Below are positions 1-52,644 of a DNA stretch of 52,644 bases, one piece after another. The number at the start of each line of letters is the position of its first letter. The stretch's first letter is position 1. The stretch comes from a bacterium (lineage in GTDB: Bacteria > Vulcanimicrobiota > Vulcanimicrobiia > Vulcanimicrobiales > SCRA01): assembly GCA_004297985.1 (NCBI GenBank), contig SCRA01000060.1, positions 1-52,644 on the forward strand. Direction: 5' to 3'. The translations under genes were made by a program, and so were the position numbers. Under the pieces are notes generated by a model. The model had not been told where the DNA came from. It searched no databases and saw only the letters and a program-made list of their open reading frames with translations.

Positions 1-68
1 GACCCTCCCTCCCTGGCGAGTGCTTGCTTACGCTTGCCTTCGGGAGGGGGGTCCTCTCTTGCTATCAG

Positions 69-114
69 GGGGTCAATTTCTCGGTGCCGCTACGGGGTCA
101 AATCCTCGATGCCG
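69..114. repeat. Two direct 21-bp repeats, possible IS21-type end remnant
   Basis: Positions 69-89 and 94-114 both begin GGGGTCAA and end TGCCG, match at 18 of 21 bases, and have a 25-base period. Short multiple direct repeats of this kind are found inside the ends of IS21-family elements. No istA or istB gene is visible, so this is at most a stranded end and the link is inference. Confidence 0.3.
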
Positions 115-185
115 TTTCCAGCAGTAGGATTGCAGCGTCCGAGTGGTTCGCTCTATTTTTGGCAGCGAGCTGGCGGGCCTATCTT

Positions 186-212
186 GGGAGCCTCTTTTGG
201 GGCTCCCTTATT
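186..212 (+). terminator. Terminator-like hairpin
   Basis: GGGAGCC (186-192) pairs perfectly with GGCTCCC (201-207) across an 8-base loop and is followed by TTATT. It would end a plus-strand transcript coming from left of the window. Confidence 0.45.
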
Positions 213-493
213 CGTTAATGAGTAGCGAGGCTTCTCACGTGGGTCGGATCGTGTCCCCGTGGTGTACGAGCCGTGGCTCTCGGCGGGGTCCGCCGTCAGT
301 CGGTGATCACGGCGGAGAGCCGGTGGAGTTGGTTGTCGCTGACTTCTTTGAGTACGCGGGACGGCGGAAAAGGAATCGCCCCTGTGCATAAGAAGCCGGG
401 CATGTGCCCGACAGCACTGTTCTGCAGCGGGATTGGCCCCCGTTTGTTAGAGTCTTGTGCCTTTTGGAATCGCTCCGGGGTGGGCATGTTATT

Positions 494-856
494 ATGGCTG
501 AGCGCCTGCCCACAGGGGAGCTCGTGCTCATGACTAGGGAGGTCCTGGAAAAGCACATCCAGCTCGAGCGATTACGGAGTTTCGATCTAGCAGACGTACG
601 GCAGCTAATTAAAGAGCCGCATGCCATCTATGAGGATGGTAGGCCGACTGCCAGCGCCCGCGGTAGGTATTTCGCCGTTCGCCTCAAGGCCGATCCGTAT
701 GGGAAGGTAAAGCTCAAGAAGGAAATTGCGCATCTGAAGCGTTGCCGGAAACTTTTGGTATTTAGCGTGAGTTTCGTATCCACGGTGTTGCTTGCGCGCA
801 GGTTACCTCCTAAAGCGAGGCAACGCTGGGTTCGACAAGGCATGGTGTTCAAATGA
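494..856 (+). CDS. Small PBECR-like nuclease, putative toxin
   Basis: About 120 residues. I chose ATG 494 because the upstream in-frame extension does not look coding. The middle has the pattern of phage-type Barnase/EndoU/ColicinE5/RelE-like (PBECR) nucleases: a helix ending in ADVRQLIKEPHAIYED, then two beta strands (YFAVRLKAD and KLLVFSVSFVST). The tail is basic (RLPPKARQRW). Its stop overlaps the next start (AAATGATAG), so the two are co-translated. Toxin function is inferred from fold resemblance and pairing with a DUF2283-like gene. No catalytic residue can be assigned. Confidence 0.5.
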   Translation: MAERLPTGELVLMTREVLEKHIQLERLRSFDLADVRQLIKEPHAIYEDGRPTASARGRYFAVRLKADPYGKVKLKKEIAHLKRCRKLLVFSVSFVSTVLLARRLPPKARQRWVRQGMVFK

Positions 857-1245
857 TAGCAGATGGAAAGCTTGATAGTCAGCGTCCGGAACTAAACGGG
901 AAGCCGTATACGTTCGATTTGGATCGCGACTTCTTTCACGTTACCATTGAGCCGCGTCACGTCGCCTTTTCCGATTACTTTCCGCGATCGTCTGCGCCGA
1001 ATGAGTACATAATCTTGGACTTCGACAAAGAAGGCCGAGTGGTGGGTTATGCCCTTGAGGGTCTGCTGGCTGAATGGGCTGGTGAGTCTCTGAAGAATAG
1101 GGCTAAGTTGCTGTGGGCACGAACGGTCGTGAACGCCGCTAGCCTTTCATTGGCCTCGAAGGTCGTCTCAGAACTTGGGAAGCGCGCGATTTTCGACGCA
1201 TTTCCCAAGATTGATGACAGCGGCCATTTGCCTGCGTACAGCTAG
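853..1245 (+). CDS. DUF2283-like small protein, putative antitoxin
   Basis: 130 residues, starting inside the stop codon of the preceding gene. Residues about 48-68 (YIILDFDKEGRVVGYALEG) match the central strand-turn-strand of DUF2283 proteins, which often accompany small toxins. A longer helical C-terminal part (about 70-120) is extra to the short family. Pairing with the nuclease-like gene suggests an antitoxin or immunity role. That is an inference; the motif itself is clear. Confidence 0.5.
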   Translation: MIADGKLDSQRPELNGKPYTFDLDRDFFHVTIEPRHVAFSDYFPRSSAPNEYIILDFDKEGRVVGYALEGLLAEWAGESLKNRAKLLWARTVVNAASLSLASKVVSELGKRAIFDAFPKIDDSGHLPAYS

Positions 1246-1381
1246 TATTTGGTGGTTAACGGTCGTGCACAGGTAGTTATGTGTCGAACGAATCGACGCG
1301 TGATTCCCGCGGCAGCCGTGATTGGATCACGCGCTATCTCGCGGCAACTACCAGTACGCGGAGTCGGTGGTCGCGCGTAGC

Positions 1382-1450
1382 CTCTCCAGCGAAGCACTGC
1401 TGTGGTCTTACGATACCGGCAGCTTCGTCTATGCCTCGCCGGTGGTGGTG
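1382..1450 (+). pseudogene. Fragment resembling one PQQ-type beta-propeller repeat
   Basis: One frame encodes LLWSYDTGSFVYASPVVV, the signature of a single blade of PQQ-like outer-membrane or quinoprotein propellers. It is followed at once by unrelated low-information sequence and has no start of its own. It is best read as debris of a larger gene in the gap between two TA-like modules. Confidence 0.35.
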
Positions 1451-1521
1451 CGGCGGGTGGGGGCGTCCACGCGATCGGCGCCGCGCTGGCACCCCTGGCA
1501 CGACTCACGGTAGGGTAAGGG

Positions 1522-1677
1522 ATGCTCACGGTGTTCAATGGCGAGAAGCGGCCGGCGTCGTGGCGCGAGCGCGCCGTCGTGGTTCTGAGGTGGGTTGCGC
1601 TGACCAGCGTCTTTTGGATCATCGCGCTTGCGTATGCGATGTGGGCGCTGCTGGGGTTCCCCGTCCCACGCCACTAG
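1522..1677 (+). CDS. Small single-pass membrane protein (51 residues)
   Basis: ATG 1522 has a purine-rich ribosome site just upstream (AGGGTAAGGG). The product has a basic N-terminus (EKRPASWRERA) followed by one hydrophobic segment, about residues 19-46 (VVVLRWVALTSVFWIIALAY is its core), and a short tail ending PRH. This is the layout of a small inner-membrane protein. I do not recognise a family. It lies between two gene fragments, so it may itself be a leftover. Confidence 0.35.
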   Translation: MLTVFNGEKRPASWRERAVVVLRWVALTSVFWIIALAYAMWALLGFPVPRH

Positions 1678-1706
1678 CGGCTGGCTGGCGACAATTATCT
1701 TGGCCG

Positions 1707-2009
1707 GTCGTGTATCGCGAGCGCCCCGACTGCGTTGGCATCGTGCACCTTCATTCGACCTACGCCGTCGCATACTCGTGCCTCGGCGGCCGGGACCCCG
1801 CGGATGCGCTTCCGCCGCTTACTCCTTATGCGGCGATGCGCCTCGGCCGGGTACCCCTTGTCGGGTACGTTCGCCCCGGTGACATGCGTCTTGCCCAACT
1901 CGTCGGGGAGCGCGCGCGTGATCATCGCGCGATCTTGCTGGCCAACCATGGCTCCCTCCTCGCCGGCGAGACGCTCGAAGCGGCTGAGGAGTTGACGGTC
2001 GCGTACAGG
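1707..2009 (+). pseudogene. Class II aldolase fragment (OtnC-like decarboxylase)
   Basis: About 100 codons match the core of 3-oxo-tetronate 4-phosphate decarboxylase (OtnC, class II aldolase/adducin fold). They include the zinc-binding HLHS motif, then the PPLTPYAAMRLG stretch and LANHG with the third histidine. The first 80 or so residues of the family and the C-terminal 35 are missing. Both ends run into unrelated sequence, so it is a relic and not a working enzyme. OtnC acts in tetronate catabolism, a theme shared with the sugar-acid genes further right. Confidence 0.7.
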
Positions 2010-2036
2010 TACCCTGGTTTTCGACGCACGCGTTGA

Positions 2037-2065
2037 TTGAACCTAAGCGGCTTAGATGCTAACAT
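2037..2065 (+). promoter_or_regulatory. Promoter with 13-bp palindrome for the nucleotidyltransferase pair
   Basis: TTGAAC (2037-2042) and TAACAT (2060-2065) are 17 bases apart. The perfect palindrome CTAAGC-G-GCTTAG (2043-2055) fills the spacer. Transcription would start near 2072, exactly at the ATG, which implies a leaderless mRNA and repression by a module protein. Confidence 0.5.
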
Positions 2066-2071
2066 GGAGTT

Positions 2072-2725
2072 ATGGGACAAGATTGGGAGCGCCTTCAGAC
2101 GCTTGTCCGTCACGTTTCGACCGAGTTCCCCGATGCGGTCTTCATCGGCGGCATCGCCGTGGCCCAGCACGCCAAGCAGTTCAACCCGGCGCTGGAAGAG
2201 TCGAGTCACGACGCCGATCTCTACATCTCGCTCGCTGGCAAGAACGAAATGCGCGATCGGTACGAGGTCGCCCGCAACGAGCGCCTCGGTAAGGATTCGG
2301 TGCTCATTGACGGAGAGGACTTTGACCTCTACGTGGAGCGTCAGCACCGCCTTGCCATCCCCTACGACGAGATCGCGGCCCATTCGCAGGAGGTCGACGG
2401 TATCCGAGTAGCGGCGTTGGAGCACCTGTTGATCCTGAAGCTCGACGCCGCGGGCGATCGCTGGGGGAGCGCCAAGGGGGAGAAGGATCTGCGCGACCTC
2501 GCTCGCATCGTGTCGCTCATGCGGGCACCGCGCGAGGCATTGCTCGCCCCGCACTTGGACGAGAGGCGTCTGGGGCTGCTTGGCGACCTCGGCCGGCGAC
2601 GAGACATCTTCCAGCGAATGGGTTTGAACGCGCATGAAGGCAGCCGTCTACGACGGACGTTCGATGAGCATCTCGCACGGATTCGGCGTTTCGGAGGTCA
2701 CGAGCTCGGTGGTCTATCGCTCTAA
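2072..2725 (+). CDS. Nucleotidyltransferase-fold protein of a TA-like pair
   Basis: 217 residues. Near the N-terminus FIGGIAVAQHA is the GG motif of DNA polymerase beta-type nucleotidyltransferases, and SHDADLYIS supplies the two carboxylates of the metal site (D-x-D). FDLYV at about 90 can provide the third. The rest is helical and charged, as in AbiEii and MNT proteins. The promoter is leaderless with its own palindrome, and the next gene overlaps the 3' end; both are typical of TA operons. It could be toxin or antitoxin. Its exact subfamily was not recognised. Confidence 0.65.
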   Translation: MGQDWERLQTLVRHVSTEFPDAVFIGGIAVAQHAKQFNPALEESSHDADLYISLAGKNEMRDRYEVARNERLGKDSVLIDGEDFDLYVERQHRLAIPYDEIAAHSQEVDGIRVAALEHLLILKLDAAGDRWGSAKGEKDLRDLARIVSLMRAPREALLAPHLDERRLGLLGDLGRRRDIFQRMGLNAHEGSRLRRTFDEHLARIRRFGGHELGGLSL

Positions 2726-3188
2726 CCTCGGGATCTCCGCGGCGCGCCCCCTTTTTGGGCGCGAGCGTCAGCGCGTGCTAAACCGGGCGAAGTCGTCCGG
2801 TATCACCGTTGCCGAGATCGCACGGCGCGCCGGCATCCGATATCGCGTCAGCGGCGGGCCACAAGCGCAGGTTGTTCTCTGGAGCGGGCCAGGGCATGGG
2901 CGTACCGTCGACGACCGAGGGAACGTCGTTTTTGCTCTCGATCGTGGCGACATGCCTCAACGCGGTCCTGAGCGCGCCGCAAGGATGCTCGAGATCCTTG
3001 CTTACGGATGCTTCGACTACTCTGCGCGCGAGAGCGTCTGCGGTCGTGGCATATTCGTCTATCCGCTCACCCCTGACCACGGCCGTGCGTGGTTGGCGGA
3101 GATTGGCCGCCGCGGCGGCCGAGCGCGGAGTGCAGCCAAAGCCGCCGCCTCTCGCTCGAATGGCAGAGAGCGCGGGGGCGCACGCTGA
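2709..3188 (+). CDS. Unknown protein, partner of the nucleotidyltransferase
   Basis: About 160 residues. I chose GTG 2709 because GGAGG lies at 2693-2697. An earlier in-frame ATG at 2634 would give a long overlap. Residues about 30-50 (GITVAEIARRAGIRY) look like a helix-turn-helix. The stretch MLEILAYGCFDYSARESVCG looks conserved and may be a helical core. The tail is rich in Arg, Ala and Gly and probably disordered. The 17-base overlap with the preceding gene implies translational coupling. I do not recognise a family, so regulator or antitoxin is only a guess. Confidence 0.45.
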   Translation: MVYRSNLGISAARPLFGRERQRVLNRAKSSGITVAEIARRAGIRYRVSGGPQAQVVLWSGPGHGRTVDDRGNVVFALDRGDMPQRGPERAARMLEILAYGCFDYSARESVCGRGIFVYPLTPDHGRAWLAEIGRRGGRARSAAKAAASRSNGRERGGAR

Positions 3189-3303
3189 GCGCGGGCGAGC
3201 GCGGGCATTCAAGGTGGCGGTGCTACAATCGCGCCCGCTCCCTGACGGTTGTCGTCAGTTGATATCCGACGAACGCGACGCCAGCTACACAAGTCGGGGC
3301 GGC

Positions 3304-3351
3304 TTGTACCACGGCATGTCCTTGAGTATACTGGTCATGTTGAGATGACCA
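3304..3351 (+). promoter_or_regulatory. phd-vapC promoter and operator
   Basis: TTGTAC (3304-3309) and TATACT (3327-3332) have a 17-base spacer; the -10 is strong and the -35 weak. The inverted repeat TGGTCAT-N6-ATGACCA (3332-3351) covers the start site and the first codons of phd. The predicted leader is 5-7 bases. Confidence 0.6.
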
Positions 3352-3617
3352 TGTCAAAGCGCGCCAAAGAGCGACTTCAGGAGCCGGAGATCCCCGCAGC
3401 AGAGTTCAAGGCCAAATGCTTGAGCCTCATGGAGGACGTCTGCGCGCACCGCCACTCCTACACGGTGACCAAGCGCGGCAAGCCCGTTGCCCGTTTGGTT
3501 CCCATCGATGCGGAGGCACCTGCGTTCGTCGGTTCGCTGCGCGGGTTGGTGCTGCGCACTACCGGGCTCACCGAGCCCACCGGAGAGACGTGGGACGCGG
3601 AGCTCGGCCCCGCGTGA
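3345..3617 (+). CDS. Phd/YefM-family antitoxin
   Basis: About 90 residues from ATG 3345 (3351 is also possible). The N-terminal Phd fold is clear: EIPAAEFKAKCLSLMEDV, then a basic turn and TVTKRGKPVARLVPI. The C-terminal part (LVLRTTGLTEPTGETWDAEL) is the flexible toxin-binding tail. It would bind its own operator through the N-terminal dimer and neutralise the VapC toxin encoded directly downstream. Its stop overlaps that gene's start by four bases (GTGA). Confidence 0.9.
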   Translation: MTMSKRAKERLQEPEIPAAEFKAKCLSLMEDVCAHRHSYTVTKRGKPVARLVPIDAEAPAFVGSLRGLVLRTTGLTEPTGETWDAELGPA

Positions 3618-4027
3618 CGTTGCTCCTGGATACCTGCGCCGCCGTCTGGGCAGCGGCAGCGGACCCGTCGCTGCGCCCTGGCGCGCGAAAGGCCATCGAA
3701 GACGCGGCGCGCGGCGGAGACCTCTATCTCTCACCAATTACCGCTTGGGAGATTGCGACGCTCGCTCGAAAAGGGCGCCTGGAACTGGCGGTCTCGCCGC
3801 AAGCCTTCGTCGACCAACTCTTCGGTCGGGCCGGAATTGTCGAAGCTCCCATCCACCCGGAGATCGCGCTCCTCGCAGGCTCACTCGCCGGGGAGTTTCA
3901 CGGGGACCCGGCGGACCGTCTCATCGTGGCGACCGCGATCGTCCACGGGCTGCGCGTCGTCACCCGCGACGAGCGCATCCTTGAATATGCCAAGTCTACG
4001 CGCTCATTCCCGGCGCTGCGCTGCTAG
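3614..4027 (+). CDS. vapC: VapC-family PIN-domain ribonuclease toxin
   Basis: 137 residues with GTG start 3614 inside the phd stop. All four PIN acidic residues are present: Asp6 (LLLDTC), Glu46 (ITAWEIATLARKGRLEL), Asp101 (DPADRLIVATA) and Asp119 (VVTRDERI). Such proteins cleave tRNA or other structured RNA with magnesium when not bound by antitoxin. The domain is intact and of normal length, so the pair is probably functional. Confidence 0.9.
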   Translation: MTLLLDTCAAVWAAAADPSLRPGARKAIEDAARGGDLYLSPITAWEIATLARKGRLELAVSPQAFVDQLFGRAGIVEAPIHPEIALLAGSLAGEFHGDPADRLIVATAIVHGLRVVTRDERILEYAKSTRSFPALRC

Positions 4028-4082
4028 CACGTTAGCCGATCTGGCGGGAATATCACCAAATAATGATGAAATTTACGCCATC

Positions 4083-5330
4083 GTGTTGTACGATCGCTCT
4101 CTCTTGCCCGCTCTCTTGGCCGCCCTCGCCGATACGCCGGTAACGCTTCTCGCGGGGCCCCGCCAAGCGGGCAAGAGCACGCTCGCTCGGGACGGGCTCG
4201 CGGGCTCTCGCCCAATGGCATACGTCACCCTCGATGACGCCGCCGCTCTAGCGTCGGCCCATGCCGATCCGGTGGGATTCGTCGATGGTCTTCGGGAGCC
4301 CACAGTCATCGACGAGGTCCAGCGAGCCACCGGCCTCTTCCCAGCAATCAAGGCGAGCGTAGACCGCGATCGACGCCCCGGACGTTTTCTGCTGACAGGC
4401 TCGGCGAACGTCTTGATGTTGCCGAATCTCTCCGAGTCGCTTGCGGGGCGGATGGTGATACTCACGCTGTGGCCACTCGCGCAGTCGGAGATCGAGCGGA
4501 CAACGCCTCGCCTGCTGGAAGGCCTCTTCGCGCGCGAATTTCCCTCGTGGCGTGGCGGCGGGGGGCGCGTCGATATCGTTGCGCGCGCAATTCGCGGCGG
4601 GTACCCTGAGGCCGTCGCGCGTGCCGACTCACGGCGTCGACAGAGCTGGTTCGGCTCGTATATCACGACGATGATGCAGCGTGAGGTGCGAGACATCGCC
4701 AATGTCGCGGATCTCGCGGCCTTACCGCGTCTCCTCCAATTCGCAGCGGCGCGAGCGGCATCGCTTCTGAATATGGCCGACCTCTCGCGCGACAGTGGTA
4801 TCGCACCCGCCACGCTGAAGCGTTATCTGGCGCTGCTCGAGGCGACCTATCTGGTCCATCGCCTTCCGGCATGGGCGCGAAACGCCACCACGCGTCTGGT
4901 AAAATCGCCGAAGCTCTTGATCGTCGATTCGGGGCTCATGGCGTACTTGCTTCGCGCCGCCGACCCGGCGGCAATCGGTGACGATCCGCGGGTGGGTTCG
5001 CTTGTCGAGAACTTCGTCGGTACGGAGTTGTTGAAGCTCGCCGGTTGTGCGCCGGAGCGCTACACGATCTCGTATTTTCGAACCCAGCATGGTATGGAAG
5101 TTGACTTCGTGATCGAAGATGCGCGTGGCAACGTCGCGGGCATTGAGGTCAAGACCGCAGCTACCGTGTCCGCGCGGGACTTCAACGGGTTACGCGCGCT
5201 GGCTGCCATGACCGGCAGCGACTTTAGGCGGGGAATCGTGCTCTATACCGGCGCTGCCACGCTCTCGTTCGGCGACGGGATGTTCGCCGTTCCGGTCTCT
5301 GCGCTCTGGAGCGCGCCCATTGCTCGCTGA
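4083..5330 (+). CDS. AAA ATPase with DUF4143 C-terminal domain
   Basis: About 415 residues. GTG 4083 (or TTG 4086) is chosen because the family begins with YDRSLLPALLAAL. Walker A is GPRQAGKST, Walker B is in PTVIDEVQRA, and a sensor follows at LLTGSANVLML. The DUF4143 half contains a winged-helix part (MADLSRDSGIAPATLKRYLALL) and a nuclease-like core ending DFVIEDARG...GIEVKTA, which resembles PD-(D/E)XK sites. The role of this family is unknown; a defence or mobility role is often suspected. It stands alone in the TA island and is followed by a relic shared with another ATPase at 40.6 kb. Confidence 0.8.
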   Translation: MLYDRSLLPALLAALADTPVTLLAGPRQAGKSTLARDGLAGSRPMAYVTLDDAAALASAHADPVGFVDGLREPTVIDEVQRATGLFPAIKASVDRDRRPGRFLLTGSANVLMLPNLSESLAGRMVILTLWPLAQSEIERTTPRLLEGLFAREFPSWRGGGGRVDIVARAIRGGYPEAVARADSRRRQSWFGSYITTMMQREVRDIANVADLAALPRLLQFAAARAASLLNMADLSRDSGIAPATLKRYLALLEATYLVHRLPAWARNATTRLVKSPKLLIVDSGLMAYLLRAADPAAIGDDPRVGSLVENFVGTELLKLAGCAPERYTISYFRTQHGMEVDFVIEDARGNVAGIEVKTAATVSARDFNGLRALAAMTGSDFRRGIVLYTGAATLSFGDGMFAVPVSALWSAPIAR

Positions 5331-5341
5331 TCGCGAGTACC

Positions 5342-5449
5342 TTCAATTTGACGCTGACGCCGGAAAGCGAAGTCATCCCGATGGTGTGCGTAACGGCCGC
5401 GGCACTAGGCTGCCTTGCCACCGGATTTCAAGTGCCCGCCGAGGCTTGA
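5342..5449 (+). pseudogene. C-terminal coding relic, copy A of a two-copy repeat
   Basis: Twelve bases after the ATPase stop an open stretch of 35 codons begins FNLTLTPESEVIPMV and ends in TGA, with no start of its own. Its first 45 bases recur at 40610-40654 with five changes, four of them synonymous, which points to ancestral protein coding. I do not recognise the parent protein. See the findings. Confidence 0.5.
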
Positions 5450-5481
5450 CTCGCTCTCATATATATGCATAATATATGCAT
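5446..5481 (+). promoter_or_regulatory. brnTA promoter and operator
   Basis: TTGACT (5446-5451) and CATAAT (5468-5473) are 16 bases apart. The inverted repeat ATGCATA-N3-TATGCAT (5465-5481) overlaps the -10 and ends on the brnT start codon. Transcription should begin at about 5480, the A of the ATG, so the mRNA is probably leaderless. BrnA-type antitoxins repress their own operon through such sites. Confidence 0.65.
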
Positions 5482-5758
5482 GGAGGTTCACTGGGATCCA
5501 CATAAGGCACAGCGGAACCTCAAGAAGCATCGAGTTTCCTTCGCGGATGCGGCAACGGTGCTTGACGATCCATTGGCTCTCACGGTCGAGGATAAGCGCA
5601 ACGACGAACCGAGATGGGTGACGATTGGGCAAGATCTCCGTGGTCGTTTGCTCGTTGTCGTTTACAGCTATCCCGAGAATCTCGTGGATTCCGTGAATCT
5701 TATCTCGGCCCGAGAGGCAGAACCCCGCGAAAGGCGGCAGTACGAAAATGACGACTAA
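5480..5758 (+). CDS. brnT: BrnT-family ribonuclease toxin
   Basis: 92 residues. It matches the family along its length: VHWDPHKAQRNLKKHRVSF, then DAATVLDDPLAL, a strand GRLLVVVYSY, and the C-terminal LISAREAEPRERRQYEN, which carries the conserved Arg and Glu of this RelE-like fold. ATG 5480 is preferred over the ATG at 5465 because it fits the family N-terminus and the predicted start site. It precedes and overlaps its antitoxin gene, the normal toxin-first order of this system. Confidence 0.92.
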   Translation: MEVHWDPHKAQRNLKKHRVSFADAATVLDDPLALTVEDKRNDEPRWVTIGQDLRGRLLVVVYSYPENLVDSVNLISAREAEPRERRQYENDD

Positions 5759-6056
5759 AGCATTGGACAAGCGAAAGGTGACGGCTGCCGAAGGCACCTA
5801 TGATTTCAGCGCTGGCAAGCGCGGGGCAGTTCTTCCTCACAAGGGGAAGGTACGCATCACGATTTGGGTGGATGAGAGTGTGATCGCGCGCTTCCGCGAA
5901 GAGTCCGAGCGTACGGGGCAAGGCTACCAAACCCGCATCAATGCAGCGCTTCGAGAGGCAGCATTTGGAAATCCGCTCATGGATGCCGTGAAGGAGTCTG
6001 TTCGTGAAGTCGTGCGTTCGGAAATAAAGGCCGCTGCTTTGGCAAAGGCAAGGTGA
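5748..6056 (+). CDS. brnA: BrnA-family antitoxin
   Basis: 102 residues, overlapping brnT by 11 bases. The ribbon-helix-helix segment is VRITIWVDESVIARFREESE, followed by GQGYQTRINAALREA, the hallmark of BrnA. The N-terminal 30 residues bind the toxin. The C-terminus is longer than usual, with a charged helix (VKESVREVVRSEIKAAA). The protein should dimerise on the palindrome at 5465-5481 and neutralise BrnT. Confidence 0.9.
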   Translation: MTTKALDKRKVTAAEGTYDFSAGKRGAVLPHKGKVRITIWVDESVIARFREESERTGQGYQTRINAALREAAFGNPLMDAVKESVREVVRSEIKAAALAKAR

Positions 6057-6129
6057 CCGGTCAGGAGGACCGTGCGCGCCCACGAAGACTACCCACAGGC
6101 GCGTGGAGGAGGCCTCCCCGCCGCTCCTC

Positions 6130-6166
6130 TTGCCAAGGGGCGTCCTTAGGATATACAATGAATATC
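6130..6166 (+). promoter_or_regulatory. mazEF promoter and operator
   Basis: TTGCCA (6130-6135) and TACAAT (6154-6159, spacer 18; or TATACA with spacer 16) precede ATG 6167. The inverted repeat GATAT-N7-ATATC (6150-6166) ends directly before that ATG. The predicted start site coincides with the codon. The -35 segment is the part that recurs at 7568. Confidence 0.5.
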
Positions 6167-6418
6167 ATGCAAGTCACGGTTTCGCGCTGGGGGCATAGTC
6201 TCGGCATCCGCGTCCCCAAGGCCATCGCCGACGATCTCCGCCTCACCGAAGGGGCCGTGATCGACATTGAGCCGCTCGATGGCGGCTTCGTGCTTCGCCC
6301 CGCGGCACGCGTGCCGATCACGCGGTACTCCCTCGCCGATCTCGTCAAGCGCATGGGCTCAGCGGACATGGAGCCACGCGAGATTGATTGGGGCACGCCG
6401 CGCGGCGCTGAAGCGTGA
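6167..6418 (+). CDS. mazE: MazE-type antitoxin (AbrB/SpoVT swapped hairpin)
   Basis: About 83 residues. The N-terminal DNA-binding hairpin is typical: MQVTVSRWGHSLGIRVPKAI, then LRLTEGAVIDIEPLDGGFVL. The tail (ADLVKRMGSADMEPREIDWG) is the MazF-binding strand. ATG 6158 would add three residues, but the family N-terminus and promoter position favour 6167. It overlaps mazF by four bases. Confidence 0.88.
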   Translation: MQVTVSRWGHSLGIRVPKAIADDLRLTEGAVIDIEPLDGGFVLRPAARVPITRYSLADLVKRMGSADMEPREIDWGTPRGAEA

Positions 6419-6759
6419 TAGAGCCGGCCTCCTACATTCCCGAGCGCGGTGACGTCGTCTTCGTTGGCCTCGACCCAACACTCGGCCACGAAAGGCAGGG
6501 CCGCCGTCCAGCGCTGGTCGTCTCGAATCGAATGTATAATGAGCGCTCATCGCTCGTCATCGCCTGTCCGCTGACGAGCCGGCGCAAGGGCTTGGTTTTC
6601 GAAGCACCCGTCAAGTTTAATGGACGCGCCGGTTCCGTGTTGGTCGATCAAATCCGGGCGCTCGATCGACTCGCTCGCCCGATCGCATATGCCGGCAGGA
6701 TCACGAAAGATGAGCTTGCACACGTGTTGGGACTCTTAGATGCCCTGCTCTTTCAATGA
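6415..6759 (+). CDS. mazF: MazF-family endoribonuclease toxin
   Basis: 114 residues with a GTG start overlapping the mazE stop. The PemK/MazF barrel is complete: YIPERGDVVFVGLDPTLGHE (loop and first strands), GRRPALVVSN, IACPLTSRRKG (catalytic strand) and the dimer segment GSVLVDQIRALD. MazF enzymes cut mRNA at short motifs. Intact length and coupling to mazE suggest a working module. Confidence 0.92.
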   Translation: MIEPASYIPERGDVVFVGLDPTLGHERQGRRPALVVSNRMYNERSSLVIACPLTSRRKGLVFEAPVKFNGRAGSVLVDQIRALDRLARPIAYAGRITKDELAHVLGLLDALLFQ

Positions 6760-7109
6760 GACGGGCGCGACGGGCAATCCGAGCATGCCGTAAGGCGCCA
6801 GTTCTCACGGAAACACTGCGTGGTAACGCACGCGATGCGAACTTCAACGGCGTGGTGAAGCCTTTCATAGTCCAGAGTGTCGACGACACAACAGCACGAG
6901 AAGCCGGTCGTCTTCTTGGCGCTACGACGCACACGAGAAAGAGGATCCCTAGGAAGACTCAAAAGCCAAATACGGTCGATGCAATGATCGTTGCTGCGGC
7001 TGCTGCTGGTGGAGCGTCCGTCATCCTCACGACCGATCCAGGCGATCTCACGCCACTCGTGCTCTGCCTGTCGCGCCCGCCGAGCATCGAGCCGATCCCA
7101 CGCCGCTAG
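6756..7109 (+). pseudogene. PIN-domain toxin fragment lacking its N-terminus
   Basis: The readable part begins APVLTETLRGNARDANF and continues with VDDTTAREAGRLLG, NTVDAMIVAAA and ILTTDPGDL, i.e. PIN motifs two to four of VapC. The first 30 residues, with the first catalytic aspartate, are missing and the frame runs into the end of mazF. No antitoxin gene is next to it. It is a truncated VapC that probably lost its 5' end when the mazEF unit arrived. Confidence 0.65.
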
Positions 7110-7158
7110 CTGCCTTCCTCTTGCCATCTTCGCGTCGTCCGGGAAGAGATTCGGTGGG

Positions 7159-7584
7159 GTCGATCTTGTCGATACGAGTATTCTGCTGAAGCGCTACGTC
7201 GACGACCAGGACTCGGCTGCCGCCATCGCATTGACGCAGGGATACGAGCTCGTGACGTCTGCCTTTACCGAGGTAGAGTTGCGGTCCGCCTTACATGCCG
7301 CTCGCCGGCGACGGGTGCTTACGACCCGGCAAGTTCACGCGGTGCTCCAGCGCATTGCGGAGGAGCGCGATTGGTGGTTGCTCGTGACGGTAAGCGCGAA
7401 CGTGTTGCGCCGGGCCGAAGAGATCGTTGAGGCGCAGCCGTTACGCGCCGCCGACGCAGTGCATTGCGCCTCGGCGCTCGTCCTGCAAGAAGCGCTGGGA
7501 AACCCTCTGTACTTCGCAACGGCCGACCGGGAACAAGGCCGCTGCGCTCTGGCCCTCGGTCTTCCCACCGCTCCTCTTGCCTAG
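7159..7584 (+). pseudogene. PIN-domain protein without a usable start codon
   Basis: The PIN domain itself is complete: VDLVDTSILLKRYVDD (first Asp), TEVELRSALHAA (Glu), RAADAVHCASAL (Asp) and FATADREQ. However, there is no in-frame ATG, GTG or TTG near the expected N-terminus. The frame stays open back to 6991 over sequence that belongs to the previous fragment. The last codons (APLA) come from the duplicated mazE-upstream segment. There is no antitoxin partner. It may be translated from an unusual start, but more likely it is inactivated. Confidence 0.6.
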
Positions 7585-7620
7585 GGGCGCCTGCCGATGA
7601 TCTCCGCCTCACCGACGGGA
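7568..7620 (+). repeat. Rearranged partial copy of the mazE region
   Basis: Bases 7568-7591 match 6121-6144, upstream of mazE, at 22 of 24 positions. Bases 7593-7620 match the mazE coding segment 6227-6254 at 25 of 28. The roughly 80 bases between them in the original are deleted. It is a deletion-bearing relic of a second mazE locus. Confidence 0.7.
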
Positions 7621-7637
7621 TTTAACATCTAGCAGGG

Positions 7638-7669
7638 TTGATGTCGGTCATACAATGTAGTACACTGTA
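7638..7669 (+). promoter_or_regulatory. Promoter and operator of the BrnT-like/CopG pair
   Basis: TTGATG (7638-7643) and TACACT (7661-7666) have a 17-base spacer. A 9-1-9 palindrome, TACAATGTA-G-TACACTGTA (7651-7669), has one mismatch and overlaps the -10. Each half is itself a TACA-n-TGTA dyad. A ribosome site AGGAG lies at 7682-7686 before ATG 7690, so this transcript has a short leader. Confidence 0.6.
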
Positions 7670-7689
7670 CACCACACAGATAGGAGTTC

Positions 7690-7953
7690 ATGTCTGTGTT
7701 CCCGATTCGGGGTCTCTTCTGGGACGGCAATAATGTTGAGCATCTCTGGCAGAGCCATCAGGTGGCTCCGGATGAAATTGAGGAGATTGTCCTAGGGTGC
7801 GACGGGGAAGATCCCGTGTACCGACAACGCCGTGATGCTGGCGCGGGCAGGCTTTTGAAGATGGTCGGAGAGTTCCTTGAGTCCGGGTTGTTTCGAGTTT
7901 TCGTGGCACGCGACATGGATGGTGCGGAGAAGCACGCCTATCGCCGAGGGTGA
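7690..7953 (+). CDS. Divergent BrnT-like toxin
   Basis: 87 residues. FWDGNNVEHLWQSHQVAPDEIEEIV is the N-terminal half of a BrnT-type fold (WD...N...H.V...E.EE). The C-terminus FRVFVARDMDGAEKHAYRR matches the strand and Arg/Glu helix of the family. The middle lacks the usual GR.L.VV strand in clear form. It is unlike the BrnT at 5480, so it is a separate module. Its stop overlaps the antitoxin start by one base (TGATG). Confidence 0.7.
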   Translation: MSVFPIRGLFWDGNNVEHLWQSHQVAPDEIEEIVLGCDGEDPVYRQRRDAGAGRLLKMVGEFLESGLFRVFVARDMDGAEKHAYRRG

Positions 7954-8201
7954 TGATCATGGCAACAGCAACGAGAAAGACGCATAAGGAAATGGAGCGA
8001 GAGTTGGCTCGCTCCCAACCCAAAGACGTAGAACGCGCCCAGGTCGTCCGCGGGGCGGCTACCCGTTCCCCGATCTCTATCAGGTTGAGCGCACCTCTTC
8101 TCGAGCGCCTTGATCGCATTGCGATAGAGCAGGATCGAAAGCGGGGAAACCTGATTCAGCATATCTTGTGGGAATACGTCCGAACTCACCCGGACGATTG
8201 A
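7953..8201 (+). CDS. CopG-family (ribbon-helix-helix) antitoxin
   Basis: About 82 residues. The start could also be GTG 7950 or ATG 7959. The N-terminal 45 residues are charged (toxin-binding). The ribbon-helix-helix is PISIRLSAPLLERLDRIAIE, followed by KRGNLIQHILWEYVRTH. It would bind the palindrome at 7651-7669. A decayed copy of its 3' half lies at 11966-12057. Confidence 0.8.
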   Translation: MIMATATRKTHKEMERELARSQPKDVERAQVVRGAATRSPISIRLSAPLLERLDRIAIEQDRKRGNLIQHILWEYVRTHPDD

Positions 8202-8234
8202 AGGCCCTTTGCTGGCCGTTCGGTTTCCTCGTGG

Positions 8235-8363
8235 ATGCGTTGGGGCTATTATGAACTTGACTGGAGCACGTTTGCGCTGGGCCGATCGCGGTGGTTCGAC
8301 TTTGGCGGAGCGTCGACGCCGATCTCTCGCGACGCCTCGACCGCGCGGCTGGATCCGTTATAG
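8235..8363 (+). other. Short reading frame with FDFGG motif, likely a gene tail
   Basis: After the copG gene a 42-codon frame encodes MRWGYYELDWSTFALGRS and then WFDFGG. A W/Y-x-DFGG motif is reminiscent of GNAT/FemAB-type acyltransferases, but nothing precedes or completes it. It runs into the 3' end of the convergent amidase gene. The resemblance is weak and debris is the best guess. Confidence 0.25.
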
Positions 8364-9641
8364 GCATCCTTGCCCGCCCTGCGCGAGTGCCGTTTCCAGC
8401 CGGAGTGCCGCGGCCAGCAGTGCGCCGTCGTCCCCAGCCGGGGCCACGAGCTGGACGCCTACCGGCAACCCCAGCGGCCCGCGGCCGCAGGGGACGGCGA
8501 TCGCGGGGAGCCCATAGAACGTCCACGGGCGCACGTAGCGCGAGTCGCCGGTAGTTGCGCGCTCGGGCGCCTCACCCGGGGCGCAGGGCGTCAGCAGCAG
8601 ATCCACGCCCGCGAAGAGCGCGTCGATCCGCGGGCGGCGTTGCTCGCGCTCCGCTAACGCCGCGTCGTAGCGTTCGCGCGGCGTCGCGTGCCCCTGCACC
8701 AAGAGCGTCGCCAGGTGCGGCGGGAGCGCGGCGCCCAGCGCGCGCCAACGCCGGCCGTGATATTGCACGCTCTCGTAGGCCGCCACCGTCAGCAGCGCAT
8801 CGCCGCCGCACGCTACGTCGTCCGGCAGATGGAGAGCATCGACCTCGCAACCGGTTTCGCGGAACGCACGCGTTGCCCGCGCCAACGCGTCGAGTGAAGC
8901 CGGTTCCACAACATCGTCGCCGGCGAGATCCGCCACGCCGATGCGCAACGGCGCGACCTTTGTCGGCGGCTCGATCGTTGAATCGAGCGCGCGTGCCGCG
9001 GCGATGGCGTCGCTCGCGCGCTGCGCGAAGATGCCCACGTGATCCAGCGACGGCGCCAGCGGTGTTACGCCCTCCGTGGAGATCCGTCCGAACGTCGGCT
9101 TGAAGCCTACGATTCCGCAGAACGATGCGGGGCGCAGCGTGGAGCCCGCGGTCTGGCTCCCCAGTGCGATGTGGCAGTGGCCGGCCGCTACGGCCGCCGC
9201 CGAGCCGGCACTCGAGCCCCCCGGCGTGCGCGTGGAATCGTAAGGATTGGCCGTCGGCGCCGGGTCGAGCCAGGCGTATGCGGTGGTCTGCGTCTTCCCC
9301 AGGACGATCGCGCCCGCCGCGCGCAGCCGCGCAACGGCAAAGGCGTCGCGTGCGGCGGGCTCCTGCATCTGATCCGGCAGGCCGCAACGCGTGAACCACC
9401 CCGCGACGTCGAAGATATCCTTCACGCCTAAGACGAGGCCGGCCAGCGGAGCCTCGGCGGAGATGCGCCGTGCCTGCTCGCGCGCATCGCGCGCATCGAT
9501 CGCCACCCAGGCCTGCAGCCGCGCCTCGTTCGCCTCGGTCCGCGCCAGCGCCGCCTCGAGTGCGGTGACAGGATCGCTTGATCTCTCTTCCACGTCGTCT
9601 CCCTGTTCGGCGGGATATTTCGACGGCTTGCGCGATGCCAC
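8358..9641 (-). CDS. Amidase-signature-family amidohydrolase
   Basis: 427 residues. The amidase signature is complete: catalytic Lys74 (LGVKDIFDVAG), the glycine/serine stretch TPGGSSAGSAAAVAAG (about 140-154) with the bridging serine, and the nucleophile Ser167 in GSQTAGSTLRP. The C-terminal substrate part ends with the usual GLPAIAVPCG and GLPVGVQLV. There is no signal peptide, so it is cytoplasmic. The substrate cannot be told; relatives cleave short amides, allophanate or aryl amides. It is divergent from the flavoprotein gene 48 bases away, so regulation may be shared. Confidence 0.92.
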   Translation of the reverse strand: MASRKPSKYPAEQGDDVEERSSDPVTALEAALARTEANEARLQAWVAIDARDAREQARRISAEAPLAGLVLGVKDIFDVAGWFTRCGLPDQMQEPAARDAFAVARLRAAGAIVLGKTQTTAYAWLDPAPTANPYDSTRTPGGSSAGSAAAVAAGHCHIALGSQTAGSTLRPASFCGIVGFKPTFGRISTEGVTPLAPSLDHVGIFAQRASDAIAAARALDSTIEPPTKVAPLRIGVADLAGDDVVEPASLDALARATRAFRETGCEVDALHLPDDVACGGDALLTVAAYESVQYHGRRWRALGAALPPHLATLLVQGHATPRERYDAALAEREQRRPRIDALFAGVDLLLTPCAPGEAPERATTGDSRYVRPWTFYGLPAIAVPCGRGPLGLPVGVQLVAPAGDDGALLAAALRLETALAQGGQGCL

Positions 9642-9689
9642 GTGCGTAACCTGCTACCGAAGTCCTAGCGAAGCGGGGCGCATTCGCGT

Positions 9690-11150
9690 ATGGTCGAGCG
9701 AATGCCTGACTTCCATGGCAATCCGATGATCATTCAGGGTGGCATGGGCGCAGGCGTTTCGTCTTGGCGGCTCGCGCGTTCAGTCTCCGAACTCGGCCAG
9801 CTCGGCGTCGTTTCCGGCACCGCGATCGATCAGATCCTCGCCCGGCGCTTGCAGGACGGCGACCCCGGCGGCCACATGCGCCGCGCCCTAGACCGGTTTC
9901 CTTTCCCCGGCATGGCCGAGCGCATCTGGCAGCGATACTATGTCGCCGGCGGCAAGCCCGCGGGCGAATCGTACCAGACGCTGCCGATGCAGGCGAAAGA
10001 GAACCCGCGCGAGCTGCAAGAGCTTTGCATCGCGGCGAACTTCGTGGAAGTCGTTCTCGCCCGCGAAGGCCACGACAATCCGATCGGCATCAACTACCTC
10101 GAGAAGATCCAGATACCGCACCTGCCCTCGCTCTATGGCGCCATGCTGGCCGGAGTCGACTACGTCCTGATGGGCGCGGGCGTTCCCGTGAAAATCCCCG
10201 GCGTGCTCGATCGGTTCGTCGAGCATGAGCTCGCGACGTATCCCTTATACGTCGCCGGAGCGGCCGACGGAGACGACACGACGATCACGTTTGATCCTCG
10301 TGATTTCGTGGAGTGCGAGCTGCCTCCGTTGGCGCGCCCGAAGTTCCTCGCGATCGTCTCCTCGAATACGCTGGCGGCGACCGTTCTGAAGAAAGCCAAC
10401 GGCAAGGTCGACGGTTTCGTTATCGAGGGTCCCAGTGCCGGTGGACACAACGCGCCCCCGCGCGGGCGCCTTCAGGTGGACGAGGCCGGCGAGCCGATCT
10501 ACGGTGAGCGCGACAAAGTCGACCTCGAAAAGATTCGCGGCCTGGGGTTGCCGTTCTGGCTCGCCGGAGGATACGGCCGGCCCGAGAAACTGCGCGAGGC
10601 ACTGGCGGCCGGCGCCTGCGGCATCCAGGTGGGGACCGCGTTTGCGTTCTGCGAGGAGTCGGGCTTGAGAGACGACTACAAGCAGGCAGTCTTGGCGAAG
10701 ATCGCTGCGGGCGAAGCGCTCGTCCTAACCGATGTGCTCGCCTCCCCGACGGGCTATCCGTTCAAAGTCGTGCAGCTCGAAGAGACGCTCTCCGAGCCGG
10801 AGCTCTACGAAGCCAGACCGCGGATCTGCGATCTGGGCTATCTGCGCGAGGCCTACAAGGCTCCCGACGGTGCGGTCGGCTTCCGCTGCCCAGCCGAGCC
10901 GGTGAACCTGTACGTCGCGAAAGGCGGGCGGATCGAGGACACCGTCGGGAAGAAATGCGTCTGCAACGCCCTGATGGCAACCATCGGTCAACCGCAAGTC
11001 CGCAAGGGGAATCTCATCGAGTTGGGTCTGGTGACGTCCGGAAGCTCCTTGAACGACGTCAAGCGCTTCATGCCGCACGACGGATCGGCGTACAAGGCTG
11101 CGGACGTCATCGCCACGTTGCTGAACGGAGGTCCTGAATGGCGCTCTTGA
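9690..11150 (+). CDS. Nitronate monooxygenase/FabK-like flavoprotein
   Basis: 486 residues (ATG 9702 is also possible). An FMN TIM barrel of the 2-nitropropane dioxygenase family begins MIIQGGMGAGVSSWRLA. GFVIEGPSAGGHNAPPRG carries the GGH motif used for FMN and catalysis, and FWLAGGYGRPEKL and GIQVGTAFAFCEESG form the phosphate-binding end. A long extra C-terminal part holds a cysteine pair (KKCVCNAL). Length and pattern resemble the long nitronate monooxygenase/PfaD-like branch more than short FabK. It overlaps fabI by 13 bases, which suggests a role in enoyl reduction or lipid chemistry. That is inference. Confidence 0.8.
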   Translation: MVERMPDFHGNPMIIQGGMGAGVSSWRLARSVSELGQLGVVSGTAIDQILARRLQDGDPGGHMRRALDRFPFPGMAERIWQRYYVAGGKPAGESYQTLPMQAKENPRELQELCIAANFVEVVLAREGHDNPIGINYLEKIQIPHLPSLYGAMLAGVDYVLMGAGVPVKIPGVLDRFVEHELATYPLYVAGAADGDDTTITFDPRDFVECELPPLARPKFLAIVSSNTLAATVLKKANGKVDGFVIEGPSAGGHNAPPRGRLQVDEAGEPIYGERDKVDLEKIRGLGLPFWLAGGYGRPEKLREALAAGACGIQVGTAFAFCEESGLRDDYKQAVLAKIAAGEALVLTDVLASPTGYPFKVVQLEETLSEPELYEARPRICDLGYLREAYKAPDGAVGFRCPAEPVNLYVAKGGRIEDTVGKKCVCNALMATIGQPQVRKGNLIELGLVTSGSSLNDVKRFMPHDGSAYKAADVIATLLNGGPEWRS

Positions 11151-11911
11151 GCGGCAAGACCGCGCTGATAACCGGCGTCGCCAACCGCTGGTCCATCGCG
11201 ACCGGCGTCGCGCGAGCGATGCATGCGCACGGCGCGCAACTGTGCTTCGTCTATCAGGGCGAGCGCGTCCGTGACGAGGTCGAGATGCTCGCCGCCGAGC
11301 TCGGCGGCGGACGGTGCTACCCGTGCGACGTGAGATCCGACGCTGCCCTCGCCGAGCTCGCGGTCTCGCTTGCGCGAGACTACGGGAAGCTCGACACCCT
11401 GGTCCACTCCATAGCCTACACGAACAAAGAAGACCTTCAGGGGAAGGTCTACGCGACGTCGCGCGCCGGCTTTGCGCTGGCGCTGGACATCTCGTCGTAT
11501 TCACTCATCGCGCTCGCGAACGCGCTCGTCGACGTTTTGAACGACGATGCCAGCATCATGGCACTGACGTATCTCGGCTCGACGGCGATCGTGCCGAACT
11601 ACAACCTTGCCGGAATTGCTAAGGCGGCGCTCGAGTCGATCGTGCGCTATCTCGCGTACGATCTCGGCGAGCGCGGGATCCGCGTCAACGCCATCTCCGC
11701 TGGTCCGATATCGACGGCCAGCTCCCGTCAAGTCAAGGGATTCAAGTCCATACTCGACTGCGTCGCCTCCGGTGCGCCGCTGCGCCGCAACGTCAGCCCC
11801 GCAGACGTCGGAAACACGGCGGTCTATCTCGCATCGGAGCTCTCGCGAGCGATCACGGGCGACGTTCATTTCGTCGACGCCGGCTACCATGCCATGGGCA
11901 TTCTCGCATGA
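11138..11911 (+). CDS. fabI: Enoyl-[acyl-carrier-protein] reductase FabI
   Basis: 257 residues, the normal length. The FabI-type nucleotide loop is LITGVANRWSIATGVARA. The catalytic pair is Tyr155 and Lys162 (PNYNLAGIAKAALE), and the second family tyrosine is Tyr145 (LTYLGSTA). NAISAGPISTASSR is the substrate loop. It performs the last step of each fatty-acid elongation cycle with NADH. It is translationally coupled to a second putative enoyl-reducing flavoprotein. It is odd to find it inside an accessory island, so it may be an additional copy. Confidence 0.92.
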   Translation: MALLSGKTALITGVANRWSIATGVARAMHAHGAQLCFVYQGERVRDEVEMLAAELGGGRCYPCDVRSDAALAELAVSLARDYGKLDTLVHSIAYTNKEDLQGKVYATSRAGFALALDISSYSLIALANALVDVLNDDASIMALTYLGSTAIVPNYNLAGIAKAALESIVRYLAYDLGERGIRVNAISAGPISTASSRQVKGFKSILDCVASGAPLRRNVSPADVGNTAVYLASELSRAITGDVHFVDAGYHAMGILA

Positions 11912-11965
11912 AGGCGAATCCATACCGCGTGCGCTGGGCGCAGTGGCTGCCCGCGGCGCTCAGCA

Positions 11966-12057
11966 TTGATCGCATTGCAATCGAGCAGGATCGAAAGCGG
12001 GGAACCTGATTCAGCACATTTTGCGGGAATACGTCTGAACTCACTCGGAGGATTGGG
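11966..12057 (+). pseudogene. Decayed copy of the copG antitoxin 3' half
   Basis: This segment aligns with 8110-8200, the last 30 codons of the intact copG. It has scattered transitions, a one-base deletion after GGGGAA, and a CGA-to-TGA change. The 5' half and the toxin gene are gone. It shows that a paralogous BrnT-like/CopG module once stood here, directly upstream of the present HigB/HigA-type module. Confidence 0.8.
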
Positions 12058-12111
12058 GGAGCAGTCCAACGGGCCGCCGGGAGCTAAGTGATGCCATGAG
12101 GATTCTCGCGG

Positions 12112-12140
12112 TTGACGAAGAGTAACATATATGTTACCAT
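12112..12140 (+). promoter_or_regulatory. Promoter and operator of the HigB/HigA-type pair
   Basis: TTGACG (12112-12117) and TACCAT (12135-12140) have a 17-base spacer. The perfect 16-base palindrome GTAACATATATGTTAC (12122-12137) occupies the spacer and the edge of the -10. Transcription should start at about 12147, next to ATG 12149, which is again nearly leaderless. Confidence 0.65.
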
Positions 12141-12148
12141 GTTCGCAG

Positions 12149-12502
12149 ATGCCGCTGACCGTCACTGAGTACATTCGGGAGGACGGTTCCAGGCCTTACC
12201 AGGCGTGGTTTGACGGTCTCCCAGCTCAGGCGGCGGCAAAGGTTGCGACTGCGAGAGCGCGTCTCGAAATGGGTAACACCTCGGCCGTCAAGTGGATTGG
12301 CGTCGTCGGCGAATATCGGATCGACTGGGGACCTGGTTATCGGATATACCTTGCGAGAGACGGCGAGGAGCTCGTGATCCTGCTCGGTGGCGGGACAAAG
12401 CGGCGCCAACGGGCGGATGTTGAGCGCGCGAGCGCGTTATGGGCAGAATACAAGAAACGGAAGTCAGCGATCTCCCGAACGAGGGAAAAGGGTAACGCAT
12501 GA
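12149..12502 (+). CDS. RelE/ParE-superfamily addiction-module killer protein
   Basis: 117 residues. The pattern TVTEYIREDGSRPYQAWFDGL is the N-terminus of the 'probable addiction module killer' group (HigB/RelE-like). It is followed by VKWIGVVGEYRIDWGPGYRIYLARDG with the arginine-rich active-site strands, and LLGGGTKRRQRADVERA with the basic catalytic tail. ATG 12149 fits the family N-terminus. Such toxins cleave mRNA on the ribosome. The toxin comes first, overlapping the antidote gene by four bases. Confidence 0.9.
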   Translation: MPLTVTEYIREDGSRPYQAWFDGLPAQAAAKVATARARLEMGNTSAVKWIGVVGEYRIDWGPGYRIYLARDGEELVILLGGGTKRRQRADVERASALWAEYKKRKSAISRTREKGNA

Positions 12503-12822
12503 GTCTGACTCGCGATTCCGGACACACAATCGTAGAGCGTGCGAAGCGCGACCCCGCTTTCGCGAAGGCGCTGCTCGACGAGGCGGTTACGCTCTTTCTC
12601 AATGGTGAACCGGATACGGCGCGGCTCGTCCTACGTGACCTCGTAAATGCGACGGTCGGTTTTGAGCGACTAGCAGCTGCAACCGGAAAGCCGGCAAAGA
12701 GTCTGCATCGAATGCTCTCGACTAAGGGCAATCCGAGCATGGACAATCTCTCGGCAGTGCTCGGCGTGCTCCGCAAGCGGCTCCGCGTGAAACTTACCAG
12801 TCGTACGGTGCGAGCAGCGTAA
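12499..12822 (+). CDS. Addiction-module antidote protein (HigA-like)
   Basis: 107 residues. The N-terminal half (RAKRDPAFAKALLDEAVTLF) and the C-terminal Xre-type helix-turn-helix (VGFERLAAATGKPAKSLHRM, then LSTKGNPSMDNLSAVLGVLR) are the standard layout of the antidote family paired with the preceding killer. It is expected to bind the palindrome at 12122-12137. Intact. Confidence 0.9.
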   Translation: MSLTRDSGHTIVERAKRDPAFAKALLDEAVTLFLNGEPDTARLVLRDLVNATVGFERLAAATGKPAKSLHRMLSTKGNPSMDNLSAVLGVLRKRLRVKLTSRTVRAA

Positions 12823-12918
12823 CGGACGGCGTCCAACCGGAACGAAGAGATTCGTCTCAATGGTAATCGATGATTTTAATCTCAGTCGCTCCTTTCCCGG
12901 TTGAGGGCTTGCGCGCGC

Positions 12919-13680
12919 TCAATAGACGGCGCGGCCGCCGGAGATATCGACCACGCTGCCGGTGGTGAACGAGCACTCGTCTGAGCACAGCCAGGCCGCC
13001 ATCGCCGCTACTTCGTCCACGTCGAGGAATCGGCCCATGGGGATGCGCGAGAGCATATAGTCGATGTGCTCCTGCGTCATCTGCGCGAAGAGATCGGTCT
13101 TGGCCGCAGCGGGCGTTATCGCGTTGACTAGGACGTTCTTGCCGGCGAGCTCCTTCCCCAGAGATTTCGTCAGACCGATCAAGCCGGCTTTCGACGCGCT
13201 GTAGTGCGAGGCGTTGGGGTTGCCTTCTTTGCCGGCGATGGAGGCGATGTTGACGATTCTCCCGTAGCCGTTGTTCAACATCAGCGGAACCACCGCATGG
13301 CAGGTCAGGAAGGGCGCCACCAGGTTCACCTCGACCACGCGCCGCCACGCAGTGGGGTCCAGCTCCCAGGTCGGGGCGTTCCCGCCCGTGATGCCGGCGT
13401 TGTTCACCAGGATGTCGATCTTGCTGAAACGCTCCGCCGTTGCTTGCGCCGCCGCCTTGACCTCATCGTCGCGCGTCAGGTCGAGCGCCTGTGTGGCGAT
13501 CCGCGCCGCGGAGAACTCGCCGGCCAGCGCCTCCGCAGCGCGTGCAAGCCGCTCGCGATCCATGTCCCAGAGGGCAATCGCGGCACCGGATTGTAGAAGA
13601 CGGTGGGCGATCGCGTAGCCGATGCCGCGCGCGCCGCCGGTCACGATGGCGACGCGACCATTCAGATCGATCTGATTCAT
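12919..13680 (-). CDS. Short-chain dehydrogenase/reductase (SDR)
   Basis: 253 residues of classical SDR type: TGGARGIG at 14-21, NNAG at 93-96, Ser147, Tyr160 and Lys164 (SHYSASK). The C-terminus ends in GSVVDISGG. It is similar to FabG and to the gluconate- or KDG-5-dehydrogenase branch; the substrate is not set by sequence. It diverges from the FAH-family dehydratase gene 66 bases away with a shared operator-like box, so a sugar-acid step is more likely than fatty-acid synthesis. Confidence 0.88.
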   Translation of the reverse strand: MNQIDLNGRVAIVTGGARGIGYAIAHRLLQSGAAIALWDMDRERLARAAEALAGEFSAARIATQALDLTRDDEVKAAAQATAERFSKIDILVNNAGITGGNAPTWELDPTAWRRVVEVNLVAPFLTCHAVVPLMLNNGYGRIVNIASIAGKEGNPNASHYSASKAGLIGLTKSLGKELAGKNVLVNAITPAAAKTDLFAQMTQEHIDYMLSRIPMGRFLDVDEVAAMAAWLCSDECSFTTGSVVDISGGRAVY

Positions 13681-13690
13681 TGACCACACG

Positions 13691-13713
13691 TTGTCTGATG
13701 ACTCGACGACTCC
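13691..13713. promoter_or_regulatory. Operator-like box shared with the GntR gene at 28.6 kb
   Basis: This segment in the 66-base divergent gap begins TTGTCTGATGACT, then after one base GACGACT. The same sequence, with single-base changes, lies upstream of the FadR-type GntR gene (28612-28634). It contains GTC-N4-GAC, and a second GTTGTCGAC follows at 13721. It is likely the binding site of that GntR protein. Confidence 0.55.
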
Positions 13714-13746
13714 TCTCGGCGTTGTCGACGGAAACAAGGTGAAGCG

Positions 13747-14907
13747 ATGCTGGAATTTTCGCGCGATGGCATCTTCATTGGGCGTGCCTACGTGCCGGCG
13801 GCGGTCCCCGGGCCGTCCGTCGTGGTTATCGATAACGGTGACGTGTTCGACATCAGCGCAACCGCCGCCACGACCTCGGCGCTCTTCGATCTCCCGGATC
13901 CGGTGCAGACCGTCCGCGCTGCGCCGCGCGATCGGCGGCTCGGCACGGTCGAGGAGCTGCTGGAAAACTCCGATGTCCGCCGGCGCGATCTGAAGCGCCC
14001 GTGGCTCTTGGCCCCCGTCGACCTGCAGGCCGTCAAGGCAGCGGGTGTGACCTTCGCCGCGAGCCTGCTCGAGCGCGTTGTAGAGGAGCAAGCCAAGGGG
14101 AGCGCCGCCGCGGCGGAGAGCGTGCGCCGCGCGCTGGTGGCGGAGATCGGAACCGACCTCTCCATGGTGAAGCCGGGGTCTTCCGAGGCGCAGGCGCTGC
14201 GCCGTGCGCTTGTGGAGCGGGGCCTTTGGTCGCAGTACCTCGAGGTGGGCATCGGGCCGGACCCGGAGGTCTTCACGAAGGCCCAGCCGCTCTCCGCGGT
14301 TGGCTACGGTGCCGACGTCGCCATCCACCCGCAGTCGACGTGGAACAATCCCGAACCGGAGATCGTGGTCGCCATCTCGAGCGCGGGGCGGGTGGTGGGC
14401 GCCACGCTCGGCAACGACGTCAACCTGCGTGACTTCGAAGGACGGAGCGCGCTGCTGCTGGGCAGAGCGAAGGACAACAATGCTTCGACGGCGATCGGCC
14501 CGTTCGTGCGGCTCTTCGATGCGAGCTTCACGCTCGACGACGTCCGCCGCGCCGAGGTGGCGCTGCGCGTAGAGGGTGAAGACGGCTTCGTGCTCGAGGG
14601 AACCAGCTCGATGGGGCAGAGCAGCCGCGATGTGCTGGAGCTGGTGGAAGCCACGCTCAACGACAACCATCAGTACCCGGACGGATGCGTGCTGTTCCTG
14701 GGTACCATGTTCGCCCCCGTTCAAGATCGCGATGAGCCCGGAGCGGGCTTCACCCACAAGATCGGCGACGTGGTGACGATCTCGTCGCCAAAGCTGGGCG
14801 CGCTCGTCAATCGCGTGAACTACGCCAACGCGGCGCCGCCGTGGGAGTTCGGCGTCCGCGCGCTGATCGCCAACCTCCATGCGCGCGGCCTCTGCACCGG
14901 TGCCTGA
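13747..14907 (+). CDS. FAH-family 2-keto-3-deoxy sugar-acid dehydratase
   Basis: 386 residues with ribosome site AAGGTG just before ATG. It belongs to the long fumarylacetoacetate-hydrolase branch that includes 2-keto-3-deoxy-xylonate and L-arabonate dehydratases (XylX/AraD1 type), which make alpha-ketoglutarate semialdehyde. Visible family segments are GIGPDPEVFTKAQPLSAVG (about 168-186), WNNPEPEIVVAISSAGRVVG (metal-site glutamates), TLGNDVNLRDFEGRSALLLG and KDNNASTAIGPFVRLFD. It is cytoplasmic and magnesium-dependent by family. The exact sugar acid is uncertain. Confidence 0.85.
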   Translation: MLEFSRDGIFIGRAYVPAAVPGPSVVVIDNGDVFDISATAATTSALFDLPDPVQTVRAAPRDRRLGTVEELLENSDVRRRDLKRPWLLAPVDLQAVKAAGVTFAASLLERVVEEQAKGSAAAAESVRRALVAEIGTDLSMVKPGSSEAQALRRALVERGLWSQYLEVGIGPDPEVFTKAQPLSAVGYGADVAIHPQSTWNNPEPEIVVAISSAGRVVGATLGNDVNLRDFEGRSALLLGRAKDNNASTAIGPFVRLFDASFTLDDVRRAEVALRVEGEDGFVLEGTSSMGQSSRDVLELVEATLNDNHQYPDGCVLFLGTMFAPVQDRDEPGAGFTHKIGDVVTISSPKLGALVNRVNYANAAPPWEFGVRALIANLHARGLCTGA

Positions 14908-14930
14908 AGAGTCGTAGAGAGTCTTCAGGC
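14902..14930 (+). terminator. Hairpin overlapping the end of the dehydratase gene
   Basis: GCCTGAAGA (14902-14910) pairs perfectly with TCTTCAGGC (14922-14930), and the stop codon lies inside the stem. It is followed by GCGTTTGG, so the U-tract is poor. It probably acts as a 3'-end or attenuating structure. Confidence 0.45.
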
Positions 14931-15169
14931 GCGTTTGGCCAGTGAATCAGGTGCCCGAACTCGTCGATTTCGTGCGAGATAACGTTGCGTCGCGACGGAG
15001 TACAAACAGTCGTCCAATGCATTGATCGGCGTTGCAGCGATCCCGCCTGGGCGCTCTCGCCGGCGACGGCGAGCTCGGCATCCGCATCGGGAGGCGCCGG
15101 TGGCCCCGTGCCCGTCGGTCGGGTTCGCTCCCAGGTCCGGAACAATTTCACCTCATAGAAATGAAACGC
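14931..15169. other. Intergenic stretch without a gene
   Basis: Together with the flanking hairpin and promoter this makes a 332-base gap between the dehydratase and the DHDPS-family operon. No convincing reading frame, repeat or RNA structure was seen in it. Confidence 0.5.
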
Positions 15170-15220
15170 TAGACAAAACTGGCCCGTTGCGGTATGAAAA
15201 GGGTAGCGCAAACGTTTTCA
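15170..15220 (+). promoter_or_regulatory. Operon promoter with LacI-type operator
   Basis: TAGACA (15170-15175) and TATGAA (15193-15198) have a 17-base spacer. Just after the expected start site lies GCAAACGTTTTC (15207-15218), whose core AAACGTTT with central CG is the usual form of LacI/GalR-family operators. A LacI-family gene is encoded in the same operon (24197), so autoregulation by it is likely. Confidence 0.6.
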
Positions 15221-15239
15221 ATGTATTTAAGGAGTGAGA

Positions 15240-16181
15240 TTGAGTAACGGACTGCAGCTTCGGGGTGCGATTCCCGCCAATATCATGCCGTTCCAGCCAG
15301 ACTTCTCGATCGACGAGGCGGAGTATCGCAGGCACCTGGACTGGTTAGCCTCTGTCCCCGGCGTCGGTGGCATCACGTGCAACGGCCACGCAGCGGAAGT
15401 CTCGGTGCTGACCCGAGAAGAGCGCCGACGGGCTGCGGCCATCGCCGTCGAGACCGTCAATCATCGAGTTCCGGTCGTCGCGGGTATCTATGCCGAGAGC
15501 TATCAGCAGGCAATCGAGCTTGCCCGCGACGTCAAGGCCGAGGGCGTTGACGGGCTGCTGATCTTCCCACTGAATGCGTTGCTGCTGGGCGGAAACCCCG
15601 AGATGGCCTATCGGCATTACGCCGAGATCGCTGAGGCGGTAGATCTGCCGATGGTCCTCTTCATGTACCCCGAGTGGACCCGCATGCAGTACGGTGAGGA
15701 GCTGCTCCGCCGGCTCGTCACCGAGATCCCGCTGATCGTGGCTGTAAAGGAATGGAGCCTCGACATCGGCGTGTATGAGCGCAACCTGCGCGTATTGCGC
15801 GCGCTCGATCGTCCGGTTGCGATGCTCACGAGTCATAGCACGAATCTTCTGCCTAGCCTCGCGTTGGGTGCAGACGGCATCTTGTCCGGGCACGGGAGCG
15901 TGATCTGCGACCTGCAAGCCGAGCTTCTCCTCGCGGTTCAGGGCGGGCGCCGAGAAGCGGCCGCTGGCGTGTACGAACGGATTCAGGCATTGACTCGTGT
16001 CGTGTACCGGCATCCGATGGGCGATATGTACACGCGGATGAAGGAACAGCTCGTCATGCTCGGTCGTCTGCGGCAAGCGGTCAGTCGCCCGCCGCTTCTG
16101 CCGATCTCGGCCGCGGAGCGTCAGGGCCTTCGGGATGCCCTGGTCAAGGCTGGACTGCTCGCCCCTGTCGAGGCTCGGTAA
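15240..16181 (+). CDS. DHDPS-family lyase/dehydratase
   Basis: About 313 residues. TTG 15240 is chosen over GTG 15234 because AAGGAG (15229-15234) sits five bases before the TTG and overlaps the GTG. It is a TIM barrel of the dihydrodipicolinate-synthase family, with Schiff-base Lys170 in IVAVKEWSLD, Tyr143 in MYPEW, and a substrate loop ITCNGHAAEVSVLTREER in place of the usual GTTGE motif. Such relatives act on keto-deoxy sugar acids, not lysine precursors. It is the first gene of the LacI-linked operon; the substrate is probably a 2-keto-3-deoxy acid. Confidence 0.85.
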   Translation: MSNGLQLRGAIPANIMPFQPDFSIDEAEYRRHLDWLASVPGVGGITCNGHAAEVSVLTREERRRAAAIAVETVNHRVPVVAGIYAESYQQAIELARDVKAEGVDGLLIFPLNALLLGGNPEMAYRHYAEIAEAVDLPMVLFMYPEWTRMQYGEELLRRLVTEIPLIVAVKEWSLDIGVYERNLRVLRALDRPVAMLTSHSTNLLPSLALGADGILSGHGSVICDLQAELLLAVQGGRREAAAGVYERIQALTRVVYRHPMGDMYTRMKEQLVMLGRLRQAVSRPPLLPISAAERQGLRDALVKAGLLAPVEAR

Positions 16182-16187
16182 GGGCCA

Positions 16188-16994
16188 ATGCTAGAGGGGC
16201 GAGATGCGGAGCTTCACTCTAACGGTCCCTTACCGGTCAGCGAAACAGCGATTGGGGTTGCCGGTAAGCGTGTCATCGTGACCGGAGCGGCCGGCGGTAT
16301 CGGCCGAGCAATTACCCTCGGGATGATTGACGCCGGTGCCAAAGTCGTCGCGGCCGATCTGCCGGGCGTCCGCTTGGACGCGGTCGTGAGCGAGGGCGAC
16401 GCGCGCGAGGGGTGGGTGCGTGGGCTCGAGTTCGACCTCAGCGATCTCGGTTCGCTGAGCGGCATGTTGGAGAGCGCCGTCCAGCAGCTCGGCGGCTTGG
16501 ACGTGCTATGCAACGTCGCCGGAGTACAACTGCGCAAGCCGGCTCGTCAGGTCACGGCCGCGGAGTGGCAACTCGTCATGGATGTCAATCTGCGCGGCTC
16601 ATTTTTCGCGTGCACCCAGGCGTCGCGCTATCTCACTCACGGCGGATCGATCATCAACTTCTCTTCCGCCGCCAGCCAGGTCGCCATAGAAAACATCAGC
16701 GTGTACAGCGCCACAAAGAGCGGTGTCACGCAGATGACGCGTGCGTTGGCTATCGAGTGGGCCAAAGAAGGTATCCGGGTGAACGCAATTGGCCCAGGTT
16801 ACATCCGAACCGGGATGACTGCGGACGTCCTTGCGGATCCGTCTCGTTGCGACTGGATCCTACATCGGATACCCGCCGGCCGCGTTGGAGAACCCGGCGA
16901 TCTGGTCGGCGCTACCATCTTCCTTGCGTCTGACGCTGCGCGCTATATAACAGGTCAAACCCTCATGGTGGATGGGGGTTGGGTTGCATGGTGA
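16188..16994 (+). CDS. Short-chain dehydrogenase/reductase
   Basis: 268 residues, six bases after the lyase gene. Motifs: TGAAGGIG (32-39), NVAG (109-112), Ser159/160, Tyr173 and Lys177 (YSATKSG), and the C-terminal GQTLMVDGGWVAW. An extra 25 residues precede the Rossmann fold. No better internal start is visible. The family includes 2-keto-3-deoxy-L-rhamnonate and L-fucose/L-arabinose dehydrogenases, consistent with the sugar-acid neighbours. The substrate is unproven. Confidence 0.88.
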   Translation: MLEGRDAELHSNGPLPVSETAIGVAGKRVIVTGAAGGIGRAITLGMIDAGAKVVAADLPGVRLDAVVSEGDAREGWVRGLEFDLSDLGSLSGMLESAVQQLGGLDVLCNVAGVQLRKPARQVTAAEWQLVMDVNLRGSFFACTQASRYLTHGGSIINFSSAASQVAIENISVYSATKSGVTQMTRALAIEWAKEGIRVNAIGPGYIRTGMTADVLADPSRCDWILHRIPAGRVGEPGDLVGATIFLASDAARYITGQTLMVDGGWVAW

Positions 16995-17084
16995 GCTAGC
17001 TCGATTTCGCGCATGTAGGCGATGTGGTCTCCCGTTCCCCAAGTTGGATTCGACTGTACATTGGCTTTTGAGGAGGATTCATCG

Positions 17085-18299
17085 GTGCGGACACAAGCAA
17101 TCGACCAGGCGGCCGCTACGGTGCGGCGGCGTCTATCAGTCATCGCGATCGGTGTTGCTACCGTCTTGCTTCTTGGCGCTGGGTGGGGGAGTCGAGGCCG
17201 AGATACCCAGCCGATCAGGATCGGCCTGGCTGGAGGCCTGACAGGCTCGCAGTCTTTCTTGGGCCAGGCACAGCAGGAAGGCGTCATGCTGGCTGTGGAC
17301 CAGATCAACGCGAAAGGCGGGATCGCCGGTCGGAGAATCGATGTCGTCTCTGAGGACGACCAGTTCGATCCCTCTCGAGCGGCAGCAATAGCGCAGAGAC
17401 TTATCAGTCAGGATCATGTCGATGCGATCATCGCGGGGACCAATACCGGTACGGCTCTCGTTTACGCCAAGGCCTGTGAAGCCGCCAAAGTACCGTTGAT
17501 CGTGTCTTTTGCCAGCGATAATCGGATCACGCAGGGCAAGCAATGGACCTTCGCCGTCGATACAGGCGTAAAGGAGGATATGCAAGCCGTGGTGGCCTTT
17601 GCGAAGCAGCACTTCCAGCGCGTTGCGGTCACGTATGATGATGACGCGTACGGCCAGGCTGCTCGTGATTTCACGTTAGCCGAGCTCAAATCGCTCAACA
17701 TGACTCCGCTAGCGGTCGTTGCGATGCCCGACGGAAGTCTCGACTACGGACCGCAAATCGCTCGATTGCAATCCACCGGCGCTCAAATCGTTGTGGCCGG
17801 TGATGGCGGCAGCAATGTTGCGCAAATGGCGAAAAATATGGTTCAAGTAGGTTACGAACCGCTCGTCATGGGTCCCGCCAGCCTTGCTTTCGTGTCGATG
17901 ATCGACATCGGCGGCGCTGCGGTAGAGCACAAGGTCTGGTTCACCGATTCGATCGACAGTTCGAACCCGGCGTTCGTCACCTTTGCGAAGGCGTTCGGCG
18001 CGAAGTATCATCAGAATCCGCAAACCGGTTTCGAGCCCCTCGCCTACGATTCGATGGGAATCCTTGCTAAGGCCATAAAGCAGGCCGGCGGTGTCGACAA
18101 GAGCGCTGTGCAGCAGGCCCTGACCAACATTCACTACGCTGGTGCGTCCGGCAAGGCCGGCACGGAGATCTCTTTTCCAGCGGCCACCCACCGTCGACCG
18201 GGAGCGGGTATCAACTGGCGCTGGGTGACCAACGGCAAGTTCGAGAACGTGCCGGCCAACTTACTGGCGAACCCGACTGCGTTGGCAGGGAAGCCCTAA
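17085..18299 (+). CDS. LIV-type ABC transporter substrate-binding protein
   Basis: About 404 residues. GTG 17085 is fixed by a strong AGGAGG at 17071-17076. The N-terminal export signal has a basic region (ATVRRRLS) and a hydrophobic core at about 18-33, with no lipobox cysteine. The periplasmic-binding fold of the LivJ/LivK group is clear: IRIGLAGGLTGSQSFLGQAQ, AVDQINAKGGIAGRRIDVV, then the type I two-lobe pattern. It feeds the permeases LivH and LivM encoded directly after it. The ligand is not necessarily an amino acid; enzyme neighbours suggest a carboxylate or uronate. Confidence 0.9.
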   Translation: MRTQAIDQAAATVRRRLSVIAIGVATVLLLGAGWGSRGRDTQPIRIGLAGGLTGSQSFLGQAQQEGVMLAVDQINAKGGIAGRRIDVVSEDDQFDPSRAAAIAQRLISQDHVDAIIAGTNTGTALVYAKACEAAKVPLIVSFASDNRITQGKQWTFAVDTGVKEDMQAVVAFAKQHFQRVAVTYDDDAYGQAARDFTLAELKSLNMTPLAVVAMPDGSLDYGPQIARLQSTGAQIVVAGDGGSNVAQMAKNMVQVGYEPLVMGPASLAFVSMIDIGGAAVEHKVWFTDSIDSSNPAFVTFAKAFGAKYHQNPQTGFEPLAYDSMGILAKAIKQAGGVDKSAVQQALTNIHYAGASGKAGTEISFPAATHRRPGAGINWRWVTNGKFENVPANLLANPTALAGKP

Positions 18300-18300
18300 C

Positions 18301-19191
18301 GTGGTCAGTTTCGTTGAGGTCGTCATCGCCGCCGCGAGCTTCGGCGCCGCTTTCGCCTTACTCGCCCTGTCCATCAATGTCATCTATTCGACCTCAACCG
18401 TCCTGAATTTCGCGCAAGGCGAGTTCATGATGCTGGGAGGTATGTTGGGGTGGGCTCTCTATTCGGCGATGGGGCTCCCCTACTGGCTGGCCGTCGTGTT
18501 GATTGCCGGCGGCATGGGACTTGTGGGACTGGCCGAATACGTTTTGGTCGTTCGGCCTCTCCTGCTCAGGCGGGCGGCGGACATCGCGATCATGATCGCG
18601 ACGTTTGGCGCAGCATACGTCATCCGCACCGCAACCGCGCTTGGCATGGGCCGCGTCGAACGCCCGGCCAAACCGCCACTGGGCCAGACGCCGTTTGTGA
18701 TCGGCGGAGTTCCCATCCTGCCCCAGAGCTTTGTCGTCATCGGCATTACCTGTGCGGTTCTGATACTGGCTTGGTGGCTCTACAGCCGGACGACGCTAGG
18801 ACTTGCCTTGCGCGCTGCAGCGTTCGATCCCGACGGAGCCCAGCTCGTAGGCATCAACGTCGACCGGCTGAACGCCCTGACATTCGCCGGCGGCGGACTT
18901 CTCGCGGGGATCGCCGGCCTGCTGATCAGCCCGCTATCGTATGCCAGCCCATGGTTTGGCATCACCTTTGCGATCTCGGGTTTCGCTGCCGCCATTATTG
19001 GCGGACTAGGCAGTTGGCCAGGGGCGGTGGTCGGCGGGATCATTCTGGGACTTGCCAACGCGCTCATGTTACGGTACGTCAGTGGGCAATGGGGAACGTT
19101 CGCAACGTTTATCCTCATACTTCTGGTACTCTACATACGGCCGACGGGGATCTTTGGTGAGCGCAATGCCGCAAAGTTTGGAACGGTCTAA
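18301..19191 (+). CDS. livH: LivH-type ABC permease
   Basis: 296 residues, GTG start one base after the previous stop, preceded by AGGGAAG. About eight membrane segments. Family marks: INVIYSTSTVLNFAQGEFMM near the N-terminus, LRAAAFDPDGAQLVGIN as the cytoplasmic EAA-like loop contacting the ATPase, and AAIIGGLGSWPGAVVGGII near the C-terminus. Forms the channel with LivM. Confidence 0.92.
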   Translation: MVSFVEVVIAAASFGAAFALLALSINVIYSTSTVLNFAQGEFMMLGGMLGWALYSAMGLPYWLAVVLIAGGMGLVGLAEYVLVVRPLLLRRAADIAIMIATFGAAYVIRTATALGMGRVERPAKPPLGQTPFVIGGVPILPQSFVVIGITCAVLILAWWLYSRTTLGLALRAAAFDPDGAQLVGINVDRLNALTFAGGGLLAGIAGLLISPLSYASPWFGITFAISGFAAAIIGGLGSWPGAVVGGIILGLANALMLRYVSGQWGTFATFILILLVLYIRPTGIFGERNAAKFGTV

Positions 19192-19207
19192 AGTCAAGGC
19201 ATATACC

Positions 19208-20236
19208 GTGATACATAATGACAGGTGCCAAACTGACGTGAACGTACAGCCGCAAGCAACAGCGGCAGCCAAATCGCCTAGGAATGGCAGTCGGCTCAGG
19301 ACGAATGCCCTCGCGCTGGCGGGTGCCTTCGCAGTCATCGCGCTGCCGCTGCTTAGCGGGAACGGCTATATCATCCAGGTGGCGAGCCTCGCCGCGATCG
19401 GCGCGATCATGGCCGTCAGCCTCGGCATCCTGTACGGCCACTCCGGTCAACTAAGCTTCGCACACGCTGCCTTTTACGGCGTCGGCGCGTATACGGCCGT
19501 TGTCCTCCATACGCAGCATGGCGTGAACTTCATCGTAAGCCTGTTTGCGGGAGCGGCGCTCTCGGGGTTGGTAGCGTTCGTGGTTGGACTGCCGACGCTG
19601 CGACTGCGCGGCAACTATCTCGCGATCGCGACGATGGCGCTGCAATTAGGCATCTCTGAAGTATTCGTCAACGCGAAGATCACCGGCGGCAGCGTGGGTA
19701 TCTTGGGCATCGTGCGGCCAACCATCGCGGGATTCTCTTTCGAATCACCGTTCGCGTACTACGTCCTGCTCGCTCTTGCGGCTGTTCTCGTGTTCATGTT
19801 GGCGCATTATATCGTGCACTCACGAGCCGGCAGGGGCCTTGCAGCTATTCGGGAGGACGAAACCGCAGCCGGCGTGATCGGCGTAGATGTCATCTGGTAC
19901 AAGGTGAGCATCTTTACGATCACCGCGATGATCGCAGGCCTCGCCGGCGGGCTCTTTGCTTACCAGTTGGAGTACGTTAGCCCGGAGAGTTTCAATCTCG
20001 ATTGGTCGATCGCGGTATTGAGCATGGTGATCATCGGAGGAAAGAGGAGCGCGATCGGCGCGGTTGTCGGCGCAGTGATCGTGACCATCGTAACCCAGCT
20101 CTTGTTCAGCGTGGGTGACTTGCAGTTCCTCGTCTACGGAGTGTGGATTATCGTCATCATGCTCTTTCTGCCGGAGGGCCTGGTCAGCATTTGGGGCATG
20201 GTTCGTCGCGGTGCGACAAGCGAGGTGGGACTCTGA
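19208..20236 (+). CDS. livM: LivM-type ABC permease
   Basis: About 342 residues. GTG 19208 is preferred because AAGG lies eight bases upstream; GTG 19238 is an alternative. The frame is open further upstream but there it overlaps livH. After a polar N-terminus come about nine membrane segments. Family signatures are SLGILYGHSGQLSFAHAAFY, RLRGNYLAIATMALQLG, GLAAIREDETAAGVIGVDV (ATPase-contact loop) and IIGGKRSAIGAVVGAVIV. Stop overlaps the next start (TGATG). Confidence 0.9.
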   Translation: MIHNDRCQTDVNVQPQATAAAKSPRNGSRLRTNALALAGAFAVIALPLLSGNGYIIQVASLAAIGAIMAVSLGILYGHSGQLSFAHAAFYGVGAYTAVVLHTQHGVNFIVSLFAGAALSGLVAFVVGLPTLRLRGNYLAIATMALQLGISEVFVNAKITGGSVGILGIVRPTIAGFSFESPFAYYVLLALAAVLVFMLAHYIVHSRAGRGLAAIREDETAAGVIGVDVIWYKVSIFTITAMIAGLAGGLFAYQLEYVSPESFNLDWSIAVLSMVIIGGKRSAIGAVVGAVIVTIVTQLLFSVGDLQFLVYGVWIIVIMLFLPEGLVSIWGMVRRGATSEVGL

Positions 20237-21087
20237 TGGCGCTGTCCATGCCCGCGTCTGGAGACCCGAAGAGCGATGATAAGCCGCTGCTCTCTGTGGC
20301 GGGGCTCACGAAGCTGTTCGGCGGGGTTGCCGCAGTCGATCGGGTCAGCTTTGACCTTCCCGCAGGCAAGCTGATAGGTCTGATCGGGCCGAACGGTTCC
20401 GGCAAATCGACGACGATCAATCTCATCTCCGGCCTCCATCGTCCCACCAGCGGCGCCGTCCATTACCGAGGCCGAAACATCGGTAATCTTCCGCCCCACC
20501 GAATCGCACGCCTCGGCATCGTTCGAACCTTCCAGCTCTTACGTCTATTCGGCGATCTCAGCGCATTCGAAAACGTCCTCATCGGCGCGCACCTGCGCGG
20601 CAGGCACGGCTTTGCCGCGGCCTGCGGCGGGCCGCTGGTGACGGGAGCGGAGGAACGGCGGCTTCATGAACTTGCTGGAAACGCATTGGAATTCGTGGGA
20701 CTTGGCGGACGCGCGCAGATCAAAGCAAAGCTCCTGACGTCGGGAGAAGGGCGCCTGCTGGAACTCGCGCGGGCCCTCGTGGCCGAGCCGGAGCTTATCC
20801 TGCTCGATGAGCCGGCGGCCGGCCTCAACACGGCCGAGACGACGATCTTGGCGGAGAAGCTCCTGAGTCTCGTTGATGGCGGCAAGACCCTCTTGCTGGT
20901 CGACCATCACATGAGCCTGGTCATGAACGTAGCGTCCTCCATCATCGTCCTCGTCGGCGGCCGAGTTCTGACGATCGGTGCCCCTGGGGAAGTACAGGTG
21001 GATGCACGTGTGATCGAATCGTACCTAGGCAGCGGTGAGGTCTATCGGCGCCGCAGAGTGAAGCACGAGGGAGCGCGCGAGCTGTGA
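20236..21087 (+). CDS. livG: LivG-type ABC ATPase
   Basis: 283 residues. Walker A is GPNGSGKST, Walker B is LILLDEPAAGL, and the switch histidine is in LLVDHHMSL. The signature region reads LLTSGEGRLLELARAL, where most ABC proteins have LSGGQ; LivG proteins vary here, but TSGEG is unusual. The branched-chain-type insert is RTFQLLRLFGDLSAFENVLIG. Energises LivHM together with LivF and overlaps it by four bases. Confidence 0.92.
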   Translation: MALSMPASGDPKSDDKPLLSVAGLTKLFGGVAAVDRVSFDLPAGKLIGLIGPNGSGKSTTINLISGLHRPTSGAVHYRGRNIGNLPPHRIARLGIVRTFQLLRLFGDLSAFENVLIGAHLRGRHGFAAACGGPLVTGAEERRLHELAGNALEFVGLGGRAQIKAKLLTSGEGRLLELARALVAEPELILLDEPAAGLNTAETTILAEKLLSLVDGGKTLLLVDHHMSLVMNVASSIIVLVGGRVLTIGAPGEVQVDARVIESYLGSGEVYRRRRVKHEGAREL

Positions 21088-21833
21088 ACACCGCTCCGTT
21101 TTTGTCAGTCAGCGGCCTGAGCGTTTCCTATGGGCAGATACGTGCTCTTAGGGATATATCGTTGAACGTATTTAGCGGGGAGATCGTCGCGGTACTTGGG
21201 GCGAACGGGGCGGGCAAGTCGACGCTGATGAAAGCGATCACCGGCCTCGTGACGCCGACCAAGGGCGAGATCGAGCTCGACGGCCGATCCATCCGTCGGG
21301 TGCCCACGTACCAAAGACCTGGTATCGGCGTCGCGCTGGTTCCGGAGGGCCGCAAGCTCTTTGCGCCGCTAACGGTCGAGCAGAATCTTCGACTCGGCGC
21401 GTTTTCCCTAGGCCGATCCGCCAGCAGGAGACTTGTCGGCGAAAGACTGGCCGAAGTACTGGAGACGTTTCCGGTCTTGGCGGATCGGCTGCACGCCCTC
21501 GCTGGAGAGCTCAGCGGCGGTCAGCAGCAGATGCTCGCGATCGGGCGGGCCCTGATGAGTAAGCCGCAGCTCCTGCTGCTGGACGAACCGTCGTTGGGCC
21601 TTGCTCCGCGGATCGTAGAAGATCTTTTCGTCACACTGTTGGCTCTCAACGAACGCCGGAGCTTGTCGGTGCTGATCTCCGAGCAGAACATCCGCGAGGC
21701 GCTGGCAGTTGCGGACCGTGCATACGTCGTCCAGCTAGGGAAGGTTGTCATCGAGGAGGATGCTGATGTGCTATTCGATCGGAGCGACATCGAAGATGTC
21801 TATATGGGACGGCGCAAGGACCTTGCCGACTGA
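21084..21833 (+). CDS. livF: LivF-type ABC ATPase
   Basis: 249 residues, GTG start inside the livG stop. Walker A is GANGAGKST, signature LSGGQQQMLAIGRAL, Walker B LLLLDEPSLGLAPRI, and the LivF-typical LVPEGRKLFAPLTVEQNL. It completes the five-gene LIV transporter 17085-21833. Confidence 0.93.
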   Translation: MNTAPFLSVSGLSVSYGQIRALRDISLNVFSGEIVAVLGANGAGKSTLMKAITGLVTPTKGEIELDGRSIRRVPTYQRPGIGVALVPEGRKLFAPLTVEQNLRLGAFSLGRSASRRLVGERLAEVLETFPVLADRLHALAGELSGGQQQMLAIGRALMSKPQLLLLDEPSLGLAPRIVEDLFVTLLALNERRSLSVLISEQNIREALAVADRAYVVQLGKVVIEEDADVLFDRSDIEDVYMGRRKDLAD

Positions 21834-21872
21834 AAGCCGGTATATGCCGACATACGAGGTACCTTCGAAGTG

Positions 21873-22664
21873 ATGAACGAGCCGGAGAGCCCCGATGCAA
21901 GCGTGGAGGTGCACGGGGTCTTCACCGTGAGGCGAGAAAAGTCGGTCACCGTCATCGAGCTGCACCGGCCGGAGGCCAGTAATGCCTTGCGCCGTCAGGA
22001 CAAAGTGGACTTTACGGAGCTGTTGGCCCGCGAGGCGAGGGGCGCGGCGCGTGCCATCGTGATCACCGGCTCCGGCAGTAGGGCGTTTTGCGCCGGTACC
22101 GATATCAAAGAAATGGCCGGGTTCTCTCCGCAAGATAGTCTTACCATGCTGGCCACCGAGGAACGGATGTACGAGGCGGTGATGGCGGCACCCGTGCCGG
22201 TCATCGCTGCTGTGCAAGGAGTAGCGCTTGGCGCGGGCTGCGTGCTGGTGAGCTGCTGTGACCTTGTAGTCGCGGGGGAAAGCGCGAAGTTCGGTCAGCC
22301 TGAAGTACGGAACGGTGCTCCGGCGCCGCTTCACGTGGCCCTGTTACCCCGGATCATCGGTCTGAACCGGGCACGTAGGATGCTGTATACGTGCCAGTCC
22401 ATCGATGCCGCAACGGCCCAAGAGTTTGGACTGGTCAGCGAGGTCGTGCCGGACGGCCAGGTTCTCTCGCGCGCCAAGGACTTGGCTTTGAACGTCGCCA
22501 GGTTTCCACCCGGCGCGCTCGCGTTGCAGAAGCAGATCATCGATTCCTGGATACGCGACTCATTCGACACCACCGTACGCCGTAGCGCATATATCGGAGG
22601 CTCTGCGTTTTCTTCCGACGAGCCGCGGCAAGCGATCACTGCATTCTTGGAGCGACCACGATGA
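21873..22664 (+). CDS. Enoyl-CoA hydratase/isomerase-family (crotonase) protein
   Basis: 263 residues from ATG 21873 (GTG 21870 possible). Crotonase fold with the CoA oxyanion motif SRAFCAGTDIKEM and ALGAGCVLVSCCDL. The first catalytic glutamate of true hydratases (GGGCE) is replaced by Val124, while Glu144 (KFGQPEV) remains. One-glutamate crotonases are often isomerases, dehalogenases or lyases, so plain hydratase activity is doubtful. It overlaps the CoA-transferase gene by four bases, so its substrate is probably the CoA ester made by that enzyme. Confidence 0.85.
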   Translation: MNEPESPDASVEVHGVFTVRREKSVTVIELHRPEASNALRRQDKVDFTELLAREARGAARAIVITGSGSRAFCAGTDIKEMAGFSPQDSLTMLATEERMYEAVMAAPVPVIAAVQGVALGAGCVLVSCCDLVVAGESAKFGQPEVRNGAPAPLHVALLPRIIGLNRARRMLYTCQSIDAATAQEFGLVSEVVPDGQVLSRAKDLALNVARFPPGALALQKQIIDSWIRDSFDTTVRRSAYIGGSAFSSDEPRQAITAFLERPR

Positions 22665-24172
22665 TTCCGAGACCCTCGAACGTCAATATTCTTACCGCTG
22701 ATGCGGCAGCGGAACTTGTCGGCCCCGCGTCGGTGATCACGATATCGGGCGCGGCCGGCAACCTGGTTCCCGACGCCCTGTTGCGAGCCATACGGCGCCG
22801 GTTCGACGCCCATGGCACGCCGCACGGTCTCATAGCCATCTGCCCGGTCGCCGTGGGCGACGTATCTGGAATCCCTGGCCTGGATCATCTAGCCACCCCG
22901 CGTTTGCTGTCAACGATCGTGTGCGGCAGCTACGTGTACGGCCGGCGTGCGGATACGGGTGAAGAGCCGGAAATCACCAAACTGGTCCTTGGCGGGGAAA
23001 TCGAGGCGTATAATTTCGGTATCGGCGTCGTTTACAATGCGCTCAGGGAGACGGCCGCCAACAGACCTGGTTTGATCACGCGTGTCGGACTCGGGACCTT
23101 CCAGGACCCGCGGCAACGTGGCGGGCGATTGCACGAAGCTACGCCGCCACGCTTTGTCACGGTCTGTCCGATCGATGGCGAGGAGTTCTTGAGGTATCAG
23201 TTGCCGGCCGTTGACGTCGCCCTTCTTCGCGGCTCGACCGCGGATGAGTTTGGCAACATTTCGATCGAGCGTGAACCGATCGACGGGGGCGTCTTCGTAC
23301 AGGCACTCGCTGCACACAACCGCGGCGGTCGGGTCATCGTCCAAGTGGAGCGGTTGACTGAAGGTCATTCTTTGCCTGCTCGCAGCGTGGTCATCCCGGG
23401 GGTGCTGGTCGATGCAGTCGTGGTTGCCCCAGGAGAAAAACAGGCGACGGGAATCCAGTATGACCCGTATCTGAGTGGCGAGCTGAAAGCGCCTGACCGC
23501 AGCGTGGATGGGTTGCTGGATCCGATCGAGCAAGCCATTCTCGACAGAGCCGTTGGCCGGCTACCCGCCGACGGGCTGGTCATCCTCGGGTTTGGAATAC
23601 CGTCGCGACTACCGGATCATCCCCGTCTGCCGGAGGGTGTCCGGTTCTGCGTGGAGCACGGAGCGATTGGCGGATCGCCGGCAGTTGGCTTGGAGTTTGG
23701 CGGCGCGCGCAACGCGGAAGCGCTTATCGACAGCCCGTCGATGTTCGATCTGATCGACGGCGGCGGCTGTGACGTGGCGTGTCTCGGATTCTCAGAAGTC
23801 TCTCGCGATGGGTCCGTCAACGTCAGTAGGCTGCCCAGTGCGATACCGGGCTCAGGCGGCTTCACGAACATCACCGCGGCGACTCGTGATATCATCTATT
23901 GTGGTTCTTTCACCGCGGGTGGGCTCAAGGTTGATTATAGCGGGGGTGAGGTCCATATCGTGACGGAAGGGCGGCACAAGAAGTTCGTGCGTGCGCCGCG
24001 TGAGATCACGTATAATTCGAGCCTCAACCCTTCTCAGCGTGTGACGTTTGTCACCGATCGATGCATTATCGAGCGCCGGAGTCAGCGTCTGGTCGTCACC
24101 ACCGTCTATCCTGGCGTCGACCTCGAGCGCGACATCCTTGCTCAATCAGAGTTTGAGCTGGACGTGGAGTAG
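22661..24172 (+). CDS. Family I CoA-transferase (fused alpha-beta type)
   Basis: 503 residues. Two tandem CoA-transferase domains, like propionate or acetate CoA-transferases (Pct/YdiF). The N-terminal half has VITISGAAGNLVPDAL and the C-terminal half has the catalytic Glu332 in CVEHGAIGG. TGIQYDPYLSGELK resembles the propionate CoA-transferase linker. It moves CoA from a donor ester to an imported acid. Operon position between a crotonase gene and the LacI gene suggests activation of the operon's substrate or an intermediate. Confidence 0.9.
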   Translation: MIPRPSNVNILTADAAAELVGPASVITISGAAGNLVPDALLRAIRRRFDAHGTPHGLIAICPVAVGDVSGIPGLDHLATPRLLSTIVCGSYVYGRRADTGEEPEITKLVLGGEIEAYNFGIGVVYNALRETAANRPGLITRVGLGTFQDPRQRGGRLHEATPPRFVTVCPIDGEEFLRYQLPAVDVALLRGSTADEFGNISIEREPIDGGVFVQALAAHNRGGRVIVQVERLTEGHSLPARSVVIPGVLVDAVVVAPGEKQATGIQYDPYLSGELKAPDRSVDGLLDPIEQAILDRAVGRLPADGLVILGFGIPSRLPDHPRLPEGVRFCVEHGAIGGSPAVGLEFGGARNAEALIDSPSMFDLIDGGGCDVACLGFSEVSRDGSVNVSRLPSAIPGSGGFTNITAATRDIIYCGSFTAGGLKVDYSGGEVHIVTEGRHKKFVRAPREITYNSSLNPSQRVTFVTDRCIIERRSQRLVVTTVYPGVDLERDILAQSEFELDVE

Positions 24173-24196
24173 AGGAGGCGGGAGAGAAAGGTTCAT

Positions 24197-25255
24197 ATGG
24201 GAGACTCACCTCGGCCGGGAGGCAGCGGGGCGTCCTCCCGGCCTGAACGACGTGTTACCGTCAGGATGGTCGCAGAGCGGGCAGGCGCCTCAATTACCAC
24301 GGTGTCCCGTGTGCTCAATAGCGTCCCAGTCGCGATCAGCGCTTCGTTGCGGCAGCAGGTTCTGAAGGCGGCAAGAGAACTCGATTATCGCCCCAATGCC
24401 CTTGCGGTCAGCCTCCGAAAAGGGGGTGCGACGAAAACGATTGGTCTGCTGATTGCAGATATCTCGGCACCGTATTTTCACGTTCTTACGCGTGGTGTGG
24501 AAGATGCGGCTCAGGCTGCCGGGTATACGGTGGTTCTGTGCGACACGGATCGCGACCCGGGGAAGGAGCTGAGGTACCTCGACGTGTTGTACCGGAAGCA
24601 GGTCGATGCCATTATTTTCGCCGGAGGCGCCGTAGATATGGATCAGCACCTGCGCGGCCGCAACTGGGGGCCGGTCAAGGTTGTCGCAGTGGGACCGCAC
24701 ACGTTGCCATTCCCACGCGTCGAAGTTGACAATCGGGCCGCCATCGCTGCGGCGGTCGGCCACCTGGCTGAGCAAGGATGCCGACGCATCGCGTGCATCT
24801 CCGGGCGGCGGAATTGGCTGATTTCCGAGATCCGCCGGGAGGGCTTCAAACAAGGATTACTTGCTGCCGGCCTCGCTGTGGACCAGCAACTAGACTTGGA
24901 GAGCTCACTCTCACTGGAGTCCGGAGAGACAAGTACGAAGCGCGCTCTGGACGCTGGCCTCACGTTCGATGGTCTGGTCGCATTCACCGACGAAGGGGCC
25001 ATCGGCGCTATGCGCGCGTTGAAGGCGGCCGGGCTCCGCGTTCCCGAGGATGTCGCTGTGATCGGCTGCGACGACACCCGTATTTCACCGTTGATCGAGC
25101 CACCACTTAGCAGCATCGCTTTTCCGCTGCGCCAGATGGGCGCGGTGGCCGTGGAGATGATCCTCGCGATGAACGCGGGATTGGCCGTTGAAGACCGACA
25201 CTTTCCATTTGAGATGCGTCTGCGCGCGTCATCCCTGCGTCGTCCAATTGCATGA
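24197..25255 (+). CDS. LacI/GalR-family transcriptional regulator
   Basis: 352 residues, preceded by a purine-rich ribosome site. The helix-turn-helix is VRMVAERAGASITTVSRVLN (22-41), with hinge helix YRPNALAVSLRKG. The effector domain follows the periplasmic-binding fold: TIGLLIADISAPYFHVLTRG, HLAEQGCRRIACISG and VAVIGCDDTRISPLIEPPL. It is encoded within the operon whose promoter carries a LacI-type site at 15207-15218, so it is probably an autorepressor relieved by a sugar-acid-like ligand. Confidence 0.92.
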   Translation: MGDSPRPGGSGASSRPERRVTVRMVAERAGASITTVSRVLNSVPVAISASLRQQVLKAARELDYRPNALAVSLRKGGATKTIGLLIADISAPYFHVLTRGVEDAAQAAGYTVVLCDTDRDPGKELRYLDVLYRKQVDAIIFAGGAVDMDQHLRGRNWGPVKVVAVGPHTLPFPRVEVDNRAAIAAAVGHLAEQGCRRIACISGRRNWLISEIRREGFKQGLLAAGLAVDQQLDLESSLSLESGETSTKRALDAGLTFDGLVAFTDEGAIGAMRALKAAGLRVPEDVAVIGCDDTRISPLIEPPLSSIAFPLRQMGAVAVEMILAMNAGLAVEDRHFPFEMRLRASSLRRPIA

Positions 25256-25271
25256 CCGTCTGGAAGCTCGC

Positions 25272-26471
25272 GTGACGCTCGGCACGATCTGGCAGGATTA
25301 TCTGGCTGCTGCGGCGTGGGAATCCGAGCGTTCACTCGCGAGGCCACGGACCGCGTACCCGCACTACAGCGAAAACGGTCATTGGGTCACCCTCGATATC
25401 GAGCATCGGAGCGCCTGGAATGGCAACTTTTACGATCACGGCAATTGGACGGCCGGCTTCCGGTTCGGCGTGACGTGGCTGCTCGCGCTCGGCAGCAGCG
25501 ATGCGAAGATCGCGCGACTAGCACATGAACGGCTGGCCGACCTTTCGACGCGCGCCGACGATGCGACGACGCACGACCTAGGTTTTCTGTTCTACCCGAG
25601 CTTCGCGCTAGGCATGGAAAGTGGTTTCGTGACACGTCAAGAAGCGGGACCAGCACTCACCGCTGCCCGGATGATGGTCCGCCGCTATAACGCGTGCGGC
25701 GATTACATCCAAGCCTTCGGCCCGATCGGCGACTCGCGGTCTGCCGGGACGAGCACGATTGATACGATGATGAACCTTCCCCTTTTGTGGTGGGCCTTTG
25801 CGTACAGTCTCGATCCGGCGATCTACGAGGTCGCGCGCCGGCATGCGCGAACCTCTGCGCGCCTTTTTCTTCGCGATGATGCCTCCACGTATCATTTGAG
25901 TACGTTCAACCAGGACTCGGGTGCCATCGTTCGCCGCGGTACCTATCAGGGCGCCGGTGATACCTCGTGTTGGTCGCGCGGCCAGGCGTGGGCGCTCTGT
26001 GGGTTCGCATGGTCATACGCGGCGACGGGTGAGGTCGAGTTCTTGACAGCCGCGGAGCGCGTCGGTTCCTACTTCTGGGCGCATCTCCCGGCCGACGGCG
26101 TCGTGCCTTGGGACTTCTCCGACACTTCTCCTCACGCCGCGCGAGACGCTAGTGCCTCGGCGATCGCCGCGCTTGGCGCGCTGATCCTCGGGTACGTGCA
26201 CCCGGACCCCGACGCCGCCATGCGTCACGATCGCCTTGCACGCGCCCTGTTGGGGAGGCTCGGTGACGCGGCGCTGAATCGCGACGAGCACATCGATGGG
26301 ATCCTGCTCCACTCCTGTTATTCGTGGCCGCACCGTCTCGGCCTCGACGGTGCGACCGCGTGGGGCGACTTCTACTTCGGTCTCGCTTTGGCCGCAGCAA
26401 ATGGCTGCGTAGACCTGAGAGCTCTCGCCTCGACCGCGCGCACACTCTCGGAGGTATCGTGCCATGGCTAA
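25272..26471 (+). CDS. GH88-family unsaturated glucuronyl hydrolase
   Basis: 399 residues from GTG 25272, which has GGAAG upstream; a frame open to 25188 would overlap lacI. The alpha6/alpha6-barrel family is shown by HDLGFLFYP with Asp102, IDTMMNLPLLWWA with Asp164 (the catalytic pair in GH88), and SCWSRGQAWALCGFAWSY. There is no signal peptide, so it acts in the cytoplasm on short unsaturated oligosaccharides left by polysaccharide lyases, releasing 4-deoxy-5-keto-uronate. This ties the operon to uronate polymers such as pectin-like, glycosaminoglycan-like or gellan-like material. Confidence 0.88.
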   Translation: MTLGTIWQDYLAAAAWESERSLARPRTAYPHYSENGHWVTLDIEHRSAWNGNFYDHGNWTAGFRFGVTWLLALGSSDAKIARLAHERLADLSTRADDATTHDLGFLFYPSFALGMESGFVTRQEAGPALTAARMMVRRYNACGDYIQAFGPIGDSRSAGTSTIDTMMNLPLLWWAFAYSLDPAIYEVARRHARTSARLFLRDDASTYHLSTFNQDSGAIVRRGTYQGAGDTSCWSRGQAWALCGFAWSYAATGEVEFLTAAERVGSYFWAHLPADGVVPWDFSDTSPHAARDASASAIAALGALILGYVHPDPDAAMRHDRLARALLGRLGDAALNRDEHIDGILLHSCYSWPHRLGLDGATAWGDFYFGLALAAANGCVDLRALASTARTLSEVSCHG

Positions 26472-27660
26472 ACCGCCCATGAGAATGCTTTCAGGGATCA
26501 AGCTGTTGTGTTTCACGCAATTTCTGCTCGGTCCAGCCGCCGCGCAGTATCTCGGCGATCTCGGCGCCGAGGTCGTGAAGGTCGAGGCGCCGGGATCGGG
26601 TGCGTGGGAGCGCCACTGGTCCGGCGGCAACACGTATCCCGGCGGTGTAAGTGCCTTCATGATGCTCTCCCATCGCAATGTTCGCAGCGTTACCCTGAAC
26701 TTGAAACACCCCAAAGGACGAGAACTCGCCTTGCGATTGGCCCAACGATGCGACGTCCTGGTAGAGAACTTTCGCCCCGGCGTGATGGAGCGTTTCGGGC
26801 TCGCCTACTCCGATGTCCGCGCACACAACCCGCGCATTATCTACGCCTCGGCGTCCGGTTACGGCAGCGACAGTCCCTTCCGTGATCTGCCCGGACAAGA
26901 TTTGCTCATCCAAGCCATCTCCGGACTGGCCGCAATAACTGGCTGCGAAGGTGAAGCGCCCGTTCCCGCAGGGGCCGCGATCGTCGATCAACACGCTGCG
27001 GCGCTCCTGGCCATGGGGATTCTCGGCGCGCTCTTCCACCGGGAGCGCACCGGCGAGGGACAACGCATCGAGGTCACGATGGTCCAAGCCGCGCTCGACC
27101 TCCAGTCGGAACCGGTCGTCTACTGGCTCAACGACGGGCAGGTCGAGCTCCCGCGCGAGCGGCTCGCGTCAGCGTTTCATGAAGCGCCCTACGGCATCTA
27201 TGCGACCGGCGACGGCTACCTCGCAATCTCGATCACGTCCATCGCAACGCTGAGCAAGGCACTGGGCGATCCGCTGGAGCTTGCGCCATATTTGGATCGG
27301 CAGGCTGCGTTCACATATCGCAACGAGATCCGCCAGGCGCTCGATCCGCTGCTCCGCGCGAAGACGACCGCGGAGTGGCTCGATGCGTTACGTGCCGCCG
27401 GAGTCTGGTGCGCGCCCGTGAACGATTATGAGCACGTCTTTGCGGATCCGGTGATCCGCCACATTGATCCAATTCTCGAGTTCGATCATCCGCGAGCCGG
27501 GCGCGTAAAAGTCCTCAAACATCCCGTGCGCTACGAGAGTGGTGAGCCGGGGCTGGAGCGGCTTCCGCCCGCCCTTGGCCAGCACACCGACGAGATACTG
27601 AAGGAACTCGGCCTCGACGACCGTGAGATCACTGAGCTGCACGCAGACGGCGTGGCATAA
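26464..27660 (+). CDS. CaiB/BaiF-family (type III) CoA-transferase
   Basis: 398 residues, overlapping the GH88 gene by eight bases. Family marks: FLLGPAAAQYLGDLGAEVVK, VLVENFRPGVMERFGL, nucleophile Asp146 in LPGQDLLIQAISGL, and the small domain ending in GVWCAPVNDYEHVFADP. It transfers CoA between carboxylates through an aspartyl-CoA anhydride. It is the last gene of the operon and the second CoA-transferase in it, which is unusual and suggests two acyl-CoA stages. Confidence 0.9.
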   Translation: MAKPPMRMLSGIKLLCFTQFLLGPAAAQYLGDLGAEVVKVEAPGSGAWERHWSGGNTYPGGVSAFMMLSHRNVRSVTLNLKHPKGRELALRLAQRCDVLVENFRPGVMERFGLAYSDVRAHNPRIIYASASGYGSDSPFRDLPGQDLLIQAISGLAAITGCEGEAPVPAGAAIVDQHAAALLAMGILGALFHRERTGEGQRIEVTMVQAALDLQSEPVVYWLNDGQVELPRERLASAFHEAPYGIYATGDGYLAISITSIATLSKALGDPLELAPYLDRQAAFTYRNEIRQALDPLLRAKTTAEWLDALRAAGVWCAPVNDYEHVFADPVIRHIDPILEFDHPRAGRVKVLKHPVRYESGEPGLERLPPALGQHTDEILKELGLDDREITELHADGVA

Positions 27661-27784
27661 GTACAAGTGAGGAGCATGAGTGGTCGAAGGTTTCCCGCGC
27701 TGGAGAGCCCCGCGACGAATCCACCTGGAGACGGCGCCAAGGAATCGACAGTGCGCCTACATCGGCCCGCTGCAGTCTCGCAGC

Positions 27785-27883
27785 CCCGACCAGCACGCTC
27801 CCCGGCACGTTGACGAAGTGGATCGAGATCAAGCCGGCCGCCGCAGCGCGCTCCGCCCACTCGCCGACGCGGCCGATGTGCGC
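27785..27883 (-). pseudogene. Ldh2-family (malate/L-lactate dehydrogenase) fragment
   Basis: On the minus strand, directly after the GntR stop, 33 codons read HIGRVGEWAERAAAAG, then LISIHFVNVPGSVLV. This is the conserved core of Ldh2-type NAD(P)-dependent 2-hydroxyacid dehydrogenases. Nothing of the remaining 300 residues is left in frame. The regulator was probably once the first gene of an operon with this dehydrogenase. Confidence 0.65.
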
Positions 27884-27886
27884 CGC

Positions 27887-28600
27887 TCACAGCCTCAGGA
27901 GCTCTTTTACGTGGCGCTCGGTGCGTGCCAGATGGCGGCGCATCGCCGAGCGCGCACCCGCTGCGTCGCCGCGCTTCACGGCGCGATAGATCGCGATGTG
28001 ATCGGCCAGCGCGCGCTCGAGGTGTCCGGGAAGAGCGCTGGTCGTCTGCTGGCTGAAAGTCAGGAGCTCGCGCATCGAGTCTCCCATCTTCAAGAGGACG
28101 GAGTTGCCCGTCGCCTCCAGGATCGCGCGATGGAAGTCCGAGTCCGCGTTGCCGAATGCTACCGGCATCTCGACGGTGGCGTGCATCATCTTGATCGCGG
28201 CGTCCATTCGCGCGAGGTGCGTCTGTTCGGCGCGCTCGGCAGCCAGGGCGGCCACCTCGCACTCGAAGATGCTGCGAGCCTCCATCAGGTCCTGGAGTAC
28301 GGAGACCATGGTCCCGCGCTCGCGCCTGGCGACCAGAATACTGGCGTCCAGGGGGTCCCAGCGCTCGGGGTCCGTGACGCGTGTCCCCGCACCGTGGCGG
28401 ATCTCCACGAGACCCTTGTCCGCCAAGACGCGCAGCGCCTCGCGTACGACGGTGCGCGACGTACCGAACTGCAGGGCCAACTCGGATTCCGGCGGCAGGA
28501 AGACGCCGGGTTGGAGCTCCCCGGAGACGATGCGGCCCACGATCGCCTCCACGATCTGAACATGGAGTCGCTTCGGCGCGACATGCTTGTACGCTGCCAT
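27887..28600 (-). CDS. FadR-type (FCD) GntR-family regulator
   Basis: 237 residues. The N-terminal winged helix is IVEAIVGRIVSGELQPGVFL, then SELALQFGTSRTVVREALRV. The FCD ligand domain follows (about 85-230) with metal-binding residues of the type D-x3-H (SDFHRAILEATGN) and two later histidines (ADHIAIYRAV, MRRHLARTERH). A box 11 bases upstream of its ATG is repeated in the divergent gap at 13.69 kb. FCD regulators usually sense sugar acids or other carboxylates. Its former downstream partner is a relic, so it now probably serves the aldolase and the 13-kb pair. Confidence 0.9.
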   Translation of the reverse strand: MAAYKHVAPKRLHVQIVEAIVGRIVSGELQPGVFLPPESELALQFGTSRTVVREALRVLADKGLVEIRHGAGTRVTDPERWDPLDASILVARRERGTMVSVLQDLMEARSIFECEVAALAAERAEQTHLARMDAAIKMMHATVEMPVAFGNADSDFHRAILEATGNSVLLKMGDSMRELLTFSQQTTSALPGHLERALADHIAIYRAVKRGDAAGARSAMRRHLARTERHVKELLRL

Positions 28601-28611
28601 GCTCGGAAAAC

Positions 28612-28634
28612 TTGTCTGATGACTTGACGACTTC
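28612..28634. promoter_or_regulatory. Operator-like box upstream of the GntR gene
   Basis: It begins TTGTCTGATGACT and continues, after one base, GACGACT. It differs from 13691-13713 only at single positions and lies within 11-34 bases of the GntR start on the minus strand. It fits an autoregulatory site. Confidence 0.55.
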
Positions 28635-28672
28635 CTACCGCCCCTCGTATCATGGGCATCGTAGGGGGAGGG

Positions 28673-28792
28673 ATGCGAACGGCTTCGACCCTCTCTAACG
28701 CGCGTATGGCGCTCGCCGTGGCCGGTCGCGGATACGTGTTGGAGACCGGGCGCATCACCGGCAAGCGCGGCAGAGCCCGTGAGCGTCGTTGA
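28673..28792 (+). pseudogene. LivF ATPase C-terminal fragment
   Basis: In the divergent gap a 39-codon frame contains NARMALAVAGRGYVLETGRI, the end of LivF-type ABC ATPases (compare NAR-AL-IADR-YVLETG). It then runs into unrelated codons and a stop. All earlier motifs are missing. It is debris of another LIV transporter operon that once preceded the aldolase gene. Confidence 0.7.
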
Positions 28793-28808
28793 GAGCAGGA
28801 GGACGATG

Positions 28809-29621
28809 ATGCGGGCAAATCGGTTGAAGCAACTCTGGCGGGAGGGTGGCGCGGCGGTCAATGGGTGGTTGACCATCCCGAGCTCATTCAGCGCCGAGAT
28901 CATGGCCCACGCAGGCTGGACCTCGATCACTGTGGATATGCAGCATGGCCTCGTTGACTATCAGACGATGGTAACGATGCTGCAGGCCATCTCGACGACC
29001 GAGGCCGTTCCGCTCGTGCGCGTGCCGTGGAACGATCCGGGCATCATCATGAAGTCGCTGGACGCCGGGGCGTTCGGCGTCATCTGTCCGATGGTCAACA
29101 GCCGCGAGGAGGCAGAGCGGCTGGTGGGCGCCTGCAAGTATCCACCGGAGGGCTACCGCAGCTCTGGGCCCGTGCGGGCATCCCTGTACTGCGGCTCCGA
29201 TTATCAGCAGCACGCGAATGCGTCGGTGGTGGCGTTCGCGATGATCGAGACCAAGGCGGCGGTTGAGCGGCTCGATGAGATCCTCAGCACGCCGGGCCTC
29301 GACGCGGTCTACGTCGGCCCGGCCGATCTCAGCTTCTCGCTGACGGGGAAGTTTGGTTTCGATCACGCAGAGGGCACCATCTGCTACAACGCCATCGAGA
29401 CGATCCTCGCGGCCTGTAAACGGCGCGGTGTCGTCGCCGGTATCCATACCGGATCGCCGGAGTATGCGGTGAAGATGATCCGCTTGGGTTTTCAGTTCGT
29501 TTCGATCGGCTCCGACGCGAAGCTGCTGGCCGGCGCCGCGGGTGATGCCGTGGCGCGCGTGAGAGCGATCCGCGAGGGCAGGGGCGAGCCTACGACTGCG
29601 GCAGGCAGCGCGCCGTACTGA
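28809..29621 (+). CDS. HpcH/HpaI-family aldolase
   Basis: 270 residues. ATG 28809 is six bases from AGGAGG (28797-28802); ATG 28806 is too close. This is a class II metal-dependent TIM barrel: His46 in VDMQHGLVDY, Arg71 in VRVPW, Glu147 in AMIETKAAVERL, and Asp173 in YVGPADLSFSL. Relatives are 4-hydroxy-2-oxoheptanedioate aldolase, 2-keto-3-deoxy-L-rhamnonate aldolase and KDG-glucarate aldolase, giving pyruvate plus an aldehyde. With the sugar-acid dehydrogenases nearby, cleavage of a 2-keto-3-deoxy acid is the likely job. Confidence 0.9.
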   Translation: MRANRLKQLWREGGAAVNGWLTIPSSFSAEIMAHAGWTSITVDMQHGLVDYQTMVTMLQAISTTEAVPLVRVPWNDPGIIMKSLDAGAFGVICPMVNSREEAERLVGACKYPPEGYRSSGPVRASLYCGSDYQQHANASVVAFAMIETKAAVERLDEILSTPGLDAVYVGPADLSFSLTGKFGFDHAEGTICYNAIETILAACKRRGVVAGIHTGSPEYAVKMIRLGFQFVSIGSDAKLLAGAAGDAVARVRAIREGRGEPTTAAGSAPY

Positions 29622-29658
29622 TCGGCTCGACGCCTTCACGCCGGTGACTCGAAGCTCT

Positions 29659-29675
29659 GGAACGTTCAGCGTTCC
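29659..29675. terminator. Short hairpin between convergent genes
   Basis: GGAACG (29659-29664) and CGTTCC (29670-29675) form a perfect stem with a 5-base loop in the convergent gap after the aldolase and the ATPase genes. There is no T-tract, so it is weak evidence for a bidirectional terminator. Confidence 0.3.
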
Positions 29676-30826
29676 TCGTCGGCGTCAACCAGGATCGCGC
29701 GCTCGGCAGGGATGTGTAGCCACAACGGCTCTCCTTCCAAGTACAGCATATTCGGAAAGCCTTGGACGCGGAGCACCCCGCCCGGCCACTCCACCACGTA
29801 GTTGACGATGTCGCCGAGCAAGATCCGCTCCTTGATCGTCGCCGGCCAGCAGTTGACGCTCGTGCCTTTCGACCCTCGCCGAAGCTCCGGATAGACCGTG
29901 CGCACGGCAACGAGAGACTCGCCTTTCGCGTTCGGCGCCGGCATGTCCACGCGCGGGGCACAGGCGAGTCTCGCGCTACCTATCTCGAGGACGACCGCCT
30001 CGCCAGGCCGGCGCTCTGCAACTTGCCCGTTCAGGATGTTCGCGGCGCCGATGAAGTCGGCGACGAAACGACTGCACGGCGCGTCGTATATATCCAATGG
30101 TTTGCCGACCTGTTCGATAACGCCGTCACGCATCACGATGATCCGATCGGAGAGCGCCATGGCCTCCTCCTGATCATGCGTAACGTAGAGGTTCGTGACG
30201 CGAAATTGGCGCTGGATACGTTTCAGCTCCTCGCGCATGCGCACGCGTAAGCGCGCGTCGAGGTTCGAGAGCGGTTCGTCGAGCAAGAGCGCCTTCGGGA
30301 GATACGCATAGCTGCGCGCTAATGCTACGCGTTGCTGTTGACCGCCGCTCAAGTTCGTCGCCGGTTGATCGATGAAGGCCTCCATGCCGACCATGCGCAG
30401 CACCTCGGTAACGCGCAGCTTGATCTGGTTCGCACGTTCTTTGCGAAGGCGGAGCGGGTAGGCGACGTTCTCGAACACCGTCATGTGCGGCCAAATCGCA
30501 TACGATTGAAAGACCATCGACAGCGACCGCCGCTCCGACGGGATATCGATGCCTTGGCGCGCGGAGAACACGATGTGGTCGTCGATCACGATCTCGCCCG
30601 CCGTCGGCGTCTCGAGGCCGGCGATGCAGCGCAACGTCGTCGTCTTCCCGCACCCTGAGGGCCCCAGGAGCGAGAGTTGTTCACCCTCGTAGATTACGAA
30701 CGAGACACCACGAACCGCAGGCTTGCCGTTGTAACACGCTTCGAGACCGGAGACGCGAATGAGCGGTCGACCGGGCGCTTGCGGCATCACGCCGCGGACG
30801 TCCGCGAGGCTCTGTTCGTGCTTCAC
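29666..30826 (-). CDS. Iron/putrescine-type ABC transporter ATPase
   Basis: About 386 residues. GTG 30826 is preceded by GGAGGAG at a six-base spacing. A TTG 17 bases upstream with its own AGGAGG is possible. Motifs: Walker A GPSGCGKTT, signature NLSGGQQQRVALARSY, Walker B LLLDEPLSNLDA and switch THDQEEAMALSD. A C-terminal TOBE-type regulatory domain spans about 270-386. Powers the fused permease encoded upstream. The family covers ferric iron, thiosulfate, spermidine and phosphonate carriers. Confidence 0.92.
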   Translation of the reverse strand: MKHEQSLADVRGVMPQAPGRPLIRVSGLEACYNGKPAVRGVSFVIYEGEQLSLLGPSGCGKTTTLRCIAGLETPTAGEIVIDDHIVFSARQGIDIPSERRSLSMVFQSYAIWPHMTVFENVAYPLRLRKERANQIKLRVTEVLRMVGMEAFIDQPATNLSGGQQQRVALARSYAYLPKALLLDEPLSNLDARLRVRMREELKRIQRQFRVTNLYVTHDQEEAMALSDRIIVMRDGVIEQVGKPLDIYDAPCSRFVADFIGAANILNGQVAERRPGEAVVLEIGSARLACAPRVDMPAPNAKGESLVAVRTVYPELRRGSKGTSVNCWPATIKERILLGDIVNYVVEWPGGVLRVQGFPNMLYLEGEPLWLHIPAERAILVDADEER

Positions 30827-30867
30827 CGCCAGCTCCTCCAACGCGATATCCTCCTCTGCTTGGCCCG

Positions 30868-31647
30868 TCAGCGTCCCTCGATGTGCGGAGAACGTTTCTC
30901 CACGAACGCCCGCAGGCTCTCCGCGCGGTCGGTCGTGCCTGCAACTTGATCGACGAAGATCAGGTCGATGTTCTGCGCGCGCTCCAACGGCAAGTCGCGG
31001 CCAATGGCAATAGTTCGCTTCGCGGCCTGCACGGAGAGCGGCGGCTTGGACGCGATCGTCTCGGCCATCCGCAGCGCGGCCTCGATGGCTCCGTTCGCCG
31101 GGGCCAGCTCGTCGGCCAAACCCAGGCGATGCGCCTCGTGCCCATCGATGCGCTGTCCGGTGAGTACCATCTGCTTCGCCTTGCTCTCCCCGACCAGGCG
31201 CGCCAGCCGCTGGGGTCCGCCGATGCCCGGCACGCCGCCGAGATTGATCTCCGGTAAACCGAACGACGCGTCGGCCGCAGCGATCCGGATGTCGCAAGCC
31301 ATGGCGAGCTCGCAGCCGCCGCCTAGTGCGTAACCGTTGATGGCGGCGATAACCGGCGCTCGCGAAGCTTCCACCAAGCCGTAGACCGTCTGAAAACGCC
31401 GGTTCCTTGGCACGGCGTCGGATGGCGGCGCGGCCGTCAATTCGTGAATGTCCACACCCGCGGAGAACAGGTGCGGCCCGCCGGTGAGCACGATCGCGTA
31501 GACATCGAAGTCGAGCTCCAACTCGAGAAAGGCGCGCTCGAGGGCGTCGCGCATCGCGCGGTTGATGGCGTTTACGCGAGGGCGGTCGAGAGTAACGGTC
31601 GCGATGTGGCCGGTTCTCTCTATTGTGACGAGGCGTTCGTCCGGCAT
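30868..31647 (-). CDS. Enoyl-CoA hydratase (crotonase family)
   Basis: 259 residues. Both hydratase glutamates are present: Glu113 in ALGGGCELAM and Glu133 in SFGLPEINLGG. The CoA-site motif is LFSAGVDIHEL. Its ATG shares a base with the permease stop (TGATG), and AGGAAAGGAA serves as ribosome site. A metabolic gene placed between the permease and ATPase genes of one transporter is unusual and suggests that it acts on the transported compound after CoA activation, perhaps by the divergent CaiB protein. Confidence 0.9.
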   Translation of the reverse strand: MPDERLVTIERTGHIATVTLDRPRVNAINRAMRDALERAFLELELDFDVYAIVLTGGPHLFSAGVDIHELTAAPPSDAVPRNRRFQTVYGLVEASRAPVIAAINGYALGGGCELAMACDIRIAAADASFGLPEINLGGVPGIGGPQRLARLVGESKAKQMVLTGQRIDGHEAHRLGLADELAPANGAIEAALRMAETIASKPPLSVQAAKRTIAIGRDLPLERAQNIDLIFVDQVAGTTDRAESLRAFVEKRSPHIEGR

Positions 31648-33344
31648 CAGAGTGCAATTCCTTTCCTGCTGACGCTGCGAATCACGACCAGCGCTACGAA
31701 GATGATCGCGGTCTGAACGATGACCAGTGCACTCACCTGCGGGAGCCCGCCGGAGTCCCAGAAGTTGAAGATCGCCGGACCGAGCACTTGGGCCCCCGGT
31801 CCTGCAAGAAAGATAGAGGCGCTGACTTCGCGGACGGAGACCATGAAGAGCAGCACCCATGCGGCTAACAGTCCCGGGCTGAGCAGCGGAACCGTGATGG
31901 AGCGCATGACGGATAGCCAACCTCCACCGAGAACGCGCCCCGCCTCCTCGAGCGAGCGATCGAGCTGCACGACGACACCCGTGATACTCCGGTAGGCGAG
32001 TGGAAGAAAGACGATGGTATACGCGATGAGCACTGCGAAGAGCGTGCCGTAGAGCTTGAAGGGAAGCGCCAGCATCATCCACAGAAGCGCCGCGGCGAAG
32101 ATCAGGCGGGGCAGCGACTGCGGGACCATCGTTAGCTGTTCAAGGATGCCGCGGCCGGCGCCGCGCGAGCGATGGATCACCCAGGCCAGGATGGTGGCGA
32201 ACGCTGTCCCCAGCGTACCGGTCCCCACGCCCAGCAGCAAGCTGTTCACGATCGCCTGCCGCGTGGTCGGGAAGTCGACCAGTACGTAACGGTAGTTGTG
32301 AAGCGTCCAACTCGCTGCGGAAAGCGTGATGTTAGAGTTACGTTGGAGCGAGGCGACCAAGAGGATACCGAGCGGGAGTACGAGTGCCACGACGATATAC
32401 GCACAGACGATCGCGAAGAGCAACGGCGTCAAGCCTTTCATGTCGATCGGCCGAGGGCGGTACGTGCGCCCGCCGACCACGGCGTACGACCGGCCGCGTA
32501 GTGCGCGCGTATAGAGCCAGACGGCGCTCGCGGCGAAGACGATCAGCACCAAGCCGAGCGCCGCTGCCAGCGGGTATTGCGGCGGATATCCCTGGAAGAG
32601 CATGTAGATCGCCGTGGTAGCCACGTAGAAGCGTGAGCTCGTGCCGAGGATCGTGGGAATGGCAAATGCGCCCATCATCGAGATGAAGAGGAAGAGCCAC
32701 GCGCTCAGGATTGCCGGCAGCATGAGAGGGGCGGTGATGCGCAGCGCCGTCGTGAGCCGCCCGGCGCCCATGACGGCAGAACACTCCTCCAACGAGGGAT
32801 CCATCTGGCGCATGGCGGCGCCGATCATCAGGAAGGCTACCGGCGCTTCGAAAATCGCCATGACGAAGACGATGCCGGGAACGGAATAGACGTTCACGAG
32901 CGAGGCGTGCGATCCGGTGAATGCATGGAAGAGCACGTTGATCAGGCCGCCGCGAGGCGAGGCCAGCTCGCTCCATGCCAACGCGCCGACGAGCGGCCCC
33001 ACGGGATAGGGGATGGTGACGAGCAGTTCTAGGATGGCGCGGCCGGGGACCGTGGTACGGTAGATGATCCAAGCGAGAAGAAGCGCTAGGGCCGTGCCGA
33101 ACGTGGATCCGGCCAGTGCGACCAGCAGCGTGTTACGGATCCAGTCGAGATGCCTGAGGAGTCGGATGAAGTTCGCCAAGCCCCAGTGCGTGGGCAAGAG
33201 CGCCTGCGCGTCGCCGACGTTGAGGGCCATCGCCACGAGCAACAGCAACGGATAGCCGATGATCAGCACGAGTGTCGCCACCAACGCGAGCACCGGCAGA
33301 GAGACGGGCTTGCGCGCGGAAGTGCTGTGCGCCGAACGCAACAT
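31647..33344 (-). CDS. Fused double-domain ABC permease (FbpB/AfuB type)
   Basis: 565 residues with about 12 membrane segments. Two copies of the binding-protein-dependent transport domain are joined. Each has an EAA loop: MDPSLEECSAVMGAGRLTTA in the first half and LDRSLEEAGRVLGGGWLSVM in the second. This is the standard layout of ferric-iron-type permeases. It starts two bases after the stop of the binding-protein gene. Confidence 0.93.
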   Translation of the reverse strand: MLRSAHSTSARKPVSLPVLALVATLVLIIGYPLLLLVAMALNVGDAQALLPTHWGLANFIRLLRHLDWIRNTLLVALAGSTFGTALALLLAWIIYRTTVPGRAILELLVTIPYPVGPLVGALAWSELASPRGGLINVLFHAFTGSHASLVNVYSVPGIVFVMAIFEAPVAFLMIGAAMRQMDPSLEECSAVMGAGRLTTALRITAPLMLPAILSAWLFLFISMMGAFAIPTILGTSSRFYVATTAIYMLFQGYPPQYPLAAALGLVLIVFAASAVWLYTRALRGRSYAVVGGRTYRPRPIDMKGLTPLLFAIVCAYIVVALVLPLGILLVASLQRNSNITLSAASWTLHNYRYVLVDFPTTRQAIVNSLLLGVGTGTLGTAFATILAWVIHRSRGAGRGILEQLTMVPQSLPRLIFAAALLWMMLALPFKLYGTLFAVLIAYTIVFLPLAYRSITGVVVQLDRSLEEAGRVLGGGWLSVMRSITVPLLSPGLLAAWVLLFMVSVREVSASIFLAGPGAQVLGPAIFNFWDSGGLPQVSALVIVQTAIIFVALVVIRSVSRKGIAL

Positions 33345-33346
33345 CG

Positions 33347-34444
33347 CTAAAAGCCGACGATATCGTTCCAGAGCGTGACGAACTTCTGATGCTCCGCAAC
33401 AGACCTATAGCGCGCGAAGTTCGTCGGCAGCAGCAGTTTTACGTGCGATAGCGATGGCAGCCCGGAGATCGAGACGTCGGTGCGCGGCGAGTACGAACCC
33501 TGAATCTCGTTCCATCGCTGCTGACCTTCCTTGGAGAGCAGGTAGTCGATGTACGCCTTTGCCGCATTGGCCCGCTTTGTGCCTTCGAGGATGCCCACCA
33601 CCTGCGACTGAGCCGGCGTGCCCGGCGAGGGGAAGAGCACCTCGATCGGTTGGTGCTGGCGCATCGACTTGGGATATTGGAAGATGCTGACCTTCCCTCC
33701 GATCTTGAGGTCGCCGGAATGGAGGTCTTGCATCATCTGCGTCGACGACGCGTACGCGCGCGGTTTCTGCTGTGCGAGCCGGTCCCAGTAGTCGGCGGGC
33801 AAGACGTCTTGCAGCACGTACCACCACGCGTACTGCGAGCCGGCGCTTGCGTCTTGGAACCCGATCTGATGCGTCCACTCCGGCTTGAGGAGGTCCTCAT
33901 AGGACTTCGGAACCTCTTCTCTGCGGACATAGCGTGGGTCGTACATGACGGCGCCCACATTGATGAAGTACGCCGTCCAGTAGCCCTCCGGCGTGCTCTT
34001 GTACCGCCGGTCGAAGCGCCTCAACTCGGGCGAGAGGTAGTGCAGAACGTGCCCCTGCAGGCGCAGGTCGTCCATGAGGCCGGAGTCCGACGTCTGGTAG
34101 ACGTCGAAATCGGTAGAGCCGGTCCGGAACTCGGCCGCCAGCTTCGGCAGCGCCACGCCGGGAAGCATGCGCACCTCTTGGGCCGCGATGCCCGTTTTTT
34201 CCGAGAAGCCCTTGAGAAACGCGACCACATCGGCCTCTTGGTCGCCGTGGAGCACCGCGAGGGTTCCCTCCTTTCGTGCGGCCTCGAGGTCTGCCGGGGC
34301 ACTGGGACTGGAGGTATCGGCTGCGGCTGCGGGGGCGCCCCACGCCAGGGAGGTGCCCAGGCCCGCGGTAACGGCTCCGGCGAGTACGGCGCCCTCGAGG
34401 AGTCTGCGCCGGGTCATTCCCGGGGCACGAACGTGATTGGTCAT
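33347..34444 (-). CDS. ABC transporter extracellular binding protein (iron type)
   Basis: 365 residues. The N-terminus carries a twin-arginine-like signal (MTRRRLLEGAV) with a hydrophobic stretch to about residue 40. The mature part follows the type II binding fold of FbpA/thiosulfate-like proteins: EARKEGTLAVLHGDQEADVV, GYWTAYFINVGAVMYDPRYV, and AKAYIDYLLSKEGQQRWNEI near the end. FbpA iron tyrosines cannot be confirmed, so a small organic acid is as likely as iron. Ribosome site GGGAGAC. Confidence 0.9.
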   Translation of the reverse strand: MTNHVRAPGMTRRRLLEGAVLAGAVTAGLGTSLAWGAPAAAADTSSPSAPADLEAARKEGTLAVLHGDQEADVVAFLKGFSEKTGIAAQEVRMLPGVALPKLAAEFRTGSTDFDVYQTSDSGLMDDLRLQGHVLHYLSPELRRFDRRYKSTPEGYWTAYFINVGAVMYDPRYVRREEVPKSYEDLLKPEWTHQIGFQDASAGSQYAWWYVLQDVLPADYWDRLAQQKPRAYASSTQMMQDLHSGDLKIGGKVSIFQYPKSMRQHQPIEVLFPSPGTPAQSQVVGILEGTKRANAAKAYIDYLLSKEGQQRWNEIQGSYSPRTDVSISGLPSLSHVKLLLPTNFARYRSVAEHQKFVTLWNDIVGF

Positions 34445-34529
34445 CTGCGTCTCCCTGCTTTGGAGTCGGTTGCATCGATACGTCGATGAGCGTGGTTCGG
34501 ACCCGAAAAGCCAAGTGGTGCTTGCAGGT

Positions 34530-34575
34530 AGATATGAGATATGAGATATTATACACCAAATATGTCTGTTGTGAA
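34530..34575 (-). promoter_or_regulatory. ABC-operon promoter with three AGATATG repeats
   Basis: On the minus strand TTCACA (34575-34570) and a perfect TATAAT (34553-34548) have a 16-base spacer. Three tandem 7-base units (AGATATG, AGATATG, AGATATT, 34530-34550) lie directly downstream. The site is in the gap shared with the divergent GntR gene, so this regulator probably binds the repeats. Confidence 0.6.
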
Positions 34576-34586
34576 GTTAGGTGAAC

Positions 34587-35381
34587 ATGGCAAAGCCGAG
34601 GTCGGCAGGGGGACAGCTTACGATCCGTCATGATGCGAAACTCGAGACGCCTTCTCGAGCCATCGGACCCCTCGCCGACCGTGCGATCTTGGCGGATCGC
34701 ATCTTCGAAGCGATCCACCGCGCGATTCTCTCGCTTGAGCTGGAGCCTGGGACAGCCCTCGTTGAGCGGGAGCTCGCACAGCGCTTCGGCGTGAGTAAGA
34801 GTCCCGTGCGTGACGCGCTGCAGCGGCTCGCCGGTGAAGGACTGGTAAGCCAGTCGCCGCATCGCGGGATGACCGTGATCGAGGTCGACCGCGAGCTCGC
34901 CGATGAGATCTACGAGCTCCGCGAGGTGTTGGAGGAGATGGCAGTGCGCCTGGCTACGCCAATCCTCACCCCCGCCGACGTCTCCGCGGCGCGAGCCGTT
35001 CTCGATCGAGCGCAGGAGTCGATCGACGGCCATGACCTCGCGCGGGCGGCCGCGCTCAACCGCGAGTTCCATGGCATCTTCTGCCGGCGGAGCGCGAATC
35101 GCCCGCTCGAAGATGCACTTTCACGGCTGCAGGATCGAGTGCGGATCATCTCCGTCCTCAGCTGGCGGCAACGCCCCTCGATGCGCGAGGAGCACGAGCA
35201 GCACGCCCAGATCCTTCAAGCCGCCGCCGCCGGTGATGCGAAGCGCGCCAGTAGCCTGATGCGCGAGCACATCCATGCGTTCCGGCTGCACCTCGATCGC
35301 TTCTTCGGGGAGGAGTCCGTACGCGCGGGCGTGATCGAACAGGCCGCTCTTGCGGACGCTGAAACGAGCGAGACTCGGTAA
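34587..35381 (+). CDS. FCD-type GntR-family regulator
   Basis: About 264 residues (GTG 34581 possible). A polar 30-residue leader is followed by the winged helix (DRIFEAIHRAILSLELEPGT, then ELAQRFGVSKSPVRDALQRL). The FCD domain has Asp/His residues at LNREFHGIFCRR, HEQHAQILQAA and MREHIHAFRLHLD. It is divergent from the ABC operon and first gene of the flavoprotein-CaiB-DHDPS operon, so it likely controls both. Its stop shares a base with the next ATG (TAATG). Confidence 0.9.
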   Translation: MAKPRSAGGQLTIRHDAKLETPSRAIGPLADRAILADRIFEAIHRAILSLELEPGTALVERELAQRFGVSKSPVRDALQRLAGEGLVSQSPHRGMTVIEVDRELADEIYELREVLEEMAVRLATPILTPADVSAARAVLDRAQESIDGHDLARAAALNREFHGIFCRRSANRPLEDALSRLQDRVRIISVLSWRQRPSMREEHEQHAQILQAAAAGDAKRASSLMREHIHAFRLHLDRFFGEESVRAGVIEQAALADAETSETR

Positions 35382-36985
35382 TGGAGAGGCTCGAAGCCGA
35401 TGTCTTGGTCGCGGGAGGCGGTGTCGGAGGACTGATGGCCGCGGTGCGCGCACAGGCGGCTGGGGCTCGCGTCGTTGTACTGAGCGGAACGCCAGGGGCG
35501 TCGAACCGCATCAGCAGCCTTAATGCCGCCCTGGGTGATGCGCCGGAGGACGAGGCGCCTGCGCTGTTCGACGATATGCTCGAGGCGGGCGGCTTCGTCA
35601 ACGATCCACGCGTCGTCGCACAGATCGCGCATCGCATTGGGAGCGAGGTGCGGTTCTTGGCCGGCCTCGGGGTCCCGTTCCATCGTGAAGGCGACCGCTT
35701 CGCCCGTCGGCAAGCCGCCGGGAGCAGCTGGACGCGCGCCGTCTACTCGCTCGGCATGGTGGGAGTCGACATCGCGCGAGCGCTGGCCGCGAGACTCCGT
35801 GCGTCGGCACCGGCGGCCACCTTCGTGCCCCACGGCATGTTGCTCGACCTGTTCGTGCGCGACCGCGAAGTCGCGGGAGGGCTTGCCTACGTGCCGCGGG
35901 GCGACGGAAGCTGGATCGAGGTCGCCGCGCCATGCGTCGTGTTGGCGACGGGGGGCGCCGGACGGATCTTCGGCACCACGACGAATCCGCCCGGAAGCCT
36001 AGGTATCGGTTACGGCTTGGCCATCGAGGCCGGCGCCTCGCTCGTCGACATGGAGTTCGTCTCCTTCGAGCCGTTCATCGTCGCCGCACCCGAAAACGTG
36101 CGCGGCCGCGACCTGCCGACCACGGTGTTGCGCGAGGGAGCGCGGCTGCGTAACGGGCTCGGGGAAGAGTTTCTCGATACGAGCTCGGCGCCCAGTAAAG
36201 ACATCATCTGCCGCGCGATGATCCGCGAGGTACGGGAGGGGCGGGGCACACACGCCGGTGCCGTGCTCTACGACATTCGCGGTATGGCGCCGGAGATCGT
36301 CGAGCGCTATGTGCAAATCGGGCAAGTGCTGCGTGCGCTCAACCTTCGCGCGCCCGGCGCACAGCTCGAGGTGTTGCCGGCACAACACTACCTGATGGGT
36401 GGTGTTCGCATCGACGAACACGGCGCGAGCGACGTGCCCGGGCTCTTCGCGGTGGGCGAGGTCGCGGGGGGCGCGCACGGTGCGCATCGCCTGGCCGCAG
36501 GCGGCGGCACCGAGGCCGTAGCCATGGGGGCGATAGCGGGTGAGTCGGCGGCTGCGTACGCGCGGAGCAGCCGCAAGCAGCGCGATGGATGCCCCGCCTC
36601 GCCGCGCCCCGACCTCCTGGCCATCAAAAGCACGTCGCCGCAGTGGGCCGTACTCGAGCGGATTCGCCGAGCGCTGGATACCGGTTGTGGGATTCTGCGC
36701 GACCGCGAGAGGCTCCGTGAATCTGTCGCGGCGCTCGATGACGTCGTAGGCACGCTTCGCTCGTCGGAACAGATACGCACGTTCATCGGCCGCTCGGCAA
36801 CACTCGCCCTCGCGATCGCGCGCAGCGCGCTGTTGCGTGAGGAGAGCCGGGGTGATCACTACCGCACCGATCACCCGTCTCGGGACGACACTTCATGGCT
36901 CGGCAACATCGTGGTCCGTCTCGACGCAGACCGCGACGTGCTCGTTTTCGCGTACGAGCGGGCGGGCCTCACGCAGAGGGGATGA
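35381..36985 (+). CDS. Fumarate reductase/succinate dehydrogenase-type flavoprotein
   Basis: 534 residues. The FAD dinucleotide motif is VLVAGGGVGGLMAAVRA, with ATGGAGRIFGTTTNPPGSLG (about 190-209) and the capping-domain motif QHYLMGGVRIDEHG. The C-terminal GAHRLAAGGGTEAVAMG carries the conserved arginine. It fits the FrdA/SdhA/L-aspartate-oxidase superfamily but has no partner iron-sulfur or membrane subunit nearby. Soluble relatives desaturate CoA esters or keto acids, so an alpha,beta-desaturation in the neighbouring CoA pathway is plausible. Confidence 0.85.
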   Translation: MERLEADVLVAGGGVGGLMAAVRAQAAGARVVVLSGTPGASNRISSLNAALGDAPEDEAPALFDDMLEAGGFVNDPRVVAQIAHRIGSEVRFLAGLGVPFHREGDRFARRQAAGSSWTRAVYSLGMVGVDIARALAARLRASAPAATFVPHGMLLDLFVRDREVAGGLAYVPRGDGSWIEVAAPCVVLATGGAGRIFGTTTNPPGSLGIGYGLAIEAGASLVDMEFVSFEPFIVAAPENVRGRDLPTTVLREGARLRNGLGEEFLDTSSAPSKDIICRAMIREVREGRGTHAGAVLYDIRGMAPEIVERYVQIGQVLRALNLRAPGAQLEVLPAQHYLMGGVRIDEHGASDVPGLFAVGEVAGGAHGAHRLAAGGGTEAVAMGAIAGESAAAYARSSRKQRDGCPASPRPDLLAIKSTSPQWAVLERIRRALDTGCGILRDRERLRESVAALDDVVGTLRSSEQIRTFIGRSATLALAIARSALLREESRGDHYRTDHPSRDDTSWLGNIVVRLDADRDVLVFAYERAGLTQRG

Positions 36986-36989
36986 AACG

Positions 36990-38186
36990 ATGACGCACAA
37001 GCCGCTATCAGGGATACGGGTACTCGACTTCACTCGGCTCTACGCCGGGCCGTTCTGCACGATGCTGCTCGGCGATCTCGGTGCCGACGTGGTGAAAGTC
37101 GAGATGCCCGGCGGCGATCCGCTGCGCGGCCAGGGTCCACCCTTCCACCACGGCCATAGCATGAGTTTTCTCGCGGCCAACCGGAACAAGCGCTCCGTCG
37201 TCCTCGATCTAAAAACGCCCGCCGACAGAGCCGTGGCTCGCGAGCTGGCGCTCAAGGCCGATGTAATCGTGGAGAACTTCCGGCCGGGCGTGATGGCCCG
37301 CTTGGGCTTGGCGTACGACGATCTCGCGGCCGATCATCCCGGCCTCATCTATGCCTCGATCTCGGGGATGGGAGCCGATGGACCGGACGCCCGGGAAGGG
37401 GCGTTCGATTTGACAATCCAGGCCCTTGGCGGGTTCATGAGCATCACGGGTGAGCGCAACGGCAAACCGGTGAAGCTGGGAACGTCGGTCTTCGATCTGG
37501 TCTGTGGTCAGTATGCCATGGGCGCGATCGTTACCGCGCTCTTCGATCGCACGCGAACGGGGCGCGGACAGCGGATCGAGACGAGCCTCTTCGAGTCGGA
37601 GATCACATTTCTGGTCGATGCGGGGATGGAGTACCTACTCGCCGGCCGGATTCGCGAAAAGTGGGGCTCCGAGCACGCGGCGCTCGTCCCTTATAAGGCT
37701 TTCCAGACACGCGATGGATGGCTCGTCATCGGAGCAGGTGTCCAGAACCTCTTCGAAGCCTTCGTAACGGCGATTGGCTGTGGCGAGCTCCAGCGGGACG
37801 CGCGTTTCTCGACGTTAGAGGGTCGCGTGAGGAATCGCGACCTGCTCTACGAGATCCTCGATGGCAAGGTGTCCGCCTATGGTACTGAGGAGCTTCGAGC
37901 GAAGCTCGAACGCGTCAACGTTCCTTGCGCCCCCGTGAACGACATGGCGCATGTATTCGGCCATCGGCAAGCGCTGCATCGCGGCATGGTGCAGAAGATC
38001 GAGCACCCCACCCATGGCGAGATGCCGGTGATCGGGCCGGCGGTCAAGTACTCGGGATGCGACGTCGCCGCCGGCTGGACCATGCCGCCCGAAATCGGCG
38101 AGCATTCCGAGGCTGTCTTACGCGACTGGCTCGGCCATATCGTGAGCACCCTCCCCGGCGCCATGGGTCTGAGAGGAATACGATGA
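36990..38186 (+). CDS. CaiB/BaiF-family (type III) CoA-transferase
   Basis: 398 residues. ATG 36990 has GAGGGGA upstream. Family marks: LYAGPFCTMLLGDLGADVVK, VIVENFRPGVMARLGL, nucleophile Asp140 in GAFDLTIQALGGF, the RTRTGRGQRIETSLFE helix, and NVPCAPVNDMAHVFGHRQ. It would load CoA onto the acid imported by the divergent ABC system. Overlaps the next gene by four bases. Confidence 0.92.
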   Translation: MTHKPLSGIRVLDFTRLYAGPFCTMLLGDLGADVVKVEMPGGDPLRGQGPPFHHGHSMSFLAANRNKRSVVLDLKTPADRAVARELALKADVIVENFRPGVMARLGLAYDDLAADHPGLIYASISGMGADGPDAREGAFDLTIQALGGFMSITGERNGKPVKLGTSVFDLVCGQYAMGAIVTALFDRTRTGRGQRIETSLFESEITFLVDAGMEYLLAGRIREKWGSEHAALVPYKAFQTRDGWLVIGAGVQNLFEAFVTAIGCGELQRDARFSTLEGRVRNRDLLYEILDGKVSAYGTEELRAKLERVNVPCAPVNDMAHVFGHRQALHRGMVQKIEHPTHGEMPVIGPAVKYSGCDVAAGWTMPPEIGEHSEAVLRDWLGHIVSTLPGAMGLRGIR

Positions 38187-39136
38187 AGAGGACAGCCGTC
38201 ACGAAGGCCGATCTCGAGAGCTCGGTGCTCGCCGTTCCACCGCTTGCAAGAAATGAAGATCTGTCGATCAACGTCGAGGCGAACCGGCGCCTCATTCGCC
38301 ATCTCGAGGGCGGCGGAGTGAGAACGATCATGTACGGTGGGAACGCGAACTTCTATTCACTCGGCGTGTTCGACTACGCACGGACCGTCGAGACGATTGC
38401 CGGTCTCGTTGCGGACGACACGTGGGTCATTCCTTCGATCGGGCCGGACTTCGGCAAGGCGATGGACCAGGCGAGTATCTTGAAAGACATGGCGTTTCCA
38501 ACCTGCATGGTGTTACCGCTTTCGTTCCCCGCCACGACCACTGGTGCCGCGCGCGGGATCGCGAAGATTGCGGAACGCTTCGGTAAGCCCGTCATCGCCT
38601 ACCTCAAAGCGGAAAGCTACCTGAAGCCGGAAGACGTCGCGTCGCTGGCTCGGGGGGGCTTGCTCTGCGGGATCAAGTATGCGATCGTTCGTGGCGATCC
38701 CCGGTCGGATGCCTATCTCGACCGATTGGTCGAACTGGTCGGTGCCGATCACGTCATCAGCGGCATCGGCGAGCGCCCCGCGATCGACCACATGCGCTAC
38801 TTTGGGCTGAAGGGATTCACCTCCGGATCGGTCTGCGTGGCGCCACGGCTTGCAATGAGCTTGCTGTCCGCTCTCAAGGGCGGAGGTTACGAAGAAGCCC
38901 AGGCGATCCGTGAGGCGTTCCTGCCGCTCGAGGACCTACGCGACGCCTTCTCGCCAATGCGGGTGCTGCATGAAGCCGTGACGCTAGCGGGAATCGCCGA
39001 GATGGGCCCGATGCTCCCGATGCTCTCGAACATTGACAGCCCAGCGCAGGTCAGCGCGATTCGTGCCGCTGCGCTGCGTCTGAGAGAGCGTGATACCGAA
39101 TTCATGAACGAGAAAGTCGCTTTTCAGGCACGCTGA
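38183..39136 (+). CDS. DHDPS-family aldolase/lyase
   Basis: 317 residues. The TIM barrel of the dihydrodipicolinate-synthase family has candidate Schiff-base Lys165 in LLCGIKYAIVRGD and Tyr140 in VIAYLKAESYL. The usual GTTGE substrate loop is replaced by MYGGNANFYSL. It differs clearly from the lyase at 15240, so it probably handles another keto acid. Last gene of the operon; it may cleave the product of the CoA-dependent steps. Confidence 0.85.
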   Translation: MKRTAVTKADLESSVLAVPPLARNEDLSINVEANRRLIRHLEGGGVRTIMYGGNANFYSLGVFDYARTVETIAGLVADDTWVIPSIGPDFGKAMDQASILKDMAFPTCMVLPLSFPATTTGAARGIAKIAERFGKPVIAYLKAESYLKPEDVASLARGGLLCGIKYAIVRGDPRSDAYLDRLVELVGADHVISGIGERPAIDHMRYFGLKGFTSGSVCVAPRLAMSLLSALKGGGYEEAQAIREAFLPLEDLRDAFSPMRVLHEAVTLAGIAEMGPMLPMLSNIDSPAQVSAIRAAALRLRERDTEFMNEKVAFQAR

Positions 39137-39198
39137 TCGCGGGCACCGTGCGGAACGTTGACGAGCCCGTCGATGAGGAGAGAATTAGCCACCGTTGC

Positions 39199-39225
39199 TG
39201 CAACCTGCAATTAATGCAAGTTGCA
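39199..39225. promoter_or_regulatory. Inverted repeat upstream of the DUF234-type ATPase gene
   Basis: Arms TGCAACCTGCA (39199-39209) and TGCAAGTTGCA (39215-39225) pair at 10 of 11 positions across ATTAA. Each arm is itself a TGCA dyad. It may be an operator or an mRNA hairpin just before the start codon. Confidence 0.5.
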
Positions 39226-39239
39226 AATCTGGTGGTAAC

Positions 39240-40604
39240 TTGATCCCGCGGTTCATCGGTCGGCGCCATGAGTTGGAGGCGCTCGATCGGCTGGCCGGGC
39301 GGCCTGGCGGCCAGCTGCTTCTCGTCTATGGGCGCCGGCGAATCGGGAAGTCGTATCTCCTCGAGCGTTTCAGTCATGACCGGGCCACCGTTTTCTATCA
39401 GGCTACCCAGCAGGCCGAAGCAATCGAGCTCGCCGCATTCTCCGATCAGATTCGCTCGCTGACCAGGCTTCCGGCGGGCGTTTCGTTTCCAGGATGGGAG
39501 GCCGCGCTCGGTGCGATTACCGAGGCAAGCGCCGGACGACGCCTCATCGTCATTCTCGACGAGTTCCCCTACCTATGCGACTCTACCGGTGGCCTTCCAT
39601 CGATCGTCCAGCGCTGGTGGGACCACCATGGCCGTACCTCCGGCGTGATGTTGATTCTCTGCGGCTCTGCACAGGCATTCATGGAAGAGCTTGATTCGCA
39701 CGCGGCTCCGCTCTTCAGCCGCTTCACTGCCAAGCTTGCTGTCCGCCCGCTCTCCTACCGCGAGGCGGCTGAGTTCGTTCCCACGCTTAGCGTCGCAGAC
39801 AAGGCCCTCACATTCGGCATTCTCGGCGGCACGCCATTCAATCTCGATCAATGGGATGCCGCGCTCGACGTCCGCGGCAACCTGTTGCGGCTCTTCGGCG
39901 ACCCGATGAGCTCCCTTGTCGATTCGGCCGATCGAATCCTCACGGCCGACCTTCCCGATCCACACGTTGCGTACCGCGTGTTGCGTGCGATCGCGCTCGG
40001 TCATAGCCGCTGGACAGAGATTCGCGACTTCGCGAAGGTTCATGATCGCGTGCTCCCACGGCTGCTCGAGATTGGCTTGATCGAGCGCCGCACGCCGGTC
40101 ACCGAAGATCCCGAGAAATCGCGACGTAGTCTCTATCGCATTCCCGATCCATATCTGCGCTTTTGGTTTCGATTCATACTGCGCAACCGTGGCGCGATCG
40201 AGCGCGGTCTTGGAGCCGCTCTGATCGATGAGCAGATTCTTCCGTTCCTCGACCATCAGATGGGTCAGACGTTCGAGGACATGGCGCGAGAGTTCGCGCT
40301 CGATCTCGTTCGCCGCGGTGAGCTTCGCGCCGATGATGTTGGGTTCTGGCAGTCTCCCGATGGCCAACACGAATTCGACGTCGTGGGCGTAGCGCGCCGA
40401 AAGCCGACGTTCATCGGAACGGTGAAGTGGCAGCATGAGCCGCTCGATCGACGTGTCCTCGTCAATCTCGAGGAACACGCACGCGCCCTCGGCGTTGGTA
40501 CGGATATTCCGTGGCTGCTGATCGGCCGCGGTGGTGCCGATCCCTCCCTCCTCACGCGTCCTACGCTGCGTGGCTTCTCGGTCGAGGATCTCTATCGGCC
40601 ATAG
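39240..40604 (+). CDS. AAA ATPase with DUF234-type C-terminus
   Basis: About 454 residues from TTG 39240 (RFIGRRHELEAL is the family N-terminus); the frame is open to 39195. Walker A is VYGRRRIGKSYLL, Walker B LIVILDEFPYLCD, and the sensor LILCGSAQAFMEEL. The C-terminal half has a winged helix (LPRLLEIGLIERRTPV) and the DUF234 nuclease-like region (FEDMAREFALDLVRRG, then EFDVVGVARR). The function of this archaeal-type ATPase family is unknown. It stands alone and is followed by the same relic as the DUF4143 ATPase at 4 kb. Confidence 0.82.
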   Translation: MIPRFIGRRHELEALDRLAGRPGGQLLLVYGRRRIGKSYLLERFSHDRATVFYQATQQAEAIELAAFSDQIRSLTRLPAGVSFPGWEAALGAITEASAGRRLIVILDEFPYLCDSTGGLPSIVQRWWDHHGRTSGVMLILCGSAQAFMEELDSHAAPLFSRFTAKLAVRPLSYREAAEFVPTLSVADKALTFGILGGTPFNLDQWDAALDVRGNLLRLFGDPMSSLVDSADRILTADLPDPHVAYRVLRAIALGHSRWTEIRDFAKVHDRVLPRLLEIGLIERRTPVTEDPEKSRRSLYRIPDPYLRFWFRFILRNRGAIERGLGAALIDEQILPFLDHQMGQTFEDMAREFALDLVRRGELRADDVGFWQSPDGQHEFDVVGVARRKPTFIGTVKWQHEPLDRRVLVNLEEHARALGVGTDIPWLLIGRGGADPSLLTRPTLRGFSVEDLYRP

Positions 40605-40609
40605 GACTT

Positions 40610-40700
40610 TTCAACCTGACGCTGACGCCAGGAAGTGAAGTCATCCCGATGGTGCCGTAACGGGGATGCCGCAACGGTAAGGCCGCGGCGGGACGAGAGG
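40610..40700 (+). pseudogene. C-terminal coding relic, copy B of a two-copy repeat
   Basis: Bases 40610-40654 encode FNLTLTPGSEVIPMV in a frame matching copy A at 5342-5386. A one-base loss then shifts the frame (CCGTAACGG against TGCGTAACGG), and about 17 extra bases separate the next shared block GGCCGCGGC. No start codon. Debris of an unknown gene. Confidence 0.55.
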
Positions 40701-40730
40701 CGCGCGTCATCCCGCCGCGAACTTTCAGAC

Positions 40731-41489
40731 ATGGATATCTTCGCCTGCATCGTTGGCCGTTCGCAGCGGCAGCGTCACTATATGTTTCACTTGGCGCATG
40801 GTGGAGACGATGTCACGCTCGTCTACCCGTTCTGGGTGGTCGTCGGCGCGTCGAAGAAGCCCATCCTCGTCGACACCGGCTTCGCATCGGACGTTGCCCA
40901 GGCGCACGGCGTGACATCCTACGTCGACCCAAGCGAGATGCTTGGGCTGCTCGGTTTTGCGCCGAGCGACGTCGAGACCGTGGTCGTCTCCCACCTGCAC
41001 TACGATCACTTCGGCGTACCGGAGCGTTTTCCGAATGCAGCCTTCGCCGTGCAGCGAGAAGATGTGGATTACTACACCAACCGTGGTCTGAACCACCCGG
41101 CACGGGCTCTCGCCGACGCGAAGAGCTTGGATGCGCTGGCGGGCCTGCGGTCGGCCGGGCGCCTGCGCGAGGTTCAGGGCGATAGCAGCATCACGCAGGA
41201 CCTGCGTGTAGTCCACGTGGGTGGACATACGCCCGGTATGCAGATTGTCGTCTGCGAATCGGGAGCGAGCCGCGTCGTCCTGGCCTGCGACGCCTCACAC
41301 TTCTATGAGAATCTCGAGACGCACACACCCACCGCGCTGATCCACGACTACGAGGACTACGAGCACGGCTTCGATACCATCTCGCAGTTGGCCGCCTCGG
41401 GAAGCTGGCTCCCGGGACACGATCCGCGGATGCTCGATCGCCTCGAGCGCGTCGAACAGAACATCTACCGTGTCCCGAAGAGCACCTGA
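40731..41489 (+). CDS. Metallo-beta-lactamase-fold lactonase-like hydrolase
   Basis: 252 residues. Metal site HLHYDH (His88, His90, Asp92, His93), then His in VHVGGHTPGMQ, Asp in VLACDASHFYEN and His in LPGHDPRM: the full two-zinc set in the AHL-lactonase branch. No signal peptide. Substrates could be acyl-homoserine lactones or another lactone. Adjacent to a convergent carboxymuconolactone-decarboxylase-like gene, which favours a catabolic lactone. No clear ribosome site before the ATG. Confidence 0.85.
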   Translation: MDIFACIVGRSQRQRHYMFHLAHGGDDVTLVYPFWVVVGASKKPILVDTGFASDVAQAHGVTSYVDPSEMLGLLGFAPSDVETVVVSHLHYDHFGVPERFPNAAFAVQREDVDYYTNRGLNHPARALADAKSLDALAGLRSAGRLREVQGDSSITQDLRVVHVGGHTPGMQIVVCESGASRVVLACDASHFYENLETHTPTALIHDYEDYEHGFDTISQLAASGSWLPGHDPRMLDRLERVEQNIYRVPKST

Positions 41490-41492
41490 GCT

Positions 41493-41882
41493 CTAGCCCT
41501 TCTGTTTCTGTTCCTCGCGGTAGCGGTCGATGGCGGCCTTGGCGACCTTGAAGCCTTCGGAGGAGATCGGTACGCCGGCGTACACGCCTACCTGCAGCAG
41601 GATCTCCGCGATCTCATCCTCGGTGACGCCGTTGTTCAGAGCACCGCGGACATGCACTTCGAACTCGTGCCACCGCGCCATGGCGCTGAGCATAGCCAAG
41701 TTGAGCATGCTGCGCGTCTTATAGCTGAGGCCGGGGCGCACCCAGACATTCCCCCAACAATGCTCCGTGGTAAAGTCGATGAAGTGCTGCGAGAAGGCAT
41801 CGGCCTCAGCCTTGCCCTTGTCGACGTATGATGCTCCCAGCACCTCTCTACGAATGCGTTGTCCCTCCGCGATGCGGTCCAT
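41493..41882 (-). CDS. Carboxymuconolactone decarboxylase-family protein
   Basis: 129 residues. AAGGAG lies just before ATG 41882. All-alpha CMD fold: RPGLSYKTRSMLNLAMLSAM, HEFEVHVRGALNNGVTEDEI, AEILLQVGVYAGVPISSEGF. This matches true gamma-carboxymuconolactone decarboxylases more closely than AhpD, since the CxxC pair is missing. Last gene of the ten-gene minus operon. Decarboxylation of an aromatic-derived lactone is possible but unproven. Confidence 0.88.
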   Translation of the reverse strand: MDRIAEGQRIRREVLGASYVDKGKAEADAFSQHFIDFTTEHCWGNVWVRPGLSYKTRSMLNLAMLSAMARWHEFEVHVRGALNNGVTEDEIAEILLQVGVYAGVPISSEGFKVAKAAIDRYREEQKQKG

Positions 41883-41904
41883 ATCATCTCCTTGTCGTGA
41901 GTTG

Positions 41905-42609
41905 CTAGATACCGAGGTAGGATGCGCGGATGCGCTCGTCGTTGATGAGCTCGTCACTCGATCCGTGCAGTGAGATTCGTCCGTTTTCGATCACGTATGC
42001 ACGCGATGCGAAGTCCAGTGCCAGCGACACATTCTGTTCTACCAGCAGGATCGTCACGCCGGTCTGCGCGACGCGCTGCAAGGCTTCGTACATCTCGTCG
42101 ACGATGCGCGGCGCCAAGCCCTGCGAGGGCTCGTCCAGCAGGAGCAGCGAAGGCGAGGCCATCAGCGCTCGGCCGATCGCCAGCATCTGCTGCTCGCCGC
42201 CGGAGAGCGTATCCCCCGCCTGTTGCCGCCGCTCCGCCAATCGCGGGAAGAGCGAGAAGACCAGGTCCAGGCGTTCCCGCCGTTGCGCCGGCTGCTTATG
42301 CGTATAGGCACCGACCAGCAAGTTGTCGATGACGCTCATGCCGGTGAAGATCTGCCGCCCCTCCGGCACGTGCGCGATGCCGAGGGCGGGAACCGCATAC
42401 GGATTCGTACGCTGGAGGTCGATGCCGCGGTACGTCAGCTCCGTTGCGCGCCTGCTGACCAAGCCGGAGATCGCGCGCAGCGTGGTGGTCTTGCCCGCCC
42501 GATTCGAGCCGACCAGTGCCACGCGCTCGCCATCGGCGACCTCCAGCGAGATGCCATGCAGCGCCTCGACGGCTCCATACCAGGCTGAGAGCTCACGAAT
42601 TGAGAGCAC
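41905..42609 (-). CDS. livF: LivF-type ABC ATPase
   Basis: About 234 residues with GTG start 42609, overlapping livG by 17 bases. Walker A is GSNRAGKTT (usually GANGAGKT), signature TLSGGEQQMLAIGRAL, Walker B LLLLDEPSQGLAPRI, and VPEGRQIFTGMSVIDNLLVG as LivF mark. Part of the second complete LIV transporter. Confidence 0.92.
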   Translation of the reverse strand: MLSIRELSAWYGAVEALHGISLEVADGERVALVGSNRAGKTTTLRAISGLVSRRATELTYRGIDLQRTNPYAVPALGIAHVPEGRQIFTGMSVIDNLLVGAYTHKQPAQRRERLDLVFSLFPRLAERRQQAGDTLSGGEQQMLAIGRALMASPSLLLLDEPSQGLAPRIVDEMYEALQRVAQTGVTILLVEQNVSLALDFASRAYVIENGRISLHGSSDELINDERIRASYLGI

Positions 42610-43321
42610 GCGCGAATTTCTCCCCCAAGTATGACTCGACGACGCGTGGGTCACGGCTGACCGCCTCGGGTGTGCCTTCGGCGACAATGCTCCCGGCGTC
42701 CAGCGCCAGGACCCGGTCGCACAGACGCATCAGCGCCCCCATGTTGTGCTCGATCACGATGAGCGTGATGCCCTCGTCCCGCAGCGCGCGCAGGAGGTCC
42801 AGCATGGTGCCGACCTCCGATGCGTTGAGGCCGGCCATCAGCTCGTCGATGAGCAAGAGACGCGGCCGCGTGCACAGCGCGCGCGCCAGCTCCAGACGCA
42901 TGCGATCGACGAGCGCAAGATCGCTCGCCAGGCGCTCTTCGCTGCCGGCAAGGCCGACGCGCTGGAGCGCGGCACGCCCTTCGACGCGCGCCTGAGAGAC
43001 CGTGCGGGCATGGAGCAGGGCCCCTACCAGCGCGTTCTCCAACACGGACATTCCGGCGAAGACGCGCACGATCTGCGAGGTCTTGGTGAGGCCGAGTTGG
43101 CAGATACGATGCGGCTGCAGCCGCTCGATGCGCCGGCCCTCGAAGGTGATCTCGCCGTCGTCGGCACGGATGATGCCGCAGAGAATGTTGAAGAGCGTGC
43201 TCTTCCCCGCCCCGTTGGGCCCGATCAGTCCCACGATCTCCCCGGCCGCCACGCTGAAGCTCACGTCGCCCAGGACCGCGAGGCCGCCGAAGCGCTTGGC
43301 CACCTTGCTGACGGCGATCAT
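42593..43321 (-). CDS. livG: LivG-type ABC ATPase
   Basis: 242 residues. Walker A is GPNGAGKST, Walker B LLLIDELMAGLNASE, switch IVIEHNMGAL. The signature position reads LALVDRMRLELARAL, without LSGGQ, as in one LivG branch. It overlaps livM by four bases and livF by 17. Confidence 0.92.
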   Translation of the reverse strand: MIAVSKVAKRFGGLAVLGDVSFSVAAGEIVGLIGPNGAGKSTLFNILCGIIRADDGEITFEGRRIERLQPHRICQLGLTKTSQIVRVFAGMSVLENALVGALLHARTVSQARVEGRAALQRVGLAGSEERLASDLALVDRMRLELARALCTRPRLLLIDELMAGLNASEVGTMLDLLRALRDEGITLIVIEHNMGALMRLCDRVLALDAGSIVAEGTPEAVSRDPRVVESYLGEKFARALNS

Positions 43322-44319
43322 GGCGACACGGCCTGACTCGGGGCAGCCGGTTTGCGCCGCCGGAAGCGGAGGTCTTTCACGAAGCCGGCGATCCCCAGCG
43401 GCTGGATGACGACGATGGCCACCAAGAGCAAACCGTAGACGATCTTCGCAAGGCCGGCTCCGGCCGCGCTGCCCGAGCCGGTCATGGCTTGCCCCAGCGG
43501 GACCAGCAGCGCCGCGCCGGCCAGCGGTCCCCACCACACCTGGGCCCCGCCGATGATCGCGTAGAGCGCCAACTGGACGGAGAGCGTGATCGAGAGCACC
43601 GAGTCGGGATCGACAAAGCCGGTGATCTGTGCGTAGAGCGTTCCCGCCAGCGCGGAGAGCACCGCACCCAGCATGAACGCGATCATCTTCGTGCGGAAGA
43701 CGTTGATGCCGGCGAGCTTCGCGGCCACCTCGTCGTCGCGGATGGCGCGCAGGCGGTATCCCAGTGGGGAGTACTGCACCCCGCGCGCCAGCGCCAGGGC
43801 GAGAATCACCAGCAGCGCCGCGATCTCGTAGTAATCCTTGGCCTCCGGGAACTGCAGCAGCCACAACGAGTTGCGCACGAACGGCACCGAGATGCCTTGC
43901 GGCCCACCCGTGATCGGCTGCGCGTACTCCACCAGGATGCGCACCATCTCGGCCAGTGCCAGCGTCACCAACGCGAAGTAGGCGCCCCACAGCCGAAAGA
44001 CCAAGAAGCCGATCACGGCCGCCGCCAGCGCGGCGGCGATCGCGCCCAGCGGGCCGCCGATCCACGGGCTGAGGTGGAAGTGGACGAAGAGCATCGTCGA
44101 CACGTACGCGCCGATGCCGAACATCGTCGCTTGCCCAAGCGTGATCTGGTTGGCGTAGCCGCCGATCAGCGTCCAGCCCGCCGCCGCCACCACGTAGACG
44201 CACGTCATGGTGGCGATGCGCATCGTGTAGTCGGAGAGGTGGAGGAGGGGGACGCACAGCAGCGCGATGGCGCCTGCGGCCAAGAGCGCGCGCCGTCCCC
44301 AGAGCGCATCAATGCGCAT
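43318..44319 (-). CDS. livM: LivM-type ABC permease
   Basis: 333 residues with about nine to ten membrane segments. Signatures: TLIGGYANQITLGQATMFGI, VFRLWGAYFALVTLALAEMV, RLRAIRDDEVAAKLAGINVF (ATPase-contact loop) and IIGGAQVWWGPLAGAALL. Overlaps livH by 11 bases. Confidence 0.92.
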   Translation of the reverse strand: MRIDALWGRRALLAAGAIALLCVPLLHLSDYTMRIATMTCVYVVAAAGWTLIGGYANQITLGQATMFGIGAYVSTMLFVHFHLSPWIGGPLGAIAAALAAAVIGFLVFRLWGAYFALVTLALAEMVRILVEYAQPITGGPQGISVPFVRNSLWLLQFPEAKDYYEIAALLVILALALARGVQYSPLGYRLRAIRDDEVAAKLAGINVFRTKMIAFMLGAVLSALAGTLYAQITGFVDPDSVLSITLSVQLALYAIIGGAQVWWGPLAGAALLVPLGQAMTGSGSAAGAGLAKIVYGLLLVAIVVIQPLGIAGFVKDLRFRRRKPAAPSQAVSP

Positions 44320-45175
44320 GACTGTGCCCCAAGAGACCCGACGGCTTGACCATCAGTACCGCCACGAACAACGCAAAGACGACCAAGTTCTGCAGCGCCG
44401 AGGGTAAGAAGAGCGCCGAAAGCGCCTGGGTGATACCAACGATCAGGCTTCCGATGACGGCGCCATTGACGTTGCCGAGCCCGCCGAGCACCGCGATGGT
44501 GAACATGATGACGACGTACTGCAAGCCGATCGTCGGATAGACGTAGGCATACGGCAGGATCACCGCGCCTGCCAGCCCCGCTAAGCCCGCTCCTATGGCA
44601 AAGGCGACCATTCGCACCCGGCTCACGTTGATGCCGCTCAGCGTGGCGGCGACGGCGTTCACCGCCACCGCTCGCATGGCACGGCCAAAGTCCGTGCGGA
44701 CGAGGAAGAAGTACAACACGAGATTGATCGCGGCACCCCAGGCAAACGCGAGCAAGTAGGGGACCGAGATCGGAATGGGCCCCAGCGAGAGCGAGGCCGT
44801 TTGATACGGGACGTGCACGGAGTGGAAGTCGGCACCGAAGAATGCCAGCGCCGCATTCTGCAAGGCGATGGAGATGCCGACCGTCAAGAAGATCTGACTG
44901 ATCTCCGGCCCGTGCAGCACCCGGCGGACCAGCCATCGCTCCAGCACGGCGCCGAGGCCGAAGAGGACGCCGAAGGCGAGCACCGCCGAGAGCATGGGGT
45001 CCAGGTGCAGGGCGACGTAGCTGAAGTAGGCGACATACATGCCTACCATCAGAAACTCGCCCTGCGCGAAGTTGACGATCTCCAAGACGCCGAAGATCAA
45101 CGTCAAGCCGACCGTGATCAGCGCGTACACCCCGCCCACGAGCACGCCGTTGACGAGGGCCTGGAGAATAGCCAC
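44309..45175 (-). CDS. livH: LivH-type ABC permease
   Basis: 288 residues from a GTG that shares its first base with the binding-protein stop. About eight membrane segments. TLIFGVLEIVNFAQGEFLMV, MRAVAVNAVAATLSGINVSR (contact loop) and VLGGLGNVNGAVIGSLIVGI are diagnostic. Confidence 0.93.
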   Translation of the reverse strand: MAILQALVNGVLVGGVYALITVGLTLIFGVLEIVNFAQGEFLMVGMYVAYFSYVALHLDPMLSAVLAFGVLFGLGAVLERWLVRRVLHGPEISQIFLTVGISIALQNAALAFFGADFHSVHVPYQTASLSLGPIPISVPYLLAFAWGAAINLVLYFFLVRTDFGRAMRAVAVNAVAATLSGINVSRVRMVAFAIGAGLAGLAGAVILPYAYVYPTIGLQYVVIMFTIAVLGGLGNVNGAVIGSLIVGITQALSALFLPSALQNLVVFALFVAVLMVKPSGLLGHSHAH

Positions 45176-46392
45176 TACTTGACCGTCTTACCGTTCCAGA
45201 CCGCGGCCTGGACGCCGTGGCTGCTGGCCGGCCAGATGGTCACGAGGTTATGGTTCCGCCACTGCACCATGACCGGGTAAGCATCTTCGTTCAGCCCGTT
45301 GGCATTGAACTTGACGCCGGATCCCGGCATGCCCGCGAATGCGCCGCCCTTGACGTCGAGTGAGGCCAGTGCGTTGCGCAATTCCTCGGAGCTGGAGGCG
45401 CGCGACTTCTGCAGAGCAGCGGCGATGGCGAAGAGGCTGACGGCGTTCTCATACGCTTCGTGCGGCGCGAAGGTGTGATATGCGGCCATGTAGGCCTTCT
45501 CGAAGGGGCCGTACTGATCGTAGGCAGAGGTGTCGATGCTCATGATGTTCTCGGTCAGGGACCCCAGCGTCTGCACGAACTCCGGAATCACGAAGCCGGC
45601 CGCGCCGCCCACGATCTGCACCTTCGAATGGCTCTGCGCAAGCGCGCGGATCATCAAGACCGCATCGGTGAAGTATGAAATCGGGAAGAGGACCTGGGCG
45701 TTGCTGGCATTGATCTTCTGCACCAGTGGGGTCGCGTCGGTCAGGCCATGCGGGTAGGCTTCGAAGAGAGAGACGTGGACGTGCAACGTCTCGGCTTCGG
45801 CCTGCAAGCCTTTGGCTTGCGAGGTGCCGTAGGCCGTGTTCTCGTAGACGATGGCGATGCTCTTGAGCGGGTCGCCGGCGGCCTTGGCGATGTCGACCGC
45901 GTAGTTCAACTGCTTCGAGCCGATGACCGAGGCTTTGGGTACGACTTGGAAGGTGTACTTGTAGCCGCGGCTCGTGAGATCGTCGGTGAACGACATCGTG
46001 AGGAACGGGATGCCTCGCCGCTCGCAGACGGACGAGCTCGTCAGGCTGAGCGAGCTCGCGTAGGCACCGACCACCGCGATGGGGTGGACGTCGTCGATGA
46101 GCCGTGCGGTGGCGTTGGCGGCATCGGCGGGATCGCTCGTGGTGTCGCGAACGACGAGGTTGATCTTCGCCCCGCCCAGCGCTGCGATGCCGCCGCGGTC
46201 ATTGATCTCCTTGGCCGCGAGCTGGAGCCCCTGCACGGACGTCTTGCCGAATGCGGCAAGGCTCCCAGTGAGTGGGAAGACCGCGCCCACGGTCACGGTG
46301 GTTTCCGCCGACGCCGCCGTTGGAACGGCGAGGCCTGCAAACGTCATCGCCAGCGCGAGAACACCCGCGACCAGCTTGGTGAAGTGTCTCAT
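45175..46392 (-). CDS. LIV-type ABC substrate-binding protein
   Basis: 405 residues. A Sec signal peptide is clear: basic start, hydrophobic core, then AVPTAASAE with cleavage near residue 29. The mature part begins TVTVGAVFPLTGSLAAFGKT and contains QLAAKEINDRGGIAALGGAK, the LivK/AmiC pattern. First transport gene of the operon's LivKHMGF set. Its ligand is probably the substrate of the hydrolase and dehydrogenase genes before it. Confidence 0.92.
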   Translation of the reverse strand: MRHFTKLVAGVLALAMTFAGLAVPTAASAETTVTVGAVFPLTGSLAAFGKTSVQGLQLAAKEINDRGGIAALGGAKINLVVRDTTSDPADAANATARLIDDVHPIAVVGAYASSLSLTSSSVCERRGIPFLTMSFTDDLTSRGYKYTFQVVPKASVIGSKQLNYAVDIAKAAGDPLKSIAIVYENTAYGTSQAKGLQAEAETLHVHVSLFEAYPHGLTDATPLVQKINASNAQVLFPISYFTDAVLMIRALAQSHSKVQIVGGAAGFVIPEFVQTLGSLTENIMSIDTSAYDQYGPFEKAYMAAYHTFAPHEAYENAVSLFAIAAALQKSRASSSEELRNALASLDVKGGAFAGMPGSGVKFNANGLNEDAYPVMVQWRNHNLVTIWPASSHGVQAAVWNGKTVK

Positions 46393-46415
46393 GGTTTCCC
46401 CTTGTCGTCAGAGAG

Positions 46416-47342
46416 TCACTGAGGTATAGCGGAGAGCTCGAAATGCGCCCACGTTTCAAGCAGCGTCATCACGCGCGTGAGATCCGCGGAGCTGCCCAGC
46501 GCCTCACGCGCGAATAGGTAGTGCTCCTCCGTTGCCGCGAGCATGGGAGCGGGCATGTTCAGCTCGCGGGAGAGCGACGCGGCGATGCTCAGGTCTTTGG
46601 CCATCAGCCCCACCGAGAAGCCGTAGTCGAAGGTGCGCGGCAGGACGGCGTTCGGGATCTTGACTTCCACGGCGTGCGAGCGGCCCGTGCTCGTCTTCCA
46701 GATGTCTACCATGACTTGCGGGTCCAGCCCGGCGCGCGCCCCGACGAGCAGGGCCTCGGACGATGCCCACATCGACACGGCCGAAAGGAAGTTGTTCAGG
46801 GCCTTCAACGTGTCGCCCGCGCCGATCGCGCCGACATGGCGTATGTTCTTGCACATGTGGGCGAGGAGCGGACGGTAGCGCTCGAGTACCGCGGCATCTC
46901 CGCCCACCATGGTCGTCAGCTCGCCGGTCTTGGCGCGCGGAACGCCGCCGCTGACCGGGGCGTCGAGCATCGCAACGTTCTGCTTTGCGAGCTCCGCCGC
47001 CAGACGCTGCGTCTCCGAAGGCGCAGAGCTCGACATGTCGATGACGATACGCCGCTCGCCGGCATGGCCGCGCAAGGCGCCGTGCTCGCCGAGGATCGCT
47101 TCGCGCACGTGCTGGTCCGTCGGCAGGCTCGTGATGACGACGTCGCCGGGCAGCGCATCGGGCTGGGTGCCGGTGGCGACTCCCTGTCCAACGAACGGCG
47201 CGAGGGCGGCTTCGTTGACGTCGGCTACGGCAATGTCCACGCCGGCCTTCAGCAGGCAGTGCGCCATCGGGTTGCCCATGTGGCCGACGCCGATGAAGAG
47301 GACGCGGTGTGTATCGTTCAAAGCAGGCTTATTCCACTCCAT
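46416..47342 (-). CDS. Beta-hydroxyacid dehydrogenase family protein
   Basis: 308 residues. N-terminal NAD(P) motif VLFIGVGHMGNPMAHCLL, DMSSSAPSETQRLA, substrate motif DAPVSGGVPRAKTGELTTMV, and the catalytic lysine in TLKALNNFLS. These are the four signatures of 3-hydroxyisobutyrate/tartronate-semialdehyde-type reductases. It overlaps the upstream hydrolase gene by 14 bases. It may oxidise a 3-hydroxy acid released by that hydrolase. Confidence 0.92.
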   Translation of the reverse strand: MEWNKPALNDTHRVLFIGVGHMGNPMAHCLLKAGVDIAVADVNEAALAPFVGQGVATGTQPDALPGDVVITSLPTDQHVREAILGEHGALRGHAGERRIVIDMSSSAPSETQRLAAELAKQNVAMLDAPVSGGVPRAKTGELTTMVGGDAAVLERYRPLLAHMCKNIRHVGAIGAGDTLKALNNFLSAVSMWASSEALLVGARAGLDPQVMVDIWKTSTGRSHAVEVKIPNAVLPRTFDYGFSVGLMAKDLSIAASLSRELNMPAPMLAATEEHYLFAREALGSSADLTRVMTLLETWAHFELSAIPQ

Positions 47343-48201
47343 ATCGTGCCGCGGCGTGTGGCCGCATGTCGCGGAGCACGGGCGAGACGTACTCTCGAAA
47401 ACGCTGGTAGTGCTCGATCATCGGAAAGTGGCCGATCTCCGGCATGATGGTGACCTGCGCCCCGGGGATCAAGGCGCCGGCCTCGCGCGTTGCCTCGGGA
47501 AGACAGGAGTAGTCGTACTCGCCGGTCAGCAGCGCCACCGGGCAGGCACGGGTATCGACGCGGGCCAATTCGGCACGCGCGTCCCACGGCTCGCCGTAGA
47601 AGGCTAGATCGCCCGCGTAGACGCCGGGGGCGCCTTGCGCGTAGTACCAGGCATTCTCTCGTCGATAGATCTCCGGCGACTGCGGCGCGCACAGGCCCAG
47701 CGTGTAGCCGGCGGCAAGCTCGCATCGGTCGATGCCGGGATTCTCGAGATACTCGTTGATGCGTCCGGTGACGTACGCGGCGCTCTCGATGCCGATCGCT
47801 CCGGCAATACGGTCGGCGTGATGGGCCGCCAGACGCAGCACGATCTGGCCGCCCATCGAGCAGCCCATGATAACGGGGCGCCCCAAGCCAAGACCCTCGA
47901 TGACCGCGAGCACGATGCGCTCGTAGTGCGCGGCTTGCAAGCGGTATGGGCTCTCCCACCAGGTGCCCAGCGGCTGCGAGCGCCCGTGGAAGGGGAGGTC
48001 GAAGGCCACGACGCGCCACGCGCGCGTGATTTCCGAGTCGTTGAGGAGGTAGCGGAATTGCCGGCTGTCGGCGCCGGCGGTATGGAGGCAGAGGAGCACC
48101 GGGCCGCTGCCGGCCTCTTCGAAGTAGATGCGCGCGCGCTCGCCGGCCACGTCGATCGAAGCGTACCGTCCGACGGCCTGCTCCAGCTCAGCGGCTGCCA
48201 A
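47329..48201 (-). CDS. Alpha/beta-hydrolase
   Basis: 290 residues. Nucleophile Ser115 in MGCSMGGQI, oxyanion region LCLHTAGADSRQ, acid in LLTGEYDYSC and His in PEIGHFPMIEH. No signal peptide. The family includes hydrolases of ring-cleavage products, enol-lactones and esters. Overlaps its neighbours by 14 bases on each side, so it is tightly tied to this pathway. Confidence 0.9.
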   Translation of the reverse strand: MAAAELEQAVGRYASIDVAGERARIYFEEAGSGPVLLCLHTAGADSRQFRYLLNDSEITRAWRVVAFDLPFHGRSQPLGTWWESPYRLQAAHYERIVLAVIEGLGLGRPVIMGCSMGGQIVLRLAAHHADRIAGAIGIESAAYVTGRINEYLENPGIDRCELAAGYTLGLCAPQSPEIYRRENAWYYAQGAPGVYAGDLAFYGEPWDARAELARVDTRACPVALLTGEYDYSCLPEATREAGALIPGAQVTIMPEIGHFPMIEHYQRFREYVSPVLRDMRPHAAARYGVE

Positions 48202-48583
48202 CGCACTGCTCCCGGCTGACTCGAAGGAGCTCCGTCATGCGCGCGACGGCGCGGGCGTGGCGGACGGCGAGCATCGTATTGCCCTCCCAGTGGAACTCGG
48301 GCACACGCATGCGCATCGCCCAGATGTCGGTGAACAGCGGCGGCGGAAGGGCGCGCGTAAAGCGCTCCCATACGTCTTCCGGGGCGCGCAGCGCGAAGTC
48401 CCACGGCGTATCGAAGCGCGGCGCATCGAGCAGTGCCGCCACGCGTCCGTCGCGGATGCGCACGAGCCATTGCCGGGTGCCGGACTCCAGCAAGATATCG
48501 GCGGAGAAGAAGCGCGCCGCGCAGGCGAACTCGCGGTCGCCGTTCACCGCGCCGGGGAGCAGGCTCACCCATGCGTCCATCAT
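48188..48583 (-). CDS. Small SCP2-like protein of unknown role
   Basis: 131 residues, starting inside the GntR stop (ATGA). The pattern FSADILLESGTRQWLVRIRD followed by WDFALRAPEDVWERFTR and EFHWEGNTMLAVRHARAVAR resembles the SCP2/sterol-carrier fold, which binds acyl chains or hydrophobic ligands. No catalytic residues are evident. Position between regulator and hydrolase suggests a ligand-binding helper. Identification is tentative. Confidence 0.55.
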   Translation of the reverse strand: MMDAWVSLLPGAVNGDREFACAARFFSADILLESGTRQWLVRIRDGRVAALLDAPRFDTPWDFALRAPEDVWERFTRALPPPLFTDIWAMRMRVPEFHWEGNTMLAVRHARAVARMTELLRVSREQCVGSR

Positions 48584-49296
48584 GCTCTTGCGCGCCGCTT
48601 CCGCTCCGCCGCGTCCGACGAGCGATCGCGTTTGGCGAGAATGAGCTTGGCAACCGCAGCGGCGCTGCGGACGTGGTCCAGACAGGCTTGCCAGGCGGCG
48701 TCTCCGTCGCGCGCGTCGATAGCGGCGACGATGCGCTCTATCTCCTCCAGCGTCTTGGGCGAGCGCCCGGGGTAAGAGAGCGAAGTGGCGCGCAGCATGG
48801 TGATGCGGCCTTGGATCGTTTTGAGCTGCCCCATGAGGATATCGTTGCCGGAGCCTTCCAACAAGATCGCGTAGAAGCGCGTCTTGGCGGCGAGACGATT
48901 CTGAGCGTCGGGCTGCTGGAAGCTCTCTTTGATCTGCTCGAAGGCGGCGTGGAGCTCGCTGCGTTGCGCCGCACTCGCCCGCTCCGCGAAGAGCCGCCCC
49001 GCCAGCGCCTCCAAGACCGCGCGCACTTCGAAGATGCTCTCCCCCTCTTCGAGCGTGACCGTTGCCACGATAGGGCCGCGGTGCGGTACCGACGTGATCA
49101 GCCCCTCGCTCTCGAGCTGGCGCATCGCTTCGCGAACGGAGGTGCGGCTGACGCCCAAGAGCTCGCATAGCTCGCGCTCGATCAAACGCTGACCGGGGAC
49201 GAAGCGGCACGAGGTGATCGCCGCGCGCAGATGCTCGAAGACCTGTTGACGGAGCGGCGCCGCGACCTTGTTGACGCGCAACGAGAGATCTGTCAC
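48580..49296 (-). CDS. FCD-type GntR-family regulator
   Basis: 238 residues. Winged helix: QQVFEHLRAAITSCRFVPGQ, then CELLGVSRTSVREAMRQLES. The FCD domain follows, with weaker metal residues than the two other GntR proteins (KTRFYAILLEGSGND where the others have xFH), so ligand chemistry may differ. First gene of the ten-gene operon and divergent from the binding-protein gene at 49507. The gap holds palindromes with TTGTCTGA-type cores. Confidence 0.9.
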   Translation of the reverse strand: MTDLSLRVNKVAAPLRQQVFEHLRAAITSCRFVPGQRLIERELCELLGVSRTSVREAMRQLESEGLITSVPHRGPIVATVTLEEGESIFEVRAVLEALAGRLFAERASAAQRSELHAAFEQIKESFQQPDAQNRLAAKTRFYAILLEGSGNDILMGQLKTIQGRITMLRATSLSYPGRSPKTLEEIERIVAAIDARDGDAAWQACLDHVRSAAAVAKLILAKRDRSSDAAERKRRARA

Positions 49297-49336
49297 GAAA
49301 CTCCTTCGGACGGGGGACCCGTCCCCGTTGCCGTGT

Positions 49337-49379
49337 ATTCTATAGTGTCAGACAAACAGTCTGCAAGACTCACAGACAA
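49337..49379. promoter_or_regulatory. Operator cluster in the divergent gap
   Basis: TGTCAGACA (49346-49354) is a perfect 9-base palindrome. AGTCT-N3-AGACT (49358-49370) is another. CAGACAA occurs at 49349 and 49373. On the minus strand TTGCAG (49366-49361) and TAGAAT (49342-49337) form a promoter with an 18-base spacer across the palindromes. TCAGACAA is the complement of the TTGTCTGA core of the boxes at 13.69 and 28.61 kb. Confidence 0.5.
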
Positions 49380-49506
49380 TATTTTCGCCAGGCAGTATTC
49401 TTGTCATGGGCTCCAGGACCGGCTGTCGTGCCCACGGAAAGCGGCCGAGCGGGTGCTCATACGGTCATAACAGCGCGTTCTTGAGCTATGTCTACGGAGG
49501 CAAGTC

Positions 49507-50781
49507 ATGCACGACAGCTCGGTTAATCGACGCACATTTCTCCGAAGTACGACGGTGAGCGCCGTCGCGGCGGCAGTCGGCTTTCCCGCCATCGTCCGCT
49601 CGCGTGGATCCGCGGCCGAAGTGCTGAAGATCGGTTTATTGGAAGAGCTTACCGGCGTTCCCAGCGGGCTGGCCATCAGGAATTCACGCGGCGCCAAGAT
49701 GGCGCTGGAGGCGTGGAATCAGCGCGGCGGCGTGATGGGCAGGCAGGTCGAGGCCGTGGAAGAGGACTGCCAGACCAACCCCGGCGTCACCGTCACCAAA
49801 GTTCGCAAGCTCGTCAACCAGGATCACGTCATCGCCCTGATGGGCACCGTCAACAGCGCGGACACCCTTGCAGCGAGCGCGACGGCCAACTCGTTCGGCA
49901 AAGTGTTCATCGATCCGGGTGCGCACTCGGACCAGATCGTCGGCAAGAGCTGCCACTGGAACACCTTCATGACCTGCCACAATACGTGGCAGATGACGCA
50001 CGCTACCGGCTTCTCCATCGCGAAGAAGCTCAGCAAGAACCGCTGGTACTTCGTCACGCCGGACTTCGCCTATGGGCACGACGTCGTGCACGGCTACGAA
50101 GACGTGATCAAGCGCATCGGCGGGTCGATCGCCGGCAACGCGCTGATCCCGCTGGGCACCAGCGAGTACAGCTCCTACATCACCAGGATTCAGAGCGCTT
50201 CGCCCGGCGTCCTCATCGTATTGTTGTTCGGATCGGATCTCGTGAACTTCTTGAAGCAGGCACGTGCCTTTGGCTTGCTGGCCAAGGTGGCGGTAGCGGG
50301 CCCGCTGCTGTTCTACGAAGATGCGTGGGCCATGGCGCCCGAGGACCGCGTCGGCTACTGGGGCGTCGACTGGTATTACAAGAGCGACTCGGTGCTGGGA
50401 TCCAACAATACCCTAGCGCGCGATTTCATCTCGGCGTACACCAAGCGCTTCAACGAGCCGCCGTCCGACTATAGCTGCACGGGCTACGTCTCCATGGATC
50501 GGCTGCTCTGGGCCATCGACAAAGCGAAATCGACCGACTCCGTGAAGATCGCGCGTACCCTCGAAGGGGCCGAGTTTCAATCGCTGTGGGCTGGAACCAC
50601 CCACTATAGCCGCGTCAATCATCGCCTGATCTGGCCGGCGTGGTTCGGTGAGCTGCATTCCCACGGTACCGCGGACGACCCTTACGACATTCTCACGATC
50701 ATCGATCGTCAACCACCGCACGAGGAGACGGCCGCGGAGCTGGCGGCACGAGGCCAAGCCTGTAACCTCGGTTTCCCGTAA
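49507..50781 (+). CDS. LIV-type ABC substrate-binding protein, twin-arginine signal
   Basis: 424 residues with ACGGAGG upstream. A twin-arginine-type signal (NRRTFLRSTT at 7-16, then a hydrophobic stretch to about 30). Mature part LKIGLLEELTGVPSGLAIRN, ALEAWNQRGGVMGRQVEAVE: the branched-chain/urea-type binding fold. It has no permease genes of its own and probably delivers to the divergent LivHMGF, giving that transporter a second ligand range. Confidence 0.9.
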   Translation: MHDSSVNRRTFLRSTTVSAVAAAVGFPAIVRSRGSAAEVLKIGLLEELTGVPSGLAIRNSRGAKMALEAWNQRGGVMGRQVEAVEEDCQTNPGVTVTKVRKLVNQDHVIALMGTVNSADTLAASATANSFGKVFIDPGAHSDQIVGKSCHWNTFMTCHNTWQMTHATGFSIAKKLSKNRWYFVTPDFAYGHDVVHGYEDVIKRIGGSIAGNALIPLGTSEYSSYITRIQSASPGVLIVLLFGSDLVNFLKQARAFGLLAKVAVAGPLLFYEDAWAMAPEDRVGYWGVDWYYKSDSVLGSNNTLARDFISAYTKRFNEPPSDYSCTGYVSMDRLLWAIDKAKSTDSVKIARTLEGAEFQSLWAGTTHYSRVNHRLIWPAWFGELHSHGTADDPYDILTIIDRQPPHEETAAELAARGQACNLGFP

Positions 50782-50793
50782 GAGTCTTACAAC

Positions 50794-51942
50794 GTGGACT
50801 TCGCCCTCACCCCAGAGCAGCAGAGGCTGCAAACAGAGATACGCACCTGGGTAGACGCCGAGATTCGCCCGCAGGCAGAGCACCTGGACGAAGCCGGCGT
50901 CTACCCCTTGGAGATCATGCGCAGCGCCGCGGCGCGCGGCTTCACCACGATCACCCTGCCGGCAGCCTACGGCGGGATGGGTCTTGGCGCCATCGAGGAG
51001 TGCATCCTCATGGAAGAGGCCGCTGCGGCTTCGGCCATCGTCGGGATCTCCCTCATCACGATCTACCAGGCCCAGACGATGCTGCAGCTCTACGGTGGCG
51101 AGCGCGTGAAGGCGCACTTTCTGCCGCAGTTTCGCGAAGGCCTCATCTCATCGTATGCGCTGACCGAGCCGAGGCACGGCTCCGACATTCGCACGCTCGA
51201 CACCAAGGCGAGGCGCGAGGGCGAAGGCTGGGTGCTGAACGGCCGCAAGGCGTTCATCACCAGCGCGTCGGCCGCCGGCCTCTTCGTCATCCTGGCGGAG
51301 ACGGACGCCGGCGTGACCGTCTTCGTCACCGAGCGCGACCGGGAAGGCATCTTTCTCGAGACGCCCGATCGCTCCGAAACCATTGGGCTGCGTAACGGGC
51401 CCCACATGGATGCCCGCCTCTCCGCGTGCCGCCTGCCCGAGGAATACCTCATCGGCACGGAAGGAAAGGGGGTCCGCCAGGCCGTGGTGGTGCTCGACCA
51501 CAGCCGCGTGGCCGCGGCGGCGATATCGCTGGGGATCGCGCAGGCGGCCTACACCGCCGCCGAGCGCTGGGTGATGCATCGCAAGGCCTTCGATCAGCAC
51601 GTCTTCGACTTTCAAGGCATCCAGTGGAAATTCGCCGATATGCGGATCGCCATCGAGGCGGCGCGTCTGCTGACGTACCGTGCCGCATGGCTCTTGGATC
51701 AAGGGCAGCTCCCCATCGAGGCCTCCTCCATGGCAAAGGTCTACGCGTCGGAGGTGGCGACGAAGTGTGCCCTCGAGGGCATGCAGGTCTGCGGACTCAA
51801 CGGAATCAGCGTGAGCGCACCGTTCGGGCGCTACCTGCGGGACGCGAAAGCCTACGAAGTGGCCGGCGGATCATCTGAGATTCTACGGAACACCATCGCC
51901 AAGGAGATTCGCAAGGCATACAAAGGCGGTAGGCGCGAATGA
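50794..51942 (+). CDS. Acyl-CoA dehydrogenase
   Basis: 382 residues, GTG start 12 bases after the binding-protein stop. FAD-binding motifs SSYALTEPRHGSDI and LNGRKAFITSASAAGLFVIL. The catalytic base is Glu355 in AYEVAGGSSEILRN, and GLNGISVSAPFGRYLRDAKA precedes it. Performs alpha,beta-desaturation of an acyl-CoA and passes electrons to ETF. Overlaps the ligase gene by four bases, so the ligase probably makes its substrate. Confidence 0.93.
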   Translation: MDFALTPEQQRLQTEIRTWVDAEIRPQAEHLDEAGVYPLEIMRSAAARGFTTITLPAAYGGMGLGAIEECILMEEAAAASAIVGISLITIYQAQTMLQLYGGERVKAHFLPQFREGLISSYALTEPRHGSDIRTLDTKARREGEGWVLNGRKAFITSASAAGLFVILAETDAGVTVFVTERDREGIFLETPDRSETIGLRNGPHMDARLSACRLPEEYLIGTEGKGVRQAVVVLDHSRVAAAAISLGIAQAAYTAAERWVMHRKAFDQHVFDFQGIQWKFADMRIAIEAARLLTYRAAWLLDQGQLPIEASSMAKVYASEVATKCALEGMQVCGLNGISVSAPFGRYLRDAKAYEVAGGSSEILRNTIAKEIRKAYKGGRRE

Positions 51943-52644
51943 CGCTGACCCTCCCCGCCTTGTTTCACGAGAGCGCAAGCCGCTATGCCGCGGAGCCGTT
52001 TCTCCTCGACGAAGATCTTACGCTCAGCTACGCGCAGACGCTGGAGCTGGTCGAACGCTGCCGGTCGTATCTCCGTTCGTTGGGCGTGGAACGCGGCACG
52101 CGCGTAGCCGTCCTGCTCGGGAACCACCCCGCCTTCGTCGTGCTGTGGTTCGCGCTGGCGTCCATGGGCGCCGTCATGGTGCCCGTCAATACGGCGTTGA
52201 AGGGACGGACGCTGCGCCACATCGTCGAGCAATCGGGATCGCGGTTCTTGTTCGCCCAGACGGCGTTTCGCCGGCAACTGGACGAGGCGTTGACCTCCGC
52301 CGCCGCGCGGCCGCACACCATCGAGCTGGCGCAGCCAGGCGAGCTCCTGACCATCGTGCAGCGGTACGAGCCCGATCGAACGCTGGACGCTGCCGTTGCC
52401 GAAAGCGATGCCATGCTCATCGTCTATACGTCGGGCACCACCAGCATGCCCAAGGGCGCCGTCCTCAGCCACCGCGCGTACGTGCGCGCCGGCCAGGACA
52501 TGCGTGATAGCCTGCAGCTCTCGTCGCGAGACCGCTTCTACCTGTTCCTGCCGCTCTTCCACGCCAACCCCCAAGTCTACGGAGTCATGTCCTCGCTGTG
52601 GGCGGGCAGCAGCATCGCACTGGACCGGCGTTTCACCGCCAGCC
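51939..52644 (+). CDS. Acyl-CoA synthetase/AMP-dependent ligase, cut by the window edge
   Basis: Only the first 235 codons are present. ATG 51939 overlaps the acyl-CoA dehydrogenase stop. The frame encodes the N-terminal domain of the ANL superfamily, with the P-loop motif YTSGTTSMPKGAVLSH (about residues 166-181) followed by FYLFLPLFHANPQVYG. It would activate a carboxylic acid to its CoA thioester with ATP, feeding the acyl-CoA dehydrogenase. The substrate-binding half lies outside the window. Confidence 0.9.
   Translation, partial: MTLTLPALFHESASRYAAEPFLLDEDLTLSYAQTLELVERCRSYLRSLGVERGTRVAVLLGNHPAFVVLWFALASMGAVMVPVNTALKGRTLRHIVEQSGSRFLFAQTAFRRQLDEALTSAAARPHTIELAQPGELLTIVQRYEPDRTLDAAVAESDAMLIVYTSGTTSMPKGAVLSHRAYVRAGQDMRDSLQLSSRDRFYLFLPLFHANPQVYGVMSSLWAGSSIALDRRFTAS

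Follow-up and report, generated by a model that had tools for sequence, protein, structure and literature searches.

A nucleotidyltransferase gene and a partner of a new family in a candidate toxin-antitoxin operon

The gene pair, its relatives and its promoter region

In the window (the whole stretch of 52,644 nucleotides that was analysed) a gene for a predicted nucleotidyltransferase (NTase) is followed by the gene of a small protein, here called the partner, and is preceded by a palindrome that resembles an operator (Table 1). When translation of the partner begins at the GTG codon at position 2709, the product has 159 residues and its gene overlaps the NTase reading frame by exactly 17 bp, in agreement with the overlap that an earlier note on this DNA had described. 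The same GTG position and the same overlap are found in the closest relative (L029, 79% identical). The 17-bp overlap recurs in the relatives L031 and L032, it is 4 bp in L030, and the two genes abut in L033. An ATG at position 2634 is an alternative start that would give a partner of 184 residues, but the 25 additional residues are conserved solely in L003 and L029. In the comparison of the window with L029, dN was well below dS for both the NTase (0.07 vs 0.73) and the partner (0.13 vs 0.77), so both behave as true genes under purifying selection. In the frame next to the pair (1281-2036), the 3′ part could be assigned to a class II aldolase domain (Pfam, E 7e-21) and the 5′ part could not, which suggests a gene that has been truncated or frameshifted.

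Table 1. Features of the locus (positions in the window)
Feature	Position	Strand	Remarks
-35-like hexamer TTGAAC	2037..2042	+	spacing to the -10-like hexamer 17 bp; seen by eye, under the promoter-scan threshold
Operator-like palindrome CTAAGCGGCTTAG	2043..2055	+	kept in 6/6 close members
-10-like hexamer TAACAT	2060..2065	+	6 nt before ATG; read by eye
Nucleotidyltransferase (NTase), predicted toxin	2072..2725	+	217 aa
Partner protein, predicted antitoxin and autorepressor	2709..3188	+	159 aa from GTG; start kept in L029
Core domain of the partner (residues 33-110), includes LAYGCFDYSARES	2805..3038	+	matches plasmid proteins of Alphaproteobacteria by profile
Basic C-terminal tail of the partner (GRRGGRARSAAKAAASRSNG)	3084..3176	+	same tail on DUF2442-like proteins of the same genomes; absent in L034, L063
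Phd/YefM-PIN	3354-4027		window TA-gene run (3354-8201)
AAA_14/DUF4143 ATPase	within 3753-5330		window TA-gene run
BrnT-BrnA	5465-6056		window TA-gene run
MazE-MazF	about 6158-6759		window TA-gene run
PIN	within 6991-7584		window TA-gene run
Possible RHH-containing pair	7690-8201		window TA-gene run

A profile search detected the NTase in 5 of the 149 genomes of the window's phylum. The full-length partner was present in exactly those five genomes, and in every one of them its gene was adjacent to the NTase gene and overlapped it. A scan of GTDB representatives added two diverged pairs, again with both genes adjacent, in a Geothrix MAG (L033) and in a proteobacterial MAG (L034). On a Rhizobium leguminosarum plasmid (L063), an NTase that is 34% identical is followed by a partner with an ATGA overlap and the core motif described below. 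Hence, the genome-neighbourhood search that the earlier note had recommended revealed a consistent co-occurrence. The Geothrix pair is about 54% identical to that of the window, i.e., as close as the pairs from more distant genera of the window's order, which points to horizontal transfer of the pair between phyla. Thus, the pair is a real, conserved, rare and mobile two-gene unit. Its two genes are adjacent, probably co-transcribed, co-occurring and moving together, as is generally the case for toxin-antitoxin (TA) genes.

At E 1e-8, no further copies of the NTase were detected in 398 and 297 sampled genomes of two other phyla. Carriage by phages was rejected, as no relatives of the pair were found in INPHARED or IMG/VR. 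An apparent partner match in genome G059 (L055) was dropped, because there was an internal stop within the match. About 20 other genomic loci matched the partner through its C-terminal tail alone and were not counted as relatives; most of them encode DUF2442-like proteins, an identity that was checked by Pfam in one case (L010).

In all six close members, which come from two phyla, the palindrome CTAAGCNGCTTAG occupies the stretch 15-29 bp ahead of the NTase start, and its flanks are unrelated; it begins 27-29 nt upstream of the start codon in each. The mean identity among the six was 94% in the palindrome, as compared with 29% in the 60 nt upstream and 37% between the palindrome and the ATG. 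The palindrome is unique in the window, where 0.02 occurrences with up to one mismatch are expected by chance. Among 148 genomes of the phylum, it was found once per genome in the five that carry the pair, and once each in 5 of the 143 others; these five copies fall within reading frames and are not followed by an AT-rich hexamer and a start codon. It is present in six of the eight pairs, and absent upstream of those of L034 and L063. The pattern also had 22 exact matches in IMG/VR, none of them beside a relative of the pair and with the basic tail as the sole similarity, and these were judged to be due to chance.

The earlier note had described both the promoter and the palindrome as being of TA type. 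The palindrome (2043-2055) is real, but the promoter fits only loosely (TTGAAC-17-TAACAT), and a strict sigma-70 scan found no promoter. The palindrome is located between the loose -35-like and the AT-rich -10-like hexamers, i.e., over the putative core promoter. Reading by eye, we observed that the relatives have similar AT-rich hexamers (TATACT, TATATT, TATAGT, TACACT and TATGAT) 6-7 nt ahead of the ATG, and with a -10-like element at this distance a leaderless transcript is expected.

The nucleotidyltransferase and the DUF1814 toxins

The minimal polymerase-beta core that had been recognized from its GG and D-x-D motifs is present in the window NTase (G26-G27 and D47-x-D49), together with a third Asp, D85. 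The motifs hG[G/S] (motif I), DhD (motif II) and h[DE]h (motif 2a) were present in the eight NTases, all of which keep the GG, the S-x-D-x-D, the third Asp within FDLYVE, the K-x2-A-x3-R and the Asp at K+19. Motifs III and IV take the form K-x2-A-x3-R-x11-D in all eight, and the aromatic residue of motif III is found in L034 and L063 only. The DUF1814 toxins (AbiEii, MenT/TglT and JHP933; PF08843 and relatives) likewise have hGG, DxD and a third acidic residue, a motif III of the form K-L/V-x-A-x3-R and a motif IV Asp at K+19. In the NTase this K and D are 19 residues apart, just as K173/D192 are in AbiEii (PMC3985639) and K189/D208 in TglT/MenT3 (PMC7205606), where these residues are required for the toxicity of the respective proteins. 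In AbiEii, motifs III and IV are needed for toxicity and have been described as exclusive to that family (PMC3985639). Furthermore, the NTase has a Ser two positions ahead of the DxD, equivalent to Ser78 of TglT/MenT3, a residue that becomes phosphorylated in the presence of the antitoxin TakA.

The AlphaFold model of the NTase (pLDDT 89, pTM 0.87) has the two-domain fold of the DUF1814 toxins (Foldseek E 8e-5 to 6.5e-4). Its best PDB matches were a fungal NTase-like protein (5uvd, E 8e-5), the mimivirus poly(A) polymerase and Helicobacter pylori JHP933 (E 3e-4 to 6.5e-4), which is a DUF1814 protein (PMC7205606). The matches to 5uvd and JHP933, with E < 0.001 and a TM of about 0.5, agree with a DUF1814 fold.

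There are also differences from these toxins. The window NTase matched no family library, and neither it nor its relatives matched PF08843 (AbiEii) at E up to 1. The gap between G27 and D47 is 19 residues, rather than the 15 of DUF1814. The Arg of motif II, which precedes the first DhD Asp by four residues, is invariant in DUF1814 (PMC3985639, PMC7205606) and holds a phosphate in MenT3, but it was absent from all eight NTases, with Glu at this position in six of them and Gln and Ala in the others. An hhalign comparison of the NTase with AbiEii proteins from related genomes (17 sequences) gave a weak match (33%, pairwise E 4.5e-4) over 42 columns that cover motifs III-IV only. For these reasons the NTase is called divergent DUF1814-like and not a member of PF08843; by its motif spacing and fold it looks like a divergent relative of the AbiEii/MenT/JHP933 toxins, which include those that modify tRNA in tuberculosis bacteria. 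Assignment to the DUF6036 NTases was rejected, since the window NTase had no such Pfam match and two DUF6036 members in related genomes lack the SHDAD and KG-KD motifs.

The partner protein

Searches of Pfam, NCBIfam, PADLOC and PHROGs placed the partner in no family, and it matched no solved structure by sequence above threshold. The Foldseek check that had been suggested was run with its model against PDB and BFVD, and no fold match was obtained (nothing below E 0.03). What the earlier note had taken for a helix-turn-helix-like segment could be traced to sub-threshold ribbon-helix-helix matches of residues 18-50 of the 159-residue form (NikA-like in Pfam, E 0.006; TraJ, E 0.1), which the fold search did not confirm. 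The model places a strand and two helices in this region, and there are beta-strands between its helices; these matches, all below threshold and with no fold match, hint at an N-terminal ribbon-helix-helix. The distinctive LAYGCFDYSARESVCG stretch is indeed present, and its core, LAYG-x2-DY-x-A, was conserved in the eight NTase-linked partners.

The core domain aligned by hhalign (97.1% over 78 columns) with three plasmid proteins, one of which is the Rhizobium partner, and homologues of the core were found on Agrobacterium, Roseovarius and Rhizobium plasmids. No NTase of the window kind was adjacent to the Agrobacterium, Roseovarius and R. gallicum copies or located elsewhere on the same plasmid, which argues that the core has a life of its own and that its family may not be a dedicated antitoxin. 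The alphaproteobacterial plasmid family with the core RRLAYGF[HN]DYAA (L109:3968-4510, L110:4034-4681, and L111 near 4000) has no Pfam family and no NTase neighbour. Two plasmid proteins, WP_262518578.1 and WP_172978974.1, share LAYGF[HN]DYAA with the partner, but differ from it in their termini and in having no NTase of the window kind nearby.

The tail GxxGGxxxSxAKxxAxRxNGRKGGRPRK ends not only the partner, but also DUF2442-like proteins (L010, L016, L018 and others) and short phage ORFs (L121:1807-1960 and L126:4381-4590). With the DUF2442 proteins the partner shares the GxxGGxxxSxAKxxAxRxNG portion, whereas its body is unrelated to theirs. The tail is thus a detachable module, possibly a DNA-binding one. 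The L034 and L063 partners lack the basic tail and their loci lack the palindrome; the L034 partner, if it starts at an internal ATG (2204, which again gives a 17-bp overlap), also lacks the N-terminal strand and helix. These two outliers, which are weak evidence, are consistent with the tail and the N-terminal strand/helix being the putative operator-reading parts of the partner.

In AbiE the toxin gene is also adjacent to the antitoxin gene, and there the promoter inverted repeat is bound by AbiEi/COG5340. However, AbiEi is a winged-helix two-domain protein that is encoded first, whereas the window partner comes second, has 159 residues, and showed no sequence match to it and no significant fold match (6y8q, E 2.8). 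The earlier statements that the gene order is unlike that of AbiE and that the second protein is not AbiEi therefore held, the order being reversed here and Pfam giving no AbiEi match. Membership in AbiE (type IV TA) was rejected on the same two grounds, i.e., a partner that lies downstream and that matches no AbiEi family. The first position of the toxin gene and the unrelated partner also set the pair apart from the DUF1814 systems.

The HEPN/MNT system (HepT-MntA, type VII) likewise combines an NTase with a small protein, and there MntA AMPylates HepT. By analogy, the partner could be the toxin and the NTase an antitoxin that AMPylates it, perhaps on the invariant Tyr99 or Tyr104 of LAYGxxDY. 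Such an arrangement would agree with the intact NTase active site, with the short and nearly invariant core motif that carries two Tyr, with the R-x5/6-H-x-Y found in the Rhizobium and Roseovarius versions, and with the occurrence of the partner family without the NTase. Nevertheless, we regard it as improbable. No HEPN profile of Pfam matched the partner and hhalign against HepT gave 0.2%, R-x4-6-H-x-Y was present in one and missing in seven of the eight partners, and the beta-strands predicted between the helices are unlike HEPN, so that membership in HEPN/MNT was rejected, as the earlier note had anticipated. The NTase, moreover, carries the DUF1814-like motifs III/IV. Since these are toxin-class motifs and the partner is not HEPN, this alternative is less likely than one in which the NTase is the toxin.

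Interpretation of the pair

We consider it reasonably probable that the pair forms a TA operon headed by its toxin gene; the toxin would be a divergent DUF1814-like NTase, and the new partner family would supply the antitoxin and autorepressor. The proposal is based on the conserved operon, the intact active-site residues and the NTase fold, the operator-like site, the co-occurrence, the cross-phylum spread and the TA-rich neighbourhoods. From these observations we infer toxicity, an RNA target, neutralisation, repression and the identity of the operator-binding protein. If the NTase acts as MenT and AbiEii do, it would attach nucleotides to an RNA, with tRNA as the likeliest substrate, and thereby stop growth, and the partner would neutralise it. 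The partner, alone or with the toxin, would bind the palindrome that overlaps the core promoter, so that the operon would be repressed. Against a TA operon speak the failure to match PF08843, the missing motif II Arg, the weak AbiEii alignment, the plasmid cores that occur free of the NTase, the two loci (L034 and L063) without the palindrome, and a partner without a fold match.

In the window, Phd-PIN, BrnTA, MazEF and PIN genes are located at 3.3-8.2 kb, directly downstream of the pair, and the neighbours of the Geothrix pair on its two sides are a PIN gene, an HTH-Gp49 pair and a DUF4143 ATPase. Such TA-rich surroundings fit a TA module, by guilt by association. They also bear on an alternative without any TA function, namely a self-regulated NTase operon that serves housekeeping, regulation or the modification of small molecules, and in which the second gene would be a regulator or cofactor. 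The fold search also matched the aminoglycoside enzyme ANT(2''), and partner-core proteins occur without the NTase, which would be in line with such a role. The ANT(2'') match (E 2e-3), however, ranked below the DUF1814 structures, and the very patchy distribution (5 of 149 genomes), the cross-phylum and plasmid spread and the TA-rich neighbourhood argue against housekeeping, so we judge this explanation unlikely.

If the pair is a TA operon, it could serve, as a special case, as an infection-triggered anti-phage or abortive-infection module of the AbiE kind instead of a maintenance TA; this is a possibility of limited weight, and its probability overlaps with that of the TA operon. AbiEii relatives function in phage exclusion (PMC3985639), and the distribution is patchy and mobile. 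On the other hand, PADLOC gave no match, and in the stretches that were looked at the neighbours are TA genes and not known defence systems.

TA types are defined by the mode of toxin neutralisation, a mode that sequence cannot reveal. Because types rest on that mode and the NTase belongs at least in part to a known kind, as a divergent relative of the AbiEii/MenT/JHP933 toxin family, the candidate new TA type of the earlier note is not supported; the new part is the partner family. Neither of the findings that the earlier note had named as refuting its view was made: the partner matched no known family, and the pair co-occurs in other genomes. The antitoxins of MenT-type toxins are diverse and unrelated, and the mechanisms by which they silence the toxin are under active study. 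The partner might represent a new family of antitoxins, one that silences its DUF1814-like toxin by inducing auto-phosphorylation of the invariant Ser45 (S-x-D-x-D) in the absence of the motif II Arg, or the NTase might modify the LAYGxxDY tyrosines of the partner; we hold this to be rather doubtful. If true, Ser45 auto-phosphorylation or tyrosine modification would give toxins of this class a chemistry of neutralisation that is new. An unrelated partner that is linked to its NTase by co-occurrence and an operator-like site would offer an independent test of silencing through the same Ser. Both proteins are absent from the family libraries, and the system therefore escapes annotation pipelines.

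Both the window (3753-5330) and the Geothrix locus (L033:7157-8575) have a gene for a DUF4143 ATPase no more than about 2 kb downstream of the pair, in opposite orientations, which may be due to chance or to a shared island.
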